64,000 bases of DNA from Flavobacteriaceae bacterium. GTDB taxonomy: Bacteria; Bacteroidota; Bacteroidia; Flavobacteriales; Flavobacteriaceae. The translations under genes and the position numbers were made by a program. The DNA is taken from contig QXZA01000008.1 in assembly GCA_009886625.1 (NCBI GenBank), positions 1-64,000 of the forward strand, given 5' to 3'. Below are positions 1 to 64,000 of this stretch, piece after piece; the first letter of the stretch is position 1; every line of letters starts with the position of its first letter. The notes beneath the pieces are model-generated. The model searched no databases. It saw only the letters and a program-made list of their open reading frames with translations, and had not been told where the DNA came from.

Positions 1-6
1 AACCAA

Positions 7-447
7 TTATAAAATTCCAAATTGATTAAAATGATATGAAGTGTGGAAATAAACTAGTTTCTTAAATAAAATAGTTTCAATATTACCATATATGTTGTGA
101 ATAGTATAATGAGATTTTAACTCCTTAACTATTTTAATATTTTCAGTAAGTCTGTTTTTTTGAATTAAAAATGATTCTTCTGGAATAAAAGGTTTAAACT
201 CTTTTAAGGTTTTTGAATTTTTTGGATACTTATTAATATCAAAGTCTAATGATTTTAAATATTTCAAAAATACTTTTCCAAAAAGTCTCCCAAATAATCT
301 TGTCCAAAGACTAATTTTTTGGTTTCCCAACGAGACTTCAATAAAATTATTACAATGATTAATCATTTGAACTGAATTCATTTTTCCCCATTTAGGGGAT
401 GTCTCTTCATCAAGATAATTCAACTTATCAATAAGGGAATCATAAAT
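7..447 (-). CDS. DUF1569 (DinB-like) family protein
   Basis: Predicted cytosolic protein of about 146 residues. The stretch SPKWGKMNSVQMINHC near the N-terminus and HFNQFGIL at the C-terminus fit the DUF1569 pattern (WGkM..qMi.Hc ... H...QFG), a DinB-like four-helix family in which histidines may bind a metal; the reaction is unknown. The reading frame stays open upstream through the tRNA gene, so I chose the internal ATG at 447, which gives the usual family length of about 150 residues. An alternative ATG at 516 would add a segment encoded by a 12-bp tandem repeat and is less likely. The gene lies downstream of the CAU tRNA and its terminator on the same strand. Confidence 0.75.
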   Translation of the reverse strand: MYDSLIDKLNYLDEETSPKWGKMNSVQMINHCNNFIEVSLGNQKISLWTRLFGRLFGKVFLKYLKSLDFDINKYPKNSKTLKEFKPFIPEESFLIQKNRLTENIKIVKELKSHYTIHNIYGNIETILFKKLVYFHTSYHFNQFGIL

Positions 448-468
448 CATACTACAAATTAATGATTT

Positions 469-492
469 TGGTTCGACAATTGGTTCGACAAT
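469..492. repeat. 12-bp perfect tandem duplication
   Basis: TGGTTCGACAAT occurs twice head to tail (469-480 and 481-492). It sits between the tRNA terminator and the chosen DUF1569 start. If the longer start were used it would encode a duplicated IVEP. It looks like a simple slippage duplication. Confidence 0.8.
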
Positions 493-502
493 TAAATCAT
501 TA

Positions 503-540
503 AAAACAAAAACCCTCATAGTCAAGGACTTAGAGGGTTT
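503..540 (-). terminator. Rho-independent terminator after the CAU tRNA
   Basis: An 8-bp stem pairs AAACCCTC (510-517) with GAGGGTTT (533-540). On the minus strand it is followed by a T-rich run (TTTTGTTTTTAA), immediately after the tRNA 3' end. This is the layout expected for terminating the tRNA transcript before DUF1569. Confidence 0.7.
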
Positions 541-542
541 GT

Positions 543-619
543 TGGTGGTCCCACCTGGGCTCGAACCAGGGACCAACTGATTATGAGTCAGCTACTCTAA
601 CCAACTGAGCTATAGGACC
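543..619 (-). tRNA. tRNA with CAU anticodon (elongator Met or Ile2)
   Basis: A complete cloverleaf reads on the minus strand: acceptor GGTCCTA pairs with TGGGACC; the anticodon arm is GCTGA-CTCATAA-TCAGT with anticodon CAT; the T-arm contains GGTTCGAGCC. The 3' CCA is encoded at 543-545, and the body without CCA is 546-619. CAU tRNAs may be initiator Met, elongator Met or lysidine-modified Ile2. The CTCATAA loop fits elongator Met or Ile2; I cannot separate these by eye. Confidence 0.93.
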
Positions 620-855
620 TATTAATGAACGTTTCATTAATTAAAGTATAAAATTAATACATATTGTCAAATTTTCAGTGTTTAAACGAGACTCTTTTCA
701 AAAACACTCTAAATGTTTCTTTTTCAAAAAAAGCCTTAATCGTTTTGGTCTAATTATTAAAACTTCCTTTCAAATTGTATTGTGAAACTAAATACTGTTT
801 ATGTGGAGATGTAAAGAGACTTTTTTTTACTCACTACAAAATAGTAAAAAAACAT

Positions 856-863
856 TATTTTTG
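856..863 (+). promoter_or_regulatory. TAnnTTTG promoter core of the adhesin-sprF operon
   Basis: TATTTTTG matches the Bacteroidota -7 element TAnnTTTG and lies 17 bp before the ATG at 881. No clear -33 TTG was seen, so this is moderate evidence. Confidence 0.5.
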
Positions 864-880
864 CAGTATTAGATTTAGTA

Positions 881-3800
881 ATGAAAAATAGTCTCTTTGT
901 AGGCGCTTTGATGAGCCATTTATTTTTTTGTTCGTTTGTCAATGCCCAAACCTCTGCTGTTGCTCCGACACTATCAACAGAGTCCTCCCTAGCTCTAGAT
1001 GTTAATTTAGACGGTGACCAAAGCGATTCAGTATATCTTATTTCAACTTTAGAAGAATTACTTTGGATTCAAGAACAAATTGAAAATAATTCTTCAACCA
1101 GTTGGTCTAAAGGAAAAATATTTCTTCAAACTGCCGATATTGATGCTTCACCCACAGAATTTTGGGATGACTCAGACGATGATAGTGTTGGAGGTTCGTA
1201 TAATGATTCTAATGATGCTTCAGCAAATGGTAATAATGAGGGTTGGAAGCCTCTTGGTTGGGGGTCACAATATGATTATTTTGAAGGGTTCTACAATGGA
1301 AATTATCATAGAATAATTAATCTACATATAAATAGATCTACTACAAACTCTGATGATGGTTCTGTAGGCTTTATAGGCGAATTAAGTGATGATTTTTTCA
1401 ACCCCTCAGGGGTTATTAAATTGGGAATTCTGAATGCTAATTATATTATCAATTCTGGATACAGTCCAACAACAATTGGAGGGATAATAGCCGGAGAGGC
1501 TTTGTCTCTGGGTGCAACATTTTTTCTTAGCGATCTGTTTTTTGAAGGGACCATTGACTTTTCAAGCTCAACATCTGGTCCAGATTATGTTGGCGGTATC
1601 TTGGGAAACTTTGTAATTTCTTCAGACTATAAATTAAAAAACACCTATTTCCTTGGGACAATTAAAGGTGAGAGTACGACCGTTGGGGGTATAGCAGCTC
1701 GTTTTAATGGGATGTCGCTTGAAAATACATATGCTAAAGGAAATATTATTGGAGAAGATTTTGCTGTTGGAGGGCTTGTAGGAAATGTTGTTAATTCGGT
1801 AAATAGCGGTACACCTACAATTAAAAATTCGTATTCTGCTATTTTATTTAAGGAACTAGATGGGAGTAGTGTGATTAATGCTCCAATTTCGAGACATAAT
1901 AAATATACCGGTAATAATACACCTCAAATTGATAATATATATTGGGACAGTACACTTAGTAATTCTAAGAATTTTTACGAAAATATCGATACGGGTATAG
2001 TAACATCAACTATAAACTCAGAAGGTTTGCCTACTTCTACATTAGCTTCATCAAGCGCTCTAAGTAAAAGTGGGTTAGATTCCTCAACCATTTGGGGTCA
2101 GAATGACGCAATTAATGATGGATATCCTTATTTGAAAGGATGGATGGATTTTGGGCTTTCTTCTACAACGCTTTCCGATCAGATTTCAGCAAATGACAAA
2201 GTTGGAGATTTTGTTTTTTTGAATGGTGGCGTAAGTACAACTGTGGATAGTTATGTTATCAGTTCCACGCTCTATGATAATCAATATTTTGATATAAGTT
2301 CAGCCGAACTTACTATTAATTCAGCTGGGGTCTCTCAAATTGCTGGTGGCACTACTAGTTTTAAGATTTTGGTTGAAATAACTACGACGGAGTCACCACC
2401 AACCCAATTAAAAAGAACGTTTAAAATAGACGTACTTGACATTACTCCTCCAGAAGCAACGCTGAGCCAAAACCACAACGACTTAATTGTTAAAGGGGGT
2501 GAGGTTGTCAGGATAACTGCAACATTTGATGAGAGTTTATCCACCGCAGCAACACTCTCTATAACCACTACCGGTACAGTAATCACGATGACTGAATCTG
2601 CTTCTACAGCCTCAAAAGTTTGGTTTTATGACTGGACTGCTCCTACGAATCAGTCATTGGACGGTGCGGTTTATATTAATGCAGAGGGTAAAGACGCTGC
2701 TGATAATCGAGGTTCCAGCACTCAAAGTATTACACTAACGCTTGATAATTATTTCGATTTTAGTTTAACTGAAGATGACGCTGATGATGTTTTTGTCACT
2801 GGAGAACAAGTCGTTTTTACGCTGACTGCTACAGAAACACTTTCATCAACTGTTACAGGATCTGCGGATTATCCAGAACCATCATCTGGGAGTAGTTTTG
2901 ATTTTACAAACAGTTATGCCCCAGACACGGATTCGACATGGTCGAGAACCTTTTCTCATCCACCCGGATTGACAGGAGTGGTGACGGTAACCGTAACCGC
3001 TTCCGATATTGCTACAAATGTTGTTTCTAAAGTCTTGACTTATCAAATTGACACTAAGGTGGCAACTATAAATACGATTACTCAAATCACACCCGATGGT
3101 ATTTACACAGACGATGATACGAATCCTTCAAACTCCGACACAATCAGTCTGACTGTAGTGTTTGATGAACCAGTTCTAATCACGGGAACTCCAAGACTAC
3201 CTTTGAATATAACCAAAAGTAATGGATCAATTGCTTATGCGACTTATGTAAGTGGTTCAGGAACGTCCACACCCACTTTTGTTTATACTGTAGAGGATGG
3301 TGATATCACCGGTGCTGTAGATTTAAAAACAGATGGAACAGGACTGGATCTGAATGGAGGTACGATCAACGATACAGCTACAAATACGGCAGATGTTTTA
3401 TTTGCTACGAACTCAGCAACGCTGTCTACTTTAATTGAAGTGAGGGCAACCGATCCTGGATTGTCAGTAGAACTTACTTCTGATAATACAGAGGATCCAA
3501 CTGCTGTAAAAGAAGGTCAAGTTATAACTGTCAGTATTTTATCCGATTCGGCATGGGCATTAGATGCTTCAACAATATCTATGACTATTTCGGGTATGAG
3601 TCCCCAACCTACATTAACATTTACAGAAACAGGGACAAACCCCTATACCTTCACGGCTAGTTTTACGTTAACAGCTTCTAATACCTATACGCAAGGCGCC
3701 GTAGTTTTTTCATTAGAGGCTTCAGACTCTATTTCATCAACTAAAGTAACTGCCCCAAATAAAGTAGTTACAGATCAAACTGATTTAAGCGGGAGCTTTA

Positions 3801-6800
3801 GCTTTGATAATACAGCACCAACAATTACTTCTTCAAATGCAGCAACCATCACTGAGGGTAGGACAGCAGGTCCTACTATCACAGCTAGTGAGCGCGCACA
3901 GTTTTCTATTGTCGGCGGAGCGGATCAAGGAAAAGTCTCAATTAATCCTAACACAGGAGCGATTACTTTTACAAATCCTCCAGATTTTGAAAATCTTGAT
4001 GATGCTGATGGAAATGGGGTCTATGAAGTTATTGTTCAAATCTCAGATTTGGTTGGTTATACTGTTACTCAAACCCTCAATATTACCGCTTTAGAAGTGC
4101 CCTATGGAATTGAATTTACTGAGGTTGAAGCCAATCCTTCAGAAGGAGAAGCTGGAAGCTATACTGCAGTACTTACTTCTGCCCCTACAGCATCAGTTAC
4201 CATACCCATTTCATCCACCAATGGTAGTGTAAGCAACTTAGATCCAAGTACACTCACCTTTACTCCCGAAAACTGGAACGTTCCTCAGACCATAACTATC
4301 AATACCGTAAATAATGATTCTGCTGATGGAGATTTGGAAATATTAATTACTACAGGAAAACCCTCGTCCGATGACCCTAACTATAATGATTTAAATGCTG
4401 CTGATACCAATGACTTTACGATTATATTGATTGATGATGAAATCGATACAGACAATGACGGTTTCTTTGACTACGAGGATGATTTCCCCGATGACCCTGA
4501 TGAATCTCTTGATACAGACGGAGATGGTGTGGGAAACAATGCCGACATAGATGATGACGGAGACGGTTGGTCTGATGCAATTGAAGAATCAGAGGTAACA
4601 AATCCTTTGGATGCCAGTGACAAACCTCTAGATACAGATGGAGATGGAGTCAGAAATTCGCAAGATACTGACGATGATAATGATGGTGTTTTAGACTCTC
4701 AAGATGATTTCCCCTTAGACAGTACAGAAAGCGTCGATACCGATGGAGATGGTATTGGAAATAATGCCGATACAGATGATGACGAAGATTCTTATTCTGA
4801 TGCTGTAGAAATAAATGAAGGAACTGACCCTTTAGATTCGAGTAGCTTCCCAGAAGATCAAGACGGGGATGGCATTTCCGAACAAGATGAACTTTTACTT
4901 GGAACAGATCCAAACAATCCAGATACTGATGGAGATGGAGTCAATGACAAACAAGATGCTTTTCCACTAGATCCTGAAAATGCTTTTGATACAGATAATG
5001 ATGGAATTGCAGACAGTCAAGAAGATGATATTGATAATGATGGAGTACTAAATGAAGAGGATGCCTTCCCTTTAGACCCCAATGAATCTTCAGATAACGA
5101 TGGGGACGGAATAGGAGACAATGCTGACCCCGATGATGATAATGATGGTTACAGTGACTCCACAGAGCTAGCAGAGGGAAGTGATCCTTTTGATGCCTCA
5201 ATTACACCTGTTGACAGTGATCGCGATGGTCTTTCTGATGAAGAAGAACTTGCTTTAGGAACTGATCCAAACAACTTTGACACGGACAATGATGGCGTAA
5301 ATGATAAAATTGACGCCTTTCCTCTTGATCCAGACAACAACAGTGATCAAGATGGAGATGGAATCCCGGATTTACTGGATGATGATGATGATAACGATGG
5401 CGTTTTGGATAGAACAGATGTCTTCCCCTATGATCCATTAGAAAGTGAAGATACCGATTCCGATGGTATTGGAAACAATGCAGACCAAGATGACGATAAT
5501 GACGGCTTCAGTGATCTTGAAGAGATTGAAGCTGGCACCGATCCCAAAAATAAATTAGACTTTCCAGAAGATATAGACGGAGATGGTCTCTCAAATGCTG
5601 AAGAACTCCTCATAGGAACTGATCCGAAAAATTCTGATTCAGATGGCGACGGAGTGCCTGATGGTGAAGATACCTTTCCACTAAATCCTTTGTACTCAAA
5701 AGATACCGACGGAGATGGTCTAGCCGATGCAATTGATATTGATGATGACAATGACGGTGTACCAGATACACAAGATGCATTCCCTTTAGACCCGAATGAA
5801 TCTAAGGATAATGACGGAGACGGAATAGGAGACAATGCAGACCTGGACGATGATAATGATGGTTATAGTGACTTAGACGAAATTGTGGCAGGCACCAACC
5901 CTAAAAATCCAAACGAAAGCCCTTTAGATAGTGACAATGACGGCCTCTCTGATTTTATAGAAGAGTTAAACGGAACCGATCCCAACAATCCAGATACCGA
6001 CGGTGATGGTGTCCTAGACGGTCAAGATGCTTTCCCTCTTAATGATCAATTTTCTAAGGATAATGATAATGACGGAATTCCGGATGAGATTGATGTTTAT
6101 GGGGATAATGATTCGGATGCATTAGGTGATATTCCTGATATTGACGACGATAATGATGGAATTGTGGATGTTGCTGAAAATGTGTTTATCACCTTTTTTC
6201 AAGACCACTTCATCTCTATTAATAATACCACTGGCAAAAAGAGTCCGGTTGAGCCTAAAGTAAATCAAAGGCCAAGAACTGACAGAGGTGTTGGTAAATG
6301 GAAAATTAGAAAGAAAATTGTGGGAGGTGCTGATGCGTCTAAAATGAAAATAGTTGGTGGAGAACCTTCCTCTAGCGAAGGACAACAAAAATATTTTGGT
6401 GGCCCTTCTTCAAAAAATGATGTCAGCGAAGGATACCTTGCCTTTATCAATATTCCTGATCCAAATAATCCTGACGATACCAACAGAGATGGAATTTATG
6501 AAGTGGAAATCGCCTACATTAACACTACACCAGGTGATCCTCAAGTTCCTATTCCAACCACACCACAATTTATTGAAGCAACTCCCAACGTCTTAGAAGT
6601 TTTTGAATTAGAAACCGTGGAGACTCCTGTTAGCGAAGTCTCAGTAGACCTAATTATCTCGGACACTGACGGAGACGGAATCATCAACTCAAGAGATCCT
6701 GATGATGATGGCGACCATATTTATAGTGAGTTTGAAGGCTCTTTCCAAGGCGGCTTGATTGAAGATATCACTGTTGAAAATAATGCTCAAGATACAGACC

Positions 6801-7804
6801 AAGATGGCTTTGTCGATTTTCTAGATCCAGATGATGATAATGATGGTGTTTACACTTTATTTGAAAATCCTGATCCCAATCTTGACTTTAATCCAGAAGA
6901 TGCAATCGACAGTGATTTAGATCAAATTCCAGATTACTTAGATAGGGATGATGATGGCGATGGAATCGATACAATTAATGAGGTTCCTGATCAAGATGGA
7001 GACGGTAATTCCGCTGACGCTTTAGATTTTGATAATGACGGAACCCCAGATTATTTAGATATAGATGATGACAATGATGGGCAACTTACCCGTTTAGAGC
7101 TCTCTAATGACACCAATATTATTCTAAAAGACACAGACAATGACGGCATCCCAGACTATCATGATACAGATGATGATAATGATGGTGTTCCTTCTCTACT
7201 AGAATTAAATCTAGATACAGACTCAGATGGCATCCTTAACCCCCTTGACCAAGATGACGACGGTGATGGTATCCTTACACTAAATGAAGACCTTAATCAG
7301 AATGGTGACCCTACCGATGATGATACCGATTTAGATGGTAAACCAAATTATTTAGAATCAAACGGCTTAGATGAAGACCAGGATGGTGTTATAGACCAAC
7401 TTGATACGGTTGATGATGATCCTTATAATGATCAAGACGGAGATGGTTTTCCTAACCTAGATGAAAGCATTGCTGGAACGGATCCCTTAGATCAAAACAG
7501 TTTCCCTCAAAATTTTGATAATCCCGCGCTTAAAGCTTCGATAGATATCATAACGTTTTTCTCTCCGAACAGTGATGGAATAAATGATGCGTGGCAGATA
7601 AAAGAAATAGACCGTTACTTTAAAAGTGAGGTTTTTGTGTATACTCGATCCGGATATTTAGTGTTCCAAACAAAAAATTATCGGAATGATTGGACTGGGA
7701 ATAGTAACGGCAGTCCTTTACCCGAAGGAAGCTATTACTACCGTATTGATTTAGATGGAAATAATACAATTGATTTTGAGGGCTGGCTATATTTAACAAG
7801 ATGA
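881..7804 (+). CDS. Giant T9SS-secreted protein with GLUG, Ig/cadherin-like and thrombospondin type 3 repeats
   Basis: Probable cell-surface or extracellular adhesin of 2307 residues. A signal peptide ends near VNAQ (residues 1-23). GLUG-like segments occupy about 230-320 (VGGIAARF, VGGLVGN). Ig, cadherin and Calx-beta-like beta-domains run to about 1180. Thrombospondin type 3 calcium-binding repeats (DxDGDGxxDxxD) fill about 1187-1765 and 1927-2207, split by a basic, repeat-free insert at 1765-1927. Residues 2222-2307 form a type B gliding-motility C-terminal domain (FSPNSDGINDAW ... EGSYYYRIDL ... GWLYLTR), the T9SS export signal. The gene overlaps the downstream PorP/SprF gene by ATGA, implying coupled translation. 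The ligand or surface bound cannot be read from sequence. Confidence 0.9.
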   Translation: MKNSLFVGALMSHLFFCSFVNAQTSAVAPTLSTESSLALDVNLDGDQSDSVYLISTLEELLWIQEQIENNSSTSWSKGKIFLQTADIDASPTEFWDDSDDDSVGGSYNDSNDASANGNNEGWKPLGWGSQYDYFEGFYNGNYHRIINLHINRSTTNSDDGSVGFIGELSDDFFNPSGVIKLGILNANYIINSGYSPTTIGGIIAGEALSLGATFFLSDLFFEGTIDFSSSTSGPDYVGGILGNFVISSDYKLKNTYFLGTIKGESTTVGGIAARFNGMSLENTYAKGNIIGEDFAVGGLVGNVVNSVNSGTPTIKNSYSAILFKELDGSSVINAPISRHNKYTGNNTPQIDNIYWDSTLSNSKNFYENIDTGIVTSTINSEGLPTSTLASSSALSKSGLDSSTIWGQNDAINDGYPYLKGWMDFGLSSTTLSDQISANDKVGDFVFLNGGVSTTVDSYVISSTLYDNQYFDISSAELTINSAGVSQIAGGTTSFKILVEITTTESPPTQLKRTFKIDVLDITPPEATLSQNHNDLIVKGGEVVRITATFDESLSTAATLSITTTGTVITMTESASTASKVWFYDWTAPTNQSLDGAVYINAEGKDAADNRGSSTQSITLTLDNYFDFSLTEDDADDVFVTGEQVVFTLTATETLSSTVTGSADYPEPSSGSSFDFTNSYAPDTDSTWSRTFSHPPGLTGVVTVTVTASDIATNVVSKVLTYQIDTKVATINTITQITPDGIYTDDDTNPSNSDTISLTVVFDEPVLITGTPRLPLNITKSNGSIAYATYVSGSGTSTPTFVYTVEDGDITGAVDLKTDGTGLDLNGGTINDTATNTADVLFATNSATLSTLIEVRATDPGLSVELTSDNTEDPTAVKEGQVITVSILSDSAWALDASTISMTISGMSPQPTLTFTETGTNPYTFTASFTLTASNTYTQGAVVFSLEASDSISSTKVTAPNKVVTDQTDLSGSFSFDNTAPTITSSNAATITEGRTAGPTITASERAQFSIVGGADQGKVSINPNTGAITFTNPPDFENLDDADGNGVYEVIVQISDLVGYTVTQTLNITALEVPYGIEFTEVEANPSEGEAGSYTAVLTSAPTASVTIPISSTNGSVSNLDPSTLTFTPENWNVPQTITINTVNNDSADGDLEILITTGKPSSDDPNYNDLNAADTNDFTIILIDDEIDTDNDGFFDYEDDFPDDPDESLDTDGDGVGNNADIDDDGDGWSDAIEESEVTNPLDASDKPLDTDGDGVRNSQDTDDDNDGVLDSQDDFPLDSTESVDTDGDGIGNNADTDDDEDSYSDAVEINEGTDPLDSSSFPEDQDGDGISEQDELLLGTDPNNPDTDGDGVNDKQDAFPLDPENAFDTDNDGIADSQEDDIDNDGVLNEEDAFPLDPNESSDNDGDGIGDNADPDDDNDGYSDSTELAEGSDPFDASITPVDSDRDGLSDEEELALGTDPNNFDTDNDGVNDKIDAFPLDPDNNSDQDGDGIPDLLDDDDDNDGVLDRTDVFPYDPLESEDTDSDGIGNNADQDDDNDGFSDLEEIEAGTDPKNKLDFPEDIDGDGLSNAEELLIGTDPKNSDSDGDGVPDGEDTFPLNPLYSKDTDGDGLADAIDIDDDNDGVPDTQDAFPLDPNESKDNDGDGIGDNADLDDDNDGYSDLDEIVAGTNPKNPNESPLDSDNDGLSDFIEELNGTDPNNPDTDGDGVLDGQDAFPLNDQFSKDNDNDGIPDEIDVYGDNDSDALGDIPDIDDDNDGIVDVAENVFITFFQDHFISINNTTGKKSPVEPKVNQRPRTDRGVGKWKIRKKIVGGADASKMKIVGGEPSSSEGQQKYFGGPSSKNDVSEGYLAFINIPDPNNPDDTNRDGIYEVEIAYINTTPGDPQVPIPTTPQFIEATPNVLEVFELETVETPVSEVSVDLIISDTDGDGIINSRDPDDDGDHIYSEFEGSFQGGLIEDITVENNAQDTDQDGFVDFLDPDDDNDGVYTLFENPDPNLDFNPEDAIDSDLDQIPDYLDRDDDGDGIDTINEVPDQDGDGNSADALDFDNDGTPDYLDIDDDNDGQLTRLELSNDTNIILKDTDNDGIPDYHDTDDDNDGVPSLLELNLDTDSDGILNPLDQDDDGDGILTLNEDLNQNGDPTDDDTDLDGKPNYLESNGLDEDQDGVIDQLDTVDDDPYNDQDGDGFPNLDESIAGTDPLDQNSFPQNFDNPALKASIDIITFFSPNSDGINDAWQIKEIDRYFKSEVFVYTRSGYLVFQTKNYRNDWTGNSNGSPLPEGSYYYRIDLDGNNTIDFEGWLYLTR
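4736..6163 (+). repeat. Four tandem 357-bp (119-residue) thrombospondin type 3 super-repeats
   Basis: The element encoding D(T/N)D(G/S)DGIG(N/D)NAD starts at 4736, 5093, 5450 and 5807, exactly 357 bp apart each time. Each 119-residue unit contains GTDP, two DAFPLDP-type motifs and several DxDxDG loops. The fourth copy matches for about 98 residues and then diverges. A shorter related copy (225 bp) starts at 4511. Confidence 0.9.
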
Positions 7805-8715
7805 TCATGAAAAAATTAAATTACTTACTATTATTGTTGTCTTTTTTCTCGTTTGGACAACAAGAGAGCTATTACTCCATGTACCGTTATAACATGAACG
7901 TAATCAATCCCGCATTTGCTGGAGCAGAGGGTGCAAATACCTTTTCTTTTATTTCAAGACAGCAATGGTCTTCCATTGATGATGCGCCATCAACTCTTGC
8001 TTTTTCGTATTCTTCAGCACGCAAAAACAATGTAGGTCTTGGTCTTTCAGTTGTCTCAGATAAAGTCTTTATAGAACAACAAACCTTTGCATATATAGAT
8101 TTTTCATATAAACTGGAGCTAAATGAAGGAATGGAGCTCTATCTAGGACTAAAAGGAGGGGGTAATTTTTACAATGCGGATCCAAGTGGATTGGCCTCTT
8201 ATTCTTCAATCTCGGATCCAACCAAACAACAGCTTTCTCGTTTCGTCCCTAATGTAGGAGCGGGAGCATTTTTAAATGCAGAAACGTTTTGGCTCTCTTT
8301 TTCTATTCCTAGACTTTTCAATGTAGATAGAGATAAAGATCAAGCAATTGCTTCAAAAGATCGTGTTCATTCTTATTTAGCCGGTGGAGCCTATCTACCC
8401 TTGACAAGCAACATCCTTTTCAAACCTTCTGTAATGTTAAGAAAAGTCAGTGGTCTTTCAGCAACCACTGACCTAACAGGAATGCTAAGTTGGAAAAACA
8501 CTTTTGACTTTGGGATTTCTTACCGAACTAGTAGTGCCCTCTCTTTAATGTCATTAATTTCTTTAGGAACTTTTGATATCGGCTATGCCTATGAAGTGCC
8601 TACAGAAAGTTCCCTCTCCCAACTAAACCTAAAAACACATGAATTGGTTCTTAGAATTAATCTTGGTGCTGGTGAAAGTTCCACTATTGAAACTCCTGCA
8701 TCTACAGATAATTAA
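7801..8715 (+). CDS. PorP/SprF family T9SS outer-membrane protein
   Basis: Outer-membrane beta-barrel-type protein of 304 residues related to PorP/SprF. It has a signal peptide (MIMKKLNYLLLLLSFFSFG-QQ) and the family N-terminal block YYSMYRYNMNVINPAFAGAEG followed by SFISRQQWSSIDDAPSTLAFSY. SprF-like proteins are known to be needed for secretion or attachment of individual T9SS substrates carrying type B C-terminal domains. The 4-bp overlap (ATGA, 7801-7804) with the giant substrate gene makes it that protein's likely dedicated partner. A second ATG at 7807 is a possible alternative start. Confidence 0.9.
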   Translation: MIMKKLNYLLLLLSFFSFGQQESYYSMYRYNMNVINPAFAGAEGANTFSFISRQQWSSIDDAPSTLAFSYSSARKNNVGLGLSVVSDKVFIEQQTFAYIDFSYKLELNEGMELYLGLKGGGNFYNADPSGLASYSSISDPTKQQLSRFVPNVGAGAFLNAETFWLSFSIPRLFNVDRDKDQAIASKDRVHSYLAGGAYLPLTSNILFKPSVMLRKVSGLSATTDLTGMLSWKNTFDFGISYRTSSALSLMSLISLGTFDIGYAYEVPTESSLSQLNLKTHELVLRINLGAGESSTIETPASTDN

Positions 8716-8809
8716 TAAACGCTCAGCTTTTTAATAAGTACCTAATGGATTGGAGATTTAATTTTTTTAACTAAAACCATATCCATAGTATTCATCTGAG
8801 TATATTCAT

Positions 8810-8817
8810 TACCTTTG
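8810..8817 (+). promoter_or_regulatory. TAnnTTTG promoter core of the candidate small RNA
   Basis: TACCTTTG matches the Bacteroidota -7 consensus exactly and lies about 5 bp before the structured segment beginning at about 8822. Confidence 0.5.
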
Positions 8818-8821
8818 AACC

Positions 8822-8900
8822 GTAGGGCATCACACCCTATTTTGTAAAAGGGTAGTAAGGCTATGGTTGGCTGGACCTGCCCTTTTATTTTTTTTCTTTT
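8822..8900 (+). ncRNA. Candidate small structured RNA with terminal U-tract
   Basis: A closing stem pairs AGGGCA (8824-8829) with TGCCCT (8878-8883) and is followed by a long T-rich tract (8883-8900), so the RNA could end there. Inside, ACCCT (8834-8838) pairs with AGGGT (8849-8853), and GGT (8865-8867) can pair with ACC (8875-8877). A TAnnTTTG core lies directly upstream. It has no open reading frame of its own and could be a free-standing small RNA or the structured leader of the small gene at 8945. It does not show the conserved features of 4.5S RNA, 6S RNA or tmRNA. Comparison with flavobacterial Rfam motifs such as Flavo-1 is the obvious test. Confidence 0.45.
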
Positions 8901-8944
8901 CCCCAATCAAAATCAAAAAAACTATCTTTATAAAAACAAATATT

Positions 8945-9070
8945 ATGAGCAGCAAATTTTTTGGTAATAGTAAAGTTAAATCTACCCAAGGAGAAAAAAA
9001 CAAAAAAGTGGTTACCCCAAGAGCTTCGAAAAGAACAACTGCTGTAAGAAAAACAGGAAGAGGGAAATAA
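8945..9070 (+). CDS. Small basic protein, 41 residues, function unknown
   Basis: A short open frame starts at ATG 8945, begins MSSKFFGNSKVKSTQGEK and ends RKTGRGK. It is very rich in Lys and Arg, with Ser and Thr, and has no membrane segment, so an RNA- or ribosome-associated role is plausible. It does not clearly match bTHX, the small ribosomal protein it recalls. It follows the candidate small RNA by about 45 bp; a weak TATCTTTA lies between them. Function is not assigned. Confidence 0.55.
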   Translation: MSSKFFGNSKVKSTQGEKNKKVVTPRASKRTTAVRKTGRGK

Positions 9071-9120
9071 AAATTTACCCTTTCAACACCCTCTATTACT
9101 GGCTTACAACCCAAAATGGC

Positions 9121-9128
9121 TATCTTTG
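9121..9128 (+). promoter_or_regulatory. TAnnTTTG promoter core before the DUF2452 gene
   Basis: TATCTTTG lies 15 bp before the TTG start at 9144. Confidence 0.55.
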
Positions 9129-9143
9129 TGAAAAATTAAGCTC

Positions 9144-9539
9144 TTGAAAGAGAAGAAACCTGATGCTGTCGTTTGGGATGAAACCAACGAAAGTTATATT
9201 GCAAAACTATTGCCTTATGCTAGTAGCATAAGCGGCCCCATCATAGAGGTCCCTAATGTGGATGCTTTCAAAAAGAAAGGCGTAGACAAGGTTTCCAAAC
9301 AGTTTCAAGCTGAACTTGACGACCTCCAACAAAAAATCAAATCCTTTGTTTCTTTAGCAGCAGATACCCAAAAAGTATATTCAGCTCATTTTAAATTTGA
9401 ACCTATTGTGGGTGAAACCTATCATCTATATCAAGGAAAAAAAGAAGCCTTTCTCTCTTTAATTCCTCCAGAGCAGTGGAGCAAAGAACATTTAGGAACC
9501 TTCCGTCTAAATGGGGATTATAAATGGGAACGCGTATAA
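9144..9539 (+). CDS. DUF2452 family protein
   Basis: Cytosolic protein of 131 residues resembling DUF2452 (N-terminal PYASSISGPIIEVPNVDAFK, C-terminal FKFEPIVGETYHLYQGK and FLSLIPPEQW). Function is unknown. The start codon is TTG: no in-frame ATG lies near the conserved N-terminus, and the TAnnTTTG core at 9121 fixes transcription just upstream. It lies 27 bp before rbfA, which has its own promoter core. Confidence 0.75.
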   Translation: MKEKKPDAVVWDETNESYIAKLLPYASSISGPIIEVPNVDAFKKKGVDKVSKQFQAELDDLQQKIKSFVSLAADTQKVYSAHFKFEPIVGETYHLYQGKKEAFLSLIPPEQWSKEHLGTFRLNGDYKWERV

Positions 9540-9554
9540 GCCCTTTTTTATACG

Positions 9555-9562
9555 TATTTTTG
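9555..9562 (+). promoter_or_regulatory. TAnnTTTG promoter core immediately upstream of rbfA
   Basis: TATTTTTG ends only 4 bp before the rbfA ATG at 9567. With the usual distance from the -7 box, transcription would begin at or next to the start codon, giving a leaderless or nearly leaderless mRNA. Confidence 0.5.
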
Positions 9563-9566
9563 TTTC

Positions 9567-9968
9567 ATGGACAAACTAGAAACTCCTCGACAAAAAAAAA
9601 TAAATACTATTTTGCAGCAAGAAATTGCCACCCTTTTACAAGGAGCAATTAGGCAGCAAAACGTGAGTAACCTCATGATTTCTGTCACTAAGGTCCATGT
9701 TACTGCAGATCTTACTTCAGCCAAAGTTTATCTTAGTATTTTCCCAACACAAGGGGCGCAAAGTCATTTTGAAAACCTAAAAGAGAATAGTTTCAAGTTA
9801 CGACATGATTTATCCCAACGAATGAAAAACCAATTAAGAAGAATTCCTGAACTCCAATTCTTCTTGGATGATTCCTTAGATTATATTGAATCGATTGACA
9901 ACGAACTAAAGCAAGGAGAAAACCCTATAAAAAATCCAACTGCATTAGAGCCTAGACAAAAAAAATAA
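9567..9968 (+). CDS. rbfA: Ribosome-binding factor A
   Basis: RbfA binds the 30S subunit during late 16S rRNA maturation. The 133-residue protein has the RbfA KH-like core: RQKKINTILQQEIATLLQ at the N-terminus, then VTKVHVTADLTSAKVYLSIF and LRRIPELQFFLDDSLDYIESID. Length is normal for the family. It is followed 26 bp later by a LolC/E-like permease gene, probably in the same transcript. Confidence 0.92.
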   Translation: MDKLETPRQKKINTILQQEIATLLQGAIRQQNVSNLMISVTKVHVTADLTSAKVYLSIFPTQGAQSHFENLKENSFKLRHDLSQRMKNQLRRIPELQFFLDDSLDYIESIDNELKQGENPIKNPTALEPRQKK

Positions 9969-9994
9969 GCGCGTTTGATCCCTAGAAATTAAGC

Positions 9995-11206
9995 ATGACC
10001 TATTCCTTTAAAATCGCATTTCGTTATTTTTTTTCTAAAAGTCAGCAAACGGTAATCAACCGGATTAATGCTTTTGCTCTTTTTATGGTTGTGATTGCAA
10101 CTGCAGCCTTATTTATTGTTCTAAGTGCCTTTGCGGGACTTAAAGATTTTGGACTTTCTTTTACAAATTCCTTTGATGCTGATTTTGAAATTCAAGCCAG
10201 CCAAGGAAAATACCTCAGCCTCAAAGACAGCACTCTGTTTCAAATTGAAAGCCTTAAGCTCATTCAAGCCGCAGCACCTGAAATCGAAGAAAAAGTATTT
10301 CTTTCCTTCAATGAAAAAAATCAAGTCGCTTATTTAAAAGCTGTTGGGCCCAACTACACAAATGTTGTTCAAGTAGATCGGCTTGTTGCCTTGGGAGATT
10401 GGCTTTCCTTTTCAGGATTAGAAACTGTTTTAGGTTTTGGGATTGCCGGTAATTTAAGTGTAGGTGTTTTTGATTACAATACTTTTCTAAACATTACCGT
10501 TCCTAAAAAAAACAAAAACACTCTTCTAGGACAAGATCCCTTTGTGACAAAACCTAGTATCGTTGTAGGCTTATATCAAATCAGTGAAGATTTAGACAAA
10601 AAATATGTGTTTTCCAATCTTGAATTTGGACAAGAGCTTTTAGAACTTAATCCTAACGAATTTTCTTCTGTTGTATTAAAAACGAAACCTGAGACCAAAA
10701 AAGCAGACTTACTTCCCTTATTGGCTCCTCTTTTTGAACAGCCTATCCGTTTGGTTTCCCGTTCAGAACAAAATGCGGCTCTCTATAAAATGCTGAATGT
10801 AGAACATCTGGCCATCTATTTTATTTTTACCCTAGTCATGATTATTGCATTATTTAATGTTGTAGGTGCTTTAATTATGATGATTTTAGATAAACGTGGA
10901 CAACTCAAAATCTTATTGGCAATGGGAGCGCAACCCCAAGGAATTCATAAAATCTTTTTTACAATTGGCTTGTTGATTTGTGGGGTTGGAGGGCTTGTTG
11001 GTTTGGTTTTAGGGATACTTGTTGTTGTGATTCAAGCACAGTTTCCTTTCATTTATGTTCCGGGAACATCCTTGGCCTATCCTGTTTTATTTCAAATGAA
11101 AAACATTGTAATTGTGCTAGGTACACTCTTTGTGCTTGGAACGATTAGCACCGCATGGGCAACAAGAGGGCTTTCAAAAAAAGTAAAAGCTTATGCCATT
11201 TCTTGA
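9995..11206 (+). CDS. FtsX/LolC-LolE-like ABC transporter permease
   Basis: Inner-membrane permease of 403 residues with one N-terminal membrane segment (about 22-48), a large extracytoplasmic domain and three C-terminal membrane segments (about 270-390). This is the FtsX/MacB topology, and the pattern ISFR-type N-terminus plus LxxxLAMGAQPQGIHKIF resembles LolC/LolE, which extract lipoproteins from the inner membrane. The partner ATPase (LolD) is not adjacent, as is common in Bacteroidota. The 3' end overlaps convergent dusB by 16 bp. Confidence 0.8.
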   Translation: MTYSFKIAFRYFFSKSQQTVINRINAFALFMVVIATAALFIVLSAFAGLKDFGLSFTNSFDADFEIQASQGKYLSLKDSTLFQIESLKLIQAAAPEIEEKVFLSFNEKNQVAYLKAVGPNYTNVVQVDRLVALGDWLSFSGLETVLGFGIAGNLSVGVFDYNTFLNITVPKKNKNTLLGQDPFVTKPSIVVGLYQISEDLDKKYVFSNLEFGQELLELNPNEFSSVVLKTKPETKKADLLPLLAPLFEQPIRLVSRSEQNAALYKMLNVEHLAIYFIFTLVMIIALFNVVGALIMMILDKRGQLKILLAMGAQPQGIHKIFFTIGLLICGVGGLVGLVLGILVVVIQAQFPFIYVPGTSLAYPVLFQMKNIVIVLGTLFVLGTISTAWATRGLSKKVKAYAIS

Positions 11207-12183
11207 GCAGAAAAATGCTCAATTATTTCATCAAAAACTTCAAATACCCCTGCTGATTCATTGGAAGTAACCATGCGAGTTCGTAAGGGCTTAAAATTTG
11301 GAATCCCTTTAAAATAATTGGTATAATGACGTCGGGTTTCTAAAACTCCTTGAATCTCTCCTTTCCAATCTATTGCCATTTCTAAATGCCTTCTTGCCAC
11401 CGCTACACGATCTTCTATGCTCGGAGGTGTGGCATGAGTTCCGGTTTCAAAAAAATGCTTTACTTGATTAAAAAACCAAGGGTTTCCTATACTGGCTCGA
11501 CCGATCATCGCTCCATCCAAACCAAATTCATCCCGCATCAGTTTTGCTTTTTCTGGAGAGTCAACATCCCCATTACCAAAAATTGGAATTTGCATGCGTT
11601 GGTTGTTTTTCACTGCTGCAATGAGATGCCAATTGGCATCGCCCTTATACATTTGAGCACGGGTTCTCCCGTGAATAGAAATGGCTTTAGCTCCTGCATC
11701 TTGAAGGCGTTCTGCTACTTCTACAATTTTAATAGAATCATCATCCCATCCCAAACGTGTTTTTACCGTTACAGGTAAATGCGTATGTTTTGCCATAGCT
11801 TCTGTAAGCTTAACCATTAAAGGGATGTCTTTTAAAATTCCTGCACCTGCACCTTTACTCACTACTTTTTTAACGGGACAACCAAAGTTTATGTCAATAA
11901 TATCAGGTTTAGAGGCTTCTACAATTTCTACAGAACGCAACATGGAGTCTAAGTTGGCGCCAAAAATTTGAATACCCACTGGACGTTCCTTTTCATAAAT
12001 ATCCAGTTTTTGTACACTCTTTGCAGCATCTCTAATCAAGCCTTCAGAGGATATGAATTCGGTATAAACAACATCGGCACCTAGTTCTTTACATAGTGCC
12101 CTAAAAGGAGGATCACTCACATCTTCCATGGGGGCAAGTAAAAGCGGAAAGTCGCTTAATTCGATATCGCCAATTTTAACCAA
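11191..12183 (-). CDS. dusB: tRNA-dihydrouridine synthase (DusB type)
   Basis: FMN-dependent enzyme that reduces uridine to dihydrouridine in the tRNA D-loop. The 330-residue protein begins LLLAPMEDVSDPPFR and has the catalytic Cys in DINFGCPVKKV, the substrate-binding HGRTRAQMYKG, and FMN-binding GNGDV and DGAMIGRASIGNPW. The start codon is TTG (12181-12183), supported by the promoter core 14 bp upstream. It converges with the permease gene with overlapping stops. Confidence 0.9.
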   Translation of the reverse strand: MVKIGDIELSDFPLLLAPMEDVSDPPFRALCKELGADVVYTEFISSEGLIRDAAKSVQKLDIYEKERPVGIQIFGANLDSMLRSVEIVEASKPDIIDINFGCPVKKVVSKGAGAGILKDIPLMVKLTEAMAKHTHLPVTVKTRLGWDDDSIKIVEVAERLQDAGAKAISIHGRTRAQMYKGDANWHLIAAVKNNQRMQIPIFGNGDVDSPEKAKLMRDEFGLDGAMIGRASIGNPWFFNQVKHFFETGTHATPPSIEDRVAVARRHLEMAIDWKGEIQGVLETRRHYTNYFKGIPNFKPLRTRMVTSNESAGVFEVFDEIIEHFSAQEMA

Positions 12184-12197
12184 AATTCTTCTTTTGG

Positions 12198-12205
12198 CAA
12201 AAATA
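12198..12205 (-). promoter_or_regulatory. TAnnTTTG promoter core of dusB
   Basis: On the minus strand this reads TATTTTTG, 14 bp before the TTG start of dusB. Confidence 0.5.
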
Positions 12206-12236
12206 ATGAAAAGGAGTGGGTTTTTGACTAATTACT

Positions 12237-13101
12237 TTATTTTGAAGGTGGATTTAAGACATTCCCTAATCCATGATCCCAAAATTCTGTGACCTTTCCT
12301 TCCATTAATTTATATAAACGCGGTGGACGATCTCCAATCAAATCGAAAAAGGTGTTTACATCAATCATATGATATGGAAACTTTGCCTTTGTCAGGTTTT
12401 CAAAGTCTTTTACCGAAAACTCCCTCTCTATGTAATAGAGAGCGTAGACTTCTGGAAAAGAATCCCCTAAATCCCTTTGAAGTTCATCCATTTCTATAGC
12501 CGCTTCTTGACAATGTTCGAGCTCTAAGTTAAAAACAACTATCCATTTCTCCCCTTTTGAAAGGTCTCCACGCCCTAGATTTTCAAAGTGTGTATATTAA
12601 GAAAACGAAATTTAATTGTGATTTGGAATTGTAAGAAGTAGCCTTTGACTTGAAATGATGATTAAAAAACCGTACCCAAAAATAAGAAACCCTTTTTTCT
12701 TTTGGGTACTTTTAAATATAAGAGGATCCCAATCCCTAATAAAACAATGTTTTTTATGATTGACTCAACTGGAGTCATAGCTATCATTTCACCAAAACAA
12801 CCAAAATTTTCAGTATCCCCTATACTACACAAATAAACGAGATGTATCGTAAAACGACCAAGAAGAATTAATGCTAAACTTACTAGTCTACGTGTATAAA
12901 TTGGAAAAAGTAACAGCATTCCCAAGCCAAATTCCAAGCCAATAAAAAGCGTGTCAGTTGAGCTGCCCAAACCATGTTATTTGCAATATTCTGATCCATA
13001 AGGGTGATTTCAAAAAAGCCAGGAGCAACAAATTTGGTATAGGCTGAAAAAAGAAATCTAATTGCAAAAAACACACGTAGGATAGAAGTTTGAAGAGGCA
13101 T
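12237..13101 (-). pseudogene. Decayed MauE/DoxX-like membrane protein with C-terminal thioredoxin-like domain
   Basis: Remnant of a multi-span redox membrane protein fused to a periplasmic thioredoxin-like domain, a common flavobacterial gene. Translation starts [24 protein letters not shown] and runs into the wrong frame at a T5 run (12944-12948). One inserted base restores LIGLEFGLGMLLLFPIYTRR ... FGCFGEMIAMTPVESIIKN, then a stop occurs at 12662. The linker is missing or scrambled. The thioredoxin part resumes as LSKGEKWIVVFNLELEHCQEA and ends with FPYHMIDVNTFFDLIGDRPPRLY. From memory of the family, expected NCGCFGE and CEHC motifs have become NFGCFGE and LEHC, so redox cysteines are lost as well. 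Confidence 0.8.
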
Positions 13102-13169
13102 TGTACTACTTTTTATATCGAATTCTACAAAACTTCCAGAATATCCCAAAAACAGACCGACCAAAGCCG

Positions 13170-13177
13170 TATATTTG
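13170..13177 (+). promoter_or_regulatory. TAnnTTTG promoter core of lepA
   Basis: TATATTTG lies 23 bp before the lepA ATG at 13201, inside the gap that begins after the divergent pseudogene start. Confidence 0.55.
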
Positions 13178-13200
13178 CGCTCAGCCAAGAAATTTCTGAA

Positions 13201-14997
13201 ATGAAAAACATTCGAAACTTCTGTATTATCGCCCATATTGATCATGGGAAAAGCACTTTAGCCGATCGGCTACTGGATTTTACTGGAGCAGTTACTGAAC
13301 GCCAAAAGCAAAACCAACTTTTGGACAATATGGATTTGGAACGTGAACGCGGAATTACGATAAAATCACATGCCATACAAATGGAATACACACATGAAGG
13401 AGAACGGTTTGTACTCAACCTTATTGATACTCCTGGCCATGTGGATTTTTCCTATGAAGTTTCTCGATCTATTGCCGCCTGTGAGGGTGCGCTTTTAGTA
13501 GTAGATGCCGCACAAAGCATACAAGCACAAACGATTTCAAATTTGTACTTGGCCTTAGAAAATGATTTAGAAATTATTCCCGTACTCAATAAAGTGGACC
13601 TTCCCTCAGCCAATGTTGAAGAAGTTACCGATGATATCGTCGATTTGCTGGGTTGTAGTCCTGACGAAATTATTCCGGCTTCGGCCAAAACGGGCATAGG
13701 AATTCAAGAAATTTTATCCGCTATTATTTCAAGAATCCCTTCACCAAAAGGAAAAATAGACGCCCCTTTACAAGCATTGATTTTTGATTCTGTTTACAAT
13801 CCTTTTCGAGGAGTGGAAACCTATTTTAGAATATTAAATGGCTCCATTCGTAAGGGTCAAAAAATCCAGTTTATAGCAACATCAAAAACCTATAATGCCG
13901 ACGAAATTGGTACACTAAAATTGACTCAAGAGCCCAAACAAAAAATCAATGCAGGCGACGTTGGATACCTCATTACTGGTATAAAAGAAGCAAAAGAGAT
14001 TAAAGTAGGAGATACTATTACAGATCCAGACTTCCCTACTACGGGAGCTATTTCAGGATTTGAAGAAGTAAAGCCAATGGTGTTTGCGGGAATTTATCCT
14101 GTAGATACTGAAGAATACGAAGAGCTTCGTGCTTCCATGGAAAAACTACAACTTAATGATGCATCATTGGTCTTTTCTCCAGAAAGTTCTGCAGCTTTAG
14201 GTTTTGGGTTTCGTTGTGGATTTTTAGGAATGCTCCATTTGGAGATAATTCAAGAGCGTCTTGAGCGGGAATTTGATATGACTGTCATCACAACGGTTCC
14301 CAATGTTTCCTATCATGCATTTACCAAAAAAAATTCGGATGAAATTTTATTGGTCAATAACCCTTCCGATTTACCTGATCCTTCCTTTTTAGATCGTGTA
14401 GAAGAACCCTATATCAAAGCAACGATCATTACCAAATCTGAATTTGTAGGAAATGTAATGTCCCTATGTATTGAAAAAAGAGGTCAAATTACCAATCAAA
14501 CTTATTTGACTCCTGAAAGAGTTGAGCTGAGTTTTGACATGCCTTTGGCTGAAATTGTATTTGATTTTTATGACCGTCTAAAAACCGTTTCCAAAGGCTA
14601 TGCTTCTTTTGATTATGCACCCATCGGTCTGCGCTCGTCCAAATTAGTTAAAGTAGATATCCTTCTCAATGCAAGTCCCGTGGACGCGCTCTCTGCATTG
14701 ATTCACACCGACAATGCCTATACTATCGGAAAAAAAATGTGTGAAAAATTACGCCAACTTATCCCAAGACAACAGTTTGATATTCCTATTCAAGCCGCTA
14801 TTGGAGCAAAAATCATCTCTCGCGAAACCATCAAAGCCTTGCGTAAGGATGTAACCGCCAAATGTTATGGAGGAGATATCTCACGAAAGAGAAAACTCCT
14901 TGAAAAACAGAAAAAAGGAAAAAAGAAAATGCGACAAATTGGAAATGTAGAAATTCCTCAGCAAGCATTTATGGCCGTATTAAAATTGAACGATTAA
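13201..14997 (+). CDS. lepA: Elongation factor 4 (LepA)
   Basis: Translational GTPase that acts on stalled or mis-translocated ribosomes and influences initiation. The 598-residue protein has G1 AHIDHGKST, switch [21 protein letters not shown], and the LepA-specific C-terminal region ending [20 protein letters not shown]-like (here [14 protein letters not shown]) and [21 protein letters not shown]. The frame is open further upstream, but the ATG at 13201 gives the family-typical [16 protein letters not shown] and lies behind the promoter core. Confidence 0.96.
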
Positions 14998-15065
14998 GTT
15001 TCTATTCCTTATTTTTAAATTTCAATAGCTTTACTAAAAGTTGTTTGAGTTTAAACGTTGTTTTT

Positions 15066-15530
15066 ATGTCACAAATTAAAGATCTTATCTATCGAGAGGC
15101 TATTCTTGATGACCTGTCTGTTTTAAAAGAATTTGAACAGGCGCTTATTGACTATGAACGCCCTTATGCACCGAATTTAAAAGAGGGTGCAATCTCTTAT
15201 TATGATATCCAAAGTTTCATAGAAAGTCACGATGTCCTTCTTTATGTGGCGGAATTTAAGGGGAAAGTTGTAGCTTCTGGCTATGCGCAAATTCAAAAAT
15301 CAATAGCATATAAAAAACCAGAAAAGTTTGCCTATTTAGGCTTTATGTATGTAAGGCCTGAATTCCGTGGTAAAGGAATTAATAACATAGTAATACAAAA
15401 GCTAGTCAATTGGGCTCAACAAAAAAACATCTATGAAATACAGCTGGATGTCTATGCAAAAAATGAAAGTGCTCTCAAAGCCTATAAAAAATTTGGGTTT
15501 AAACCAGATCTGTTAAAAATGAGGTTGTAA
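15066..15530 (+). CDS. GNAT family N-acetyltransferase
   Basis: Putative acetyl-CoA-dependent acyltransferase of 154 residues. The GNAT core is visible: YLGFMYVRPEFRGKGINNIVIQKLVNWA (acetyl-CoA-binding R-G-x-G loop) and the terminal LDVYAKNESALKAYKKFGF motif. The substrate is unknown. ATG 15066 was chosen over an upstream TTG (15045) because MSQIKDLIYREA gives the usual N-terminal strand. It stands alone after lepA, with no clear promoter core. Confidence 0.85.
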   Translation: MSQIKDLIYREAILDDLSVLKEFEQALIDYERPYAPNLKEGAISYYDIQSFIESHDVLLYVAEFKGKVVASGYAQIQKSIAYKKPEKFAYLGFMYVRPEFRGKGINNIVIQKLVNWAQQKNIYEIQLDVYAKNESALKAYKKFGFKPDLLKMRL

Positions 15531-15589
15531 CTAATCTCCTTCCTGACAACATGAATTTATCCTTTCTTAACCTCCCTAATTTAAAAAAC

Positions 15590-16534
15590 ATGAAAAAATT
15601 AATCTTTCTATTTATAACCCTCTTAGGATTTTACAACTGTTCGACCCCTTCTAAATTTGATCAAAAGAAAGTGCGTAATCAAATTAGTTTAGGGGAGACT
15701 GAGTCCATTTTAGTTACCCTAGCAAGTGATGAAATGAAAGGCCGTGATTCCAATTCAGGAGGATACTTCAAGGCTGCTGAATTCGTAACAAGCTATTTTA
15801 AGCAACATGGGGTTGAGCCATTCTACCCTTCCTTTAGAGATTCATTAATAACCAAAGATGTTGATTCCTATAATATAGTAGGGCGTATTGGAGCGTATAA
15901 TCCAAAATTTAAAACCGTATTAATTGGTGCCCACCTGGATCATGTGGGTGTCAAAAAGACCGAAGGAGATAGTATTTACAATGGTGCAAATGATAATGCA
16001 GCAGGAGCTACAGCAGTAATACAAATTGCACGCTTTTTAGCAAATCACCAATGGGAAAAAAATATAATTGTTGCTCTTTTTGCTGATGAGGAAAAAGGAT
16101 TAAAGGGTGCCTATCACTTGGCAGAACGCTTAAAAAAAGAAGGAGTAAGCTTAGAATATATGATCAATTTTGAAATGATAGGTACCGTCTTAACTTCCGG
16201 TGAAAATCAAGTATACCTAACTGGATATAAGCGCTCTACTATGGCAGATGAAATGAATAAAATATCTCCTCAATTTGTCCAATTCCTACCTCAGGCAAAA
16301 GAATTAAATCTTTTTAAGCGTTCGGATAATTATGCTTTCTATGAAATTTTTGGAATCCCCGCACAAACCCTTTCGTCTTTTGACTTCAAAAACTTTGATT
16401 TCTATCATAAAGCTGGAGATGAAGTAGATAAATTAAACATAGAAAATATGAATCAAATTATAGGAACTTCAGCATTTACACTTGCAAAATTATTTCAAAG
16501 TAACGCTACATTGGTTCAATTTCAAAACGAGTAA
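15590..16534 (+). CDS. M28 family zinc peptidase, probable lipoprotein
   Basis: Predicted secreted zinc aminopeptidase of 314 residues. MKKLIFLFITLLGFYNC looks like a lipoprotein signal, so it is probably membrane-anchored. M28 metal ligands are visible: H and D in GAHLDHVGV, D in GANDNAAGAT, EE in ADEEKGLKG, E/D region NFEMIG, and the last His in FYHKAGDE. A second ATG at 15551 would place a non-signal segment ahead of the signal peptide, so 15590 is preferred. The substrate is unknown. Confidence 0.88.
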   Translation: MKKLIFLFITLLGFYNCSTPSKFDQKKVRNQISLGETESILVTLASDEMKGRDSNSGGYFKAAEFVTSYFKQHGVEPFYPSFRDSLITKDVDSYNIVGRIGAYNPKFKTVLIGAHLDHVGVKKTEGDSIYNGANDNAAGATAVIQIARFLANHQWEKNIIVALFADEEKGLKGAYHLAERLKKEGVSLEYMINFEMIGTVLTSGENQVYLTGYKRSTMADEMNKISPQFVQFLPQAKELNLFKRSDNYAFYEIFGIPAQTLSSFDFKNFDFYHKAGDEVDKLNIENMNQIIGTSAFTLAKLFQSNATLVQFQNE

Positions 16535-16620
16535 TAGTCATCATTTAAGGTGCCAAAAGAAAAAGAAAACCCGGGAACGGTTCTTCCTCTATCATCTTTG
16601 TTCCTTCGCTTTATTCAATG

Positions 16621-16628
16621 TATATTTG
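16621..16628 (+). promoter_or_regulatory. TAnnTTTG promoter core before the phnA-like remnant
   Basis: TATATTTG lies 14 bp before the ATG at 16643. A TTTG about 20 bp further upstream could be the -33 element. It may now serve the downstream Usp-SulP operon. Confidence 0.5.
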
Positions 16629-16642
16629 AGAAAATGTAAGGT

Positions 16643-16853
16643 ATGAATGTAACCGACATCAACGGAAATACCCTTGTGGACGGAGATTCAGTAAAACTAA
16701 CCAAAAGATCTAAAAGTCAAGGGTGCTGGAATCACATTAAAAAGAGGGACCGTTGTAAAAAACATTCGGGTAACAGAAAGTAGCGAAGAAATTGATTGTA
16801 AAATCAAAAAAACAAGCATTATTTTACGAACAGAGTTCATTCAAAAAATGTAA
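16643..16853 (+). pseudogene. Frameshifted PhnA-like small protein
   Basis: The first 20 or so codons read MNVTDINGNTLVDGDSVKLT, typical of PhnA-like proteins, but the frame then fails at an A-run (16703-16706). Removing one A gives DLKVKGAGITLKRGTVVKNI, then RVTESSEEIDCKIKKT and LRTEFIQKM, a complete PhnA-type domain of about 69 residues ending at the TAA at 16851. The single indel could be a real mutation or a sequencing error in a homopolymer. PhnA-like proteins, despite the name, have no established phosphonate role. Confidence 0.8.
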
Positions 16854-16867
16854 TCGACTATCAAATT

Positions 16868-17731
16868 ATGGCTTTTAAACACTTTAAAACACTTTTGTTT
16901 GGATTTGCATTTTCCCCTTCTCTAAAGGCAAATGTCTATGAGGCTACGCGACTGGCTAATTATTTTGAAGCCGCTTTAATTTTATTACATGTTGGAGAAA
17001 AAACAAAAGAAAAAGAAAATCAATTTCAACAACTTTTAAAAGAATGCCCCATAAAACCCAATGAAATTCAAACGTATTGGGAAGAAGGAAACCCCGTTAC
17101 TACTTTGGCAAACGCATGTGTAAAATACAACATAGACCTATTGCTTTTAGGGGCGCTTAAAAGAGAAAATGTCGTTAAATATTATTTAGGGTCTATCGCT
17201 CGAAAATTAACGCGACAGGCGCCATGCTCTGTGCTGCTAATGCTCAACCCCTCCGTTGAGCGAAGTCCTTGTAAGCATATTGTTGTCAATGGCTTTGATA
17301 GCCCCCAGACTCATGAAACTGTAGAGGCCGCCTTTTATGTAGGCACATCATTGAACACAGAAAAAATTACCCTCGTTGAAGAAATTAGCGAATCTCGCGT
17401 AGCCATTGCTGTAAATGACGATCGTAGTTTGCGAAAAGCAACCCTACGAAAAGAGAAAATTGATCGTGAGGAAAAATTGCGTGTTACCGATATTGTTGAA
17501 AAAATTCCGGCCACAAAAAGAGATGGATTAAAATGGGAAACACAAAGTATTTTTGGGAGAAGAGGGTACTCAATTGGTCATTATGCTCGAGTTGTAAGGG
17601 CTGATTTATTAGTGATGAACGCACAGGAAGAAAGGCAGTTTTATCATCGTTTTTTTCCAAGAGATCTAGAGCATATTCTGGCAGAGCTCCCTACTGATGT
17701 ATTAATAATTCATTCTAAATCCCATGGCTAA
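16868..17731 (+). CDS. Universal stress protein with two Usp domains
   Basis: Cytosolic UspA-type protein of 287 residues made of two tandem Usp domains (about 1-140 and 150-287). The first has the fold's end motif LLLLGALKRENVVKYYLGSIARKLTRQAPCSVLL cut here to its recognisable parts (GSIARKL, PCSVLL). The second ends FFPRDLEHILAELPTDVLII. Its 3' end overlaps the SulP gene by 8 bp, so the two are co-translated; Usp domains are known partners or fusions of transporters, and a regulatory role over SulP is a reasonable inference. Confidence 0.85.
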   Translation: MAFKHFKTLLFGFAFSPSLKANVYEATRLANYFEAALILLHVGEKTKEKENQFQQLLKECPIKPNEIQTYWEEGNPVTTLANACVKYNIDLLLLGALKRENVVKYYLGSIARKLTRQAPCSVLLMLNPSVERSPCKHIVVNGFDSPQTHETVEAAFYVGTSLNTEKITLVEEISESRVAIAVNDDRSLRKATLRKEKIDREEKLRVTDIVEKIPATKRDGLKWETQSIFGRRGYSIGHYARVVRADLLVMNAQEERQFYHRFFPRDLEHILAELPTDVLIIHSKSHG

Positions 17732-19922
17732 AAAAAGTCCTGTTTTAGCGTTTGCAAAAGAGTTGCCTCAAAATATTTTCGCTGGTTTTGTGGTTTCGCT
17801 AATTGCTTTACCCTTAGGTTTAGGCCTTGCCATTGCCTCTGATGCTCCTCCACTCTCTGGGATTATTGCTGCGGTAGCCGGAGGGATTGTTGTGGCTTTA
17901 TTTGGAGGCTCACACGTAACCATTGCAGGACCAGGAAATGGATTGGTCATTGTTCTTTTGGCTGCAATAACTACATTGGGTGAAGGAAATCTTTATGAAG
18001 GATATTTGTTTACACTTGCCGCCATTATATTGTCTGGTGGACTGCTTATTATTTTTGGTGTTTTGCGTTTAGGGGCCATGAGTGAATTTTTTCCTGCATC
18101 TGCCTTACAAGGAATGCTTGCTGCTATTGGAATAGGAATTTTGGCAAAACAATTTCATGTAATGTTAGGCCTCACATCAATTCCTGGGGGAACCATTGAA
18201 CAATTAATGCGTGTCCCGGATTCTTTCTTGCTTTTTTTAGGACTTCATCCATTTGCTGGTGTTCTGGGGGCGGGTAGCTTACTTTTTCTTTTTCTTTATA
18301 GTAGAATACGCAATCCCTATTTTCATTTGATTCCTGCTCCCATGTGGGTTGTGGTGGGTTCCATCGGAATTGGCTATTATTATGCCTTATTTTTAAATAA
18401 AGAGGTGCCCATAGACCCTGAATTATTAATTAAAATTCCGGATCAATTATTCTCAAATCTCCCACGCCCAAACTTTGATAAGCTTTTTGATTTAAATTTT
18501 ATTGGCGTTGTATTTTCCATCACTTTAATTGCGGTTATCGAATCCTTATTAAGCATTAAGGCGGTAGATAAATTAGACCCCAGGAAAAGACGTTCTAATG
18601 TAAATAAAGACCTTCGGGCCCTTGGATTGGCGAGTATTGTAAGTGGTTTTTTAGGCGGGTTAAATGTTGTTACCGTAATCGCTAGAAGCTCAGTAAATGC
18701 AAACAATGGCGGCACTAATCGTTCTGCTAATTTTTTTCACGCTGCCTTTCTAGTCCTTTTTGTAGTGCTACTGGGGGATCAAATACAGCGTATTCCTCTC
18801 ACTGCTTTAGCTGCAATTTTAGTGTTTACAGGCTATAAGCTGGCATCCCCTGAAAATTTAATCCGAATCTATAAAATTGGCCCCGAGCAAGCGTTAATTT
18901 TCCTAATTACTCTAGTCACAACATTATTTACAAGCCTCATTGTAGGGATTGCTGTAGGTATCCTATTTACCTTTATCGTGCATCTTTTCCTTCGCAAAAG
19001 TTTTTTTCTTTTTTCACTCAATATTTTCAAGCCCAATGTGTTGATGTATCGAGAAGACCAAAGCGGAAACTACTATGTGAGTGTTAAAAATTTCTGTAGT
19101 TTTTTAAATTTCTACCGCTTAAAAATAAAGCTAGATCAAATCCCTGAGAGCGAACATGCCATTGTTGACTTTTCCTTGTGTGATTTTGTCGACCACACTG
19201 TCATGGAAGGGCTTCATGACTATCAACGTTCTTTTGCCCGAAAAAATGGAGTTTTTGAAACGATTGGTCTTGATATTCATGCTTCTGAAACACAGCATCC
19301 TTTTGCTGTAAGAAAAAGCCTCCCTATTAATGTATTGATGGGGCTTCAAAACGCACTATCCAATAGACAAAAAAATATTGAGCAATTAGCACAACAGTTG
19401 GCATGGAATTATAATCCCAAAATTGAAAATGACCCAAAAGGAATAAATCGCTTTCTCTTTTTCGAATCCAAAGTTGTGAATTATAGTGTGAACTCTCTTT
19501 ACGATGATACATTTACTCTTTTTGATCTTTCTTTTTCCGAAGGCGCTTTTATTACCAAAGAAGACTTGAAGGGTACTTTTTTACTCTTTAAAAGCCCAAT
19601 TCCCCTCCCAAATTTTGTTTTAGATAAAGAGGATTTTAAAACTGCATTGTATCATTGGGCGGGCTTTGACGATATCAATTTCACCAAACATCCTGACTTT
19701 TCAAAGCGCTTTCATTTGAGCGGAAACAACAAGAAAGCAATCAGGACTCTTTTTAATTCTGAGTTGATCTACTTTTTTGAAAGCCATCCTATTTTTCATA
19801 TCGAATCAAATGGTACGCATATCTTGATTAAAGGAAAGGAGCGCCTCTCAAGCCTTCAAGAGATTAAAATCATGCTCGCGTTTTCCAAAGACCTACTTGA
19901 GCTACTTGTAAAGCAGCAATAA
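17724..19922 (+). CDS. SulP family anion transporter with STAS and an extra C-terminal domain
   Basis: Inner-membrane anion transporter of 732 residues. The transport core (about 1-415) begins LPQNIFAGFVVSLIALPLGL and has the SulP motif region SHVTIAGPGNGLVIVLL. A STAS-like domain follows (about 435-510, HAIVDFSLCDFVDHTVMEGL). Residues from about 550 form an additional domain with ITKEDLKGTFLLFKSP and HPDFSKRFHLSGNNKKAIRTLF, resembling a motif seen in uncharacterised cytosolic proteins. Substrate may be sulfate or bicarbonate; neither can be read from sequence. It is translationally coupled to the upstream Usp gene. Confidence 0.85.
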   Translation: MAKKSPVLAFAKELPQNIFAGFVVSLIALPLGLGLAIASDAPPLSGIIAAVAGGIVVALFGGSHVTIAGPGNGLVIVLLAAITTLGEGNLYEGYLFTLAAIILSGGLLIIFGVLRLGAMSEFFPASALQGMLAAIGIGILAKQFHVMLGLTSIPGGTIEQLMRVPDSFLLFLGLHPFAGVLGAGSLLFLFLYSRIRNPYFHLIPAPMWVVVGSIGIGYYYALFLNKEVPIDPELLIKIPDQLFSNLPRPNFDKLFDLNFIGVVFSITLIAVIESLLSIKAVDKLDPRKRRSNVNKDLRALGLASIVSGFLGGLNVVTVIARSSVNANNGGTNRSANFFHAAFLVLFVVLLGDQIQRIPLTALAAILVFTGYKLASPENLIRIYKIGPEQALIFLITLVTTLFTSLIVGIAVGILFTFIVHLFLRKSFFLFSLNIFKPNVLMYREDQSGNYYVSVKNFCSFLNFYRLKIKLDQIPESEHAIVDFSLCDFVDHTVMEGLHDYQRSFARKNGVFETIGLDIHASETQHPFAVRKSLPINVLMGLQNALSNRQKNIEQLAQQLAWNYNPKIENDPKGINRFLFFESKVVNYSVNSLYDDTFTLFDLSFSEGAFITKEDLKGTFLLFKSPIPLPNFVLDKEDFKTALYHWAGFDDINFTKHPDFSKRFHLSGNNKKAIRTLFNSELIYFFESHPIFHIESNGTHILIKGKERLSSLQEIKIMLAFSKDLLELLVKQQ

Positions 19923-19972
19923 AAATTTTGTTTTTGCTGTCTCTTTGGGATTTTGTACTTTGGGTGAAAAAC

Positions 19973-20956
19973 ATGTCGAAAAGTATTCTGCACTTTTTTG
20001 TTTTCTTTATTTCATTGACCCTACAGGGACAAGAAACAATAGGTATGATCGAGCGACTGGATCCTGCTATTGATAAATTTATCTCTGATAATGCTCAAAT
20101 TGAGGTTTTAGCCTCAGGCTTTTCATGGGCGGAAGGACCGGTTTGGGTTCCTCATTTGAATGGTATTCTTTTTACGGACGTACCTAAAAACACCGCTTAT
20201 TTATGGATAGAGAATAAGGGAGTTACAGAGTTTCTCAAACCAAGCGGAATGACAAATCATGCGCCGCATAGTAAAAATGAAGGAGCTAATGGGTTGCTTC
20301 TTGACGCTGCCGGAAATTTAGTGCTTTGTCAACATGGTGACCGTCGTGTTGCCCGCTTAAAAAATTGGTCTTTTAATGAGCCTGAATACGAAACATTAAT
20401 CGATCATTATGACGGTAAATGGTTCAATAGTCCTAACGATTTAGTCTTCAATACAAAAGATGAATTGTTCTTTACAGACCCTCCTTATGGCTTAAAAGAC
20501 CAAGACCGTGACCCCCTCAAAGAGCTTACTTTTAATGGGATTTACAAATGGTCTAAAGAGAAGGGAATAAAGCTTTTGAATAAAGCACTTTCTAGACCAA
20601 ACGGAATTGCAATTTCATTGGAAGAAAAAACCGTATACGTTGGGAATTCTGATGCTAATAATCCAATTATTGCAGCCTTTGATCTGGTAGATGGAAGGTT
20701 AATAAACCAGCGTGTCTTTTTTGATGCCAAATCGATGAAAAAAAAAGGAATGGGCCTTTTTGATGGTTTGAAAGTTCATTCTTCTGGAGTTCTTTTTGCA
20801 ACCGGCCCTGGCGGTGTATTATTAATTACTCCTGAAGGAAAACACATAGGCACTGTCCGCCCGGGAAAAGCAACGGCCAATTGTGCCTTTGATAAAGATG
20901 AAAACTATTTGTACCTCACATCTACTAATGTGTTAGCACGTATAAAATTAAAATAA
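19973..20956 (+). CDS. SMP-30/gluconolactonase family protein, secreted
   Basis: Calcium-dependent lactonase-type beta-propeller of about 327 residues with a signal peptide (MSKSILHFFVFFISLTLQGQ). Family metal-site motifs are present: E in FSWAEGPVWVP, N in WFNSPNDLVF, N in RPNGIAIS, and D in LFDGLKVHSSG. The open frame extends to a TTG at 19928, but the ATG at 19973 gives a proper signal peptide. The stop abuts the start of the next gene (TAA-ATG), so the two genes form an operon. Substrate unknown. Confidence 0.85.
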   Translation: MSKSILHFFVFFISLTLQGQETIGMIERLDPAIDKFISDNAQIEVLASGFSWAEGPVWVPHLNGILFTDVPKNTAYLWIENKGVTEFLKPSGMTNHAPHSKNEGANGLLLDAAGNLVLCQHGDRRVARLKNWSFNEPEYETLIDHYDGKWFNSPNDLVFNTKDELFFTDPPYGLKDQDRDPLKELTFNGIYKWSKEKGIKLLNKALSRPNGIAISLEEKTVYVGNSDANNPIIAAFDLVDGRLINQRVFFDAKSMKKKGMGLFDGLKVHSSGVLFATGPGGVLLITPEGKHIGTVRPGKATANCAFDKDENYLYLTSTNVLARIKLK

Positions 20957-21814
20957 ATGCAACTTTACGTAATTGAAGCTGGAAATTTTAAATTAGATGG
21001 TGGCGCCATGTTTGGTGTAGTTCCAAAGCCCCTTTGGGGAAAAACAAATCCTGCAGATGAAAAAAACAGGATTGAAATGGCCACCAGATCATTACTCGTG
21101 GAAGATGGGAATCGATTAATTTTGATTGATACGGGAATGGGAAACAAACAAGATGACAAATTCTTTAGTCATTATGGTTTGTGGGGTTCGCATACATTGG
21201 ATGGATCCCTAAAAAAAGCAGGGTTTCACCGAGATGATATTACCGATGTTTTTTTCACCCACCTTCACTTTGATCATTGTGGGGGCGCTATTGAACGATC
21301 AAAGAATGGCATTCTAATCCCTGCATTTAAAAATGCTAAATTCTGGGTGCACGAATCACACTGGGACTGGGCTATAAATCCCAATCCTAGAGAAAAAGCC
21401 TCCTTTTTGGCTGAGAACATTTTTCCCTTAAAAGAAAATGGTCAATTAAATTTTATAATAGGAAAAGGGCCTCTTCTGGAACAAACGCCTTTTCCTTTTT
21501 CTATACTATTGATTGATGGGCATACAGAAAAGCAAATGCTCCCTTTGCTAAACTACAAAGGGAAAAAGTTGTTCTATGTTGCTGATCTAATTCCCACTGT
21601 GGGGCATATTCCTATCCCTTACATCATGGGGTATGATACTCGCCCCTTGTTGACACTGAAAGAAAAGTCTTCCTTTCTTCACCATGCTTTTTTAGAAGAA
21701 GCCTTACTCCTCTTGGAACATGATCCTCATCATGAATTAGTTTCCCTCAGACAAACAGAAAAAGGAATACGAATGGATGCTAATTTTAGCTTTGATTCTT
21801 ATTTTAATTCCTAA
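20957..21814 (+). CDS. Metallo-beta-lactamase-fold hydrolase (lactonase-like)
   Basis: Zinc hydrolase of 285 residues resembling the AHL-lactonase branch of the MBL fold. Metal ligands are seen in HLHFDHCGG (HxHxDH, about residues 101-106), the later DGHTEKQM and YVADLIPTVGH, and the region begins LIDTGMGNK. No signal peptide. It starts directly after the SMP-30 gene, so a pathway with two lactone- or ester-opening steps is possible. Acyl-homoserine-lactone activity is only one of several known for this family. Confidence 0.82.
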   Translation: MQLYVIEAGNFKLDGGAMFGVVPKPLWGKTNPADEKNRIEMATRSLLVEDGNRLILIDTGMGNKQDDKFFSHYGLWGSHTLDGSLKKAGFHRDDITDVFFTHLHFDHCGGAIERSKNGILIPAFKNAKFWVHESHWDWAINPNPREKASFLAENIFPLKENGQLNFIIGKGPLLEQTPFPFSILLIDGHTEKQMLPLLNYKGKKLFYVADLIPTVGHIPIPYIMGYDTRPLLTLKEKSSFLHHAFLEEALLLLEHDPHHELVSLRQTEKGIRMDANFSFDSYFNS

Positions 21815-21849
21815 CTAACCTTATCTTTAACTTTCGAAAAAACAGCATT

Positions 21850-23673
21850 ATGAAACGCATTTTATTTTTTTTAATTAGCCTTTTTGTCCTTAAAGTTGGA
21901 TCTGCGCAATACTGGCAACAGGCGGTAGATTACACTATGGAGGTTACCCTAGATACAGAGACAGCTCTTTATAATGGAACACAAAAACTAGTCTACACCA
22001 ACAATTCTCCTGAAACCTTAAATAAGGTGTTTTACCACTTATACTTTAATGCCTTTAAACCCGGGAGTGAGATGGCTGTTCGACTAAAAAACGCTGCTGA
22101 TAAAAATAGACGTTTTAAAATCTCCGTTGATTCCTTAACTCAAGATCAACAAGGATACTTAAAAGTTAGCGGACTCACCCAAGACGGTGTGAAGCTTTCT
22201 CCCATAGACTCAGAAACGATTCTTGAAGTCCCATTAAACAAACCTATCCTTCCCGGAGAAAGTACCACATTTGAGTTGTCTTTTGAGGGTCATGTGCCTG
22301 ATGTTATTCGCCGTGCAGGAAAAAACTCTAGTGAAGGTGTCGCTTTTTCTATGGCACAATGGTATCCTAAAATGGCAGAATATGACCATGAGGGTTGGAA
22401 TGCTGATCCTTACACAGGAAGAGAATTTCACGGAGTATGGGGTGATTTTGATGTAAAAATTACACTTAACAAAAAATTTGTGGTAGCGGCCAGTGGATAT
22501 TTACAAAATGCTGATGATATTGGAATGGGGTATTCAGATCGAAAAAAACCAAAAGCCAAAAAAGGAAACGTTACTTGGCATTTTATAGCGCCTCAAGTCC
22601 ACGATTTCACATGGGCTGCTGATCCAGAGTATATTCACGATACCTACCCAGGGCCAAATGATGTAACTCTTCATTTTTTCTATAAGAACAAGCCTGAAAT
22701 TATTGAAAACTGGAAAAAACTCCAACCAGATACTGCAAAACTGATGCGTTTCTTTAACGAAAAGGTGGGAACATATCCGTACAAGCAGTACTCTGTCGTT
22801 CAAGGAGGAGATGGCGGAATGGAATACGCTATGCTCACACTTATTACTGGTGGACGCAAATACGGATCGCTTTTTGGGGTAACTGCGCATGAACTTGCAC
22901 ATTCTTGGTTTCAACATATCTTGGCAACCAACGAAACAAAACATGAATGGATGGACGAAGGCTTTACAACCTTTATCTCAACTCTCGCTAAAAATGAAAT
23001 TTTAGAAGAAAACAAAGAGTTTCCGTTGGAGGGTTCTTACCGCGGCTACTTTAATTTAGCAAATTCTGGTTTAGAAATGCCACAAAGTACCAACGCTAAT
23101 CGTTATAGTCATAATTATGCTTATGAAAGTACGGCCTATAGTAAAGGAGCGGTCTTCTTGGGGCAATTAGGTTATATCGTTGGGAAAGAAAAACTTTACG
23201 AAATTTTACAAACCTACTACAATGAATGGAAATTCAAGCATCCGCTTCCAAATGACCTTCGGCGTATTGCTGAACGTGTTTCAGGGCTTCAATTGCAATG
23301 GTTTTTAACCGATTGGACACAAACCACCAATACGATTGATTATGCTATTTCTGAAGTGGAAGAACAAGTCAATAAGACGACTGTTTTACTGAAAAGAAAG
23401 GGATTAATGCCCATGCCTTTGGAAATTTTAATTCAACTTAAAAACGGAGAAAATGAGTTGCATTACATTCCTATTTCTTTAATGCGGGGAGAAAAAGAAA
23501 ACCCTTACCAATTAGAATGGACCGTTGAAAAAGACTGGAATTGGGCAAACCCTGAATATTCGTTCGTGATTGATAAACCAAAAGAGGAGGTTCAGGTTAT
23601 TGTAATTGATCCAAGTAATTTAATGGCAGACGTTGACAAGAATGACAATTATTATGTCGCACCCGAAAACTAA
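21850..23673 (+). CDS. M1 family aminopeptidase, secreted
   Basis: Zinc aminopeptidase of 607 residues with a signal peptide (MKRILFFLISLFVLKVGSAQ). The gluzincin site HELAHSWFQH (about residue 347) and downstream DEGFTTF supply the three zinc ligands (HExxH-x18-E), and GGMEYAML replaces the classic GxMEN exopeptidase motif. N-terminal beta-domain matches the family. It probably trims peptides in the periplasm or outside the cell. The rnpA gene overlaps its 3' end. Confidence 0.9.
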   Translation: MKRILFFLISLFVLKVGSAQYWQQAVDYTMEVTLDTETALYNGTQKLVYTNNSPETLNKVFYHLYFNAFKPGSEMAVRLKNAADKNRRFKISVDSLTQDQQGYLKVSGLTQDGVKLSPIDSETILEVPLNKPILPGESTTFELSFEGHVPDVIRRAGKNSSEGVAFSMAQWYPKMAEYDHEGWNADPYTGREFHGVWGDFDVKITLNKKFVVAASGYLQNADDIGMGYSDRKKPKAKKGNVTWHFIAPQVHDFTWAADPEYIHDTYPGPNDVTLHFFYKNKPEIIENWKKLQPDTAKLMRFFNEKVGTYPYKQYSVVQGGDGGMEYAMLTLITGGRKYGSLFGVTAHELAHSWFQHILATNETKHEWMDEGFTTFISTLAKNEILEENKEFPLEGSYRGYFNLANSGLEMPQSTNANRYSHNYAYESTAYSKGAVFLGQLGYIVGKEKLYEILQTYYNEWKFKHPLPNDLRRIAERVSGLQLQWFLTDWTQTTNTIDYAISEVEEQVNKTTVLLKRKGLMPMPLEILIQLKNGENELHYIPISLMRGEKENPYQLEWTVEKDWNWANPEYSFVIDKPKEEVQVIVIDPSNLMADVDKNDNYYVAPEN

Positions 23674-23995
23674 ACCTTCGCTAAAACGATTAAAGAGTAA
23701 AATCATCATTGATCGCCTTTTTCAAGAAGGAGAAGGCCTTCATAGTAAACATTTATTTCTCCGCTTAATAGAAGATGAAACATCTTCAGATTTATATGCG
23801 GGTGTATCTGTTTCAAAACGAAACTTTAAAAAGGCTGTAGACAGAAACCGCATTAAACGTCAATTAAGGGGTGTGCTTAAAGCACTATCACCTATCCCCT
23901 TTGCAGGAAGTTTTATGTTAATATTTAAAGGAAAGAAGCTTCCTATTACTCAAAATTTAATTGATGAGGCAAAACTACTATTCGCAAAGGCTTAA
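23654..23995 (+). CDS. rnpA: Ribonuclease P protein component
   Basis: Protein subunit of RNase P, which removes 5' leaders from tRNA precursors. The 113-residue protein shows the RnpA signature AGVSVSKRNFKKAVDRNRIKRQ cut to its key parts SVSKRNFKKAVDRNRIKR. ATG 23654 (MSHPKTKPSL) is the most likely start and lies inside the last 20 bp of the M1 peptidase gene; an upstream TTG at 23633 is possible. rpmH, the usual neighbour, is not next to it here. Confidence 0.9.
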   Translation: MSHPKTKPSLKRLKSKIIIDRLFQEGEGLHSKHLFLRLIEDETSSDLYAGVSVSKRNFKKAVDRNRIKRQLRGVLKALSPIPFAGSFMLIFKGKKLPITQNLIDEAKLLFAKA

Positions 23996-24014
23996 CTTCT
24001 TGCTTTATTCTTTT

Positions 24015-24476
24015 TTATTCGTCGGAATCCGTTGTTAAAATCATTCCTACATGAGGAATTCCGTCTTCTAAGTACGTTTTTCCTGAGGAAATAAAACCGT
24101 GTTTGTTATAAAAATATTCAAGGTGTGCTTGAGCAGAGATTTTTATTTTTTGATCAGGATAAATCTTTTTGCACTGAGCTATGCAATAGTCCACTAATGC
24201 ATGGCCAATTTTTTTTCCTCTGTATATAGGTGAAGTGACAATCCGCCCAATGGAAGCATAATTTGAATAAGCAATTCCTTTTTCAAAAATACGTGCATAA
24301 GCAACTAGCTCCTTTCCTTCTTTGCCAATAATGTGAAGTGCTTTTGGATCTTTACCGTCTATGTCTTGGTAAACACAGTCTTGTTCTACTACAAAAACCT
24401 CTGAACGTAAAGCAAAAAGGGCATGTAACTCTTCTATGCTTAAACCATCAAATTTTTTGTGTTGAAAAACAGGCAT
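24015..24476 (-). CDS. ElaA-like GNAT acetyltransferase
   Basis: 153-residue GNAT protein of the ElaA type: FALRSEVFVVEQDCVYQDIDGKD at the start is the ElaA hallmark (LR..VFVVEQ..Y.D.D..D), followed by the acetyl-CoA-binding RGKKIGHALVDY and YNKHGF. Substrate unknown. Its ATG overlaps the rpiB stop by one base (TAATG), so it is coupled to rpiB. Confidence 0.87.
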   Translation of the reverse strand: MPVFQHKKFDGLSIEELHALFALRSEVFVVEQDCVYQDIDGKDPKALHIIGKEGKELVAYARIFEKGIAYSNYASIGRIVTSPIYRGKKIGHALVDYCIAQCKKIYPDQKIKISAQAHLEYFYNKHGFISSGKTYLEDGIPHVGMILTTDSDE

Positions 24477-24907
24477 TACATACAGGGCATTTTATTGATA
24501 CGTCCTTGATGACGACCGCCTTCAAAATCAGTAGTAATGTAAGTTTCTACCATTGCCAATGCTTGTGGAATAGATAAATAACGTGCAGGTAAACTTAAAA
24601 TATTAGCGTTGTTGTGTTCTCTTGCAAGAGCAACAATCTCTTTTGTCCAACACAAAGCCGCACGTACTTTTTGGTGTTTATTCGCAGTCATTGCTGCACC
24701 ATTCCCGCTTCCACAGATGATAATACCCAAATCAACCTTTCCGGAAGAAACATCTTCAGCAACAGGATGGATAAAATCGGGATAATCAACACTTTCATTG
24801 GCGTTTGTTCCATGATTTGTAATATTGTGCCCCTTGTCTTTTAAGTAGGCCACTATAGCTTCTTTGTACTCTACTCCTGCGTGATCGTTACCTATACTTA
24901 ACTGCAT
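24476..24907 (-). CDS. rpiB: Ribose-5-phosphate isomerase B
   Basis: Interconverts ribose 5-phosphate and ribulose 5-phosphate in the pentose phosphate pathway. The 143-residue protein has the RpiB motifs IGNDHAGVEYKE, DYPDFIHPVAEDV, and IICGSGNGAAMTANKH; the last carries the active-site region, with Ser-Gly-Asn-Gly in place of the commoner GTGxG. It is the first gene of a two-gene minus-strand unit and is bordered upstream by the AT-rich gap. Confidence 0.92.
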   Translation of the reverse strand: MQLSIGNDHAGVEYKEAIVAYLKDKGHNITNHGTNANESVDYPDFIHPVAEDVSSGKVDLGIIICGSGNGAAMTANKHQKVRAALCWTKEIVALAREHNNANILSLPARYLSIPQALAMVETYITTDFEGGRHQGRINKMPCM

Positions 24908-25411
24908 ATCCTTTTTTTATAAAAGTAAAAAAAGCTTCCTCTTTTGTTTATACTCTGTTTATTAGTTTATTCATTATTTGTTGACAATTAATATAAGTAT
25001 TGGCTTGTTTATTTAAAGAAATTCTGCGTTGTAAATAATCTTATTTTATCCAAAAAAAGCTTTCGTTTTTTATTGCAACATCATTCACAATAAAACACGC
25101 CTTATCAACCAAAAAAAAGGATATTATTCTTTTTATTTATTAATAAATAACATTATTAACAACTGTTTGCTTTTATTCTAAATGCTTTATTTAAAGATAG
25201 TTAATCTATTAATAGTCTAGTATAAAATGTTAGTTTTTCTGTTTTTACTGTATATCATAACTTTTTGATTAAATATTATGAGCACTATTAACACCCTATA
25301 TACATCATCATTATTTTAAATTAATTAAAAAAAAATATTATTATAATGTTAGTAGTGTTAATAAACTGACGAAAACGATTATTGTACCTTTGTTTGAATT
25401 GATTTGAATAA
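24908..25411. other. 504-bp AT-rich gene-free gap, possible replication origin
   Basis: No gene, tRNA or convincing open frame is visible. The stretch is richer in A and T than its surroundings. It holds five 9-mers one mismatch from the DnaA-box form TTATNCACA: 25030-25038 (minus), 25046-25054, 25081-25089, 25153-25161 and 25356-25364 (minus). Such matches are expected to some extent by chance in AT-rich DNA. It lies about 8 kb from two parS sites. It also contains the rnr promoter core at its right end. The origin assignment is tentative. Confidence 0.25.
25385..25392 (+). promoter_or_regulatory. TAnnTTTG promoter core of rnr
   Basis: TACCTTTG lies 19 bp before the rnr ATG at 25412. Confidence 0.6.
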
Positions 25412-27565
25412 ATGTCGAAAAAGAAAAAAGAACTGTATCGTTTAGAAGCAAAAATAATAACGCTTTTTAAAAACCGAACTAATGCAGTTCTCAATTACAA
25501 ACAAATAGCTTCATCTTTAGATATCGAAGATACAAAAGGGAGAAATAATATTATTCGCATACTAAATACTCTACATAGTAAAGAACGCTTAAAATCATCT
25601 AAAAGAGGACAGTACCAGTATAATTCAGCCTCATTAGAATTAGTTACCACTAGTCTAATTATAATTCCTTCAGGTAAAGGGGTAGTCAAAATTGATGGCT
25701 ATGAAGATGAACTCATAGTTCCTAGAAAATTTTTAAATAAAGCATTACATGGGGATACGGTAGAAATAAGTCTTCACAGGAAAAACAAAAAAGTAGAAGC
25801 CCATGTTGAAACTATAGTAGAACGAACAAAAAAGGAATATGTAGGTGTTTTTGAAAGACATAAAGATTTTGGTTTTGTTCTCTGTAGAAACGGAAGAATG
25901 TACACTGATCTATTTATTCAAAGAGAAGATTTTAAAGATTTTAAAGATGGTGAGAAAGTTGTTGCCCTTTTTAAAGAATGGGAGGATAAAAGAGATTCAC
26001 CATCCGGAACTATAATTAAAAGCTTAGGATTACCAGGAGAAAAAGAAACAGAAATACATGCAATTCTTCATGATTATGGTTTGCCTTATGAATTTCCTGA
26101 AGAAACAGAAGCCGCAGCAGCTAAAATCAACACTACGCTTGATAAAAAAGAGATAAAGAAGAGAAGAGACTTCAGAGATGTATTGACTTTTACAATTGAT
26201 CCTGTAACAGCCAAAGATTTTGATGACGCACTATCTTTTAAAGTTTTACCCAAAGGCTTATTTGAAGTAGGAATCCATATTGCAGATGTTTCTTATTATG
26301 TCATACCTAATACTCTTTTAGATCAAGAAGCATACGATCGTGCAACATCTGTTTATTTAGTAGACAGAGTGGTTCCAATGTTACCAGAAGTTCTTTCTAA
26401 TGGTCTTTGTTCACTCCGACCAAAAGAAGAAAAGTTTACATTTTCAGCGGTATTTGTACTAGATAAAAATGGTACTGTTTATGACGAATGGTACGGTAGA
26501 ACGGTAATTAATTCAGACTATCGCTTTGCTTATGAAGAAGTGCAAAACATTTTAGAAAATGAAGCTGCTCATGTAGATGCAAGCGTCTCTCTAACAGGTA
26601 AACCCTATGATATACCAGAATCCGTTTTTAAAGCTATTAACACACTTGATTCACAGGCAAAAAAGTTGCGAAGCCAAAGAATGAAGGAAGGAGCTATTTC
26701 ATTTGATCGTGTCGAAGTTAATTTTCATTTGGACGATGAAAATAATCCCGAGTCTGTTTATTTCAAAACCTCAAAAGATGCTCATAAGTTAATTGAAGAA
26801 TTTATGCTTCTTGCAAATAAAAAAGTAGCAGGTTTTGTAAATAAAATTCAACCTACACCCCCTTTTGTGTATAGAATTCATGATAATCCAGATGAACAAA
26901 AATTATTTAATTTAAAACAGACAATTGCTCCTTTTGGATATACATTTAATCCTGGAAAGAAAAACGTAAGCAGTGAGATCAATGGATTATTAGTCGCTTG
27001 TAACGGTAAAAGAGAGCAAAATTTAATTGACACCTTGACTTTGCGTTGTATGTCCAAGGCCAAATATTCAACAGAGAATATAGGTCATTATGGTTTAGCT
27101 TTCTCGCATTATACCCATTTTACATCTCCCATTAGACGATACCCAGATGTCATGGTACACCGTCTTTTACAAACCTATCTTGATAAGAAAGCAATGCCTT
27201 CTAAAGACACTATAGAAGAAGCTTGCCAGCACGCCTCTCAAAGAGAGCAACTGGCAACACGAGCCGAAAGAGATTCTATTAAATACATGCAAATGATTTT
27301 TATGGAGGATAAAGTAGGACAGCATTTTGAGGGCGTAATCTCTGGTGTAACCGATAGAGGATTATATGTTGAGTTAGTTGAAAATAAATGTGAAGGAATG
27401 ATTCGGGTAATAGACATTAAAGGAGATCTTTATCATTATGATGATCGTCAACATGCTTTCATTGGAGAACGGACCAAAAAAGTATATCAATTAGGGGATA
27501 CAATTACTATAAAAGTGAAAAAGGTAAATGTTCTTAGGCGTTTTCTAGATTTTGTTCCAGTTTAA
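25412..27565 (+). CDS. rnr: Ribonuclease R (RNB family exoribonuclease)
   Basis: Processive 3'-5' exoribonuclease of 717 residues, active on structured RNA. An N-terminal winged-helix region (about 10-65) is followed by cold-shock-type domains, then the RNB catalytic domain with TIDPVTAKDFDDALS (about 264-278; the acidic metal ligands are here) and the later HFTSPIRRYPDVMVHRLLQ. A C-terminal S1 domain starts near GQHFEGVISGVTDRGLYVEL. Length is typical for Bacteroidota RNase R. A DUF2807 gene follows after 9 bp. Confidence 0.94.
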   Translation: MSKKKKELYRLEAKIITLFKNRTNAVLNYKQIASSLDIEDTKGRNNIIRILNTLHSKERLKSSKRGQYQYNSASLELVTTSLIIIPSGKGVVKIDGYEDELIVPRKFLNKALHGDTVEISLHRKNKKVEAHVETIVERTKKEYVGVFERHKDFGFVLCRNGRMYTDLFIQREDFKDFKDGEKVVALFKEWEDKRDSPSGTIIKSLGLPGEKETEIHAILHDYGLPYEFPEETEAAAAKINTTLDKKEIKKRRDFRDVLTFTIDPVTAKDFDDALSFKVLPKGLFEVGIHIADVSYYVIPNTLLDQEAYDRATSVYLVDRVVPMLPEVLSNGLCSLRPKEEKFTFSAVFVLDKNGTVYDEWYGRTVINSDYRFAYEEVQNILENEAAHVDASVSLTGKPYDIPESVFKAINTLDSQAKKLRSQRMKEGAISFDRVEVNFHLDDENNPESVYFKTSKDAHKLIEEFMLLANKKVAGFVNKIQPTPPFVYRIHDNPDEQKLFNLKQTIAPFGYTFNPGKKNVSSEINGLLVACNGKREQNLIDTLTLRCMSKAKYSTENIGHYGLAFSHYTHFTSPIRRYPDVMVHRLLQTYLDKKAMPSKDTIEEACQHASQREQLATRAERDSIKYMQMIFMEDKVGQHFEGVISGVTDRGLYVELVENKCEGMIRVIDIKGDLYHYDDRQHAFIGERTKKVYQLGDTITIKVKKVNVLRRFLDFVPV

Positions 27566-27574
27566 TATTTTGTT

Positions 27575-28261
27575 ATGATAAAAAATAAGTATTTCTCTTT
27601 TTTATTGTTATTTGGTGTTCTATGTGCTTATTCTCAGGATATTGAAAGAAGAACACTTACTACAGATCCTTTCTATGGTGTTCAAGTATATTCACGTTTA
27701 GACGTTAAATTAATTCAAGCAAATGTTAATAAAGCAGTGATTTATGGAGATCATAAAGATGATGTTGTTTTGTCAATAAAGAATAAAATGATTAAAATAA
27801 AACTTGCAACGAATAGTGTCTTAAACCCGGGTTATACCTATATAGAATTATACCACAGCGAACCTTTGGATCGTATGGTAGCACATCAAGGGGTAAAGTT
27901 AACAAGCGAAACAATTAAGCAAACCAGTTTGACAGTCGAAGCCAAAACAGGATCAGTTATTACTCTTGATGCAAACGTAGATCGTCTAGATGCAGTCACA
28001 AACACAGGAGGAAGAATTCATTTAAAAGGAAAAGCAACGTATTTTAATCTATCATTAAATACTAGCGGAAGCTGTGAAGCAGAAAAATTTATTACGGAGC
28101 AAAGTCAAGTAAAAAGTATAGCCGGTGGCTATGCTTATATAAATGCAACAGAGTTGCTTGATGCTAAAGTACTTTTGGGTGGAGTTTTACGTGTTTACGG
28201 AAAGCCTAAGAAGCAAATAACACAAACGAATTTGCTGGGTAAAATAATAATTGAAGAATAA
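27575..28261 (+). CDS. DUF2807 (putative auto-transporter adhesin head GIN domain) protein
   Basis: Exported protein of 228 residues with a signal peptide (MIKNKYFSFLLLFGVLCAYSQ). The rest is a beta-helix-like domain of the DUF2807 type: FYGVQVYSRLDVKLIQA, then VEAKTGSVITLDANVDRLDAV and LNTSGSCEAEKF, with alternating short strands. Function unknown; the family is common at Bacteroidota cell envelopes. It is co-directional with rnr and only 9 bp downstream of it. Confidence 0.82.
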   Translation: MIKNKYFSFLLLFGVLCAYSQDIERRTLTTDPFYGVQVYSRLDVKLIQANVNKAVIYGDHKDDVVLSIKNKMIKIKLATNSVLNPGYTYIELYHSEPLDRMVAHQGVKLTSETIKQTSLTVEAKTGSVITLDANVDRLDAVTNTGGRIHLKGKATYFNLSLNTSGSCEAEKFITEQSQVKSIAGGYAYINATELLDAKVLLGGVLRVYGKPKKQITQTNLLGKIIIEE

Positions 28262-28266
28262 AAAAG

Positions 28267-28337
28267 AGGCATCGAGCGGATTCGAACCGCTGTTCAAGCT
28301 TTTGCAGAGCTCTGCCTAGCCACTCGGCCACGATGCC
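28267..28337 (-). tRNA. tRNA-Cys (GCA)
   Basis: On the minus strand the acceptor arms GGCATCG and CGATGCC pair perfectly. The anticodon arm is GAGCT-CTGCAAA-AGCTT with anticodon GCA. The T-arm contains GGTTCGAATCC, and the discriminator base is T, as expected for tRNA-Cys. No 3' CCA is encoded, in contrast to the CAU tRNA at 543-619. Confidence 0.95.
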
Positions 28338-28358
28338 ATGCGCCAAAAGTACTAATAT

Positions 28359-28733
28359 TTAATCAAATTTTAATGCTGTTCTTAAGAGTTCTCTCTTTAC
28401 AGCAACTTCCTCTACATTTCCCCCTATTGGTGGGTTCCTTTTTGATACTTTAACTTTCGCTTTTTGAACACTAGGGTGTTCTTCTATAATTCTATTAAGT
28501 ATGCGGTCTGCTACATGCTCAAGTAGTTTTGCTCGTTGTTGCATTTCCTCTTTTACAATAGCATGTAGAGCAACATAATCAACCGTGTCTTTTAATTGAT
28601 CGCTTTTAGACGATTTATCAAGGTTTGTTTTAACAACTACATTCACAATATAGTCACTTCCTATTTTCTTTTCTTCATCCATGCATCCATGGAAGGCATA
28701 TAACCGGATATTTTTCAAATAAATTTTTCCCAT
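28359..28733 (-). CDS. folB: Dihydroneopterin aldolase
   Basis: Folate-pathway enzyme that converts dihydroneopterin to 6-hydroxymethyl-dihydropterin and glycolaldehyde. The 124-residue protein begins IYLKNIRLYAFHGCMDEEKKIGSDY, the FolB pterin-binding pattern with the conserved Glu, has DTVDYVALHAIVKEEM and ends with KVKVSKRNPPIGGNVEEVAV. Length normal. Its promoter core is back-to-back with that of glnS. Confidence 0.92.
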   Translation of the reverse strand: MGKIYLKNIRLYAFHGCMDEEKKIGSDYIVNVVVKTNLDKSSKSDQLKDTVDYVALHAIVKEEMQQRAKLLEHVADRILNRIIEEHPSVQKAKVKVSKRNPPIGGNVEEVAVKRELLRTALKFD

Positions 28734-28742
28734 AACTCAATG

Positions 28743-28750
28743 CAAATATA
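28743..28750 (-). promoter_or_regulatory. TAnnTTTG promoter core of folB
   Basis: The minus strand reads TATATTTG, ending 9 bp before the folB start; a very short leader is implied. A TTTG about 21 bp upstream could be the -33 element. Confidence 0.55.
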
Positions 28751-28789
28751 AAGACAGTTTTCTTGATACCTTACAAAGCATCCATTCAT

Positions 28790-28797
28790 TATCTTTG
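28790..28797 (+). promoter_or_regulatory. TAnnTTTG promoter core of glnS
   Basis: TATCTTTG lies 17 bp before the glnS ATG at 28815, divergent from the folB promoter core 40 bp away. Confidence 0.6.
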
Positions 28798-28814
28798 CAC
28801 AAACAACAAAAGGA

Positions 28815-30485
28815 ATGGAACGTCCCTTACATTTTATAGAACACATTATTGAAGAAGATTTTGCTTCAGGATTTTCAAAGCAAAACCTTCGTTTTCGTTT
28901 TCCACCAGAACCAAACGGTTATTTACATATAGGTCATGTAAAAGCAATCTGCTTAAATTTTAATTTAGGAGAATGTTATAATGCACCAGTAAATCTACGT
29001 TTTGACGATACCAATCCTGCAAAAGAAGAACAACAGTTCGTTGACGCCATAAAAGAAAATATCAGTTGGTTAGGATATCAATGGGATTCTGAATGCTATG
29101 CTTCAGACTATTTTGACCAATTATACGATTGGGCACAAGAACTAATTTCTCGGGGGTTAGCTTATGTAGATTCTCAAGACTCTGAAACCATCGCTTCACA
29201 AAAAGGTACACCAACTTCCCCAGGGATTAATAGTCCTTTTAGAGATCGACCCATTGAAGAAAACCAACAATTGTTTGCTGAAATGAAAGCAGGAAAACAC
29301 AAGGAAGGTACTCATGTTCTTCGAGCTAAAATAGATATGAGTGCGCCTAATATGTTGCTTCGTGATCCTGTAATGTATAGAATCCTTTTCAAAATACATC
29401 ATAGAACAGGAGACAGCTGGTGTATCTATCCTTTATATGATTGGACTCATGGACAATCAGATTATATAGAGCAAGTTTCACACTCCCTTTGCTCCCTTGA
29501 ATTTAAGCCCCATAGAGATCTTTATAACTGGTTTTTAGAGGCTTTAAGTCCGCTGGACAAGATTGCTCCGAAGCAAAGAGAATTTGCGCGCATGAACCTT
29601 TCCTATACTGTAACGAGTAAACGTAAGCTGATGGAACTAATTCAAGAAGGAGTAGTAAAGGATTGGGACGATCCCAGATTGCCAACAATCGCAGGACTAA
29701 GACGTAGAGGCTATACCCCCGCTTCTTTAAGAAATTTTGTAGATGCTGCTGGTGTTGCTAAAAGAGACAATGTAATTGATATGTCGCTTTTAGAATATTC
29801 AATAAGGGAAGACCTCAATATTAAAGCACCAAGGGTAATGGCGGTTTTAAATCCAGTTAAACTCACTATTTCAAATTATCCAGAAGGGAAAGAAGAGCTT
29901 TTAGAGGGAGAAATTAACCCCGAACAACCAGAATTAGGGTCTCGAACAATCCCTTTTTCTAAACACCTCCTCATAGAACGTGAAGACTTTAAGGAAGAAG
30001 CCAATCGTAAATTCTTTAGATTAACGATTGACAAAGAAGTACGCCTTAAAAATGGATATATAATAAAGGGAGAGTCCGTTATTAAAGATGCTTCGGGAAA
30101 TATAACCGAAATAATATGTACTTATGATCCAGAAAGCAAAAGTGGTAGTGGAACAGAAGCCAGTATGAGGAAAGTAAAAGGGACGCTTCATTGGGTCTCT
30201 GAACCCCACGCACTTGCTGCAGAAGTTAGACTTTACGATCGACTATTTCAAGTATCAGCACCAGATCAAGACAAAGAAGTGGATTTCAAATCTCACGTCA
30301 ATCCAAGTTCATTGAGTATTATCAAAGCTTATGTAGAGCCAAGTTTAAAAACAGCTAAAGCATTTGAAAATTTTCAATTCCAACGATTAGGATACTTTGT
30401 TGTTGATGCAGATTCAGATCTCAACAAATTAGTGTTTAATAAAACCGTTGGTTTAAGAGATACTTGGGCAAAGCAAAACAATTAG
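28815..30485 (+). CDS. glnS: Glutaminyl-tRNA synthetase
   Basis: Class I synthetase that charges tRNA-Gln directly. The 556-residue protein has RFPPEPNGYLHIGHVKAIC (HIGH near residue 38), the GlnRS-specific RFDDTNPAKE, and the KMSKS-equivalent VTSKRKL (about 266) followed by WDDPRLPTIAGLRRRGYTP. The C-terminal two beta-barrel anticodon-binding region is complete. Together with gltX nearby, this shows direct charging of Gln, although GatCAB is not in view. Confidence 0.95.
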   Translation: MERPLHFIEHIIEEDFASGFSKQNLRFRFPPEPNGYLHIGHVKAICLNFNLGECYNAPVNLRFDDTNPAKEEQQFVDAIKENISWLGYQWDSECYASDYFDQLYDWAQELISRGLAYVDSQDSETIASQKGTPTSPGINSPFRDRPIEENQQLFAEMKAGKHKEGTHVLRAKIDMSAPNMLLRDPVMYRILFKIHHRTGDSWCIYPLYDWTHGQSDYIEQVSHSLCSLEFKPHRDLYNWFLEALSPLDKIAPKQREFARMNLSYTVTSKRKLMELIQEGVVKDWDDPRLPTIAGLRRRGYTPASLRNFVDAAGVAKRDNVIDMSLLEYSIREDLNIKAPRVMAVLNPVKLTISNYPEGKEELLEGEINPEQPELGSRTIPFSKHLLIEREDFKEEANRKFFRLTIDKEVRLKNGYIIKGESVIKDASGNITEIICTYDPESKSGSGTEASMRKVKGTLHWVSEPHALAAEVRLYDRLFQVSAPDQDKEVDFKSHVNPSSLSIIKAYVEPSLKTAKAFENFQFQRLGYFVVDADSDLNKLVFNKTVGLRDTWAKQNN

Positions 30486-30486
30486 T

Positions 30487-31419
30487 TTACTCTTTCTGTT
30501 TCTTTTGTTCTAATTGTTGTTTTTTCATAGCTTCTCCAATTTGATTACTGGCAGTAAAGGAGGCAACCATATTATTAAGCATTTCACTTCCTGCTTGAGG
30601 AGAGTTTGGTAGTAAAATAAGATTGGTATTCGTTTCGCCACCGATGGATTGTAGAGTGTCGTAATGTTGGGTTACTACAATCAAAGCAGACGCTTCTTGA
30701 GAGTTGATACCCACTTTATTTAATACATCCACAGATTCTTCCAATCCCCTTGCAATTTCACGTCTTTGATCGGCAATTCCCTGACCTTGTAATCGCTTAC
30801 TTTCAGCTTCGGCTTTTGCTTTCTCTACAATTAAAATTCGTTCAGCATCACCGTCGTATTGCGCAGCAACTTTTTTTCGTTCAGCAGCATTAATTCGATT
30901 CATAGCCGCTTTTACTTCAGCATCAGGATCGATATCTGTAACTAACGCTTTTATGATATCATAACCATAATTGATCATGGCATCATTTAATTCCCCCTTA
31001 ACTGCATTGGCAATTTCATTTTTCTTTTCAAAGACATCATCTAATTTCATTTTTGGAACTACAGCACGTACCACATCAAAAACATAAGAGGTGATTTGGT
31101 CCTGTGGATAGTCAAGTTTGTAGAATGCATCATATACTTTTTCTTGTACAACCTTGTATTGTACTGAAACTTTTAGTTTTACAAACACATCGTCTTTTGT
31201 TTTGGTTTCTACGATAACATCTAGTTGGAGAATACGAAGACTAATACGTCCTGAAATTCTATCGATTAAGGGTATTTTAAAATGTAATCCAGATTGACGA
31301 ATTGATAAAAAACGTCCAAAACGTTCTACTATAGCTGCTGTTTGTTGTTTCACAACAAAAAGACCAGAAAATAAAAAGAGTAATAATACTGCTATTATAA
31401 TTATAGTTGTTGTTCCCAT
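30487..31419 (-). CDS. SPFH/Band 7 (stomatin-like) membrane protein
   Basis: 310-residue stomatin/paraslipin-type protein. One N-terminal membrane segment (about 5-25) is followed by a Band 7 domain (VKQQTAAIVERFGRFLSIRQSG ..., shown here by its core QTAAIVERFGRF and GLHFKIPLIDRI) and a long Ala/Glu/Lys-rich coiled coil (about 175-225, AAERKKVAAQYDGDAER). These proteins oligomerise at membranes and act on protease or lipid organisation. It shares direction with gltX, one base downstream of it, and its end abuts glnS end-to-end. Confidence 0.88.
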   Translation of the reverse strand: MGTTTIIIIAVLLLFLFSGLFVVKQQTAAIVERFGRFLSIRQSGLHFKIPLIDRISGRISLRILQLDVIVETKTKDDVFVKLKVSVQYKVVQEKVYDAFYKLDYPQDQITSYVFDVVRAVVPKMKLDDVFEKKNEIANAVKGELNDAMINYGYDIIKALVTDIDPDAEVKAAMNRINAAERKKVAAQYDGDAERILIVEKAKAEAESKRLQGQGIADQRREIARGLEESVDVLNKVGINSQEASALIVVTQHYDTLQSIGGETNTNLILLPNSPQAGSEMLNNMVASFTASNQIGEAMKKQQLEQKKQKE

Positions 31420-31420
31420 A

Positions 31421-32902
31421 TTATGTAAGTTTTAGGTTAATGTGTTGAATCAAGTTTTCGATTCGTATTAAAGATACTTCTTTCCCAAGAACATTACAAA
31501 TTTCGAACAAATCTGGACCTCTGAGTTGCCCCACTAGAGCTATTCGAAAACTCTGCATTAAGGCTCCCATTGGTATTGATTCTTCTTTTGCCCAGTTCAT
31601 GAGGCTCTCTTTCAAATTAGGCGTTTCTTTTTCAATAGTTTTTTTGATTTTATTTAATATAACTATTGGGTTCTTATCTTTCAGCTTATTCAGTACTTTC
31701 TCATCATAAGGATAGGTTTTCTCAATAAAGGCAATTTCTTCTTCTAAATCCTTTAGGGTATACATACGTGCTTTAACCAAATTGACTAGAGGTTTGTGCT
31801 TTTCTATAGGATAATCTTCCATAAGTTTTGCTATTTGACTTTGTGTGGTTAATTCCTCAGTGTTCATTTCGATAATCTTATGGTGATTCACCCATCTTGC
31901 TTTTTCATAATCAAATCTAGCTCCACCCTTTTGAATTCCAGTAACAGAAAACTTTGTTTCCAAATCTTTTAGAGAGAAGAATTCATTTTCTGTTCCATCA
32001 TTCCAACCCAACAAGGCCAGGTAGTTGATCATCCCTTCTGCTAAAAAGCCTTTTTCCCTAAATCCTGGAGTATCTTCACCCCAATTTAACGGGAATACAG
32101 GAAACCCTCCTTTATCACCATCTCGTTTAGATAATTTTCCTTTCCCAGTGGGTTTTAAAATCAAGGGCAAGTGCATAAATTTTGGTGTGTCCCACCCAAA
32201 GGCATCATAAATAAGTTTGTGTAATGGTAATGATGGGAGCCATTCCTCACCTCTAATAACGCAACTAATCTCCATCAGGTGGTCGTCCACTACATTCGCA
32301 AAATGATAAGTGGGCATGCCATCGCTTTTCATCAATATTTTATCATCTAGTTCATTTGTATTGACTTGTACTATCCCACGAATCTCATCATAGATATTTA
32401 CCGTTTCTCCAGCTTCCACTTTCAGACGAACAACATACTCTTCTTTCAATGCCAATTCCACTTCGTCTTTTCCAATGGTTAAGCTGTTCTTAAAGAACAT
32501 TCTGTTTTTAGCACCATATTTAAACGACTCCCCATTCTTCTCAGCTGTTTCTCTTGCATCGGATAGCGCATCATTTGAGTCAAAGGCATAGTATGCGCCT
32601 CCTTTCTCAATAAGGAGTTTTATGTATTCATCATAAATTTCTTTACGTTCACTTTGACGATAGGGTCCATATTCTCCTCCATTTTTAGGCCCTTCGTCAG
32701 GATGCATTCCACACCATTCCAAAGCTTCTTGTATATAGTCTTCACTTCCATCTACATAGCGGTTTTGATCAGTATCTTCCACTCTAAGTATGAAGCTACC
32801 TCTCTCTTTTCGTGCATACAGATAGTTAAATAATGCAGTTCTTACCCCCCCAATATGGAGTGGTCCTGTGGGGCTCGGAGCGAAACGAACGCGTGTTCTC
32901 AT
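31421..32902 (-). CDS. gltX: Glutamyl-tRNA synthetase
   Basis: Class I synthetase charging tRNA-Glu; the product also feeds tetrapyrrole synthesis. The 493-residue protein begins TRVRFAPSPTGPLHIGGVRT (HIGH motif as HIGG, usual in this family) and has the KMSKS motif as GKLSKRDGDKGGFPVF (about 258). Anticodon-binding helical domains follow. It is divergent from ybeY, with facing promoter cores. Confidence 0.95.
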   Translation of the reverse strand: MRTRVRFAPSPTGPLHIGGVRTALFNYLYARKERGSFILRVEDTDQNRYVDGSEDYIQEALEWCGMHPDEGPKNGGEYGPYRQSERKEIYDEYIKLLIEKGGAYYAFDSNDALSDARETAEKNGESFKYGAKNRMFFKNSLTIGKDEVELALKEEYVVRLKVEAGETVNIYDEIRGIVQVNTNELDDKILMKSDGMPTYHFANVVDDHLMEISCVIRGEEWLPSLPLHKLIYDAFGWDTPKFMHLPLILKPTGKGKLSKRDGDKGGFPVFPLNWGEDTPGFREKGFLAEGMINYLALLGWNDGTENEFFSLKDLETKFSVTGIQKGGARFDYEKARWVNHHKIIEMNTEELTTQSQIAKLMEDYPIEKHKPLVNLVKARMYTLKDLEEEIAFIEKTYPYDEKVLNKLKDKNPIVILNKIKKTIEKETPNLKESLMNWAKEESIPMGALMQSFRIALVGQLRGPDLFEICNVLGKEVSLIRIENLIQHINLKLT

Positions 32903-32913
32903 TCTTTTTTTTG

Positions 32914-32921
32914 CAAAGATA
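32914..32921 (-). promoter_or_regulatory. TAnnTTTG promoter core of gltX
   Basis: Minus strand TATCTTTG lies 11 bp before the gltX start. Confidence 0.6.
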
Positions 32922-32964
32922 ATCGCTATTCTTTGATCTGCACCACTGACCCGTTCAAAACCTG

Positions 32965-32972
32965 TATATTTG
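32965..32972 (+). promoter_or_regulatory. TAnnTTTG promoter core of ybeY
   Basis: TATATTTG lies 14 bp before the proposed ATT start at 32987. It is important because it excludes the longer in-frame start that would lie antisense to gltX. Confidence 0.55.
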
Positions 32973-32986
32973 CAAAAAACTTAAAG

Positions 32987-33412
32987 ATTATACAGTTTAA
33001 TAACATACCGCCCTTTTTAGATCTCTCTTTAGTTATTAGTGTCATTGAGGAATACATTTCTTCCTTTGACTTTAAGGTTGATCAGTTAGTTTATAATTTT
33101 GTTTCCCAAGAGGAGTTGTATGAAATGAATAAAAAGTTTTTGAATCATTCCACACATACGGATATTATTACTTTTAATTACACCCATGATCAGTCGCTCA
33201 GAGCTGAATTTTTTATTTCTCAATGGGCTATACAGCGTTCTGCAGAGGAAGAATCTCAAAGCGTTGAGAATGAATGCCTTAGGGCCCTTGTTCATGGCGT
33301 TCTGCATTGTATTGGTTATAATGATTCAAGTTCAGAAGAAAAAAGGATAATGCGAAATTTTGAAGATCGTTTTATAGAGTTGTTCCACGTGAAACATAAA
33401 GCACATGTTTGA
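32987..33412 (+). CDS. ybeY: Endoribonuclease YbeY (rRNA maturation)
   Basis: Single-strand endoribonuclease needed for 16S rRNA 3' maturation. The zinc-site signature HGVLHCIGYNDSSSEE is present; a D rather than the third His after GY is usual in Bacteroidota relatives. There is no suitable ATG. The in-frame ATG upstream (32855) would lie inside gltX before the promoter, and the first downstream ATG (about 33121) deletes the N-terminal fold. I propose ATT at 32987, giving (M)IQFNNIPPFL, which resembles the usual MIQF-type start. The 3' end contains an exact parS site and overlaps mnmG by 8 bp. Confidence 0.85.
   Translation: MIQFNNIPPFLDLSLVISVIEEYISSFDFKVDQLVYNFVSQEELYEMNKKFLNHSTHTDIITFNYTHDQSLRAEFFISQWAIQRSAEEESQSVENECLRALVHGVLHCIGYNDSSSEEKRIMRNFEDRFIELFHVKHKAHV
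33381..33396 (+). other. parS centromere site 1 (ParB-binding)
   Basis: TGTTCCACGTGAAACA is identical to a canonical chromosomal parS 16-mer as known from Bacillus subtilis. It lies in the 3' part of ybeY, in which it encodes L-F-H-V-K-H. ParB loading at parS organises origin segregation. A second, inverted copy lies 1.9 kb downstream. Confidence 0.85.
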
Positions 33413-35276
33413 TACTACATATGATGTAATTGTTGTTGGTGCTGGTCATGCTGGCTGCGAAGCTGCTGCTGCTGCCGCCAACTTAGGTTCCAAAACCCTT
33501 TTGGTTACTATGAATCTACAGACTACAGGGCAAATGTCCTGCAACCCCGCTATGGGAGGTATTGCAAAGGGGCAAATTGTTCGTGAAATTGATGCACTTG
33601 GTGGATACAGCGGAATTGTAACAGACAAAACCGCCATACAGTATAAGATGCTAAATCAATCTAAAGGGCCAGCCATGTGGAGTCCCCGTGCACAATCGGA
33701 CAGAAGCTTGTTTAGTTTGGAATGGCGAACCATGTTAGAGCAAACCAATAATCTGGACTTCTATCAAGAGATGATCATGGACTTGATTATTAATCAAGAT
33801 CAGGTTATAGGAGTTGTAACTTCTTTGGGACTTAAGATTTATGCCAAAACGGTAGTTCTTACCAACGGTACTTTTTTGAATGGTCTGATACATATAGGCG
33901 AAAAAAACTTTGGTGGAGGTAGAGCGGGTGAAAAAGCAGCAGTTGGTCTAACCGCTTCCCTTGAACGTCTTGGTTTTGAATCCGGAAGAATGAAAACAGG
34001 AACACCACCGAGAGTAGATGGGAGATCATTGGATTATTCAAAGATGAAAGAACAACCAGGGGACTCAGAACCCTCCAAGTTTTCTTTTTCTGACCTCACA
34101 ACCCCACTACAGAAACAGCTAAGCTGCCACATTACACATACAAATTTAGAAGTCCACGACATATTAAGATCTGGTTTTGATCGGTCGCCAATGTTCAATG
34201 GTGCGATTCAAAGTACAGGACCCAGGTATTGCCCTTCAATAGAAGATAAGATTGACCGCTTTAGTGACAAGTCTCAACACCAAATTTTCGTAGAACCTGA
34301 GGGATGGAATACTGTCGAGGTTTACGTTAATGGTTTTTCTACTTCACTTCCAGATGACATTCAATATAAAGCATTAAAGTCGGTGGTCGGTTTTGAAAAT
34401 GTTAAGTTTTTCCGTCCAGGTTATGCTATAGAATACGATTACTTTCCACCCACACAATTGTTCCATAGTTTAGAAACAAAGCAAGTGCAAAATCTTTTCT
34501 TTGCAGGCCAAATTAATGGCACCACAGGCTATGAAGAAGCGGCTGCCCAAGGTTTGATGGCCGGGGTAAATGCACATTTAAAGGCCGCAGAAAAAACTCC
34601 TTTTGTTTTGGGTAGAGAGGATGCTTACATCGGAGTTTTAATTGATGACCTTATTTTAAAAGGAACAGAAGAACCCTATAGAATGTTTACATCACGCGCA
34701 GAGTATAGAACGCTTTTACGTCAAGACAATGCCGATGAACGATTAACACCAAAAGCTCATGCATTAGGTTTACTAGGCGATGACCGTCTAGAAAAAGTGG
34801 AGCAAAAACAAACCAAAAGAGAGGCCTTAGTAGGTTTTTTACGTAAAACGAGTTATGATCTTAATACGGCAAACATAGTTTTGGAGCGCAAAAAATCCGA
34901 TACCGTCACTCAGACAGACAAGCTTTCTAAGCTTCTTTCTAGACCCATGATTACAAGAAAAGACCTAGACGAATTCGACTCACTTTCAATATATCTTCAA
35001 GAGGAAGGGGTAGACGATGTTATTTTTGAGCAAGCTGAGATTGAAATAAAATACGCGGGCTATATTGAAAAGGAAAAGCGTAATGCGGATAAGCTCAAAC
35101 GACTTGAAAACATTATTATTCCTAGGGATTTTAATTTTGACAAGCTTGCTTCACTTTCTCATGAAGCAAAAGAAAAGCTTAACAAGATTCGCCCTGATAC
35201 GATTGCTCAAGCCTCCCGCATTAGCGGGATCAATCCAAGCGACATAAGTGTGCTTTTGGTTTCAATGGGCCGTTAA
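33405..35276 (+). CDS. mnmG: tRNA uridine-5-carboxymethylaminomethyl modification enzyme MnmG (GidA)
   Basis: FAD enzyme that, with MnmE, modifies U34 of certain tRNAs. The 623-residue protein begins with the dinucleotide-binding VIVVGAGHAGCEAAAAAANLG and contains NPAMGGIAKGQIVREIDALG and the family FFAGQINGTTGYEEAAAQG region. The C-terminal MnmE-binding helical domain ends with the ISGINPSDISVLLV motif. gidA is a classic origin-proximal gene. Here it is bracketed by two parS sites. Start overlaps ybeY by 8 bp. Confidence 0.96.
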   Translation: MFDTTYDVIVVGAGHAGCEAAAAAANLGSKTLLVTMNLQTTGQMSCNPAMGGIAKGQIVREIDALGGYSGIVTDKTAIQYKMLNQSKGPAMWSPRAQSDRSLFSLEWRTMLEQTNNLDFYQEMIMDLIINQDQVIGVVTSLGLKIYAKTVVLTNGTFLNGLIHIGEKNFGGGRAGEKAAVGLTASLERLGFESGRMKTGTPPRVDGRSLDYSKMKEQPGDSEPSKFSFSDLTTPLQKQLSCHITHTNLEVHDILRSGFDRSPMFNGAIQSTGPRYCPSIEDKIDRFSDKSQHQIFVEPEGWNTVEVYVNGFSTSLPDDIQYKALKSVVGFENVKFFRPGYAIEYDYFPPTQLFHSLETKQVQNLFFAGQINGTTGYEEAAAQGLMAGVNAHLKAAEKTPFVLGREDAYIGVLIDDLILKGTEEPYRMFTSRAEYRTLLRQDNADERLTPKAHALGLLGDDRLEKVEQKQTKREALVGFLRKTSYDLNTANIVLERKKSDTVTQTDKLSKLLSRPMITRKDLDEFDSLSIYLQEEGVDDVIFEQAEIEIKYAGYIEKEKRNADKLKRLENIIIPRDFNFDKLASLSHEAKEKLNKIRPDTIAQASRISGINPSDISVLLVSMGR

Positions 35277-35277
35277 A

Positions 35278-36126
35278 TTGTTTCACGTGGAACAAAACAC
35301 CTTTTTATTTAAAGCGAAAGACCATCTGGTTTCTCAAAAGGAATTCAATGTCTATTGGGACGAACAGAAAAGTTACGCCCATACAGAGGTGGCAAAGGGA
35401 ATAAATTTAGAGGCGTTTTATAAAGCAGATGCCTATAGCTCTCATAAAACAGAAAAGAACACCTTCCTTGATTATGTATATACTTTTGTTCAAAAACTGA
35501 TGCTTTCTTATAAGGCGGCTTTTGTCAAAAAGCAAGCAAACAACAACGTATTAGATTATGGTGCCGGAGTAGGAGTGTATGCTAGTTTTCTGAAGGAAAG
35601 GGGTTATGCTGTAAGTACTGTTGAGCCAAGTGAAACAGCTAGGAATGCCAGTTTTAATAAAGGATTGGATTGTTATAAGGCTATTGATCAGATCCCCAAA
35701 GGAGTACATTTTTCATCCATTTCATTGTGGCATGTTCTGGAACATTTACCCGACCCGAATACAATTCTTTCAAAGCTGAACTCTAAACTTGATTCAGAGG
35801 GTAGGCTAATTATCGCAGTTCCAAACTTGAAAAGCTATGACGCCAAATATTATAAACACCAATGGGCGGCCTTGGATGTGCCAAGACATTTGTGGCATTT
35901 TACAAGCATCGGTTTAATTAAAATGGTAGAGGAAAACAATTTTATGTTTCAATCGCAGCATCCCTTATGGTTTGATTCTTTTTATATTTCTTATATGTCA
36001 GAGTCTCAAAAAGGAGCGTCTTTCCCTTTTGTCAGAGGAATTGTAATTGGATTTTTGTCAAATATAAAGGCGTTGTTTAACGGAGAATATTCTTCGAAAA
36101 TTTATGTTTTTAAAAAGAAAGTTTAG
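35278..36126 (+). CDS. Class I SAM-dependent methyltransferase
   Basis: Protein of 282 residues with the SAM-binding motif NVLDYGAGVGVYASFLKERG, a second region LWHVLEHLPDPN and GRLIIAVPNLKSYDA, typical of Methyltransf_23 enzymes. Substrate unknown; such genes often act on small metabolites, quinones or glycans. I prefer the TTG start at 35278, two bases after the mnmG stop; an ATG at 35248 would overlap mnmG. The second parS site lies over the start and sets the N-terminal L-F-H-V-E-Q. The 3' end overlaps convergent holB by 4 bp. Confidence 0.8.
   Translation: MFHVEQNTFLFKAKDHLVSQKEFNVYWDEQKSYAHTEVAKGINLEAFYKADAYSSHKTEKNTFLDYVYTFVQKLMLSYKAAFVKKQANNNVLDYGAGVGVYASFLKERGYAVSTVEPSETARNASFNKGLDCYKAIDQIPKGVHFSSISLWHVLEHLPDPNTILSKLNSKLDSEGRLIIAVPNLKSYDAKYYKHQWAALDVPRHLWHFTSIGLIKMVEENNFMFQSQHPLWFDSFYISYMSESQKGASFPFVRGIVIGFLSNIKALFNGEYSSKIYVFKKKV
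35279..35294 (-). other. parS centromere site 2 (ParB-binding)
   Basis: TGTTTCACGTGGAACA is the exact reverse complement of site 1 at 33381-33396. It overlaps the start of the methyltransferase gene. Two identical-sequence sites in opposite orientation flank mnmG. Confidence 0.85.
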
Positions 36127-37238
36127 GTAGAAGGTTTATTCAGTAATCGTGTCAATTGTAGTCCCAATTCTGCAAAAATCATTTTAGCATTTGCATTTCT
36201 TAGAATATGATAACGACTGTTTTCAAATAAGGAAATAAGATCTTGAATATTCTCATTATTTACGAAAGGAGCTAATTTATTTAAGTCAAAATTGTTTTCA
36301 GAGCGAAAATGTACCAACTCATGCAAAGAGTAATTTATTAGAAATGCATCTCTAAAAAATTGAGTCCCATAATTTAAAAAAGCCTTTTGATCTTCTCTCC
36401 CTAAGACACTCAATTTACGTGACCATTCCATTAAATCGATAACTACACTTTTATTTCCTTTTGCTTTGAAAGCTGTTCTCAATCCTTGAATAAGGAGCGC
36501 TTCGTGTTCTTTATTATTAGTGTTTTGCAAAAGCATTTGTAAACGATTGAAGTCTCCTTCAGCTTGAGAAATATAGAGATCAACATTCTCAATTTCTTCA
36601 TTTACTGTAGTTTTTAGATCTGCATCATATATGGGAGGGATAGTAATATGTTGACAACGGGATATAAGAGTGGGCAACAACATTTCACTTTCTTCGGTCA
36701 GCAAAATGAAATAGGTCTTTTGAGGAGGTTCCTCAAGTAATTTTAAAAAAGCATTAGAGGCTTCTTTATTCATTTTTTCCACTCCCCAGATTATACAAAC
36801 CTTATTGCCCCCAGTGTACGATTTTAGGTATATTTTTTGATGAAGTTTTTCAATCTCACCTACACCAATCATTCCTTGTTTGTTGCCCACGTTGATAGAC
36901 TCAAACCAATCATTGTAGTTTCCATAAGGAGTTTCATTTAAAAACTCCCGCCACTCTGAAGCGTAATCGGTAGAGTAAGCGATTTTTTCACTTCCTCTTT
37001 TTACGATAGGATAGATAAAATGAAAGTCCGGATGCTGAATTTTTTCACCCAAAGATTTATTAGAAGTATCTATGAATTCCTCGTTCAATAAATGCATTGC
37101 AAATGCCACACTTAAAGGGAGGCCACCATAGCCAGAAATTCCCGTAAGTAATTGAGCATGAGGAACTTGATTAGAATTTATTAGGTGCTCTAATTGTTTT
37201 ATTATTCTTTGTTGTCCAATAACTTCCGTCCAAATCAT
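36123..37238 (-). CDS. holB: DNA polymerase III delta-prime subunit
   Basis: Clamp-loader subunit of 371 residues. The AAA+ region begins VIGQQRIIKQLEHLI. The P-loop is degenerate (GISGYGGLPLS, no Lys), as expected for non-ATP-binding delta-prime. Sensor/SRC motif TLISRCQHI follows ASNAFLKLLEEPPQKTYF. The C-terminal collar helices are poorly conserved, as usual. A TATCTTTA, close to the TAnnTTTG core, lies upstream. The stop overlaps the methyltransferase gene. Confidence 0.85.
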   Translation of the reverse strand: MIWTEVIGQQRIIKQLEHLINSNQVPHAQLLTGISGYGGLPLSVAFAMHLLNEEFIDTSNKSLGEKIQHPDFHFIYPIVKRGSEKIAYSTDYASEWREFLNETPYGNYNDWFESINVGNKQGMIGVGEIEKLHQKIYLKSYTGGNKVCIIWGVEKMNKEASNAFLKLLEEPPQKTYFILLTEESEMLLPTLISRCQHITIPPIYDADLKTTVNEEIENVDLYISQAEGDFNRLQMLLQNTNNKEHEALLIQGLRTAFKAKGNKSVVIDLMEWSRKLSVLGREDQKAFLNYGTQFFRDAFLINYSLHELVHFRSENNFDLNKLAPFVNNENIQDLISLFENSRYHILRNANAKMIFAELGLQLTRLLNKPST

Positions 37239-37325
37239 ACGCTAAAGATACAGTTACTCTAGTTTTTATGTAAGTGTTTAAAAGAGATCTTTATAAAATA
37301 AGCTTGGCTACACTTTTCAATATTG

Positions 37326-37333
37326 TATTTTTG
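37326..37333 (+). promoter_or_regulatory. TAnnTTTG promoter core of pgk
   Basis: TATTTTTG lies 15 bp before the pgk ATG at 37349. Confidence 0.55.
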
Positions 37334-37348
37334 ATAAAATTTTTTTAG

Positions 37349-38533
37349 ATGCGTACATTAAACCAACTTAATTTTAACAACCAACGAGCGGTTGTTCGTG
37401 TGGATTTCAACGTTCCATTGAACGATAAATTTGAAGTTACTGATACTACAAGAATTCAGGCTGCTAAAGCCACTATAGATCATATTTTGGATCAAGGAGG
37501 TTCTTGTGTTTTGTTATCCCATTTAGGACGTCCAAAAGGGAAGGATCCAAAATTATCTCTTTCTCATATAGTTGATACTGTAGCAGAGGTTTTAGGTTCA
37601 CCTGTAAAATTTTGTTCAACCACTGTTGGAGAGGCCGCAGAAAGTGAAGCAAGCAAATTGGCTCCTGGAACGATTTTGTTAATGGAAAACCTTAGATTTC
37701 ATGATGAGGAGACTTCAGGGGATGTTGTTTTTTCAGAACAATTGTCGCGACTAGGAACCCTTTATGTAAATGACGCATTTGGAACAGCACATAGAGCGCA
37801 CGCATCTACGACTATTATTGCACGTTTTTTTGAGGAAAACAAATGCTTTGGAAGTCTTTTGGAAAAAGAGGTTCTAGCAATAGATAAGGTAATGGAAAAA
37901 GGAGAAAAACCTATTTTAGCCATATTAGGAGGAGCTAAAGTTTCTTCAAAAATCACTATTATCGAAAGTCTTTTAGATAAAGTAGATCATTTAATCATTG
38001 GAGGGGGTATGGTGTACACCTTCACTAAAGCTCTTGGAGGAAACGTTGGAAATTCAATTTGTGAACCAGACTATTGTGATTATGCAATTGAATTATTAGA
38101 AAAAGCGAAAGATAAAGGAGTTCAAATTCATTTACCAGTAGACGTTTTGGCTGGAGATGACTTTAGTAACGATGCTAATCAGCAGGTTTACGATGTAATG
38201 GAGATTCCAGAAGGATGGGAAGCCATGGATGCAGGACCTAAAAGCCAAGCCATATTTCACGAACTAATTTTGAAGTGTAAAACTATTTTATGGAATGGAC
38301 CCATGGGTGTGTTTGAATTTTCAAACTTTGCAAAAGGAACAATTGCTGCAGGAGATTCTATAGCAGAGGCCACAAAAGCGGGTGCTTTTTCACTAGTAGG
38401 AGGAGGAGATTCTGTTGCTGCAGTAAAACAGTTTGGCTTTGAACATAAGATGAGTTACATTAGTACTGGAGGAGGAGCAATGCTGGAAAGTTTAGAAGGC
38501 AAAACACTTCCTGGAATAGCCGCTTTAAAATAA
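37349..38533 (+). CDS. pgk: Phosphoglycerate kinase
   Basis: Glycolytic enzyme converting 1,3-bisphosphoglycerate and ADP to 3-phosphoglycerate and ATP. The 394-residue protein has VVRVDFNVPLND, SHLGRPKG, LMENLRFH, and the nucleotide-binding WNGPMGVFEF and SLVGGGDSVAAV regions. Length is standard. It stands alone between holB and a DUF4837 gene. Confidence 0.96.
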   Translation: MRTLNQLNFNNQRAVVRVDFNVPLNDKFEVTDTTRIQAAKATIDHILDQGGSCVLLSHLGRPKGKDPKLSLSHIVDTVAEVLGSPVKFCSTTVGEAAESEASKLAPGTILLMENLRFHDEETSGDVVFSEQLSRLGTLYVNDAFGTAHRAHASTTIIARFFEENKCFGSLLEKEVLAIDKVMEKGEKPILAILGGAKVSSKITIIESLLDKVDHLIIGGGMVYTFTKALGGNVGNSICEPDYCDYAIELLEKAKDKGVQIHLPVDVLAGDDFSNDANQQVYDVMEIPEGWEAMDAGPKSQAIFHELILKCKTILWNGPMGVFEFSNFAKGTIAAGDSIAEATKAGAFSLVGGGDSVAAVKQFGFEHKMSYISTGGGAMLESLEGKTLPGIAALK

Positions 38534-38610
38534 GTTCCGAATAAATAATTAATTGTCATATTTCGGACAAACGAGCTGCTTCAGCCCTAGAAAACAATAA
38601 AAAATATTAG

Positions 38611-39582
38611 ATGAAACCTTTTTTTATATTGATGCTCCTTTGGCTCAGCTTCTCCTGTGATAATGGGGCAAACAAAAAGAGCGCTTACGTTCCAGAATCA
38701 AGTGGAAATATTAACCATGTCACAGTGGTCATGCCTGAAAAAGACTGGAAAGCATCACTAGGTGAAAAAGTCAAATCTGAACTACAAGAAATTTACGAAG
38801 GACTTCCTTTGGATGAACCTCAGTTTTCTTTAGTCTATATGAATCCAAAAGCATTTACTGGGTTTGCTAGACAAAACAGGAATATTATTTGGTTTAGAAA
38901 AGACTCTTTAGAAGGGTTTCGTTTAAGTCAAAACCAGTTTGCTAGACCTCAAATATTAGCAACAATTACAGGTATTGACACCGAAAGTCAAGCGTTCTAC
39001 TTTCAAGAAAACACAGAGCTACTTAAGCAAACGCTCATCGAGAATGAACGAAAGGAAAAGCTCAGAAGAATCATGAAATCACCTACTACAGAGAATACTT
39101 TGTTCAAGCGTTTTGGGATTGAGTTGACCTATCCTTCTGCTTATAAAACGTTTAAAGACACTACTAATTTTGTTTGGATTCAGAAAGAAGTAAGGAAAGG
39201 CCATTTAAACCTTATTGCTTACACTTTGAAAAAAAACATACTGGAGGGTTCTTTTAATGAACGAATATTGAACATTCGTGACTCTATTGGCAAAGCGTAT
39301 GTTCCAGGAAGATTGGAAGGAAGTTATCAAATTACTGAACGTGCTTTTAGGCCCTATTATTATCGAGCAATAGTAGATGGTAAGCAAGCGTATTTGACAA
39401 AAGGAACGTGGGAAGTTGCCAATGATTTTATGGCAGGTCCTTTTGTAAACTATATGATTCAGGATACTTTAAAGAATAGAATATTAGTTGTAGAGGGATT
39501 TGTATTTGCTCCTACAGCAAGCAAAAGAGATTATATGTTTGAATTAAACACGATAATCAATACACTAAAGCATGTGGATTAA
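38611..39582 (+). CDS. DUF4837 family lipoprotein
   Basis: Probable envelope lipoprotein of 323 residues. [16 protein letters not shown] is a lipoprotein signal. The body matches the Bacteroidota family DUF4837: [16 protein letters not shown] near the N-terminus, QPQFSLV-type segment (here EPQFSLVYM) and ending [18 protein letters not shown]. No enzymatic motif is visible. The 3' end overlaps convergent tatA by 4 bp. Confidence 0.82.
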
Positions 39583-39770
39583 TCTTTTTTCTCGTCAACC
39601 TTAGGATTTTCTTCTTCCTTTGTTGCGTTTTTGAATTCTTTAATTCCACTTCCCAATCCTTTCATAAGTTCAGGAATTTTACGTCCTCCGAAAAGTAATA
39701 ATACTACTGCTATTATTAAGATTATTTGTGGTCCTCCGATCATGCCTAAAAATGTTAAAGTCGTTAGCAT
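39579..39770 (-). CDS. tatA: Twin-arginine translocase subunit TatA
   Basis: Small membrane subunit of 63 residues that forms the Tat protein-conducting assembly. It has one membrane segment (about 8-26), the FGG-hinge ([22 protein letters not shown]) and a charged C-terminal tail. TatC is not in the window. It has a TAnnTTTG core upstream and converges on the DUF4837 gene. Confidence 0.92.
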
Positions 39771-39786
39771 TTGTGTTATTTTAAAA

Positions 39787-39794
39787 CAAATGTA
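39787..39794 (-). promoter_or_regulatory. TAnnTTTG promoter core of tatA
   Basis: Minus strand TACATTTG lies 16 bp before the tatA start. Confidence 0.55.
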
Positions 39795-39859
39795 CAGAAA
39801 TATTTAGTTTCATTTACATCAAAATGGAAAGAGGGTATTTTCCCAGATAAAGGATTCCT

Positions 39860-39867
39860 TATCTTTG
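39860..39867 (+). promoter_or_regulatory. TAnnTTTG promoter core of the M23-GH3-GT operon
   Basis: TATCTTTG lies 9 bp before the ATG at 39877, implying a very short leader. It is the only good core upstream of four tightly packed genes, so it probably drives all of them. Confidence 0.55.
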
Positions 39868-39876
39868 TATCATATT

Positions 39877-40752
39877 ATGGCAAAACAAGAATCAAAAAGC
39901 AAGCGATTTCATAAAAAACTATTCAGTTCATACAGGATGGTTATTATCAATGAGGAAACCTTTGAAGAAAAAGCACAGCTTCGAATCTCACGATTTAGGG
40001 TGATTGTAATTGGGATTTTACTTTTATCTCTTTTCTGTTTGACAGCTTTTTTTACGATTTCATATACGCCACTTAAAGAATATATTCCTGGATATGATTC
40101 CTCAGAATTAAGACAAAAAGCGATTCAAAACTTATTTACAACGGATTCATTAATTATACTCTACAATCAAAATCGACAATATTTAGACGCTCTTAGAGGA
40201 GTAATATCAGAGGATGTCCCTACCCAAGAAGAAGCGTTTTCTGAAGACAAGCGTTTAGATACATCGGAGCGAAACAGGAGTTTTACTCCTACTGTACTGG
40301 AAGATTCTTTATTGAGAGCTTTTGTTGCAAATGAAGACAAGTATAACCCAAACACAAATTCGGGATCGATTGAGTTGAGCACTTTATTATTGTCTCCTGC
40401 CAAAGGACCAATTTCTCAGGGATTTGATTTAGATGAGTCTCATTTTGCAGTTGATATTGTTTTAGAAGAAAACACCCCCATTAAAGCCATAGCTGATGGA
40501 ACCGTAATTTTTGCAGAATGGACAGCACAAACAGGTTTTGTAATTATTATAGAACATACTTCAGGGTTTCTATCGGTGTACAAACACAATGCGGCACTTA
40601 GTAAAGCTCAAGGCGATTCAGTGGTGGGAGGAGAAGTAATTGCAAGTGCGGGAAACACCGGGGAATATAGCACGGGTTTTCATTTACATTTTGAATTATG
40701 GATGGATGGCTATGCCCTAAATCCGACTGATTTTTTTAATTTTTCTGACTAA
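39877..40752 (+). CDS. M23 family metallopeptidase, membrane-anchored
   Basis: Peptidoglycan endopeptidase candidate of 291 residues. A membrane segment (about residues 44-66) follows a short basic cytosolic tail, and the C-terminal half is a LytM/M23 domain with the zinc ligands in HFAVDIV and the HxH in GFHLHFELWMDG; the catalytic site looks intact. ATG 39877 follows the promoter core; an upstream TTG (39865) would lie within the core. The stop overlaps the GH3 gene start by one base, so translation is coupled. Confidence 0.87.
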   Translation: MAKQESKSKRFHKKLFSSYRMVIINEETFEEKAQLRISRFRVIVIGILLLSLFCLTAFFTISYTPLKEYIPGYDSSELRQKAIQNLFTTDSLIILYNQNRQYLDALRGVISEDVPTQEEAFSEDKRLDTSERNRSFTPTVLEDSLLRAFVANEDKYNPNTNSGSIELSTLLLSPAKGPISQGFDLDESHFAVDIVLEENTPIKAIADGTVIFAEWTAQTGFVIIIEHTSGFLSVYKHNAALSKAQGDSVVGGEVIASAGNTGEYSTGFHLHFELWMDGYALNPTDFFNFSD

Positions 40753-42266
40753 TGATCAAATCCTTAGGGGCTAAAATTTATGCTGCCTTAGTGCATAAAA
40801 AAAACCAAAAGTGGATTACAAATCCCATCGAAACTCAAAAAAAAGTATTCAAAAAACTGATCTTAGAGGGGAGTAAAACCCGTTTTGGGAGAGAACATCA
40901 GTTTCAAAATATCCAGACACAAAAAGATTTTCAAAAAGCAATTCCGGTAAGAGATTACGAAGGTTTAAAGAACTATATCGATGCTGTTTTAGAAGGAGAA
41001 AGCGACGTGCTTTGGCGAGGAAGACCTCTTTATTATGCTAAATCTAGCGGAACGACTTCTGGAGCAAAGTATATTCCAATTACAAAAGAGTCCATGCCTC
41101 AGCATATTAGAGCTGCAAAAGAAGCGATTTTGAATTATATTTTCAAAACAGGGAAGGCAGGTTCAGTAAATGGGAAGCATATTTTTCTTCAAGGAAGTCC
41201 AGTTTTAGAGGACAAAAACGGAGTTGCTTTAGGACGCCTTTCAGGAATTGTCGCGCATTATATTCCTGCTTATCTCCAAAAAAACCGGATGCCAAGTTGG
41301 GAAACTAATTGTATTGAAGACTGGGAAACTAAAGTAGATGCCGTTGTAGGAGAAACCCAATCTGAAAACATGACTATAATAGGAGGAATACCTTCTTGGG
41401 TACAGATGTATTTTGAACGTTTGATTGATAAAACGGGAAAAAATGTGGGAGAGCTATTTCCTAACTTTTCACTCTTTGTATATGGAGGTGTGAATTTTGA
41501 ACCCTATCGTGCGATCTTCAAAAAACTAATTGGGCGTGTGCCAGATAGTATTGAATTATATCCAGCATCTGAAGGCTTTTTTGCATATCAAGATGATCAA
41601 GAGGACAAAGGCTTGTTGTTATTAGTTGACCATGGAATTTTTTATGAATTTATAGATGCAGCACATTTTTTTGATAAAAACCCTCCTGTACTTTCTTTAG
41701 AAGAAGTGCAATTAAGGGTAAACTATGTAATGATTATATCAACTACAGCTGGTTTGTGGCGCTATAATATTGGCGATACAGTTCAGTTTACAAGTGTATT
41801 GCCTTACAAAGTGATTGTGAGCGGAAGAATTAAACATTTTATTTCAGCATTTGGAGAGCATGTAATAGTAAGTGAAGTTGAACAAGCCCTGCAACAAGCT
41901 GTAGAAAAAGAAACAGAGGAAGTACAAATAAGAGAATTTACTGTGGCGCCTCAAATTAATCCTCCCAAAGGATTGCCTTATCACGAATGGTATATTGAAT
42001 TTGATGCAGCACCTAAAGACATTGAGGAATTTGCATTAGAAATAGATAGAGTAATGCAAGCAAAAAATATTTATTATCAAGACTTGATTGTAGGAAAAGT
42101 TTTAAAACCTTTGGTTGTTCGACCAGTAGTATCGGGAGGATTTAAGCAGTATATGAAAAGCATTGGTAAGCTGGGGGGACAAAATAAGATCCCCAAGGTT
42201 TCAGACAATAGAAAGATTGCAGATCAATTAGATGCTCTTTTTGATTTAAAAACAGAACAAGGATGA
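40752..42266 (+). CDS. GH3 superfamily acyl-amido synthetase
   Basis: Adenylate-forming protein of 504 residues homologous to plant GH3 enzymes, which couple carboxylic acids to amino acids through an acyl-adenylate. The ATP-binding motif SSGTTSGAKYIPIT is intact; IELYPASEGFFAYQ and the GDTVQFTS motif also match. The C-terminal region resembles bacterial GH3 proteins. Substrates in Bacteroidota are unknown. It overlaps the M23 gene by one base and the glycosyltransferase gene by 4 bp. Confidence 0.88.
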   Translation: MIKSLGAKIYAALVHKKNQKWITNPIETQKKVFKKLILEGSKTRFGREHQFQNIQTQKDFQKAIPVRDYEGLKNYIDAVLEGESDVLWRGRPLYYAKSSGTTSGAKYIPITKESMPQHIRAAKEAILNYIFKTGKAGSVNGKHIFLQGSPVLEDKNGVALGRLSGIVAHYIPAYLQKNRMPSWETNCIEDWETKVDAVVGETQSENMTIIGGIPSWVQMYFERLIDKTGKNVGELFPNFSLFVYGGVNFEPYRAIFKKLIGRVPDSIELYPASEGFFAYQDDQEDKGLLLLVDHGIFYEFIDAAHFFDKNPPVLSLEEVQLRVNYVMIISTTAGLWRYNIGDTVQFTSVLPYKVIVSGRIKHFISAFGEHVIVSEVEQALQQAVEKETEEVQIREFTVAPQINPPKGLPYHEWYIEFDAAPKDIEEFALEIDRVMQAKNIYYQDLIVGKVLKPLVVRPVVSGGFKQYMKSIGKLGGQNKIPKVSDNRKIADQLDALFDLKTEQG

Positions 42267-43324
42267 GACCCAAGAATATAACCTTGGTGTGTAACGTTAA
42301 AAACACTTTTGTTCTTAAAGATGTTGCGCTTTTAGAGTCTCTAGGTTATTGTGTTTTCTTAATTCATTCACCACCATTTAAAGATCCAATCCATTTTTTT
42401 CTGAATAGACTTCGCGAGTTTTTTTTAGGGATCTTTTATGGGATTCAATCTGAAGCTGTCCTAAGTTGGTTTAATGATTACCATTCTTTTTTACCACTTT
42501 TTTGGGCTCAATTTTTCGGGAAGAAAAGTGCCATTATTGTGGGGGGATATGATGCTGTTTCAAGCCCTAAATTAGGCTACGGAATTTTCTATAAGCAAAC
42601 GATTCGGCAAAAACTAGCTCGGTTAAACTATACTTTGTGTGATCAGATATGGGTAGTTCACAAGAGTTTAGCTGAAGGCTGTAAACAAGCAAAAGTAGAA
42701 TCACAAACTCTTTCAGGAATACTTAAATTTATTCCAAATCTTAAAACACCGATTGTTGAAGTTCCTACGGCTTACGACTCTTCCTTTTGGGAATTAAATG
42801 AAACCAAACAGGAAAAAACAGTACTCACCGTAGCCAATATTTCTGATCAACGTACTTTTGAGCGAAAAGGAATCCCTCTATTTATTTCCTTAGCAAAAGC
42901 GCTTCCTTCGTATAGGTTTACAATTGCAGGGGTAAAATCAATTAACATAAATCAGGATGCTCTTCCAGAAAACATTCAGCTTTTAGCAACACAAACTCGG
43001 GAGCAACTGAAATCCCTTTACAGTAAAAATGAATTTTATTTTCAAGGATCAAAAATAGAAGGGTTACCAAATGTTTTGTGTGAGGCAATGCTTTGTGAAT
43101 GTGTCCCCATGGGCAAGGCAGTATTTGGTATTCCAGATGCAATTGGAGATACAGGGTTCCTTTTTACAAAGGACACTCCATTTAAAGAGATCATTACTTT
43201 TTTAAGAGAAAAGCCTGAGGGCTTTGGGGAAAAAGCACGACAACGAATTCTAAAAGCGTACCCCATAGAAAGACGGAAAGAAGCATTTATGACGATGTTA
43301 AATAATAGAAGTTCCCATGAATAA
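42263..43324 (+). CDS. GT4-like glycosyltransferase
   Basis: 353-residue family 4-type glycosyltransferase. The C-terminal donor-binding half shows KEFYFQG-like FYFQGSKIEGLPNVLCEAMLC, the E-x7-E type motif of GT4 enzymes, preceded by VLTVANISDQRTFERKG. No signal peptide or membrane spans are evident. Sugar donor and acceptor cannot be inferred. It is coupled to GH3 upstream (4-bp overlap) and to a pyruvyltransferase downstream (8-bp overlap). Confidence 0.82.
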   Translation: MRPKNITLVCNVKNTFVLKDVALLESLGYCVFLIHSPPFKDPIHFFLNRLREFFLGIFYGIQSEAVLSWFNDYHSFLPLFWAQFFGKKSAIIVGGYDAVSSPKLGYGIFYKQTIRQKLARLNYTLCDQIWVVHKSLAEGCKQAKVESQTLSGILKFIPNLKTPIVEVPTAYDSSFWELNETKQEKTVLTVANISDQRTFERKGIPLFISLAKALPSYRFTIAGVKSININQDALPENIQLLATQTREQLKSLYSKNEFYFQGSKIEGLPNVLCEAMLCECVPMGKAVFGIPDAIGDTGFLFTKDTPFKEIITFLREKPEGFGEKARQRILKAYPIERRKEAFMTMLNNRSSHE

Positions 43325-44276
43325 AAAAGCAGCAGTTTTGGCATATCCCAATTCAAATAATCTGGGAGATTATATACAAAGTATTGCTGCCAAGCAATTG
43401 TTGAGAGAGGAAGAAGTTGTGGAATTAGATCGAGATAATTTAGATTCTTATTCAGGAGATCCAATAAAGCTAGTAATGAACGGATGGTTTATGGAAGCGC
43501 CTTCTCATTGGCCTCCTTCGGAACAAATTCAACCCTTGTTCATTTCATTTCACCTTAATCCTACAGTACAAAACAGGATGCTAACAGAAAAAGGAATAGC
43601 ATATCTCAAAAGGCATCAACCTATAGGATGTAGGGATTTACACACTCAAGCTCTACTAAAATCTAAGGGGATTCAGACCTTTTTTTCGGGCTGTTTGACG
43701 CTAAGTTTAAAGAGAACGGCCTTTGTAAGCCCTAAAAAGATAAGAAAGGGAATTGTTGTAATTAGTCCTTTGGAACGTTTATTGCCAGAACCACAAACAT
43801 TTCGTTTGAATACAACCAATGGTCTTTTTAATATTCTAATTCAAACGTTAAGGTTTCCTATTAGGTACATTCAATATAAAAGAGCAATGTCTCATTTGAA
43901 AGCTTTTTTGGTTTTTCAAAAAGAAGAAGTGATCTGGTGTTCTCAGCTCATTGATCGAAAAAGGTTTTCTGAAAAAGAGCGGATCATAGCGGCCACAAAA
44001 CAACTAGAAAAACTAGCAAACGCCAGCTTGGTTATTACTTCACGAATTCATTCAGCGCTTCCTGCAGTTGCGTTTGAGACGCCAGTCCTTTTTCTTTCAG
44101 ACGGATTAGAGCATCCCAATCAAAAAAGTCGTTTGGAAGGAATGAACTCTTTTTTTCCAATTCTTACTTCTAGAGAATTGGAAACATGGAACGCACAAAA
44201 AGTAGTAGCGAAAAAAGCCCACTTACCTTATGTTAAAAAAGTTCAAGAAGAGATAAAAGCTTTTTTTAAAGATTAA
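43317..44276 (+). CDS. Polysaccharide pyruvyltransferase family protein
   Basis: 319-residue protein of the PS_pyruv_trans family, related to enzymes that transfer a pyruvyl group to sugars or modify glycans. It begins AAVLAYPNSNNLGDYIQSIAA, the family NxGDxxQ motif, then has RDLHTQALLKSKGI and the late VITSRIHSALPAVAFETPVLFL. Start overlaps the glycosyltransferase end by 8 bp. Together with GT and GH3 it suggests assembly or decoration of a surface glycan or glycolipid. Confidence 0.83.
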   Translation: MNKKAAVLAYPNSNNLGDYIQSIAAKQLLREEEVVELDRDNLDSYSGDPIKLVMNGWFMEAPSHWPPSEQIQPLFISFHLNPTVQNRMLTEKGIAYLKRHQPIGCRDLHTQALLKSKGIQTFFSGCLTLSLKRTAFVSPKKIRKGIVVISPLERLLPEPQTFRLNTTNGLFNILIQTLRFPIRYIQYKRAMSHLKAFLVFQKEEVIWCSQLIDRKRFSEKERIIAATKQLEKLANASLVITSRIHSALPAVAFETPVLFLSDGLEHPNQKSRLEGMNSFFPILTSRELETWNAQKVVAKKAHLPYVKKVQEEIKAFFKD

Positions 44277-44306
44277 AAGGTGTACAACAGATTTCTTATT
44301 AGTGTT

Positions 44307-44314
44307 TATCTTTG
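44307..44314 (+). promoter_or_regulatory. TAnnTTTG promoter core of purD
   Basis: TATCTTTG lies 15 bp before the purD ATG at 44330. Confidence 0.6.
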
Positions 44315-44329
44315 CTAAAATTATTTTAA

Positions 44330-45601
44330 ATGAATGTATTGGTTATTGGCGGAGGTGGACGTGAACACACCCTTTGTTGGAAGATAAAACAGAGTAAAGA
44401 TTGTGATGAACTATATGCTGCGCCTGGAAATGCCGGTACAGCATTGTGTGCGACCAACCTTCCCATAGGAGTTAATGATTTTGAAGGAATTAAAAAAGCC
44501 ACATTGACTCGCCACATTAAGATGGTAATTGTGGGTCCAGAAGATCCTTTAGTAAATGGAATTCATGATTTTTTCTTGAACGACCCTGAACTCTCTTCAG
44601 TAGCGGTGATAGGACCTCAAAAAGAAGCGGCTACACTAGAGGGAAGTAAAGCCTATGCCAAAGCGTTTATGATGCGTCATAACATCCCTACAGCAGCCTA
44701 TGCAGAATTTACCTCAGAAACAGTTCGTGAGGGAGAGGCTTTTTTGGAGCAAAGCAAAGCACCTTATGTTTTAAAAGCAGATGGTCTTGCTGCCGGAAAA
44801 GGAGTTTTGATTATTGATGACTTAGCAACTGCTAAAAGAGAATTGCGGGAGATGCTTCTAGAAAGTAAATTCGGTGCCGCATCCAATAAAGTAGTAATTG
44901 AAGAATTTTTAGCAGGAATTGAGTTGTCCTGTTTTGTATTGACAGATGGGTCTTCTTATTTGACTCTTCCAATGGCTAAAGATTACAAACGAATTGGAGA
45001 AGGAGATACGGGCCTCAATACAGGAGGTATGGGAGCTATTTCTCCAGTCCCCTTCTTGACCGATGAATTTAGAGAAAAAATTGAAACCCAAATTGTAAAA
45101 CCCACAATAGAAGGGTTGAAAAAAGATAATTTACCTTATAAAGGCTTTGTTTTCATTGGATTAATCAAAGTAGGTAATGAGCCTAAGGTGATAGAGTATA
45201 ATGTTCGTATGGGAGATCCCGAAACTGAGGTAGTGATTCCAAGGATAAAAAACGACTTTTTAGCTATTCTTCAAGCTGTAGACGAAGGAAGACTCGATGA
45301 GATAGATTTAGAAATTGATCCATCTGTTGCAGCTACAGTTGTTGCCGTTTCTGGAGGATATCCTGAAGCCTATGAAAAAGAAAAAAGAATCACAGGTTTA
45401 GATGAACAAAAAGACAAAATGATTTTTCATGCAGGAACCAAGCAAGAAGGAGACGATATAAAAACATCTGGTGGACGCGTACTTGCCGTTACCTCTTTTG
45501 GTAAGGACTATCAAGAAGCAGTGGAAGCATCCTACAAGATCATTTCAAAAATCAATTTTGAAAGAATAAACTACAGAAAGGATATTGGATTTGATCTATA
45601 A
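44330..45601 (+). CDS. purD: Phosphoribosylamine-glycine ligase
   Basis: ATP-grasp enzyme for the second step of purine synthesis, joining glycine to phosphoribosylamine. The 423-residue protein begins NVLVIGGGGREHTLCWKI and has VLKADGLAAGKGVLI, FLAGIELSCFVLTDG and the metal-binding YNVRMGDPETEV. Length normal. It is followed end-to-end by a small DUF6341 gene on the other strand with a 6-bp overlap; purD next to DUF6341 and DUF6427 is common in flavobacteria as far as I recall. Confidence 0.95.
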   Translation: MNVLVIGGGGREHTLCWKIKQSKDCDELYAAPGNAGTALCATNLPIGVNDFEGIKKATLTRHIKMVIVGPEDPLVNGIHDFFLNDPELSSVAVIGPQKEAATLEGSKAYAKAFMMRHNIPTAAYAEFTSETVREGEAFLEQSKAPYVLKADGLAAGKGVLIIDDLATAKRELREMLLESKFGAASNKVVIEEFLAGIELSCFVLTDGSSYLTLPMAKDYKRIGEGDTGLNTGGMGAISPVPFLTDEFREKIETQIVKPTIEGLKKDNLPYKGFVFIGLIKVGNEPKVIEYNVRMGDPETEVVIPRIKNDFLAILQAVDEGRLDEIDLEIDPSVAATVVAVSGGYPEAYEKEKRITGLDEQKDKMIFHAGTKQEGDDIKTSGGRVLAVTSFGKDYQEAVEASYKIISKINFERINYRKDIGFDL

Positions 45602-45823
45602 AAAGGAATGAGCAGAAGGGTCTTTGTCTTCTTCTCCGTTTTTATCAAATAAATTAAGTTGCAATATCCAATAAATTAAAGCCGAAAAACCTACAAGCAT
45701 AAAGAGCCAGTTGACAGAGTTGGCAAGAGTCCAGCTACTGTTTTCAAGTTGACGTAAAAGATCATAAGGAAGAAAAAGGATTTCTTCAAAAAGCCATGCG
45801 ATTGCTTCAAAAAATGCTTTCAT
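45596..45823 (-). CDS. DUF6341 family small membrane protein
   Basis: 75-residue protein with one membrane segment (about 36-56, NWLFMLVGFSALIYWILQL) and an acidic tail ending DPSAHSFL. It matches the small flavobacterial family DUF6341, which is sometimes mislabelled as a uracil phosphoribosyltransferase. Function unknown. It converges on purD and is divergent from the DUF6427 gene. Confidence 0.75.
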   Translation of the reverse strand: MKAFFEAIAWLFEEILFLPYDLLRQLENSSWTLANSVNWLFMLVGFSALIYWILQLNLFDKNGEEDKDPSAHSFL

Positions 45824-45838
45824 AAGGTATTTAATTTA

Positions 45839-45846
45839 TAAATTTG
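45839..45846 (+). promoter_or_regulatory. TAnnTTTG promoter core of the DUF6427 gene
   Basis: TAAATTTG lies 19 bp before the ATG at 45866. Confidence 0.45.
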
Positions 45847-45865
45847 TTATTAATTCTAAAACAAG

Positions 45866-46819
45866 ATGTTTGCAAAGATATTTAAAAGAGTAAGTATTAA
45901 AACCTTCATTGTCTCTTTTTTTTTATGCTTCATCTTTATTGTTTTTACAGCATATTGTTTTTTCTTAGGAAAACTAACACAAGAATCAGTTATAAGAACA
46001 TTTGGTTTAAGCTTTCTTTTAGTTATGAGTACGTTTTTAGTGTCTCTATCTGAAAACAAAAATTTAAATAGAAGGTTTGGTGCTATTCACCTTTTATCTT
46101 TCCCTTTAGCATTATTATTATTCAATTGGGAAGGAGTATTCGATTTTAAGAAAAGTTTCATTTTGTTTGGTCTTTTATTTTCTTTAAATATATTTTCTTC
46201 AGACCTCAAGAATAAACAGCCCTCAGGGCAGATTTTTTCACTTGGAATATTGATTACGGGTATTAGCTTTTACAATTATTACCTTGCCTTTTTTTATACA
46301 GTTCCATTATTGTTTTTTTTGGAGTCGCAATACAGAAAAAGAATGAATGGAATTCTTTTATTAGCGAGTATTTTTTTAACACTGCAATTTTTAATGGCAG
46401 TATCATATTTGACAACAGATAATTTCTTCTATGAAAGCACACCAATTGTATTTAAGAATTCATTTAACGGCTTAAGTCATAACGTTTCTGAAACTCCTTG
46501 GATAATTACGATTATTATAAGCCTTATAATTTCCATATTTTACAGGCCTAAAGAATATAAATTTTCAGTAGAAAAAAATGATGCTCATAGAACCTTTCAG
46601 TTTATGACTGTATGGTTAGTTATCAGCATTTTATTTAGGTATTTTAATTTACACATAGGAAAAGGAGAATGGTTATTAAGCTTTATACCATCGGCTTTTT
46701 TCCTTGGCCTTGGAATAGAATTTATAAAAAAGGACAAGCTGAAAGATGTTTTAATCATAATTATAATAATAACCGCTGTTCTTTTTAAACTACACCTAAA
46801 CAGTCTGTTTTCCTTATGA
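45866..46819 (+). CDS. DUF6427 family multi-span membrane protein
   Basis: 317-residue inner-membrane protein with about eight hydrophobic segments and no recognised catalytic motif. It resembles the flavobacterial family DUF6427, often located beside purD and DUF6341. Codon use is more A/T-rich than in purD, probably because of the membrane composition. Function unknown. Confidence 0.72.
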   Translation: MFAKIFKRVSIKTFIVSFFLCFIFIVFTAYCFFLGKLTQESVIRTFGLSFLLVMSTFLVSLSENKNLNRRFGAIHLLSFPLALLLFNWEGVFDFKKSFILFGLLFSLNIFSSDLKNKQPSGQIFSLGILITGISFYNYYLAFFYTVPLLFFLESQYRKRMNGILLLASIFLTLQFLMAVSYLTTDNFFYESTPIVFKNSFNGLSHNVSETPWIITIIISLIISIFYRPKEYKFSVEKNDAHRTFQFMTVWLVISILFRYFNLHIGKGEWLLSFIPSAFFLGLGIEFIKKDKLKDVLIIIIIITAVLFKLHLNSLFSL

Positions 46820-46838
46820 TTAAATAAAAGTTAATAAA

Positions 46839-47882
46839 TTAAATGTCATCATAATCAATGCTTATTGATTCTGATTGAGCTAATGCTTGACAACTTAAAA
46901 TTAATCCTTCATCTATTTCTTCATCGGTTAATATTTGATTTGCCTGCATAACAGCTTTTCCCTGAGTAACCTTAGCAATACAGCTACTGCAAACCCCCCC
47001 TTGACAAGAATATGGCACGTCTAATTTTGCTTGTAGCGCAATGTCCAACAATGTTTTTCCTGCTACTAATTCTAGCGTATGGGTTACTTCATCACAGATC
47101 AAAGAAAGCGTTCCGCTTTGAGCAGCAGCGCTTATCGTTTTTGAATCTGAACTTGCGGTAAATAATTCAAAAAAGAGTTGCTCTTTTTGTACGCCTTTCT
47201 TTGTTAACGCATCGGAAACCGTTTGAATCATTTGTTCGGGACCACAGAGATAGAATGCTTTTGATTTTTCTTCTCCAATTTGCTTTAAAAGATAATTCAC
47301 CAAAGAAGAATCAATACGACCAAAATGGGTTTCATTCACATTAGCTTGGCTAAATACCCAATGAATTTTTAATCGTTCAGGATGCTCTTTTTCAAGCGAT
47401 TTAAGTTTTTCATAAAACATTGCTTCCTCTGGTGATTTGTTTCCATATAATAGCACAAATTGAGTATCTCCTGCTTTGTTTAATGTCGATTTTAATAGAG
47501 ACATGATGGGAGTAATCCCACTTCCAGCAGCAATACCTACAATCGTGTTTTCGTCCAAAGAGGTATTTAAAATAAAACGTCCTTCAGGAGGACTTACTTC
47601 TAAAACATCTCCTACTTTAAGAGATTGGTTAATATAGGTTGAAAATACACCCTTGGGAACTTCTTTTATTCCAATTTGAAGTTTTTCATTTTCAGGCGCA
47701 GAGCAGATGGAATAAGAACGTCTTACTTGTTCATCATTGATATTCGTTTGTACATTGATATATTGACCTCCTTGAAATTGAAATTCATTGGATAAAGAAG
47801 CAGGAATCTCTAGAGATACAACAACGGCCTTGGCAGTTATACGATTAATTTGGGATACACGAAGAGAATGAAATGATGGCAT
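46839..47882 (-). CDS. PaaE-like ferredoxin-NADP reductase with C-terminal 2Fe-2S domain
   Basis: Flavin- and iron-sulfur-dependent electron-transfer protein of 347 residues, similar to PaaE, the phenylacetyl-CoA epoxidase reductase. An FAD-binding domain (RRSYSICSAP), an NAD(P)-binding domain (GIAAGSGITPIMSLL, FYLCGPEQMI) and a plant-type ferredoxin domain (YSCQGGVCSSCIAKV ... LSCQA, four Cys) are in order. No other paa genes are nearby, so it may serve another oxygenase or desaturase. An upstream in-frame start at 47918 overlaps the promoter core, so 47882 is preferred. Confidence 0.85.
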   Translation of the reverse strand: MPSFHSLRVSQINRITAKAVVVSLEIPASLSNEFQFQGGQYINVQTNINDEQVRRSYSICSAPENEKLQIGIKEVPKGVFSTYINQSLKVGDVLEVSPPEGRFILNTSLDENTIVGIAAGSGITPIMSLLKSTLNKAGDTQFVLLYGNKSPEEAMFYEKLKSLEKEHPERLKIHWVFSQANVNETHFGRIDSSLVNYLLKQIGEEKSKAFYLCGPEQMIQTVSDALTKKGVQKEQLFFELFTASSDSKTISAAAQSGTLSLICDEVTHTLELVAGKTLLDIALQAKLDVPYSCQGGVCSSCIAKVTQGKAVMQANQILTDEEIDEGLILSCQALAQSESISIDYDDI

Positions 47883-47894
47883 AGCTTTTTTTGG

Positions 47895-47902
47895 CAAATT
47901 TA
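47895..47902 (-). promoter_or_regulatory. TAnnTTTG promoter core of the PaaE-like gene
   Basis: Minus strand TAAATTTG lies 12 bp before the start at 47882, which supports that start over 47918. Confidence 0.5.
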
Positions 47903-47953
47903 AAAAAATGATTATCATTGTGTAGTTTCAATCAGTTTTAAAAGCAGATAATT

Positions 47954-49438
47954 ATGCCCATTACAGTGAAACAGTCCTTTTCTCTTTCAAAGAAGAAATT
48001 CTTTAGGGCACCTCAGTGGGAATTGAAGTTGGCAGCTCGAATTTTTATTGGATTTTTGATTTTGTATTTTTTGGTTGCATTTTTAGCATTGGGTGTAGCC
48101 CTTTTTTTTATAATCAGAAAGATCTTTCCAGATCAAGAACCAGTAAGTGTTGTAAACCAATGGATACTGTATTTTTTTGCCATAGACTTTTTATCTCGCT
48201 ATTTTATTCAAAATCCTCCAGTAACAGATGTAAAGTCATTTTTACTTCAGCCCATTACAAAAATTCAAATTGTAAGAAGGGTGATGTTTCGGTCTTTAAC
48301 GTCATTTTTTAATTTTATACCCCTTATTGTTTTACTTCCTTTTTGTGTTGTGGTGAGCAAAGAAAATGGCTTAACCCTTAATTTATGGATTTGGTTTCTA
48401 GGAATTTTAACCTTATCAGGAGTAAGTAATTTTTTGATTTTTTTAATTAATAAAAACCGAAACGTAGCTCTAGGAATTTTTGTTTTCATTGTTGGAGGAT
48501 ATTTATCAGAGACCTATTTAAAATCACCTATAATTCCTTATGTGAGTTCAGCATTTGACAAACTTTACTCTCAGCCTCTTTGGGTGGGTCTTCTTTTGAT
48601 CCTTTTTAGTTTGATATGGTATCTGACTCAGCAATTTTTAAAATCCCAATTGTATTTAGACAAAGGCTTGAGTAAAAAAAAGGAACGCATCATTGGATCC
48701 AAGCTTTACTTTTTAGATCGTTGGGGTGTCATAGGAGTCCTTCTAAAAAACGACATTCGATTAATTATAAGAAACATACGTGCGCGTCAAGTGGTATTAA
48801 TGGGCTTTCTTTTTTTGTTTTATGGATTGATCTTTTTCACTCAAGACATTTATAAAGAAAACCCTACCACGCTTATTTTTGCAGGTATCTTTGTGACAGG
48901 TGGATTTATGACCACTTTTGGACAATATGTTCCTGCATGGGATAGCGAATATTATTCTTTATTGATGGGGCAAAATTTACCGTATATTGACTACTTAAAA
49001 TCTAAGCTTTATTTGCTAATGTTTTCAGTAGTGGTTTGTTCCATTCTATCCCTACCGTATCTGTATTTTGGCAAGAATACGATGCTTATAATTTTAGCAT
49101 CAGGAGTCTTTAATTTCGGATTTGGCAGCTTGCTTAATCTTTTTTCGGGGGCTTATAATGCAACTCCAATGAGGCTTAATGTAAAGGCAAAAGCATTTGA
49201 AAACACCCAAGGTTTTAACATTACGCAGATGTTGTTTGCATTACCAAAGTTGGTGCTGCCCGTCATTATTTTTTACATTTTTAATTTGCTTATCGATTTT
49301 AATGCAGGAATTATTGCACTTTCAATGGTCGGGGTGCTTGCATTTTTTATGAAGAACTACCTTCTTAGGCAAGTAGAAAAAATTTATCAGGCCAAGAAAT
49401 ACGAAACACTTGCCGCTTTTAATAAAAACAAAATATGA
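47954..49438 (+). CDS. DUF5687 family ABC transporter membrane protein
   Basis: 494-residue protein with about ten membrane segments and a central cytosolic stretch. It resembles DUF5687, a Bacteroidota family encoded beside an ABC ATPase and therefore probably the permease of an ABC exporter. It overlaps the following ATPase gene by ATGA (49435-49438). No periplasmic binding protein is encoded nearby, which favours export. Substrate unknown. Confidence 0.82.
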   Translation: MPITVKQSFSLSKKKFFRAPQWELKLAARIFIGFLILYFLVAFLALGVALFFIIRKIFPDQEPVSVVNQWILYFFAIDFLSRYFIQNPPVTDVKSFLLQPITKIQIVRRVMFRSLTSFFNFIPLIVLLPFCVVVSKENGLTLNLWIWFLGILTLSGVSNFLIFLINKNRNVALGIFVFIVGGYLSETYLKSPIIPYVSSAFDKLYSQPLWVGLLLILFSLIWYLTQQFLKSQLYLDKGLSKKKERIIGSKLYFLDRWGVIGVLLKNDIRLIIRNIRARQVVLMGFLFLFYGLIFFTQDIYKENPTTLIFAGIFVTGGFMTTFGQYVPAWDSEYYSLLMGQNLPYIDYLKSKLYLLMFSVVVCSILSLPYLYFGKNTMLIILASGVFNFGFGSLLNLFSGAYNATPMRLNVKAKAFENTQGFNITQMLFALPKLVLPVIIFYIFNLLIDFNAGIIALSMVGVLAFFMKNYLLRQVEKIYQAKKYETLAAFNKNKI

Positions 49439-50130
49439 TCTCAGTTGAATCACTTTCAAAAAAATATGGAGGGTTAAATGTTTTAGACCTTCAAGAACTT
49501 ACTATTCCAAAGGGAGAAATTTTTGGACTTATAGGGAATAATGGCGCTGGAAAAACAACTTTTTTCAGTTTGCTCTTAGACTTGATAGAATCTACTAGTG
49601 GTACGGTTTTAATCAATGAGATTAATGTTCAAAAAAGCGAAGTATGGAAGCCTTTTACTTCAGCTTTTATTGATGAAAGTTATTTAATAGGCTATCTAAC
49701 GGTAGAAGAATATTATCATTTTATAGGTGCATTAAGGGGCATGACTAAAGAGGAGGTAGACGCCTTTGTAGTCCCTTTTGAACCCTTTTTTAATTCAGAA
49801 GTGTTAAACCAAAAAAAATATTTGAGAGATTTTTCAAAAGGAAATCAGAAAAAAGCGGGGATTATTGGAGCATTGATAGGACATCCCGAATTGGTGATTC
49901 TAGACGAACCCTTTGCAAACCTTGATCCAACTACACAAATACGGTTAAAAAACATTTTGAAAGAGGAAGCCAAAAAGCACGGTACTACTTTTCTTATTTC
50001 CAGTCATGACTTAACCCATGTAACAGAAGTTTGTGAGCGAATTGTTTTACTTGAAAAGGGAGTGATTTTAAAAGATATTAAAACGACAGCCTCCACCCTA
50101 AAAGAATTAGAAAACTATTTTTCTAATTAA
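49435..50130 (+). CDS. ABC transporter ATP-binding protein
   Basis: 231-residue ATPase. Walker A GNNGAGKTT (about 35-43), Q-loop region, a variant signature FSKGNQKKAG, Walker B LVILDEPFANLDP and switch His in ISSHDLTHV are all present. The signature lacks the LSGGQ form but FSKGxxQ variants are common in this exporter type. It is translationally coupled to the DUF5687 permease. Confidence 0.92.
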   Translation: MISVESLSKKYGGLNVLDLQELTIPKGEIFGLIGNNGAGKTTFFSLLLDLIESTSGTVLINEINVQKSEVWKPFTSAFIDESYLIGYLTVEEYYHFIGALRGMTKEEVDAFVVPFEPFFNSEVLNQKKYLRDFSKGNQKKAGIIGALIGHPELVILDEPFANLDPTTQIRLKNILKEEAKKHGTTFLISSHDLTHVTEVCERIVLLEKGVILKDIKTTASTLKELENYFSN

Positions 50131-50190
50131 TCTTGAGTATTGATATACTAAAACGCTAGTTTTCATGTTATTATCATACAAGTAACTCAA

Positions 50191-52656
50191 ATGTCAAGAG
50201 CGCGCCCTTTTTTTTGGATTTTCCATTTAGGACTTTTTATATTCTTCTCTTGTAGTACATCCAAGAAAGGGGTCTTGAATCAAGAATACCACACTTTAAC
50301 AACGAAGTATAATGTATTGTTCAATGGAAAAGAAGCCTTTAACATAGGTGAACAAATTCTGGAACAAGCTTATGAAGATAATTTTTATGAGCTGCTCCCT
50401 GTGGAACCGATTAACTTGAGAGGGGAAAACATAGACGAATCTTCCATTGTCCCAGGTTTTGATCGTGCAGAAGAAAAGTCGGTTAAAGCAATCCAAAAGC
50501 ATTCCATGAATATAAATGGCAACCAATACAATCGTCAAATCGATGAAGCCTATTTGTTGCTTGGAAAAGCCCGATATTACGATCGGCGTTTCTTCCCCGC
50601 TCTGGAAGCATTCAATTTTTTGTTGAAAAGTGGAGCAAATCAAAGCATTTTTGTGGAAGGAAAAATTTGGCGGGAAAAAACAAATATTCGTTTACAAAAC
50701 CACCAATTGGCAACTCAAAACTTAAAACCAATTGCCAAATCATTGAATTTTAGAAACAAACTATACCCTTTAGCCAATGCAACTGTAGCAGAGGCCTTTA
50801 TTAACCTAAAGGAACTAGATTCAGCAACCTATTATATGAAGCGAGCTGCACTTGCCGCTCCCAAAAGAAAATTAAAAGCACGCTATTTATTCATTACAGG
50901 ACAACTTTTTGAAACTCTTGAACAGCAAGATTCGGCTCAATGGGCTTATGAGGAGATCACAGACCTTAAAAGAAAAGCAGCGAGAAAATTTTATATCAAT
51001 GCCAAAATTAAACAAACCCTTTTAGATACTACAACACTAGTAGAAAATAGAATTGAACGTATTGGAAGGCTGATGAATAATTATGAAAACGAGGCCTTTG
51101 AACATGTATTAAATCGTTCTCTCGGGAGCTTGTATTTGAAAGAAAATCAAGACAGTTTGGCCTTGGTTTATTTTACCCGCTCATTAGAAACCCTCTCAAT
51201 AGATTCTTACACTCAAATTGAAAACTACCAGGATTTAGCAGATTATTACTTTAGCAAAGGAGACTATTTAAAAACAGGCGAATACTTAGAAAAATTACTT
51301 CCTCTTTTTGATAACACTTCGGTTGCCTATAAAAAACTCAAAAGGAAAAAAGACAATCTTTCTGAAGTAGTTGCCTATGAAAAAACAATTCAAAGTACAG
51401 ACAGCCTACTTTCTCTATTATCGTTAAGTCAAAAAGAACAAGAACAGTTTTTCCAAAACTTTATAGACGAACAACAAGCTATAGCCGAGAAGACACTTGA
51501 AAATGAGTCAAAAAAGAGACAATTTTTATCACAAGACAAGCCACAGAGCGCATTTTATTTTTATAATCTAAAAGTGGTTCTACAGGGGCGTCAAACATAC
51601 AAAGCAAATTGGGGAAACCGTCCAAATGTTGACAATTGGAGGCAAACGGCATCTTTACAAACGACATTGACAAATTCAACACAGGATTCAGAGTTAAGCT
51701 CAAAAAAGCTTACTTTTTTACAACAAACACCAAAGAGCTATGTATCAGCCCTTCCAAAAAGCGTAAGTGCGAAAGACAGTATTAAAAGCCTTAATCAAAA
51801 CGCATATTTACAATTGGGGATGATCTATAAAGAAAAGTTTGCTGATTTTCCTTTGGCAAGGAATCGATTGAATGCCTTATTAGATTTGACTCCTCCAGAA
51901 GAAATTGCGGTACAGGCGTTATATCATTTATATCGGATGAATGAAACTGAATTTCCTGAACGTGCTGCTCAAAATAGAGCTAAATTGCTTGAAAACTTCA
52001 GTGATACTCCTTTTGCAATGTTAATTTCAGATCCAGAAAATTATGATGTCTCAGGGGTAATTACACCAGAAAAGCTTTATGCAAATGTGTTAAGCTTATT
52101 TGAAAAACAAGAGTTCAAAAAAGTGTTGACAGAAATTGAGGCGCTTGAAGTTGTAACCAGTGGGAGCCAGATGGAACCTAAAATCGCACTTTTAAAAGCG
52201 CACACACAAGGAAGACTTTATGGTATAGATGCCTGGAAATCAGCTCTTCGAGAGGTAGAGACAAACTTTAGTGCAGTAGCAGAAGGAATAAATGCTAAAG
52301 CTTTAATAGCACAAATTGAAACCAACAACTTGAACGAATCTGGAGCAGTCTACAAAAATTACAAATGGATCTTCCCTTTTTTAAGCAGTTATGAAAAAGA
52401 ATCTAAAGCATTTTATATAGAACTGAAAAACATGCTATCCACCACCAAAAGAAATTGGAAAGTGAGTCAAGACACTTACAATGAGGAATACACTTTTATA
52501 GTTGTTCACGGGATACGCGATACACAAGAAGTAGAACTTTTGAAGGAAAATGAACGTGTGAAAAACATACTATCGTTTGAAAACATAGATAATTTTGTAG
52601 CTTTGACATCCCAATATCGTAAATACTTGAAAAATAAAACCTGGAAAAAAGAATAA
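50191..52656 (+). CDS. sprE: T9SS lipoprotein PorW/SprE
   Basis: Tetratricopeptide-rich lipoprotein of 821 residues required for T9SS secretion and gliding in characterised flavobacteria and Porphyromonas. A lipoprotein signal (MSRARPFFWIFHLGLFIFFSC) is followed by the diagnostic block EYHTLTTKYNVLFNGKEAF and FYELLPVEP. TPR-like helices run to about 370, with a glutamine- and lysine-rich coiled-coil region near 370-450. The T9SS substrate and SprF at the left of the window would use this machine. Confidence 0.9.
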   Translation: MSRARPFFWIFHLGLFIFFSCSTSKKGVLNQEYHTLTTKYNVLFNGKEAFNIGEQILEQAYEDNFYELLPVEPINLRGENIDESSIVPGFDRAEEKSVKAIQKHSMNINGNQYNRQIDEAYLLLGKARYYDRRFFPALEAFNFLLKSGANQSIFVEGKIWREKTNIRLQNHQLATQNLKPIAKSLNFRNKLYPLANATVAEAFINLKELDSATYYMKRAALAAPKRKLKARYLFITGQLFETLEQQDSAQWAYEEITDLKRKAARKFYINAKIKQTLLDTTTLVENRIERIGRLMNNYENEAFEHVLNRSLGSLYLKENQDSLALVYFTRSLETLSIDSYTQIENYQDLADYYFSKGDYLKTGEYLEKLLPLFDNTSVAYKKLKRKKDNLSEVVAYEKTIQSTDSLLSLLSLSQKEQEQFFQNFIDEQQAIAEKTLENESKKRQFLSQDKPQSAFYFYNLKVVLQGRQTYKANWGNRPNVDNWRQTASLQTTLTNSTQDSELSSKKLTFLQQTPKSYVSALPKSVSAKDSIKSLNQNAYLQLGMIYKEKFADFPLARNRLNALLDLTPPEEIAVQALYHLYRMNETEFPERAAQNRAKLLENFSDTPFAMLISDPENYDVSGVITPEKLYANVLSLFEKQEFKKVLTEIEALEVVTSGSQMEPKIALLKAHTQGRLYGIDAWKSALREVETNFSAVAEGINAKALIAQIETNNLNESGAVYKNYKWIFPFLSSYEKESKAFYIELKNMLSTTKRNWKVSQDTYNEEYTFIVVHGIRDTQEVELLKENERVKNILSFENIDNFVALTSQYRKYLKNKTWKKE

Positions 52657-52658
52657 AA

Positions 52659-53042
52659 ATGAAAACAACAGATTCAAACGGACAATACAGTAAAATAGAC
52701 AAAAATACGGTCCTTAAAGGAGCAATTAATGCTAAAACGGACATCCGAATTGATGGAACACTTGAAGGAGAAGTTGAAACAGTAGGAAGAGTTATCATTG
52801 GAAAAGATGCCGTGGTCAATGGAAAAGTATTGTGTGCGAATGCTGATATTGAAGGGGTTTTTAAAGGAAACCTAACAGTATCAGGTAGTCTTTCTCTCAA
52901 AGCAGGGAGTAATGTTGAAGGAGAGGTCTTTATTCAAAAATTAATTGTAGAATCTGGAGCTACCTTTAATGCAAATTGTTCAATGCATTCGGAGGAAGAT
53001 GGCGTTAAAAAACTAACAAATACTCGTGAAAAAACAGCCTAA
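52659..53042 (+). CDS. Bactofilin (polymer-forming cytoskeletal protein)
   Basis: 127-residue bactofilin: short polar N-terminus, then a right-handed beta-helix core with regular short turns (IRIDGTLEGEVETVGRVIIG, AVVNGKVLCANADIEGVFKG). Bactofilins self-assemble into filaments and organise envelope enzymes. Only two bases separate it from the sprE stop. It overlaps the atpZ gene by 17 bp, tying sprE, bactofilin and the ATP synthase cluster together. Confidence 0.9.
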   Translation: MKTTDSNGQYSKIDKNTVLKGAINAKTDIRIDGTLEGEVETVGRVIIGKDAVVNGKVLCANADIEGVFKGNLTVSGSLSLKAGSNVEGEVFIQKLIVESGATFNANCSMHSEEDGVKKLTNTREKTA

Positions 53043-53232
53043 TCGCTGGCTTGTTTTTTCTAGCCTAGCTTTTCAAATAGGGATCATTATGTATGCCTCT
53101 ATACAATTAGGCAATTTTTTAGATCAAAAATTTAGTTCTACAAGTTTTGCTTTAATCTCAAGTGTTATAGGGCTTTTCATGGTATTATGGCTTATTTATA
53201 GACAAAGCAAAAGATTTTGGAATAATCCATGA
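53026..53232 (+). CDS. AtpZ/AtpI-like ATP synthase accessory protein
   Basis: 68-residue protein with two membrane segments (WLVFSSLAFQIGIIMYASIQLGNFL type and ALISSVIGLFMVLWLIY) and the charged turn between them expected of AtpZ/AtpI, which assist c-ring assembly or ion uptake. The start is GTG at 53026, inside the bactofilin gene. It overlaps DUF6168 by 4 bp. Confidence 0.85.
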   Translation: MKKQPNRWLVFSSLAFQIGIIMYASIQLGNFLDQKFSSTSFALISSVIGLFMVLWLIYRQSKRFWNNP

Positions 53233-53588
53233 AAAAAAACGCTTTTTATATTGCCCTTCTTTTTATTCTAATGCCCTTAGGGCTATTTGTTCAAAGTGAA
53301 CTCAACCCAACGCGTATTCTTTTTTTATGGACAAGCTATGGGGTTAATTTTGCTCTTGCCACTATTGCTCTTTTTTTATTGGGTTGGGGCATGCACCACA
53401 AAAAAGAAAATCTAGCAATACTATATTTGATAACGGTTGCACTAAAGCTAGCCGTTTACTTTTTATATTTTCATCCAAAATTTGAAATGGATGGTGTTAT
53501 AATGCGTTCAGAATTCTTCATTTTTTTTGTTCCTTACGCTATAGGTCTTTTTATAGAAATAGTAGTTTTAGCAAGGCGTTACCAATAA
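53229..53588 (+). CDS. DUF6168 family membrane protein
   Basis: 119-residue protein with four membrane segments. It occupies the place between AtpZ and AtpB and resembles DUF6168, a flavobacterial family found there. Function unknown; a role in ATP synthase assembly is inferred only from position. It overlaps atpZ by 4 bp. Confidence 0.75.
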   Translation: MKKNAFYIALLFILMPLGLFVQSELNPTRILFLWTSYGVNFALATIALFLLGWGMHHKKENLAILYLITVALKLAVYFLYFHPKFEMDGVIMRSEFFIFFVPYAIGLFIEIVVLARRYQ

Positions 53589-53701
53589 GGGTTAGCCTCA
53601 AAAAGAGTCATTTTTTTGATGCTTTTCAAGTTCTTTCTTTGAGACTAAAAAAAAGAAGATTAAAAAAACTTTTATTTATTTCTTTATTTATTCGAAAGCC
53701 T

Positions 53702-53709
53702 TACATTTG
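53702..53709 (+). promoter_or_regulatory. TAnnTTTG promoter core of the atp operon
   Basis: TACATTTG lies 33 bp before the atpB ATG at 53743, in the 154-bp gap after DUF6168. Confidence 0.6.
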
Positions 53710-53742
53710 CAGCGCTAAAAACACTATTTATAAACAAGTTTT

Positions 53743-54843
53743 ATGCCGACAACGCTAAACAAAATTTACTCCATTTTTTTACTATTCATAGCGTTGTTTT
53801 CAGCACCCTACAGTCTAGCAGCCAAAGAGAGCGAAGCTTCAGGAGATTTAAAAGGGGAAATCAAAGAATACATTTCGCATCACCTTCAAGATGCGTATGA
53901 TTTTAGTTTGTTCTCTTATACCAACGAAGCTGGAAAACACGTTTATATTGGAATTCCTCTTCCTGTTATCTTGTGGGATAATGGATTACATGTTTTTTCT
54001 TCTTCCAAATTACATCACGGAGAAGATTTGGTTCAATCAGGAGAGTACTTTTATAAATTAGACCATTCTAAGATTTACCGGACGGATGCAGCGGGAACGA
54101 TCAATTATGATGAAAGTCATCATGCAACCAATATTGCACCACTAGATTTTTCAATTACAAAAGGTGTAGCAAGTATGTTGCTCATCGCTTTTTTGATGTT
54201 CTACATTTTTAGAAGTCTAGCAAAGTCGTATACTTCTAATGGAGGTGTTCCGGCAGGGATTGGACGATTTTTTGAACCCATTGTTTTGTATATAAGAGAT
54301 GATATTGCTCGCCCGAACATTGGAGAAAAAAAACACGGGAAGTATATGGGCTTCCTTTTAACTGTTTTCTTTTTTATCTGGTTTTTAAACCTTTTGGGTC
54401 TCACTCCACTTGGAGTAAACGTGACAGGAAATATTGCAGTAACATTTGGTTTAGCATTGTTAACCTTTTTAATTACGAACCTTACAGGAACCAAGGATTA
54501 TTGGTTACACATTTTTGATCCTTTGGGTGCATCCATGAAATGGTACGCTAAGGTTCCTTTATACATCATTTTGATTCCTATTGAAGTCTTAGGGATCTTT
54601 ATTAAACCCTTTTCGCTTCTGATACGTCTTTATGCCAACATGCAAGCGGGACATATCGTATTGATGAGTTTAATTGGTTTAATGTTTATTTTTAAAAGTT
54701 GGTTGGGAAGTCCTTTATCCTTTGGATTGGCTTTTGCAATCTCGATTATAGAATTGTTAGTGGCTTTATTACAAGCCTATATTTTCACGATGCTTTCTGC
54801 GCTTTATTTCGGTTTTGCCGCTGAAGAACATGAACATCATTAA
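53743..54843 (+). CDS. atpB: ATP synthase F0 subunit a
   Basis: Membrane subunit forming the proton half-channels of the F-type ATP synthase. The 366-residue protein has a signal peptide and an N-terminal extracytoplasmic extension of about 110 residues, as is usual in Bacteroidota, then the a-subunit core with the essential Arg in LLIRLYANMQAGHIV and a C-terminal LLQAYIFTMLSALYF. It is the first gene after the promoter core. Confidence 0.95.
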   Translation: MPTTLNKIYSIFLLFIALFSAPYSLAAKESEASGDLKGEIKEYISHHLQDAYDFSLFSYTNEAGKHVYIGIPLPVILWDNGLHVFSSSKLHHGEDLVQSGEYFYKLDHSKIYRTDAAGTINYDESHHATNIAPLDFSITKGVASMLLIAFLMFYIFRSLAKSYTSNGGVPAGIGRFFEPIVLYIRDDIARPNIGEKKHGKYMGFLLTVFFFIWFLNLLGLTPLGVNVTGNIAVTFGLALLTFLITNLTGTKDYWLHIFDPLGASMKWYAKVPLYIILIPIEVLGIFIKPFSLLIRLYANMQAGHIVLMSLIGLMFIFKSWLGSPLSFGLAFAISIIELLVALLQAYIFTMLSALYFGFAAEEHEHH

Positions 54844-54895
54844 CCCAAACACAGTAATGTGTCAAAAAAAGAGTGTTTAATTTAAAATTATAATT

Positions 54896-55087
54896 ATGGA
54901 AATTCCAGTAATGGTAGGTGCCGGATTAGTAGTAATCGGTGTAGGTATGGGTATCGGTAGAATCGGTGGTTCTGCAATGGAGGCGATCGGTCGTCAGCCA
55001 GATGCTTACGGTAAAATTCAAACAGCGATGTTGATTGCTGCTGCCCTTGTAGAGGGAATTGGTTTTGCTGCTTTATTTGCAGTATAA
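54896..55087 (+). CDS. atpE: ATP synthase F0 subunit c
   Basis: 63-residue c-ring subunit with two membrane helices and the polar loop GRQPDAYGKIQ. The ion-binding carboxylate is the Glu in AALVEGIGFAAL. The residues expected in sodium-binding c subunits (Gln in helix 1 and an ES/ET motif after the Glu) are not apparent, so protons are the likely coupling ion. Confidence 0.95.
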   Translation: MEIPVMVGAGLVVIGVGMGIGRIGGSAMEAIGRQPDAYGKIQTAMLIAAALVEGIGFAALFAV

Positions 55088-55131
55088 CAAGAATTGCCTT
55101 TTAAGGCCTTTTTAACTTAACGTTTTAAACG

Positions 55132-55632
55132 ATGGAAAAATTAATTGGTGAATTTTCGTTAGGCTTGTTCTTTTGGCAAACCCTAATTTTTTTAGGCTTG
55201 TTTTTCTTGCTTAAAAAGTTTGCATGGAAGCCTATTTTGGATGCAGTCAATGATCGTGAAACTTCAATCAAAGACGCACTTGCTTCTGCCGAAGCAGCGC
55301 GAAATGAAATGGAGAGTTTACAATCGGACAATCAGCGCATCCTTAAAGAAGCGCGTGCCGAAAAAGAAACATTACTCAAAGAGGCTCGAACTACTCGCGC
55401 CGAATTGATTAATACAGCGAAAGAAGAAGCTCAGGTTGAGGCACAGAAAATCTTAGCACAAGCACAAGAAGCCATCCAAAACGAAAAACGTACAGCAGTC
55501 AATGAACTAAAAGAACAAGTGGGTTCTATAGCCATGGAGATTGCTGAAAAAGTGCTTCAAAAAGAATTAGAAAGCAACGACAAGCAATTGCAGTTGGTAG
55601 AACAATTATTAAAGGACACCAATATAAAGTAA
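55132..55632 (+). CDS. atpF: ATP synthase F0 subunit b
   Basis: 166-residue peripheral-stalk subunit: one N-terminal membrane segment (about 8-27, SLGLFFWQTLIFLGLFFLL) and a long charged coiled coil with SIKDALASAEAARNEMESL. The atpH start follows the stop with no gap. Confidence 0.94.
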   Translation: MEKLIGEFSLGLFFWQTLIFLGLFFLLKKFAWKPILDAVNDRETSIKDALASAEAARNEMESLQSDNQRILKEARAEKETLLKEARTTRAELINTAKEEAQVEAQKILAQAQEAIQNEKRTAVNELKEQVGSIAMEIAEKVLQKELESNDKQLQLVEQLLKDTNIK

Positions 55633-56178
55633 ATGAGAGGAACGCGCGCTGCAATACGTTATGCCAAAGCTACATTAGCATTTGCCCAAGAGGCGAAAGC
55701 TTCTGATAGAGTTGCCTTAGATATGCTTGCAATAGGAACACTAATGCAACAAAATGACGAATTACAAATAGTATTGGAAAACCCAATTCTTCCAGTAGCT
55801 CAAAAAGAAGCCGCTTTGAAGAGTTTATTTTATAATGCTTGCCCGCAAACAATTCAATTGTTTTCGCTTTTAGCCGAAAACAATCGTCTCGCTATAGTCG
55901 CTACTACTGCACAGCAATATGTACGTCTTTATGCACAGACACAAGGAGAAACAACAGCAATAGTAACTACTGCTGTCCCGCTTTCTCCCGCTTTAGAGAA
56001 ACTTGTTTTGGAAAAAGCCAAAAGCTTGACACAGGATAAGGTTCAACTTGAAAATAAAGTAGATTCTTCTATTATAGGAGGCTTTATTCTTCAAATTGGT
56101 GATATGCAATACGATGCTAGTGTTGTGCATCAGTTAAAAGCTATAAAAACAACATTAACAAAAACGAATACGATCTAA
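55633..56178 (+). CDS. atpH: ATP synthase F1 subunit delta
   Basis: 181-residue subunit that attaches the stator stalk to F1. It begins GTRAAIRYAKATLAFAQEA and ends with IIGGFILQIGDMQYDASVVHQL, the delta C-terminal signature. The start directly abuts the atpF stop. Confidence 0.94.
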   Translation: MRGTRAAIRYAKATLAFAQEAKASDRVALDMLAIGTLMQQNDELQIVLENPILPVAQKEAALKSLFYNACPQTIQLFSLLAENNRLAIVATTAQQYVRLYAQTQGETTAIVTTAVPLSPALEKLVLEKAKSLTQDKVQLENKVDSSIIGGFILQIGDMQYDASVVHQLKAIKTTLTKTNTI

Positions 56179-56190
56179 AGATAAACGATC

Positions 56191-57768
56191 ATGGCAGATG
56201 TAAATCCCGCTGAAGTTTCAGCAATTCTAAAAAAACAATTATCAGGCTATAGCTCTGCATCCGCTTTGGATGAAGTAGGTACTGTACTCGAAGTGGGTGA
56301 CGGTATTGCTCGTGTTTTTGGTTTATCCAATGCACAGTATGGAGAATTAGTTGCCTTTGATAACAACCTTGAAGGAATGGTACTTAACCTAGAGGAAGAC
56401 CACGTAGGGGTTGTTCTTTTAGGACCATCAAAAGGGGTTAAAGAAGGAGATACGGTAAAAAGAACACAACGAATCGCATCTATTGATGTAGGAGAAGGTG
56501 TTGTAGGTCGTGTTGTTAATACTTTAGGAAGTCCCATTGATGGAAAAGGCGCCTTAGAAGGAGAGCTTTTTCAAATGCCATTAGAGCGTAAAGCTCCAGG
56601 GGTTGTTTTTCGTCAGCCAGTAAACGAACCCTTACAAACAGGAATTAAATCGATTGATGCGATGATTCCTGTAGGTCGTGGACAAAGAGAATTAGTGATT
56701 GGAGATCGTCAGACAGGAAAAACTACGGTTTGTATTGACACGATCTTAAATCAAAAAGAATTTTATGATGCTGGAGAGCCTGTTTATTGTGTCTATGTTG
56801 CTATAGGACAAAAGGCATCTACTGTTGCAGGGATTGCTAAAACATTAGAAGACAAAGGCGCTATGGCCTATACTACCATTGTAGCAGCCAATGCTTCTGA
56901 TCCTGCGCCTATGCAGGTTTATGCACCCTTTGCTGGAGCAGCCATCGGAGAATACTTTAGAGATACAGGAAGACCTGCTTTGATTATTTATGATGATTTA
57001 TCTAAACAAGCTGTTGCCTACCGTGAGGTTTCCTTGTTATTACGTCGTCCTCCAGGGCGTGAAGCTTACCCTGGAGATGTTTTCTACTTACACTCTCGTT
57101 TATTAGAGCGTGCTGCAAAAGTGATTGCAGATGATAGTATTGCTAAAGAAATGAATGACCTGCCAGTTTCATTGAAAGATAAAGTAAAAGGTGGAGGTTC
57201 GCTCACTGCACTTCCTATTATTGAAACCCAAGCGGGTGACGTTTCGGCCTATATCCCTACCAATGTAATTTCGATTACTGATGGACAGATTTTCTTGGAA
57301 TCAGATCTATTTAACTCTGGGGTTCGTCCTGCAATTAACGTAGGAATTTCAGTATCTCGTGTAGGAGGTTCTGCTCAGATTAAATCCATGAAGAAAGTTT
57401 CGGGGACATTAAAATTAGACCAAGCTCAGTTTCGTGAATTGGAAGCTTTTGCAAAATTTGGCTCTGATTTAGATGCTGCAACTTTAAACGTGATTGAAAA
57501 AGGAAGACGTAATGTTGAAATCTTAAAACAAGCACAAAACGATCCGTTTACGGTAGAAAATCAAACAGCGATCATCTACGCAGGCTCTAAAAACCTGTTG
57601 CGAAATGTTCCTGTAAACCAAGTAAAAGCTTTTGAAAGAGCTTACTTAGATGAATTGAATGCAAAACACCGACCCGTTTTAGATTCAATTAAAGCAGGAA
57701 AATTAACGGATGAAGTGATTGATACCTTAAACGCGGTAGCAAAAAGTACTTCAGCTCAATTCGAATAA
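56191..57768 (+). CDS. atpA: ATP synthase F1 subunit alpha
   Basis: 525-residue non-catalytic nucleotide-binding subunit. Walker A is GDRQTGKTT (about 171-179); [21 protein letters not shown] and [17 protein letters not shown] are the alpha signatures. It is followed by atpG after 6 bp. The beta (atpD) and epsilon (atpC) genes are missing from this operon, as is usual in Bacteroidota, where they form a separate unit. Confidence 0.97.
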
Positions 57769-57774
57769 TTTATT

Positions 57775-58635
57775 ATGGCAAACTTAAAAGAAATACGGAA
57801 TAGAATTGCATCGGTCTCTTCGACCATGCAAATCACCTCTGCAATGAAAATGGTTTCAGCAGCTAAGCTTAAAAAAGCTCAAGATGCCATTACTGCTATG
57901 CGCCCGTATTCTGATAAGCTTACCGAATTGATTCAAAACCTTAGTGGATCATTAGACGGGGACACCCCCAATCCCTTCACACAAATGAGACCTGTAAATA
58001 AAGTCTTGCTGATTGCGGTGACTTCCAATCGTGGATTATGTGGCGGATTTAATTCCAATATTATAAAAGCCGTAAACCAATACATTGAATCGCATAGTAA
58101 TCATGAGGTTCATTTGTTGACCTTAGGAAAGAAAGGAGATGATATTTTAGCGAAGAAGCATAAAATAGCAGAAAATAATAATGGGATTTTCGATGATTTG
58201 ACATTTGCCAATTCAAGTGAAATTGCTCAGAAATTTATGGACGCCTTTGCCAATAAAGAATACGATAAGGTTGAGGTGATCTACAATAGCTTTAAAAACG
58301 CAGCAACTCAATTGGTTCTTACAGAAACCGTATTGCCAATTGTTGCAGAAGAATCAGAGGCGACTGTTGGGGCTGGCGATTATATTTTTGAACCAACTCA
58401 AGAAGGAATCATCAGTGAATTGTTACCGAAGAGTATTAAAATGCAACTTTACAAATCCTTACGTGACTCTTTTGCAAGTGAGCATGGAGCGCGAATGACG
58501 GCGATGCACAAAGCAACAGATAATGCTACAGAATTGAGAGATCAATTGAAATTGACCTACAATAAAGCACGTCAAGCTTCCATTACCAACGAGATTTTAG
58601 AAATCGTTGGAGGGGCAGAAGCCCTTAATGGTTAA
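57775..58635 (+). CDS. atpG: ATP synthase F1 subunit gamma
   Basis: 286-residue rotor shaft. The N-terminal helix NLKEIRNRIASVSSTMQITSAM and C-terminal helix SEHGARMTAMHKATDNATEL match the family, with the central TSNRGLCGGFNSNI region. It is the last atp gene here; an unrelated lipoprotein gene follows after 76 bp. Confidence 0.96.
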   Translation: MANLKEIRNRIASVSSTMQITSAMKMVSAAKLKKAQDAITAMRPYSDKLTELIQNLSGSLDGDTPNPFTQMRPVNKVLLIAVTSNRGLCGGFNSNIIKAVNQYIESHSNHEVHLLTLGKKGDDILAKKHKIAENNNGIFDDLTFANSSEIAQKFMDAFANKEYDKVEVIYNSFKNAATQLVLTETVLPIVAEESEATVGAGDYIFEPTQEGIISELLPKSIKMQLYKSLRDSFASEHGARMTAMHKATDNATELRDQLKLTYNKARQASITNEILEIVGGAEALNG

Positions 58636-58711
58636 ACCTTACTCTTTCCTTTTTTTCTTTTATCTTGCATCGATCAATTGAACATTACTATTCAACCCTA
58701 TTTCTATTAAT

Positions 58712-59314
58712 ATGAAAAAGAACACTTTTTTTTGGTCATTATTTATTAGCATTTTAATTGTTACAGTCTCTTCTTGTAAAAAAGACCCTATTGAAACAGA
58801 ACCTGTTGCTGAAGAGGAAGAAGAAACAGTAGAAATTACAGATCCTTTTTATTCTGTCTTAGACGAAGACAGTACCTTAGATGATTATTGGGATGTTTTT
58901 GTGGCAGATGCTATTCGCTCTGGGAAAGCAGACCCTGGAACAGGGAGAGTAATTTCTTTATTTTTTGGAACTGAACCTGACTTCGCCTCAGGAGTAACTT
59001 CAGATCATGCAGGGAGAGCCTATAATATTTGTGATGATGACACCGTAAGCTTTGAAATAATTAAATCGTTCTGGGAGGATTTTTCAGTTGTTCAACGTTT
59101 ATATACATTCTATCATGAAGCTGGACATGCTCGTTATAAATACAGACACCCTTGCGAGTCTTTTGAATGTACTTCTACACCCGAAGATTATCCGATTATG
59201 TGGCTCTCTGTTCTTCCTGGAAATACTCCTTTAGAAGATTTCATCGAGGACAAAGACAAATTTTTTAAACGAAATTGGGAAGGGATTCGTTATTTCAATT
59301 GCGAAGACCTTTAA
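58712..59314 (+). CDS. Putative lipoprotein with HExxH metallopeptidase-like motif
   Basis: 200-residue probable lipoprotein: signal ends at VSSC, followed by a Glu-rich linker. The central motif RLYTFYHEAGHARYKYRHPC contains HEAGH, the gluzincin/metzincin-type zinc site, and several Cys (NICDDD, HPCESFEC, FNCEDL) may form disulfides. I recognise no named family with confidence; peptidase activity is inferred from the motif alone. No promoter core is obvious. Confidence 0.65.
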   Translation: MKKNTFFWSLFISILIVTVSSCKKDPIETEPVAEEEEETVEITDPFYSVLDEDSTLDDYWDVFVADAIRSGKADPGTGRVISLFFGTEPDFASGVTSDHAGRAYNICDDDTVSFEIIKSFWEDFSVVQRLYTFYHEAGHARYKYRHPCESFECTSTPEDYPIMWLSVLPGNTPLEDFIEDKDKFFKRNWEGIRYFNCEDL

Positions 59315-59365
59315 GCTCTTAGAGAATTATTTTTTAATACGACTTGTTTTGTAATAAAATAGAAT

Positions 59366-59876
59366 CAAAGAAGCATTCGAGCGAATAGGAGAATGTTATA
59401 AAGGAGAAGGCTGTTGAAATTAAATACCTAAAGGAAGCTTTTGACTCAATAGTATTGTGTTGGTTGGCTACCGTTTCATCGGAAGGGGAACCTAATGTAT
59501 CTCCCAAAGAGCTGTTCTTTATTATTGACACAGAAACCCTTTTGCTAATATTGCTTCTCCTCAGAGTCTTAAAAATATTCTTCAAAACTCAAAAGTGTGC
59601 GTAAGTGGAGTCAATGTATTTACTCAAAAAGGAATTCAATGTAAAGGAATATCAACAATTATTGACCCTAAAGATTCTGATTTTAAAGTGCATGAAAAAG
59701 CTTTTCAGCTCCTAATCAAAGGAAAATTTAGAATCCAAAACATCATAAGCATTAAGGTAAAGCAGACCAAAAAAATAATAGCACCCAGTTATTTTTTCTA
59801 CCCCAACACTGATGAAAAAGAACAAATCAAGCAAGCGAAGAGGCATTATTTAAACTACGATTATAATGAAGATTAA
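59366..59876 (+). pseudogene. Decayed pyridoxamine 5'-phosphate oxidase-like protein
   Basis: The flavin-binding split-barrel signature is split over frames: SIVLCWLATVSSEGEPNVSPKE in one frame, then ANIASPQSLKNILQNSKVCV and GVNVFTQKGIQCKG in another, joined by a one-base deletion at a T-run (about 59540-59543). The C-terminal part from VCVSGVNVF to YPNTDEKEQIKQAKRHY is intact. Upstream of SIVLCW the frame also holds stops (TAG, TGA). With two independent lesions, this is a pseudogene rather than a sequencing slip. Confidence 0.75.
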
Positions 59877-60266
59877 ACCCTATTTAATTGCTCAAACAAT
59901 AAGTTTTTTGTGCGGGACTACTACTTTTTATTCTAGGTCTAATTAAATATCTCTCTCCCGATTGGTTTTTTACAGAGAAATATGATGTAATTATCAGTAT
60001 GCCACAATCTGCAACTATTTTGAGAGTTATGATGGGCTTTATGACCATTGTCGGTGGATTGTGGATACAATTAGCCTATTGTATAAAAACCAGAAACGAG
60101 TATTGTTGTTTACTGGAGTATTGATCATGGGATTTATCCTTTCTAGAGCAGGTGGACTTTTGCTTGATGGCTTTGATCAATATTTACATATATAGAATTG
60201 GGATTTGAAATCGTTGCTTTTTTGGTAATACTTGCCGTTTAATATATGATAAAAAGGAGTAATTGA
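59866..60266 (+). pseudogene. Decayed DUF4345-like membrane protein
   Basis: The start ATG overlaps the end of the previous pseudogene, as in a former operon. One extra G (run 59914-59916), an indel near 60100, a TA duplication near 60190 and a stop near the end break the frame. Correcting them gives a four-span protein with LRVMMGFMTIVGGLWIQLAY and LIMGFILSRAGGLLLDGFDQ, matching DUF4345. Multiple lesions show true decay. Confidence 0.7.
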
Positions 60267-60316
60267 AGTTTGCTCTTTGACGTTGAAGGTATTATATTTA
60301 AAAATAATTATTAAAA

Positions 60317-60667
60317 ATGGAAAAAGTAAACCCCCTTGCACTAATTCTCGTGTTGACCGGCATCATATTTTATGTAGGAGGCATTATTCAAGCGAAATGG
60401 CCTCCCAAAAAAATCAATCATTTTTATGGATTTCGGACATCGACTTCAATGCGGAATCAGGAAATCTGGGAGTTTGCTCAGCAATATTCTTCAGACAAAA
60501 TTCAAAAACTAGGAGGGTATACAATTCTTCTTGGTGTTTTGGCTTTTTTTATCAATTTCCATCAAATGTGGGCTATTTGGGTAGGAATAGCTTTGGTCAC
60601 ACTTCTTCCAGTATTGATGATTATTCAAATCGAAAAAGAGCTTAAAAATCGTTTTCCAAAAGAATAA
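60317..60667 (+). CDS. SdpI family membrane protein
   Basis: 116-residue protein with three membrane segments and the SdpI motif INHFYGFRTSTSMRNQEIWEFA (key features: YGxRT, N, W). In Bacillus, SdpI gives immunity to the SdpC toxin, but most bacterial members have no known role. It stands alone after the two pseudogenes and was probably not part of their operon. Confidence 0.8.
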   Translation: MEKVNPLALILVLTGIIFYVGGIIQAKWPPKKINHFYGFRTSTSMRNQEIWEFAQQYSSDKIQKLGGYTILLGVLAFFINFHQMWAIWVGIALVTLLPVLMIIQIEKELKNRFPKE

Positions 60668-60757
60668 TTTTGGTTGACAAATTGAGTAAAGAAATTTAGG
60701 ATTACCAATAAGGGAAGCATTCATTTTCTTATTTTTAAATTCTTTAAAAGACAGATC

Positions 60758-61192
60758 ATGATTCAAGTTCCCGTTCAAAATGACAGCCCCTACGAATTAC
60801 CTTTTTATGCAACTAAAGCATCTGCAGGAGTAGATTTAAAAGCTGCTTTAGAAGCCCCTGTGGTACTGAAGCCTTTTGAGCGAAAAGTGATTGGAACAGG
60901 TCTTAAAATGGCTCTTCCAGAGGGATTTGAGGCTCAAGTTCGTCCTCGTAGCGGATTAGCAGCCAAGTATGGGATTTCAGTTCTCAACGCTCCAGGAACA
61001 ATAGATGCAGATTATCGTGGGGAAATAGGGGTGATTTTAGTTAATCTCTCCAAGGATGATTTTACAATACAACCCGGTGAACGGATAGCGCAATTAGTCT
61101 TAGCGCGATATGAGCAGATTGATTGGAAAATTACAAATAGCCTTTCCGAAACAGAACGTGGTAAAGGAGGGTTTGGAAGTACAGGCAAATAA
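60758..61192 (+). CDS. dut: Deoxyuridine 5'-triphosphate nucleotidohydrolase
   Basis: Trimeric dUTPase that hydrolyses dUTP to dUMP and pyrophosphate, keeping uracil out of DNA. All five motifs are present in 144 residues: [41 protein letters not shown] and [11 protein letters not shown]. The nucleotidyltransferase gene begins 10 bp after its stop. Confidence 0.95.
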
Positions 61193-61201
61193 AAATTACT
61201 T

Positions 61202-62218
61202 ATGAAGATTATAGTTCCCATGGCGGGTAGAGGTTCTCGATTGAGACCGCATAGTTTAACAACACCAAAGCCACTGATTGCCGTAGCGGGATCCCCTATA
61301 GTTCACCAACTGGTTCATGAAATTGCCAAAGTAGTGGAGGAACCCATTACAGACATTGGCTTTATTTTAGGCGATCCTGCTTTTTTTGGAGAAGCGGTAG
61401 AAGATTCATTAAAAACACTTGCTTCAGAGTTGGGAGCAAATCCACATATATTTAGACAACTAGAACCCCTAGGAACTGGGCATGCGATTATGTGTGCAGC
61501 TTCAATTTTGGAGGGGCCTACGGTAGTTGCTTATGCTGACACACTAATTCGTGCAGATTTGTCTCTTGATCCCACAGCCGATGCAGTCATTTGGGTAAAA
61601 GAAGTTGAACAACCAGAAGCATTTGGAGTGGTTCAGCTAAATGAGGAGAATACGATTGTTAACTTAGTCGAAAAGCCTAAAGAGTTTGTTTCTGATTTAG
61701 CTGTAATAGGGATTTATTATTTTAAAGAAATTGAAGTCCTAAAAGTTGCTTTGAAAGAAGTAGTAAAACAAAGTTTACAAGAAGGTGAAGAATATCAGAT
61801 TAACCAAGGCATATTAGCGATGATGGAGCAGGGGAAAGTCTTTAAGGCTGGTAAAGTAAATGCTTGGATGGATTGTGGAAATCCAGAAGTGACTCTTCAA
61901 ACCAATGCAGAGATGCTTCAATTCAAAAAAGAGGAAGGAGAAACTTTAGTTGATCCTTCAGCTATCCTGGAAAACAGTACGCTTATCCCCCCTTGTTTTG
62001 TTGGAAAGGGAGTTCGAATTAGCAATAGCAACATAGGACCAGGCGTCTCGATAGGAGAGGGTACAATTATTGAAAACTGTGAATTGCAAAACAGTTTGAT
62101 TCAAAACCACAGTCATTTGATCAATTTAAAGTGCGAAAAAGCAATGATTGGGAATCATGTGCGTTATAAAGGAAACCCTGCCTTTATCAGTCTAGGAGAT
62201 TATTCAGAAATGCAGTAA
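61202..62218 (+). CDS. Sugar-phosphate nucleotidyltransferase
   Basis: 338-residue NDP-sugar pyrophosphorylase-type enzyme. It begins IVPMAGRGSRLRPHSLTTPKPL, the nucleotide-binding G-x-G-x-R-x(n)-PK motif, and has VAYADTLIRAD and the metal-site region VNAWMDCGNPEVT. A C-terminal left-handed beta-helix (about 255-330) contains NSNIGPGVSIGEGTIIENC. The sugar and nucleotide are not determinable by eye. It is followed after 2 bp by a DUF4292 gene. Confidence 0.87.
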   Translation: MKIIVPMAGRGSRLRPHSLTTPKPLIAVAGSPIVHQLVHEIAKVVEEPITDIGFILGDPAFFGEAVEDSLKTLASELGANPHIFRQLEPLGTGHAIMCAASILEGPTVVAYADTLIRADLSLDPTADAVIWVKEVEQPEAFGVVQLNEENTIVNLVEKPKEFVSDLAVIGIYYFKEIEVLKVALKEVVKQSLQEGEEYQINQGILAMMEQGKVFKAGKVNAWMDCGNPEVTLQTNAEMLQFKKEEGETLVDPSAILENSTLIPPCFVGKGVRISNSNIGPGVSIGEGTIIENCELQNSLIQNHSHLINLKCEKAMIGNHVRYKGNPAFISLGDYSEMQ

Positions 62219-62220
62219 AC

Positions 62221-63000
62221 ATGAAACAAAAGCTTCAATATCTTATTTTTTTTATAGGCCTAATTTTGACTTTCAGTGCCTGTAAATCGGTAGCTGTTTT
62301 GCCAACAAAACGACCGCTCAAAAATGTAGATATTACAGCTTTGGCTTCCAAAATTAAATCCAATTACCCCAGAGTAGATAAGCTCCGTTCCAGAATTCGT
62401 GCAACCTATGACGATGGAAAACGCACTCAACAAATAATTGTTCAACTTAGAATGGAGAACAAAAAGAAAGTATGGATGAGCGCAACCATGATCATCCCAA
62501 TTGCAAAATTGATGATTACACCAGAACAAATTTCTTTTTATGAAAAGTTCCAAAAAAATTATTTTCATGGAAATTTTGATTTAATTAATGCTCCCCTCAA
62601 CACTTCTTTTACCTATGATGATATTGAAAATTTATTATTGGGAAAACCCTTCTTAGATCCTGCAGTAGGGAGATGGAAACAAATATCAAATCCTCAATAC
62701 TACATCTTAATTCCACAAGGAAAACGCTCGGGGATTGCTCCTACTTTATTCTTTGACCCAGTAGATTTCATTTTAAAAGAACAGCGACTGGTTGTTCCAG
62801 GGACTTCCAACACCTTGTCTGTAAAATACTTAAACCACGCAAGAGTGAGTGGAGAAAAACTACCTCAACGCATTGAAATAAGTCTTTTTGATGGAACTAA
62901 TTTGCAACAATTGGAATTGGAATTTAATAGAACAGACTTTCCTTCTTCATTGAATTTTCCTTTTGAAATTCCAGAAGGTTATTCTAAAATAGAGTTTTAG
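62221..63000 (+). CDS. DUF4292 family lipoprotein
   Basis: 259-residue probable lipoprotein with signal ending FSAC and a beta-rich body resembling DUF4292, a Bacteroidota family that looks LolA/LolB-like. Segments RIRATYDDGKRTQQIIVQLRM and WMSATMIIPIAKLMITPE fit. Function unverified; a role in lipoprotein or outer-membrane assembly is inferred from the fold only. Next gene begins 2 bp after its stop. Confidence 0.8.
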   Translation: MKQKLQYLIFFIGLILTFSACKSVAVLPTKRPLKNVDITALASKIKSNYPRVDKLRSRIRATYDDGKRTQQIIVQLRMENKKKVWMSATMIIPIAKLMITPEQISFYEKFQKNYFHGNFDLINAPLNTSFTYDDIENLLLGKPFLDPAVGRWKQISNPQYYILIPQGKRSGIAPTLFFDPVDFILKEQRLVVPGTSNTLSVKYLNHARVSGEKLPQRIEISLFDGTNLQQLELEFNRTDFPSSLNFPFEIPEGYSKIEF

Positions 63001-63001
63001 T

Positions 63002-64000
63002 ATGTATAGATTGTTTTGTTTCATTGCGTTTCTCTGGATAGGAATGCATCCTATCTTGGCTCAAGATTCAAGCAAAAGACAACAAGAATTAGAAGCGCAA
63101 CGAATTCGTTTAAAAAAGGAAATAAAGCAGATCAACCAATTGCTTTTTACCAATACCAAAACACGTAAAAACGCTCTAAGCGAGGCAGAGGATTTACAAG
63201 TCAAACTGAATGTACGTGGTGAATTGATTAAAGTCACCAACGAACAAGTAAATATCCTGACCAGACGAATCAATTTGAACCAGCGAAATATTAGTACCCA
63301 GCGCAAAGAATTAAGCCTTTTAAAAGAGGACTATGCCGCTATGATTCAGAAATCATATGCAAGTAAGTCTCTTAAAAACCGCCTGATGTTTTTATTTTCC
63401 TCTGAAAGTTTTTTACAGGCCTATAAGCGTATTCAATACCTCAAACAGTATGCACGTTACAGAAGAAAACAAGGGCTGGCGATTAAGGAAAAAACACAAG
63501 TGCTACAACAACTCAATAAAACACTTATCGATGAAAAGGCCAAAAAGATTGTTTTAATTGAAGACAACAGAAACGTTCAAGAACAATTGGCCAAGGAACG
63601 AAAAGCGCAAGAGGATTTAATTAAAAGTTTAAAACGCAAAGAACGTTCACTAGCCACACAGATCTCAAAAAAAGTAAAGAAAACTAAAGAGATCGATAAA
63701 GAAATAGACCGCTTGATTCGAGAAGCCATTGCTGCATCCAACAAGGCAGCAGGAAAAAAGGGAAACAAAACTTTTGAATTAACTCCAGAGGCGAAATTAA
63801 TTGCTGCTAATTTTTCAGAAAACAAAGGGCGCCTGCCCTGGCCATTAGAAAAGGGCGTTGTAATTCAACGCTTTGGTCGACAACCACATCCAGTAGTTAA
63901 AACCGCCATCATTCAAAGTAATGGAGTGACGCTGGCTACTGCACCTAATGCTCAAGTCCGTGCTGTTTTTGAAGGCGAAATCATGTCGGTTGTAACCTAT
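63002..64000 (+). CDS. EnvC-like murein hydrolase activator (partial at window end)
   Basis: The 333 residues in the window begin with a signal peptide (MYRLFCFIAFLWIGMHPILAQ), then long coiled coils (about 25-245) and the start of a LytM-type domain (NKGRLPWPLEKGVVIQRFGRQPHPVVKT). Where active M23 enzymes have zinc-binding His and Asp this domain reads IIQSNGVTLA, so it is probably a catalytically dead activator of cell-division amidases, like EnvC. The gene continues past 64000. Confidence 0.87.
   Translation, partial: MYRLFCFIAFLWIGMHPILAQDSSKRQQELEAQRIRLKKEIKQINQLLFTNTKTRKNALSEAEDLQVKLNVRGELIKVTNEQVNILTRRINLNQRNISTQRKELSLLKEDYAAMIQKSYASKSLKNRLMFLFSSESFLQAYKRIQYLKQYARYRRKQGLAIKEKTQVLQQLNKTLIDEKAKKIVLIEDNRNVQEQLAKERKAQEDLIKSLKRKERSLATQISKKVKKTKEIDKEIDRLIREAIAASNKAAGKKGNKTFELTPEAKLIAANFSENKGRLPWPLEKGVVIQRFGRQPHPVVKTAIIQSNGVTLATAPNAQVRAVFEGEIMSVVTY

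Follow-up and report, generated by a model that had tools for sequence, protein, structure and literature searches.

The window examined here, a stretch of 64,000 nucleotides from a Flavobacteriaceae bacterium, holds mnmG between ybeY and a methyltransferase gene, with a parS-like palindrome at either end of mnmG and a break in nucleotide skew beside it (Table 1).

Table 1. Features at the mnmG locus, in coordinates of the window.
Feature	Position	Strand	Remarks
ybeY open reading frame	32855..33412	+	Holds site 1; true start possibly further downstream; TIGR00043, PF02130
Putative parS site 1 (TGTTCCACGTGAAACA)	33381..33396	+	In the 3' tail of ybeY; 8 bases before the mnmG ATG
mnmG (gidA)	33405..35276	+	Bracketed gene; TIGR00136, 839 bits against a cut-off of 524.85
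Putative origin: best minus-to-plus break of strand-corrected fourfold-site GC skew	34332..35685		Coordinates are the mid-points of two flanking genes
Class I SAM methyltransferase open reading frame	35248..36126	+	Uncertain start codon, with site 2 at that start or ahead of it; PF13489; homologue beside the sites in genome G246
Putative parS site 2 (TGTTCCACGTGAAACA on the minus strand)	35279..35294	-	2 bases after the mnmG stop codon

A sequence-only reading of this DNA had reported the 16-mer and its reverse complement around mnmG, and a pattern scan found both again at the same coordinates. Each agrees exactly with the universal 16-bp parS consensus, which the accessible text of one earlier study gives as TGTTTCACGTGAAACA (PMC10197239). 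With up to three mismatches allowed, the window contained 6 strand-matches where 0.49 were expected, i.e. the two sites on both strands plus two weak ones. Across the whole assembly (1,912,170 bases in 30 contigs), matches with at most two mismatches fell at these two places only and both were exact, so that the many scattered copies which the sequence-only reading had named as evidence against itself are absent from it; the assembly is 91.65% complete, however, and therefore a third site could be missing from the count. A reversed control pattern gave 2 matches per strand at up to two mismatches in the same assembly but none at zero, and the weight of the evidence thus lies on exactness, the number of exact 14-base cores expected by chance being 0.014–0.018 per genome at the base composition of the window's contig. 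The inverted orientation of the pair, to which attention had also been drawn, is correct in that the sites are exact reverse complements, but it has little meaning because each site is a near-palindrome, with just two bases that change on reverse complementation, and we rejected orientation as a feature. Of the 315 cores counted in relatives, 199 had one of the two fully symmetric forms, GTTCCACGTGGAAC and GTTTCACGTGAAAC.

Just such a pair is kept by most of the family genomes examined. In a set of 120 genomes, one per genus and including our own, 100 had two exact cores, with none in 2, one in 5, three in 10, and four, five, and seven in a single genome each, for 251 exact cores in all compared with 2 for the reversed control; among the pairs listed, spacing was mostly 1.9–2.1 kb. 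The palindrome was also scanned for in the 80 best-matching mnmG loci of relatives, most of them titled as Flavobacteriaceae or other Bacteroidota. A whole-genome search of 30 of these relatives, a chosen set, placed all 71 of 71 exact cores near mnmG, the farthest at 1,052 bases, with per-genome totals equal to those from the mnmG loci, against 1 match for the reversed control. A larger collection of 136 loci, again including our own and some odd genomes taken deliberately, was reduced to 131 by dropping 5 with short flanks. Exact cores occurred on both sides of mnmG in 105 of these, upstream only in 13, downstream only in 5 (4 if one pair of loci with identical mnmG is counted once), and on neither side within the available flank in 8. 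A core with a single mismatch lay within 300 bases on the side without an exact one in 6 of the 13 upstream-only and 3 of the 5 downstream-only loci, and 2 of the 8 coreless loci had one-mismatch cores. The median distance of cores from mnmG was 30 bp upstream and 10 bp downstream. Information outside the core was at most 0.4 bits from the second base on (118 upstream and 113 downstream sites), the core itself being conserved by choice of the pattern. A few genomes depart from this arrangement. Sites lie 0.4–18 kb from mnmG in G060 and G209, and several genomes carry 5–8 sites. In G246, all three cores are at 997–999 kb, next to a gene homologous to the methyltransferase of the window (37% identity), while mnmG is roughly 280 kb off, at 1,277 kb. 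These cores stay with the methyltransferase and away from mnmG, and consequently the sites need not follow mnmG; the skew of G246 is noisy and does not decide between the parS and mnmG positions.

The statement that no parB lies in the window was borne out, the only parB-family match over cut-off in the genome being on another contig, C19, directly after a ParA gene. A ParB homologue, whose absence would have told against the sequence-only reading, is thus present and adjoins ParA, and its domains are those expected of a cognate protein, with an N-terminal ParB_N, an HTH_ParB, and a dimerisation domain, ParB_C (Pfam). It scored 171 bits against a cut-off of 58 for the general ParB domain (NCBIfam), its best solved relatives were ParB family proteins (5e-54), a chromosome-partitioning ParB (3.4e-51), and Spo0J (1.7e-50), and its sequence contains the stretches GERRYRA and ENIQRED, which we take to be CTP-pocket motifs. 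ParB was also present in 30 of the 30 relatives' genomes searched. The parA-parB contig itself had no parS match at up to two mismatches. The best NCBIfam score of this protein was to the Noc profile TIGR04285 at 234 bits, which is below the cut-off of 315, and by that profile it does not qualify as a nucleoid-occlusion protein; the Noc site differs in sequence from parS.

Skew analysis places the putative origin at the sites. On the 99,959-base contig, the break coincides with the boundary between mnmG and the methyltransferase, with an F of 29.3 that was reached in 0 of 1000 shuffles of gene order. Its bootstrap interquartile range was 35.0–37.3 kb and its 95% range 29.7–87.9 kb, and a fit at the level of single sites gave 33.5–39.0 kb. 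A skew minimum far from the region, which the sequence-only reading had named as grounds for its own refutation, is accordingly not what this contig shows. That mnmG is a classic origin-proximal gene was only partly upheld. An origin-proximal mnmG usually means one near dnaA; here the origin is at or near mnmG by skew, but mnmG and dnaA are separated by 0.75–1.70 Mb in 8 complete genomes of the order (one of them, G021, assigned to it by its name, Polaribacter sp. BM10), and our own genome has its dnaA on a third contig, C25. Skew was sampled in 20 stretches each of G059, G148, and G164, 10 each of G133 and G200, and 8 each of G125 and G087. The interval in which it switched from minus to plus contained mnmG clearly in G059, G148, G164, G133, and G087 and weakly in G125, while in G200 the corrected skew was near zero from 0.24 to 1.7 Mb and flat around mnmG, with only raw skew switching across the gene. 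In 0 of these 7 complete genomes was dnaA at a clear minus-to-plus switch. By skew, then, the chromosome origin of the order as sampled is at or near mnmG, more weakly so in G125 and G200, and in our own genome and its relatives the sites are near that origin and absent elsewhere. Fine maps put the step 5–22 kb from mnmG in G148 and 18–26 kb in G164, and in G059 another step about 55 kb from mnmG fitted better.

The origin does not have the form of a dnaA-linked oriC with a DnaA-box cluster. Clusters of at least four boxes within 400 bp, with at most one mismatch, were found neither in our own contig nor within about 60 kb of mnmG in G059, G148, and G164. Four relaxed DnaA-box patterns were also tried, of which the best, picked post hoc, gave a weak signal, in 9 of 61 loci versus 2 of 96 control stretches, and the relaxed patterns were found in 0 of 18 stretches near mnmG from the same three complete genomes. 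Among the top 25 clustered 9-mers listed near mnmG, each was confined to at most 2 of 61 loci, and parS itself accounted for many of them.

SMC-ScpAB loading at parS is common among ParABS systems, though not universal and not strictly defining. No SMC-ScpAB partner was detected here, as neither SMC (TIGR02168, E 1e-30) nor ScpA (PF02616, E 1e-5) had a match in our own genome or in 8 members of the same order (9 of 9), while the same profiles found both in 20 of 20 other Bacteroidota in a chosen set. A control genome, Bacteroides ihuae, also had neither SMC nor ScpA, so that the absence is not unique to the order. ParB at parS usually has a second task, to load SMC-ScpAB; given that neither protein was found in our genome or the 8 order-mates, this task is probably either absent or taken over by a different complex.

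The parS reading was strengthened, and very probably the two palindromes are the parS sites of the chromosome, i.e. the centromere of a ParABS system. What the analysis itself established is that two exact sites exist and have no further match in the assembly, that ParA and ParB are encoded in the genome, that the skew breaks where the sites lie, and that most of the family keeps the position while flanks and coding context vary. The feature is real and far from chance, and it is of a well-known kind, a canonical ParABS centromere, at an apparent origin that lacks dnaA. ParB binding, sliding, and origin movement may be sketched from general knowledge of ParABS. ParB dimers, whose gene accompanies that of ParA on the other contig, would be loaded at both sites, close into CTP-dependent clamps, and slide from there along the adjacent DNA, turning mnmG and the region around it into the partition complex. 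As the sites are at or close to the origin of replication, ParA would then pull the sister origins apart shortly after they have been replicated.

It might be supposed that the matching DNA is a by-product of a peptide conserved in two proteins, since both sites do read LFHV in frame, as the sequence-only reading had said, in the contexts LFHVKH (ybeY tail) and LFHVEQ (methyltransferase reading frame), and 34 of 35 upstream sites inside a plus-strand reading frame are in the LFHV frame as well. Site 1 occupies codons 176–181 of the ybeY reading frame, however, which is after the YbeY domain (Pfam match at residues 65–174 of 185). The claim that both sites are within genes is true of site 1, but for site 2 it is true only if the methyltransferase starts at the GTG at 35248 or the TTG at 35278, and the alignment with a relative's homologue begins only at residue 24 of the window's reading frame, past site 2. 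The proposed check on conservation of LFHV went against a peptide, in that 61 of the 105 bracketed loci had their nearest upstream site, and 87 their nearest downstream site, between genes, and the remaining sites included some on the opposite strand or in another frame. As the sites are mostly intergenic in relatives, LFHV is itself the by-product, with the DNA kept and not the peptide; coding constraint on LFHV was ruled out on these grounds, and we give the peptide explanation virtually no probability.

Another possibility would be that ParB or another regulator binds the pair chiefly to regulate mnmG or ybeY expression, and the tight bracketing of a single gene in the loci compared, with one site of the window just before the mnmG start codon and the other just after its stop, is what such control might look like. 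In Pseudomonas aeruginosa, ParB reportedly represses promoters next to parS. Control of mnmG would not account for G246, in which the sites are beside the methyltransferase and far from mnmG, nor for the looser spacing in G060 and G209 and the higher site numbers of several genomes, and the skew break at the same spot also speaks against it, making it very unlikely as the main use of the pair. The sites could alternatively be unused relics inherited with the mnmG neighbourhood, SMC-ScpAB being gone, as the failure to find SMC and ScpA in all 9 members of the order that were searched might suggest. Against this, the sites are conserved but the bases just outside them are not, ParB is present in every genome in which it was sought, and a pair of exact cores, no more and no fewer, is kept in 100 of 120 family genomes; we consider relics exceedingly unlikely. 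Returning to a ParABS centromere, it is conceivable, although rather doubtful, that the Flavobacteriales have a minimal two-site form of it about 1.9 kb wide, which stays with the origin far from dnaA and works without SMC-ScpAB, with either ParA alone separating the origins or ParB recruiting an unrecognised condensin, and in which the selected feature is not a single site but the pair flanking a constantly transcribed gene.

The arrangement resembles the Spo0J/ParB-type parS system of Bacillus subtilis in its palindrome family, its ParA-ParB gene pair, and its origin-proximal position. It differs in having one site on each side of mnmG and none at parAB, in an origin remote from dnaA in order-mates, and in that SMC-ScpAB was not found in the order. 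Within the same family, oriC has been predicted at mnmG with Ori-Finder 2022 and GC skew in Mariniflexile litorale (PMC11278836) and Algorimicrobium (PMC12843772), and dnaA of M. litorale did not fit the skew plot (PMC11278836); the accessible portions of those accounts share the mnmG-adjacent oriC with the present genome but do not mention parS. The origins of 12 gut bacteria, two of them Bacteroidetes, were placed by parS clusters together with GC skew in a study that, in its accessible text, found dnaA not always at the origin and no known condensin in the two Bacteroidetes (PMC10197239). There parS clusters mark the origin as they do here, in other bacteria, and that text does not mention an mnmG bracket. 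The accessible parts of five other papers (PMC10225481, PMC11943960, PMC13342612, PMC7203096, and PMC7022226) had nothing on parS in flavobacteria, and no recognisable description of a flavobacterial parS bracket at mnmG was found in the literature searched, a search whose scope left out most subscription journals. Three aspects are worth following up: the bracketing by two sites, an origin with no dnaA beside it, and the failure to find SMC-ScpAB. For flavobacterial genomes, in which a start taken at dnaA can be up to 1.7 Mb off the skew-defined origin, the parS pair at mnmG offers a simple sequence marker of where replication begins. A natural two-site ParABS system in which SMC-ScpAB was not found also makes the role of ParB apart from condensin loading directly testable.

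The association extends beyond the order. Of 22 genomes from elsewhere in the phylum, each assembled in one to three contigs, 20 had exact cores, and the 2 without an exact core had two one-mismatch cores each, just upstream of mnmG in G063 and just downstream in G221. All cores listed for these genomes were within about 18 kb of mnmG (for G177, one of six is listed), and since cores are near mnmG outside the order too, the link between parS and mnmG is older than the order. The position of dnaA is more variable in these genomes, about 7–80 kb from mnmG in G082, G032, G060, G103, G162, G177, G225, and G218 and 0.15–1.8 Mb from it in others, e.g. G089, G142, G073, G035, and G063. We infer that dnaA left the origin within the order to which the present genome belongs.

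A profile search returned no match to SMC (TIGR02168, E 1e-30) or to ScpA (PF02616, E 1e-5) in any of the nine Flavobacteriales genomes searched, comprising the window's own genome (G000), G021 (Polaribacter sp. BM10 by title), G059, G087, G125, G133, G148, G164 and G200, whereas both proteins were present in all 20 other Bacteroidota chosen for comparison by the same profiles. Neither SMC nor ScpA was matched by these profiles in the control genome, Bacteroides ihuae.

Three genomes (G230, G331 and G257), each at least 90% complete and with G331 assembled as a single contig, gave no mnmG match at E 1e-100, which may reflect loss, masking or an assembly gap. Genome-wide searches found one exact parS core in G257 and none in G230 or G331. 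At another locus, L280 in genome G283, the mnmG-like frame holds three TAA codons and its match is restricted to residues 5-507, which may reflect decay of the copy or an error in sequencing. Loci L007 and L040, whose mnmG is 71% identical to that of the window, come from records titled Limnohabitans sp. MAG and Chitinophaga pinensis MAG, and these are probably misbinned contigs.

Upstream of mnmG, 4-7 parS sites spaced about 35-92 bp apart were arrayed at L023, L026, L015 and L007, six of those at L015 lying ~1 kb from the gene. DnaA-box-like words (relaxed pattern TTWTNCAMA) were clustered 5-7 kb past the downstream end of mnmG at two loci, a weak, post-hoc lead toward the origin element.

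DnaA-box-like clusters downstream of mnmG
Locus	Position	Words within 300 bp
L010	19306	5
L069	16284	6
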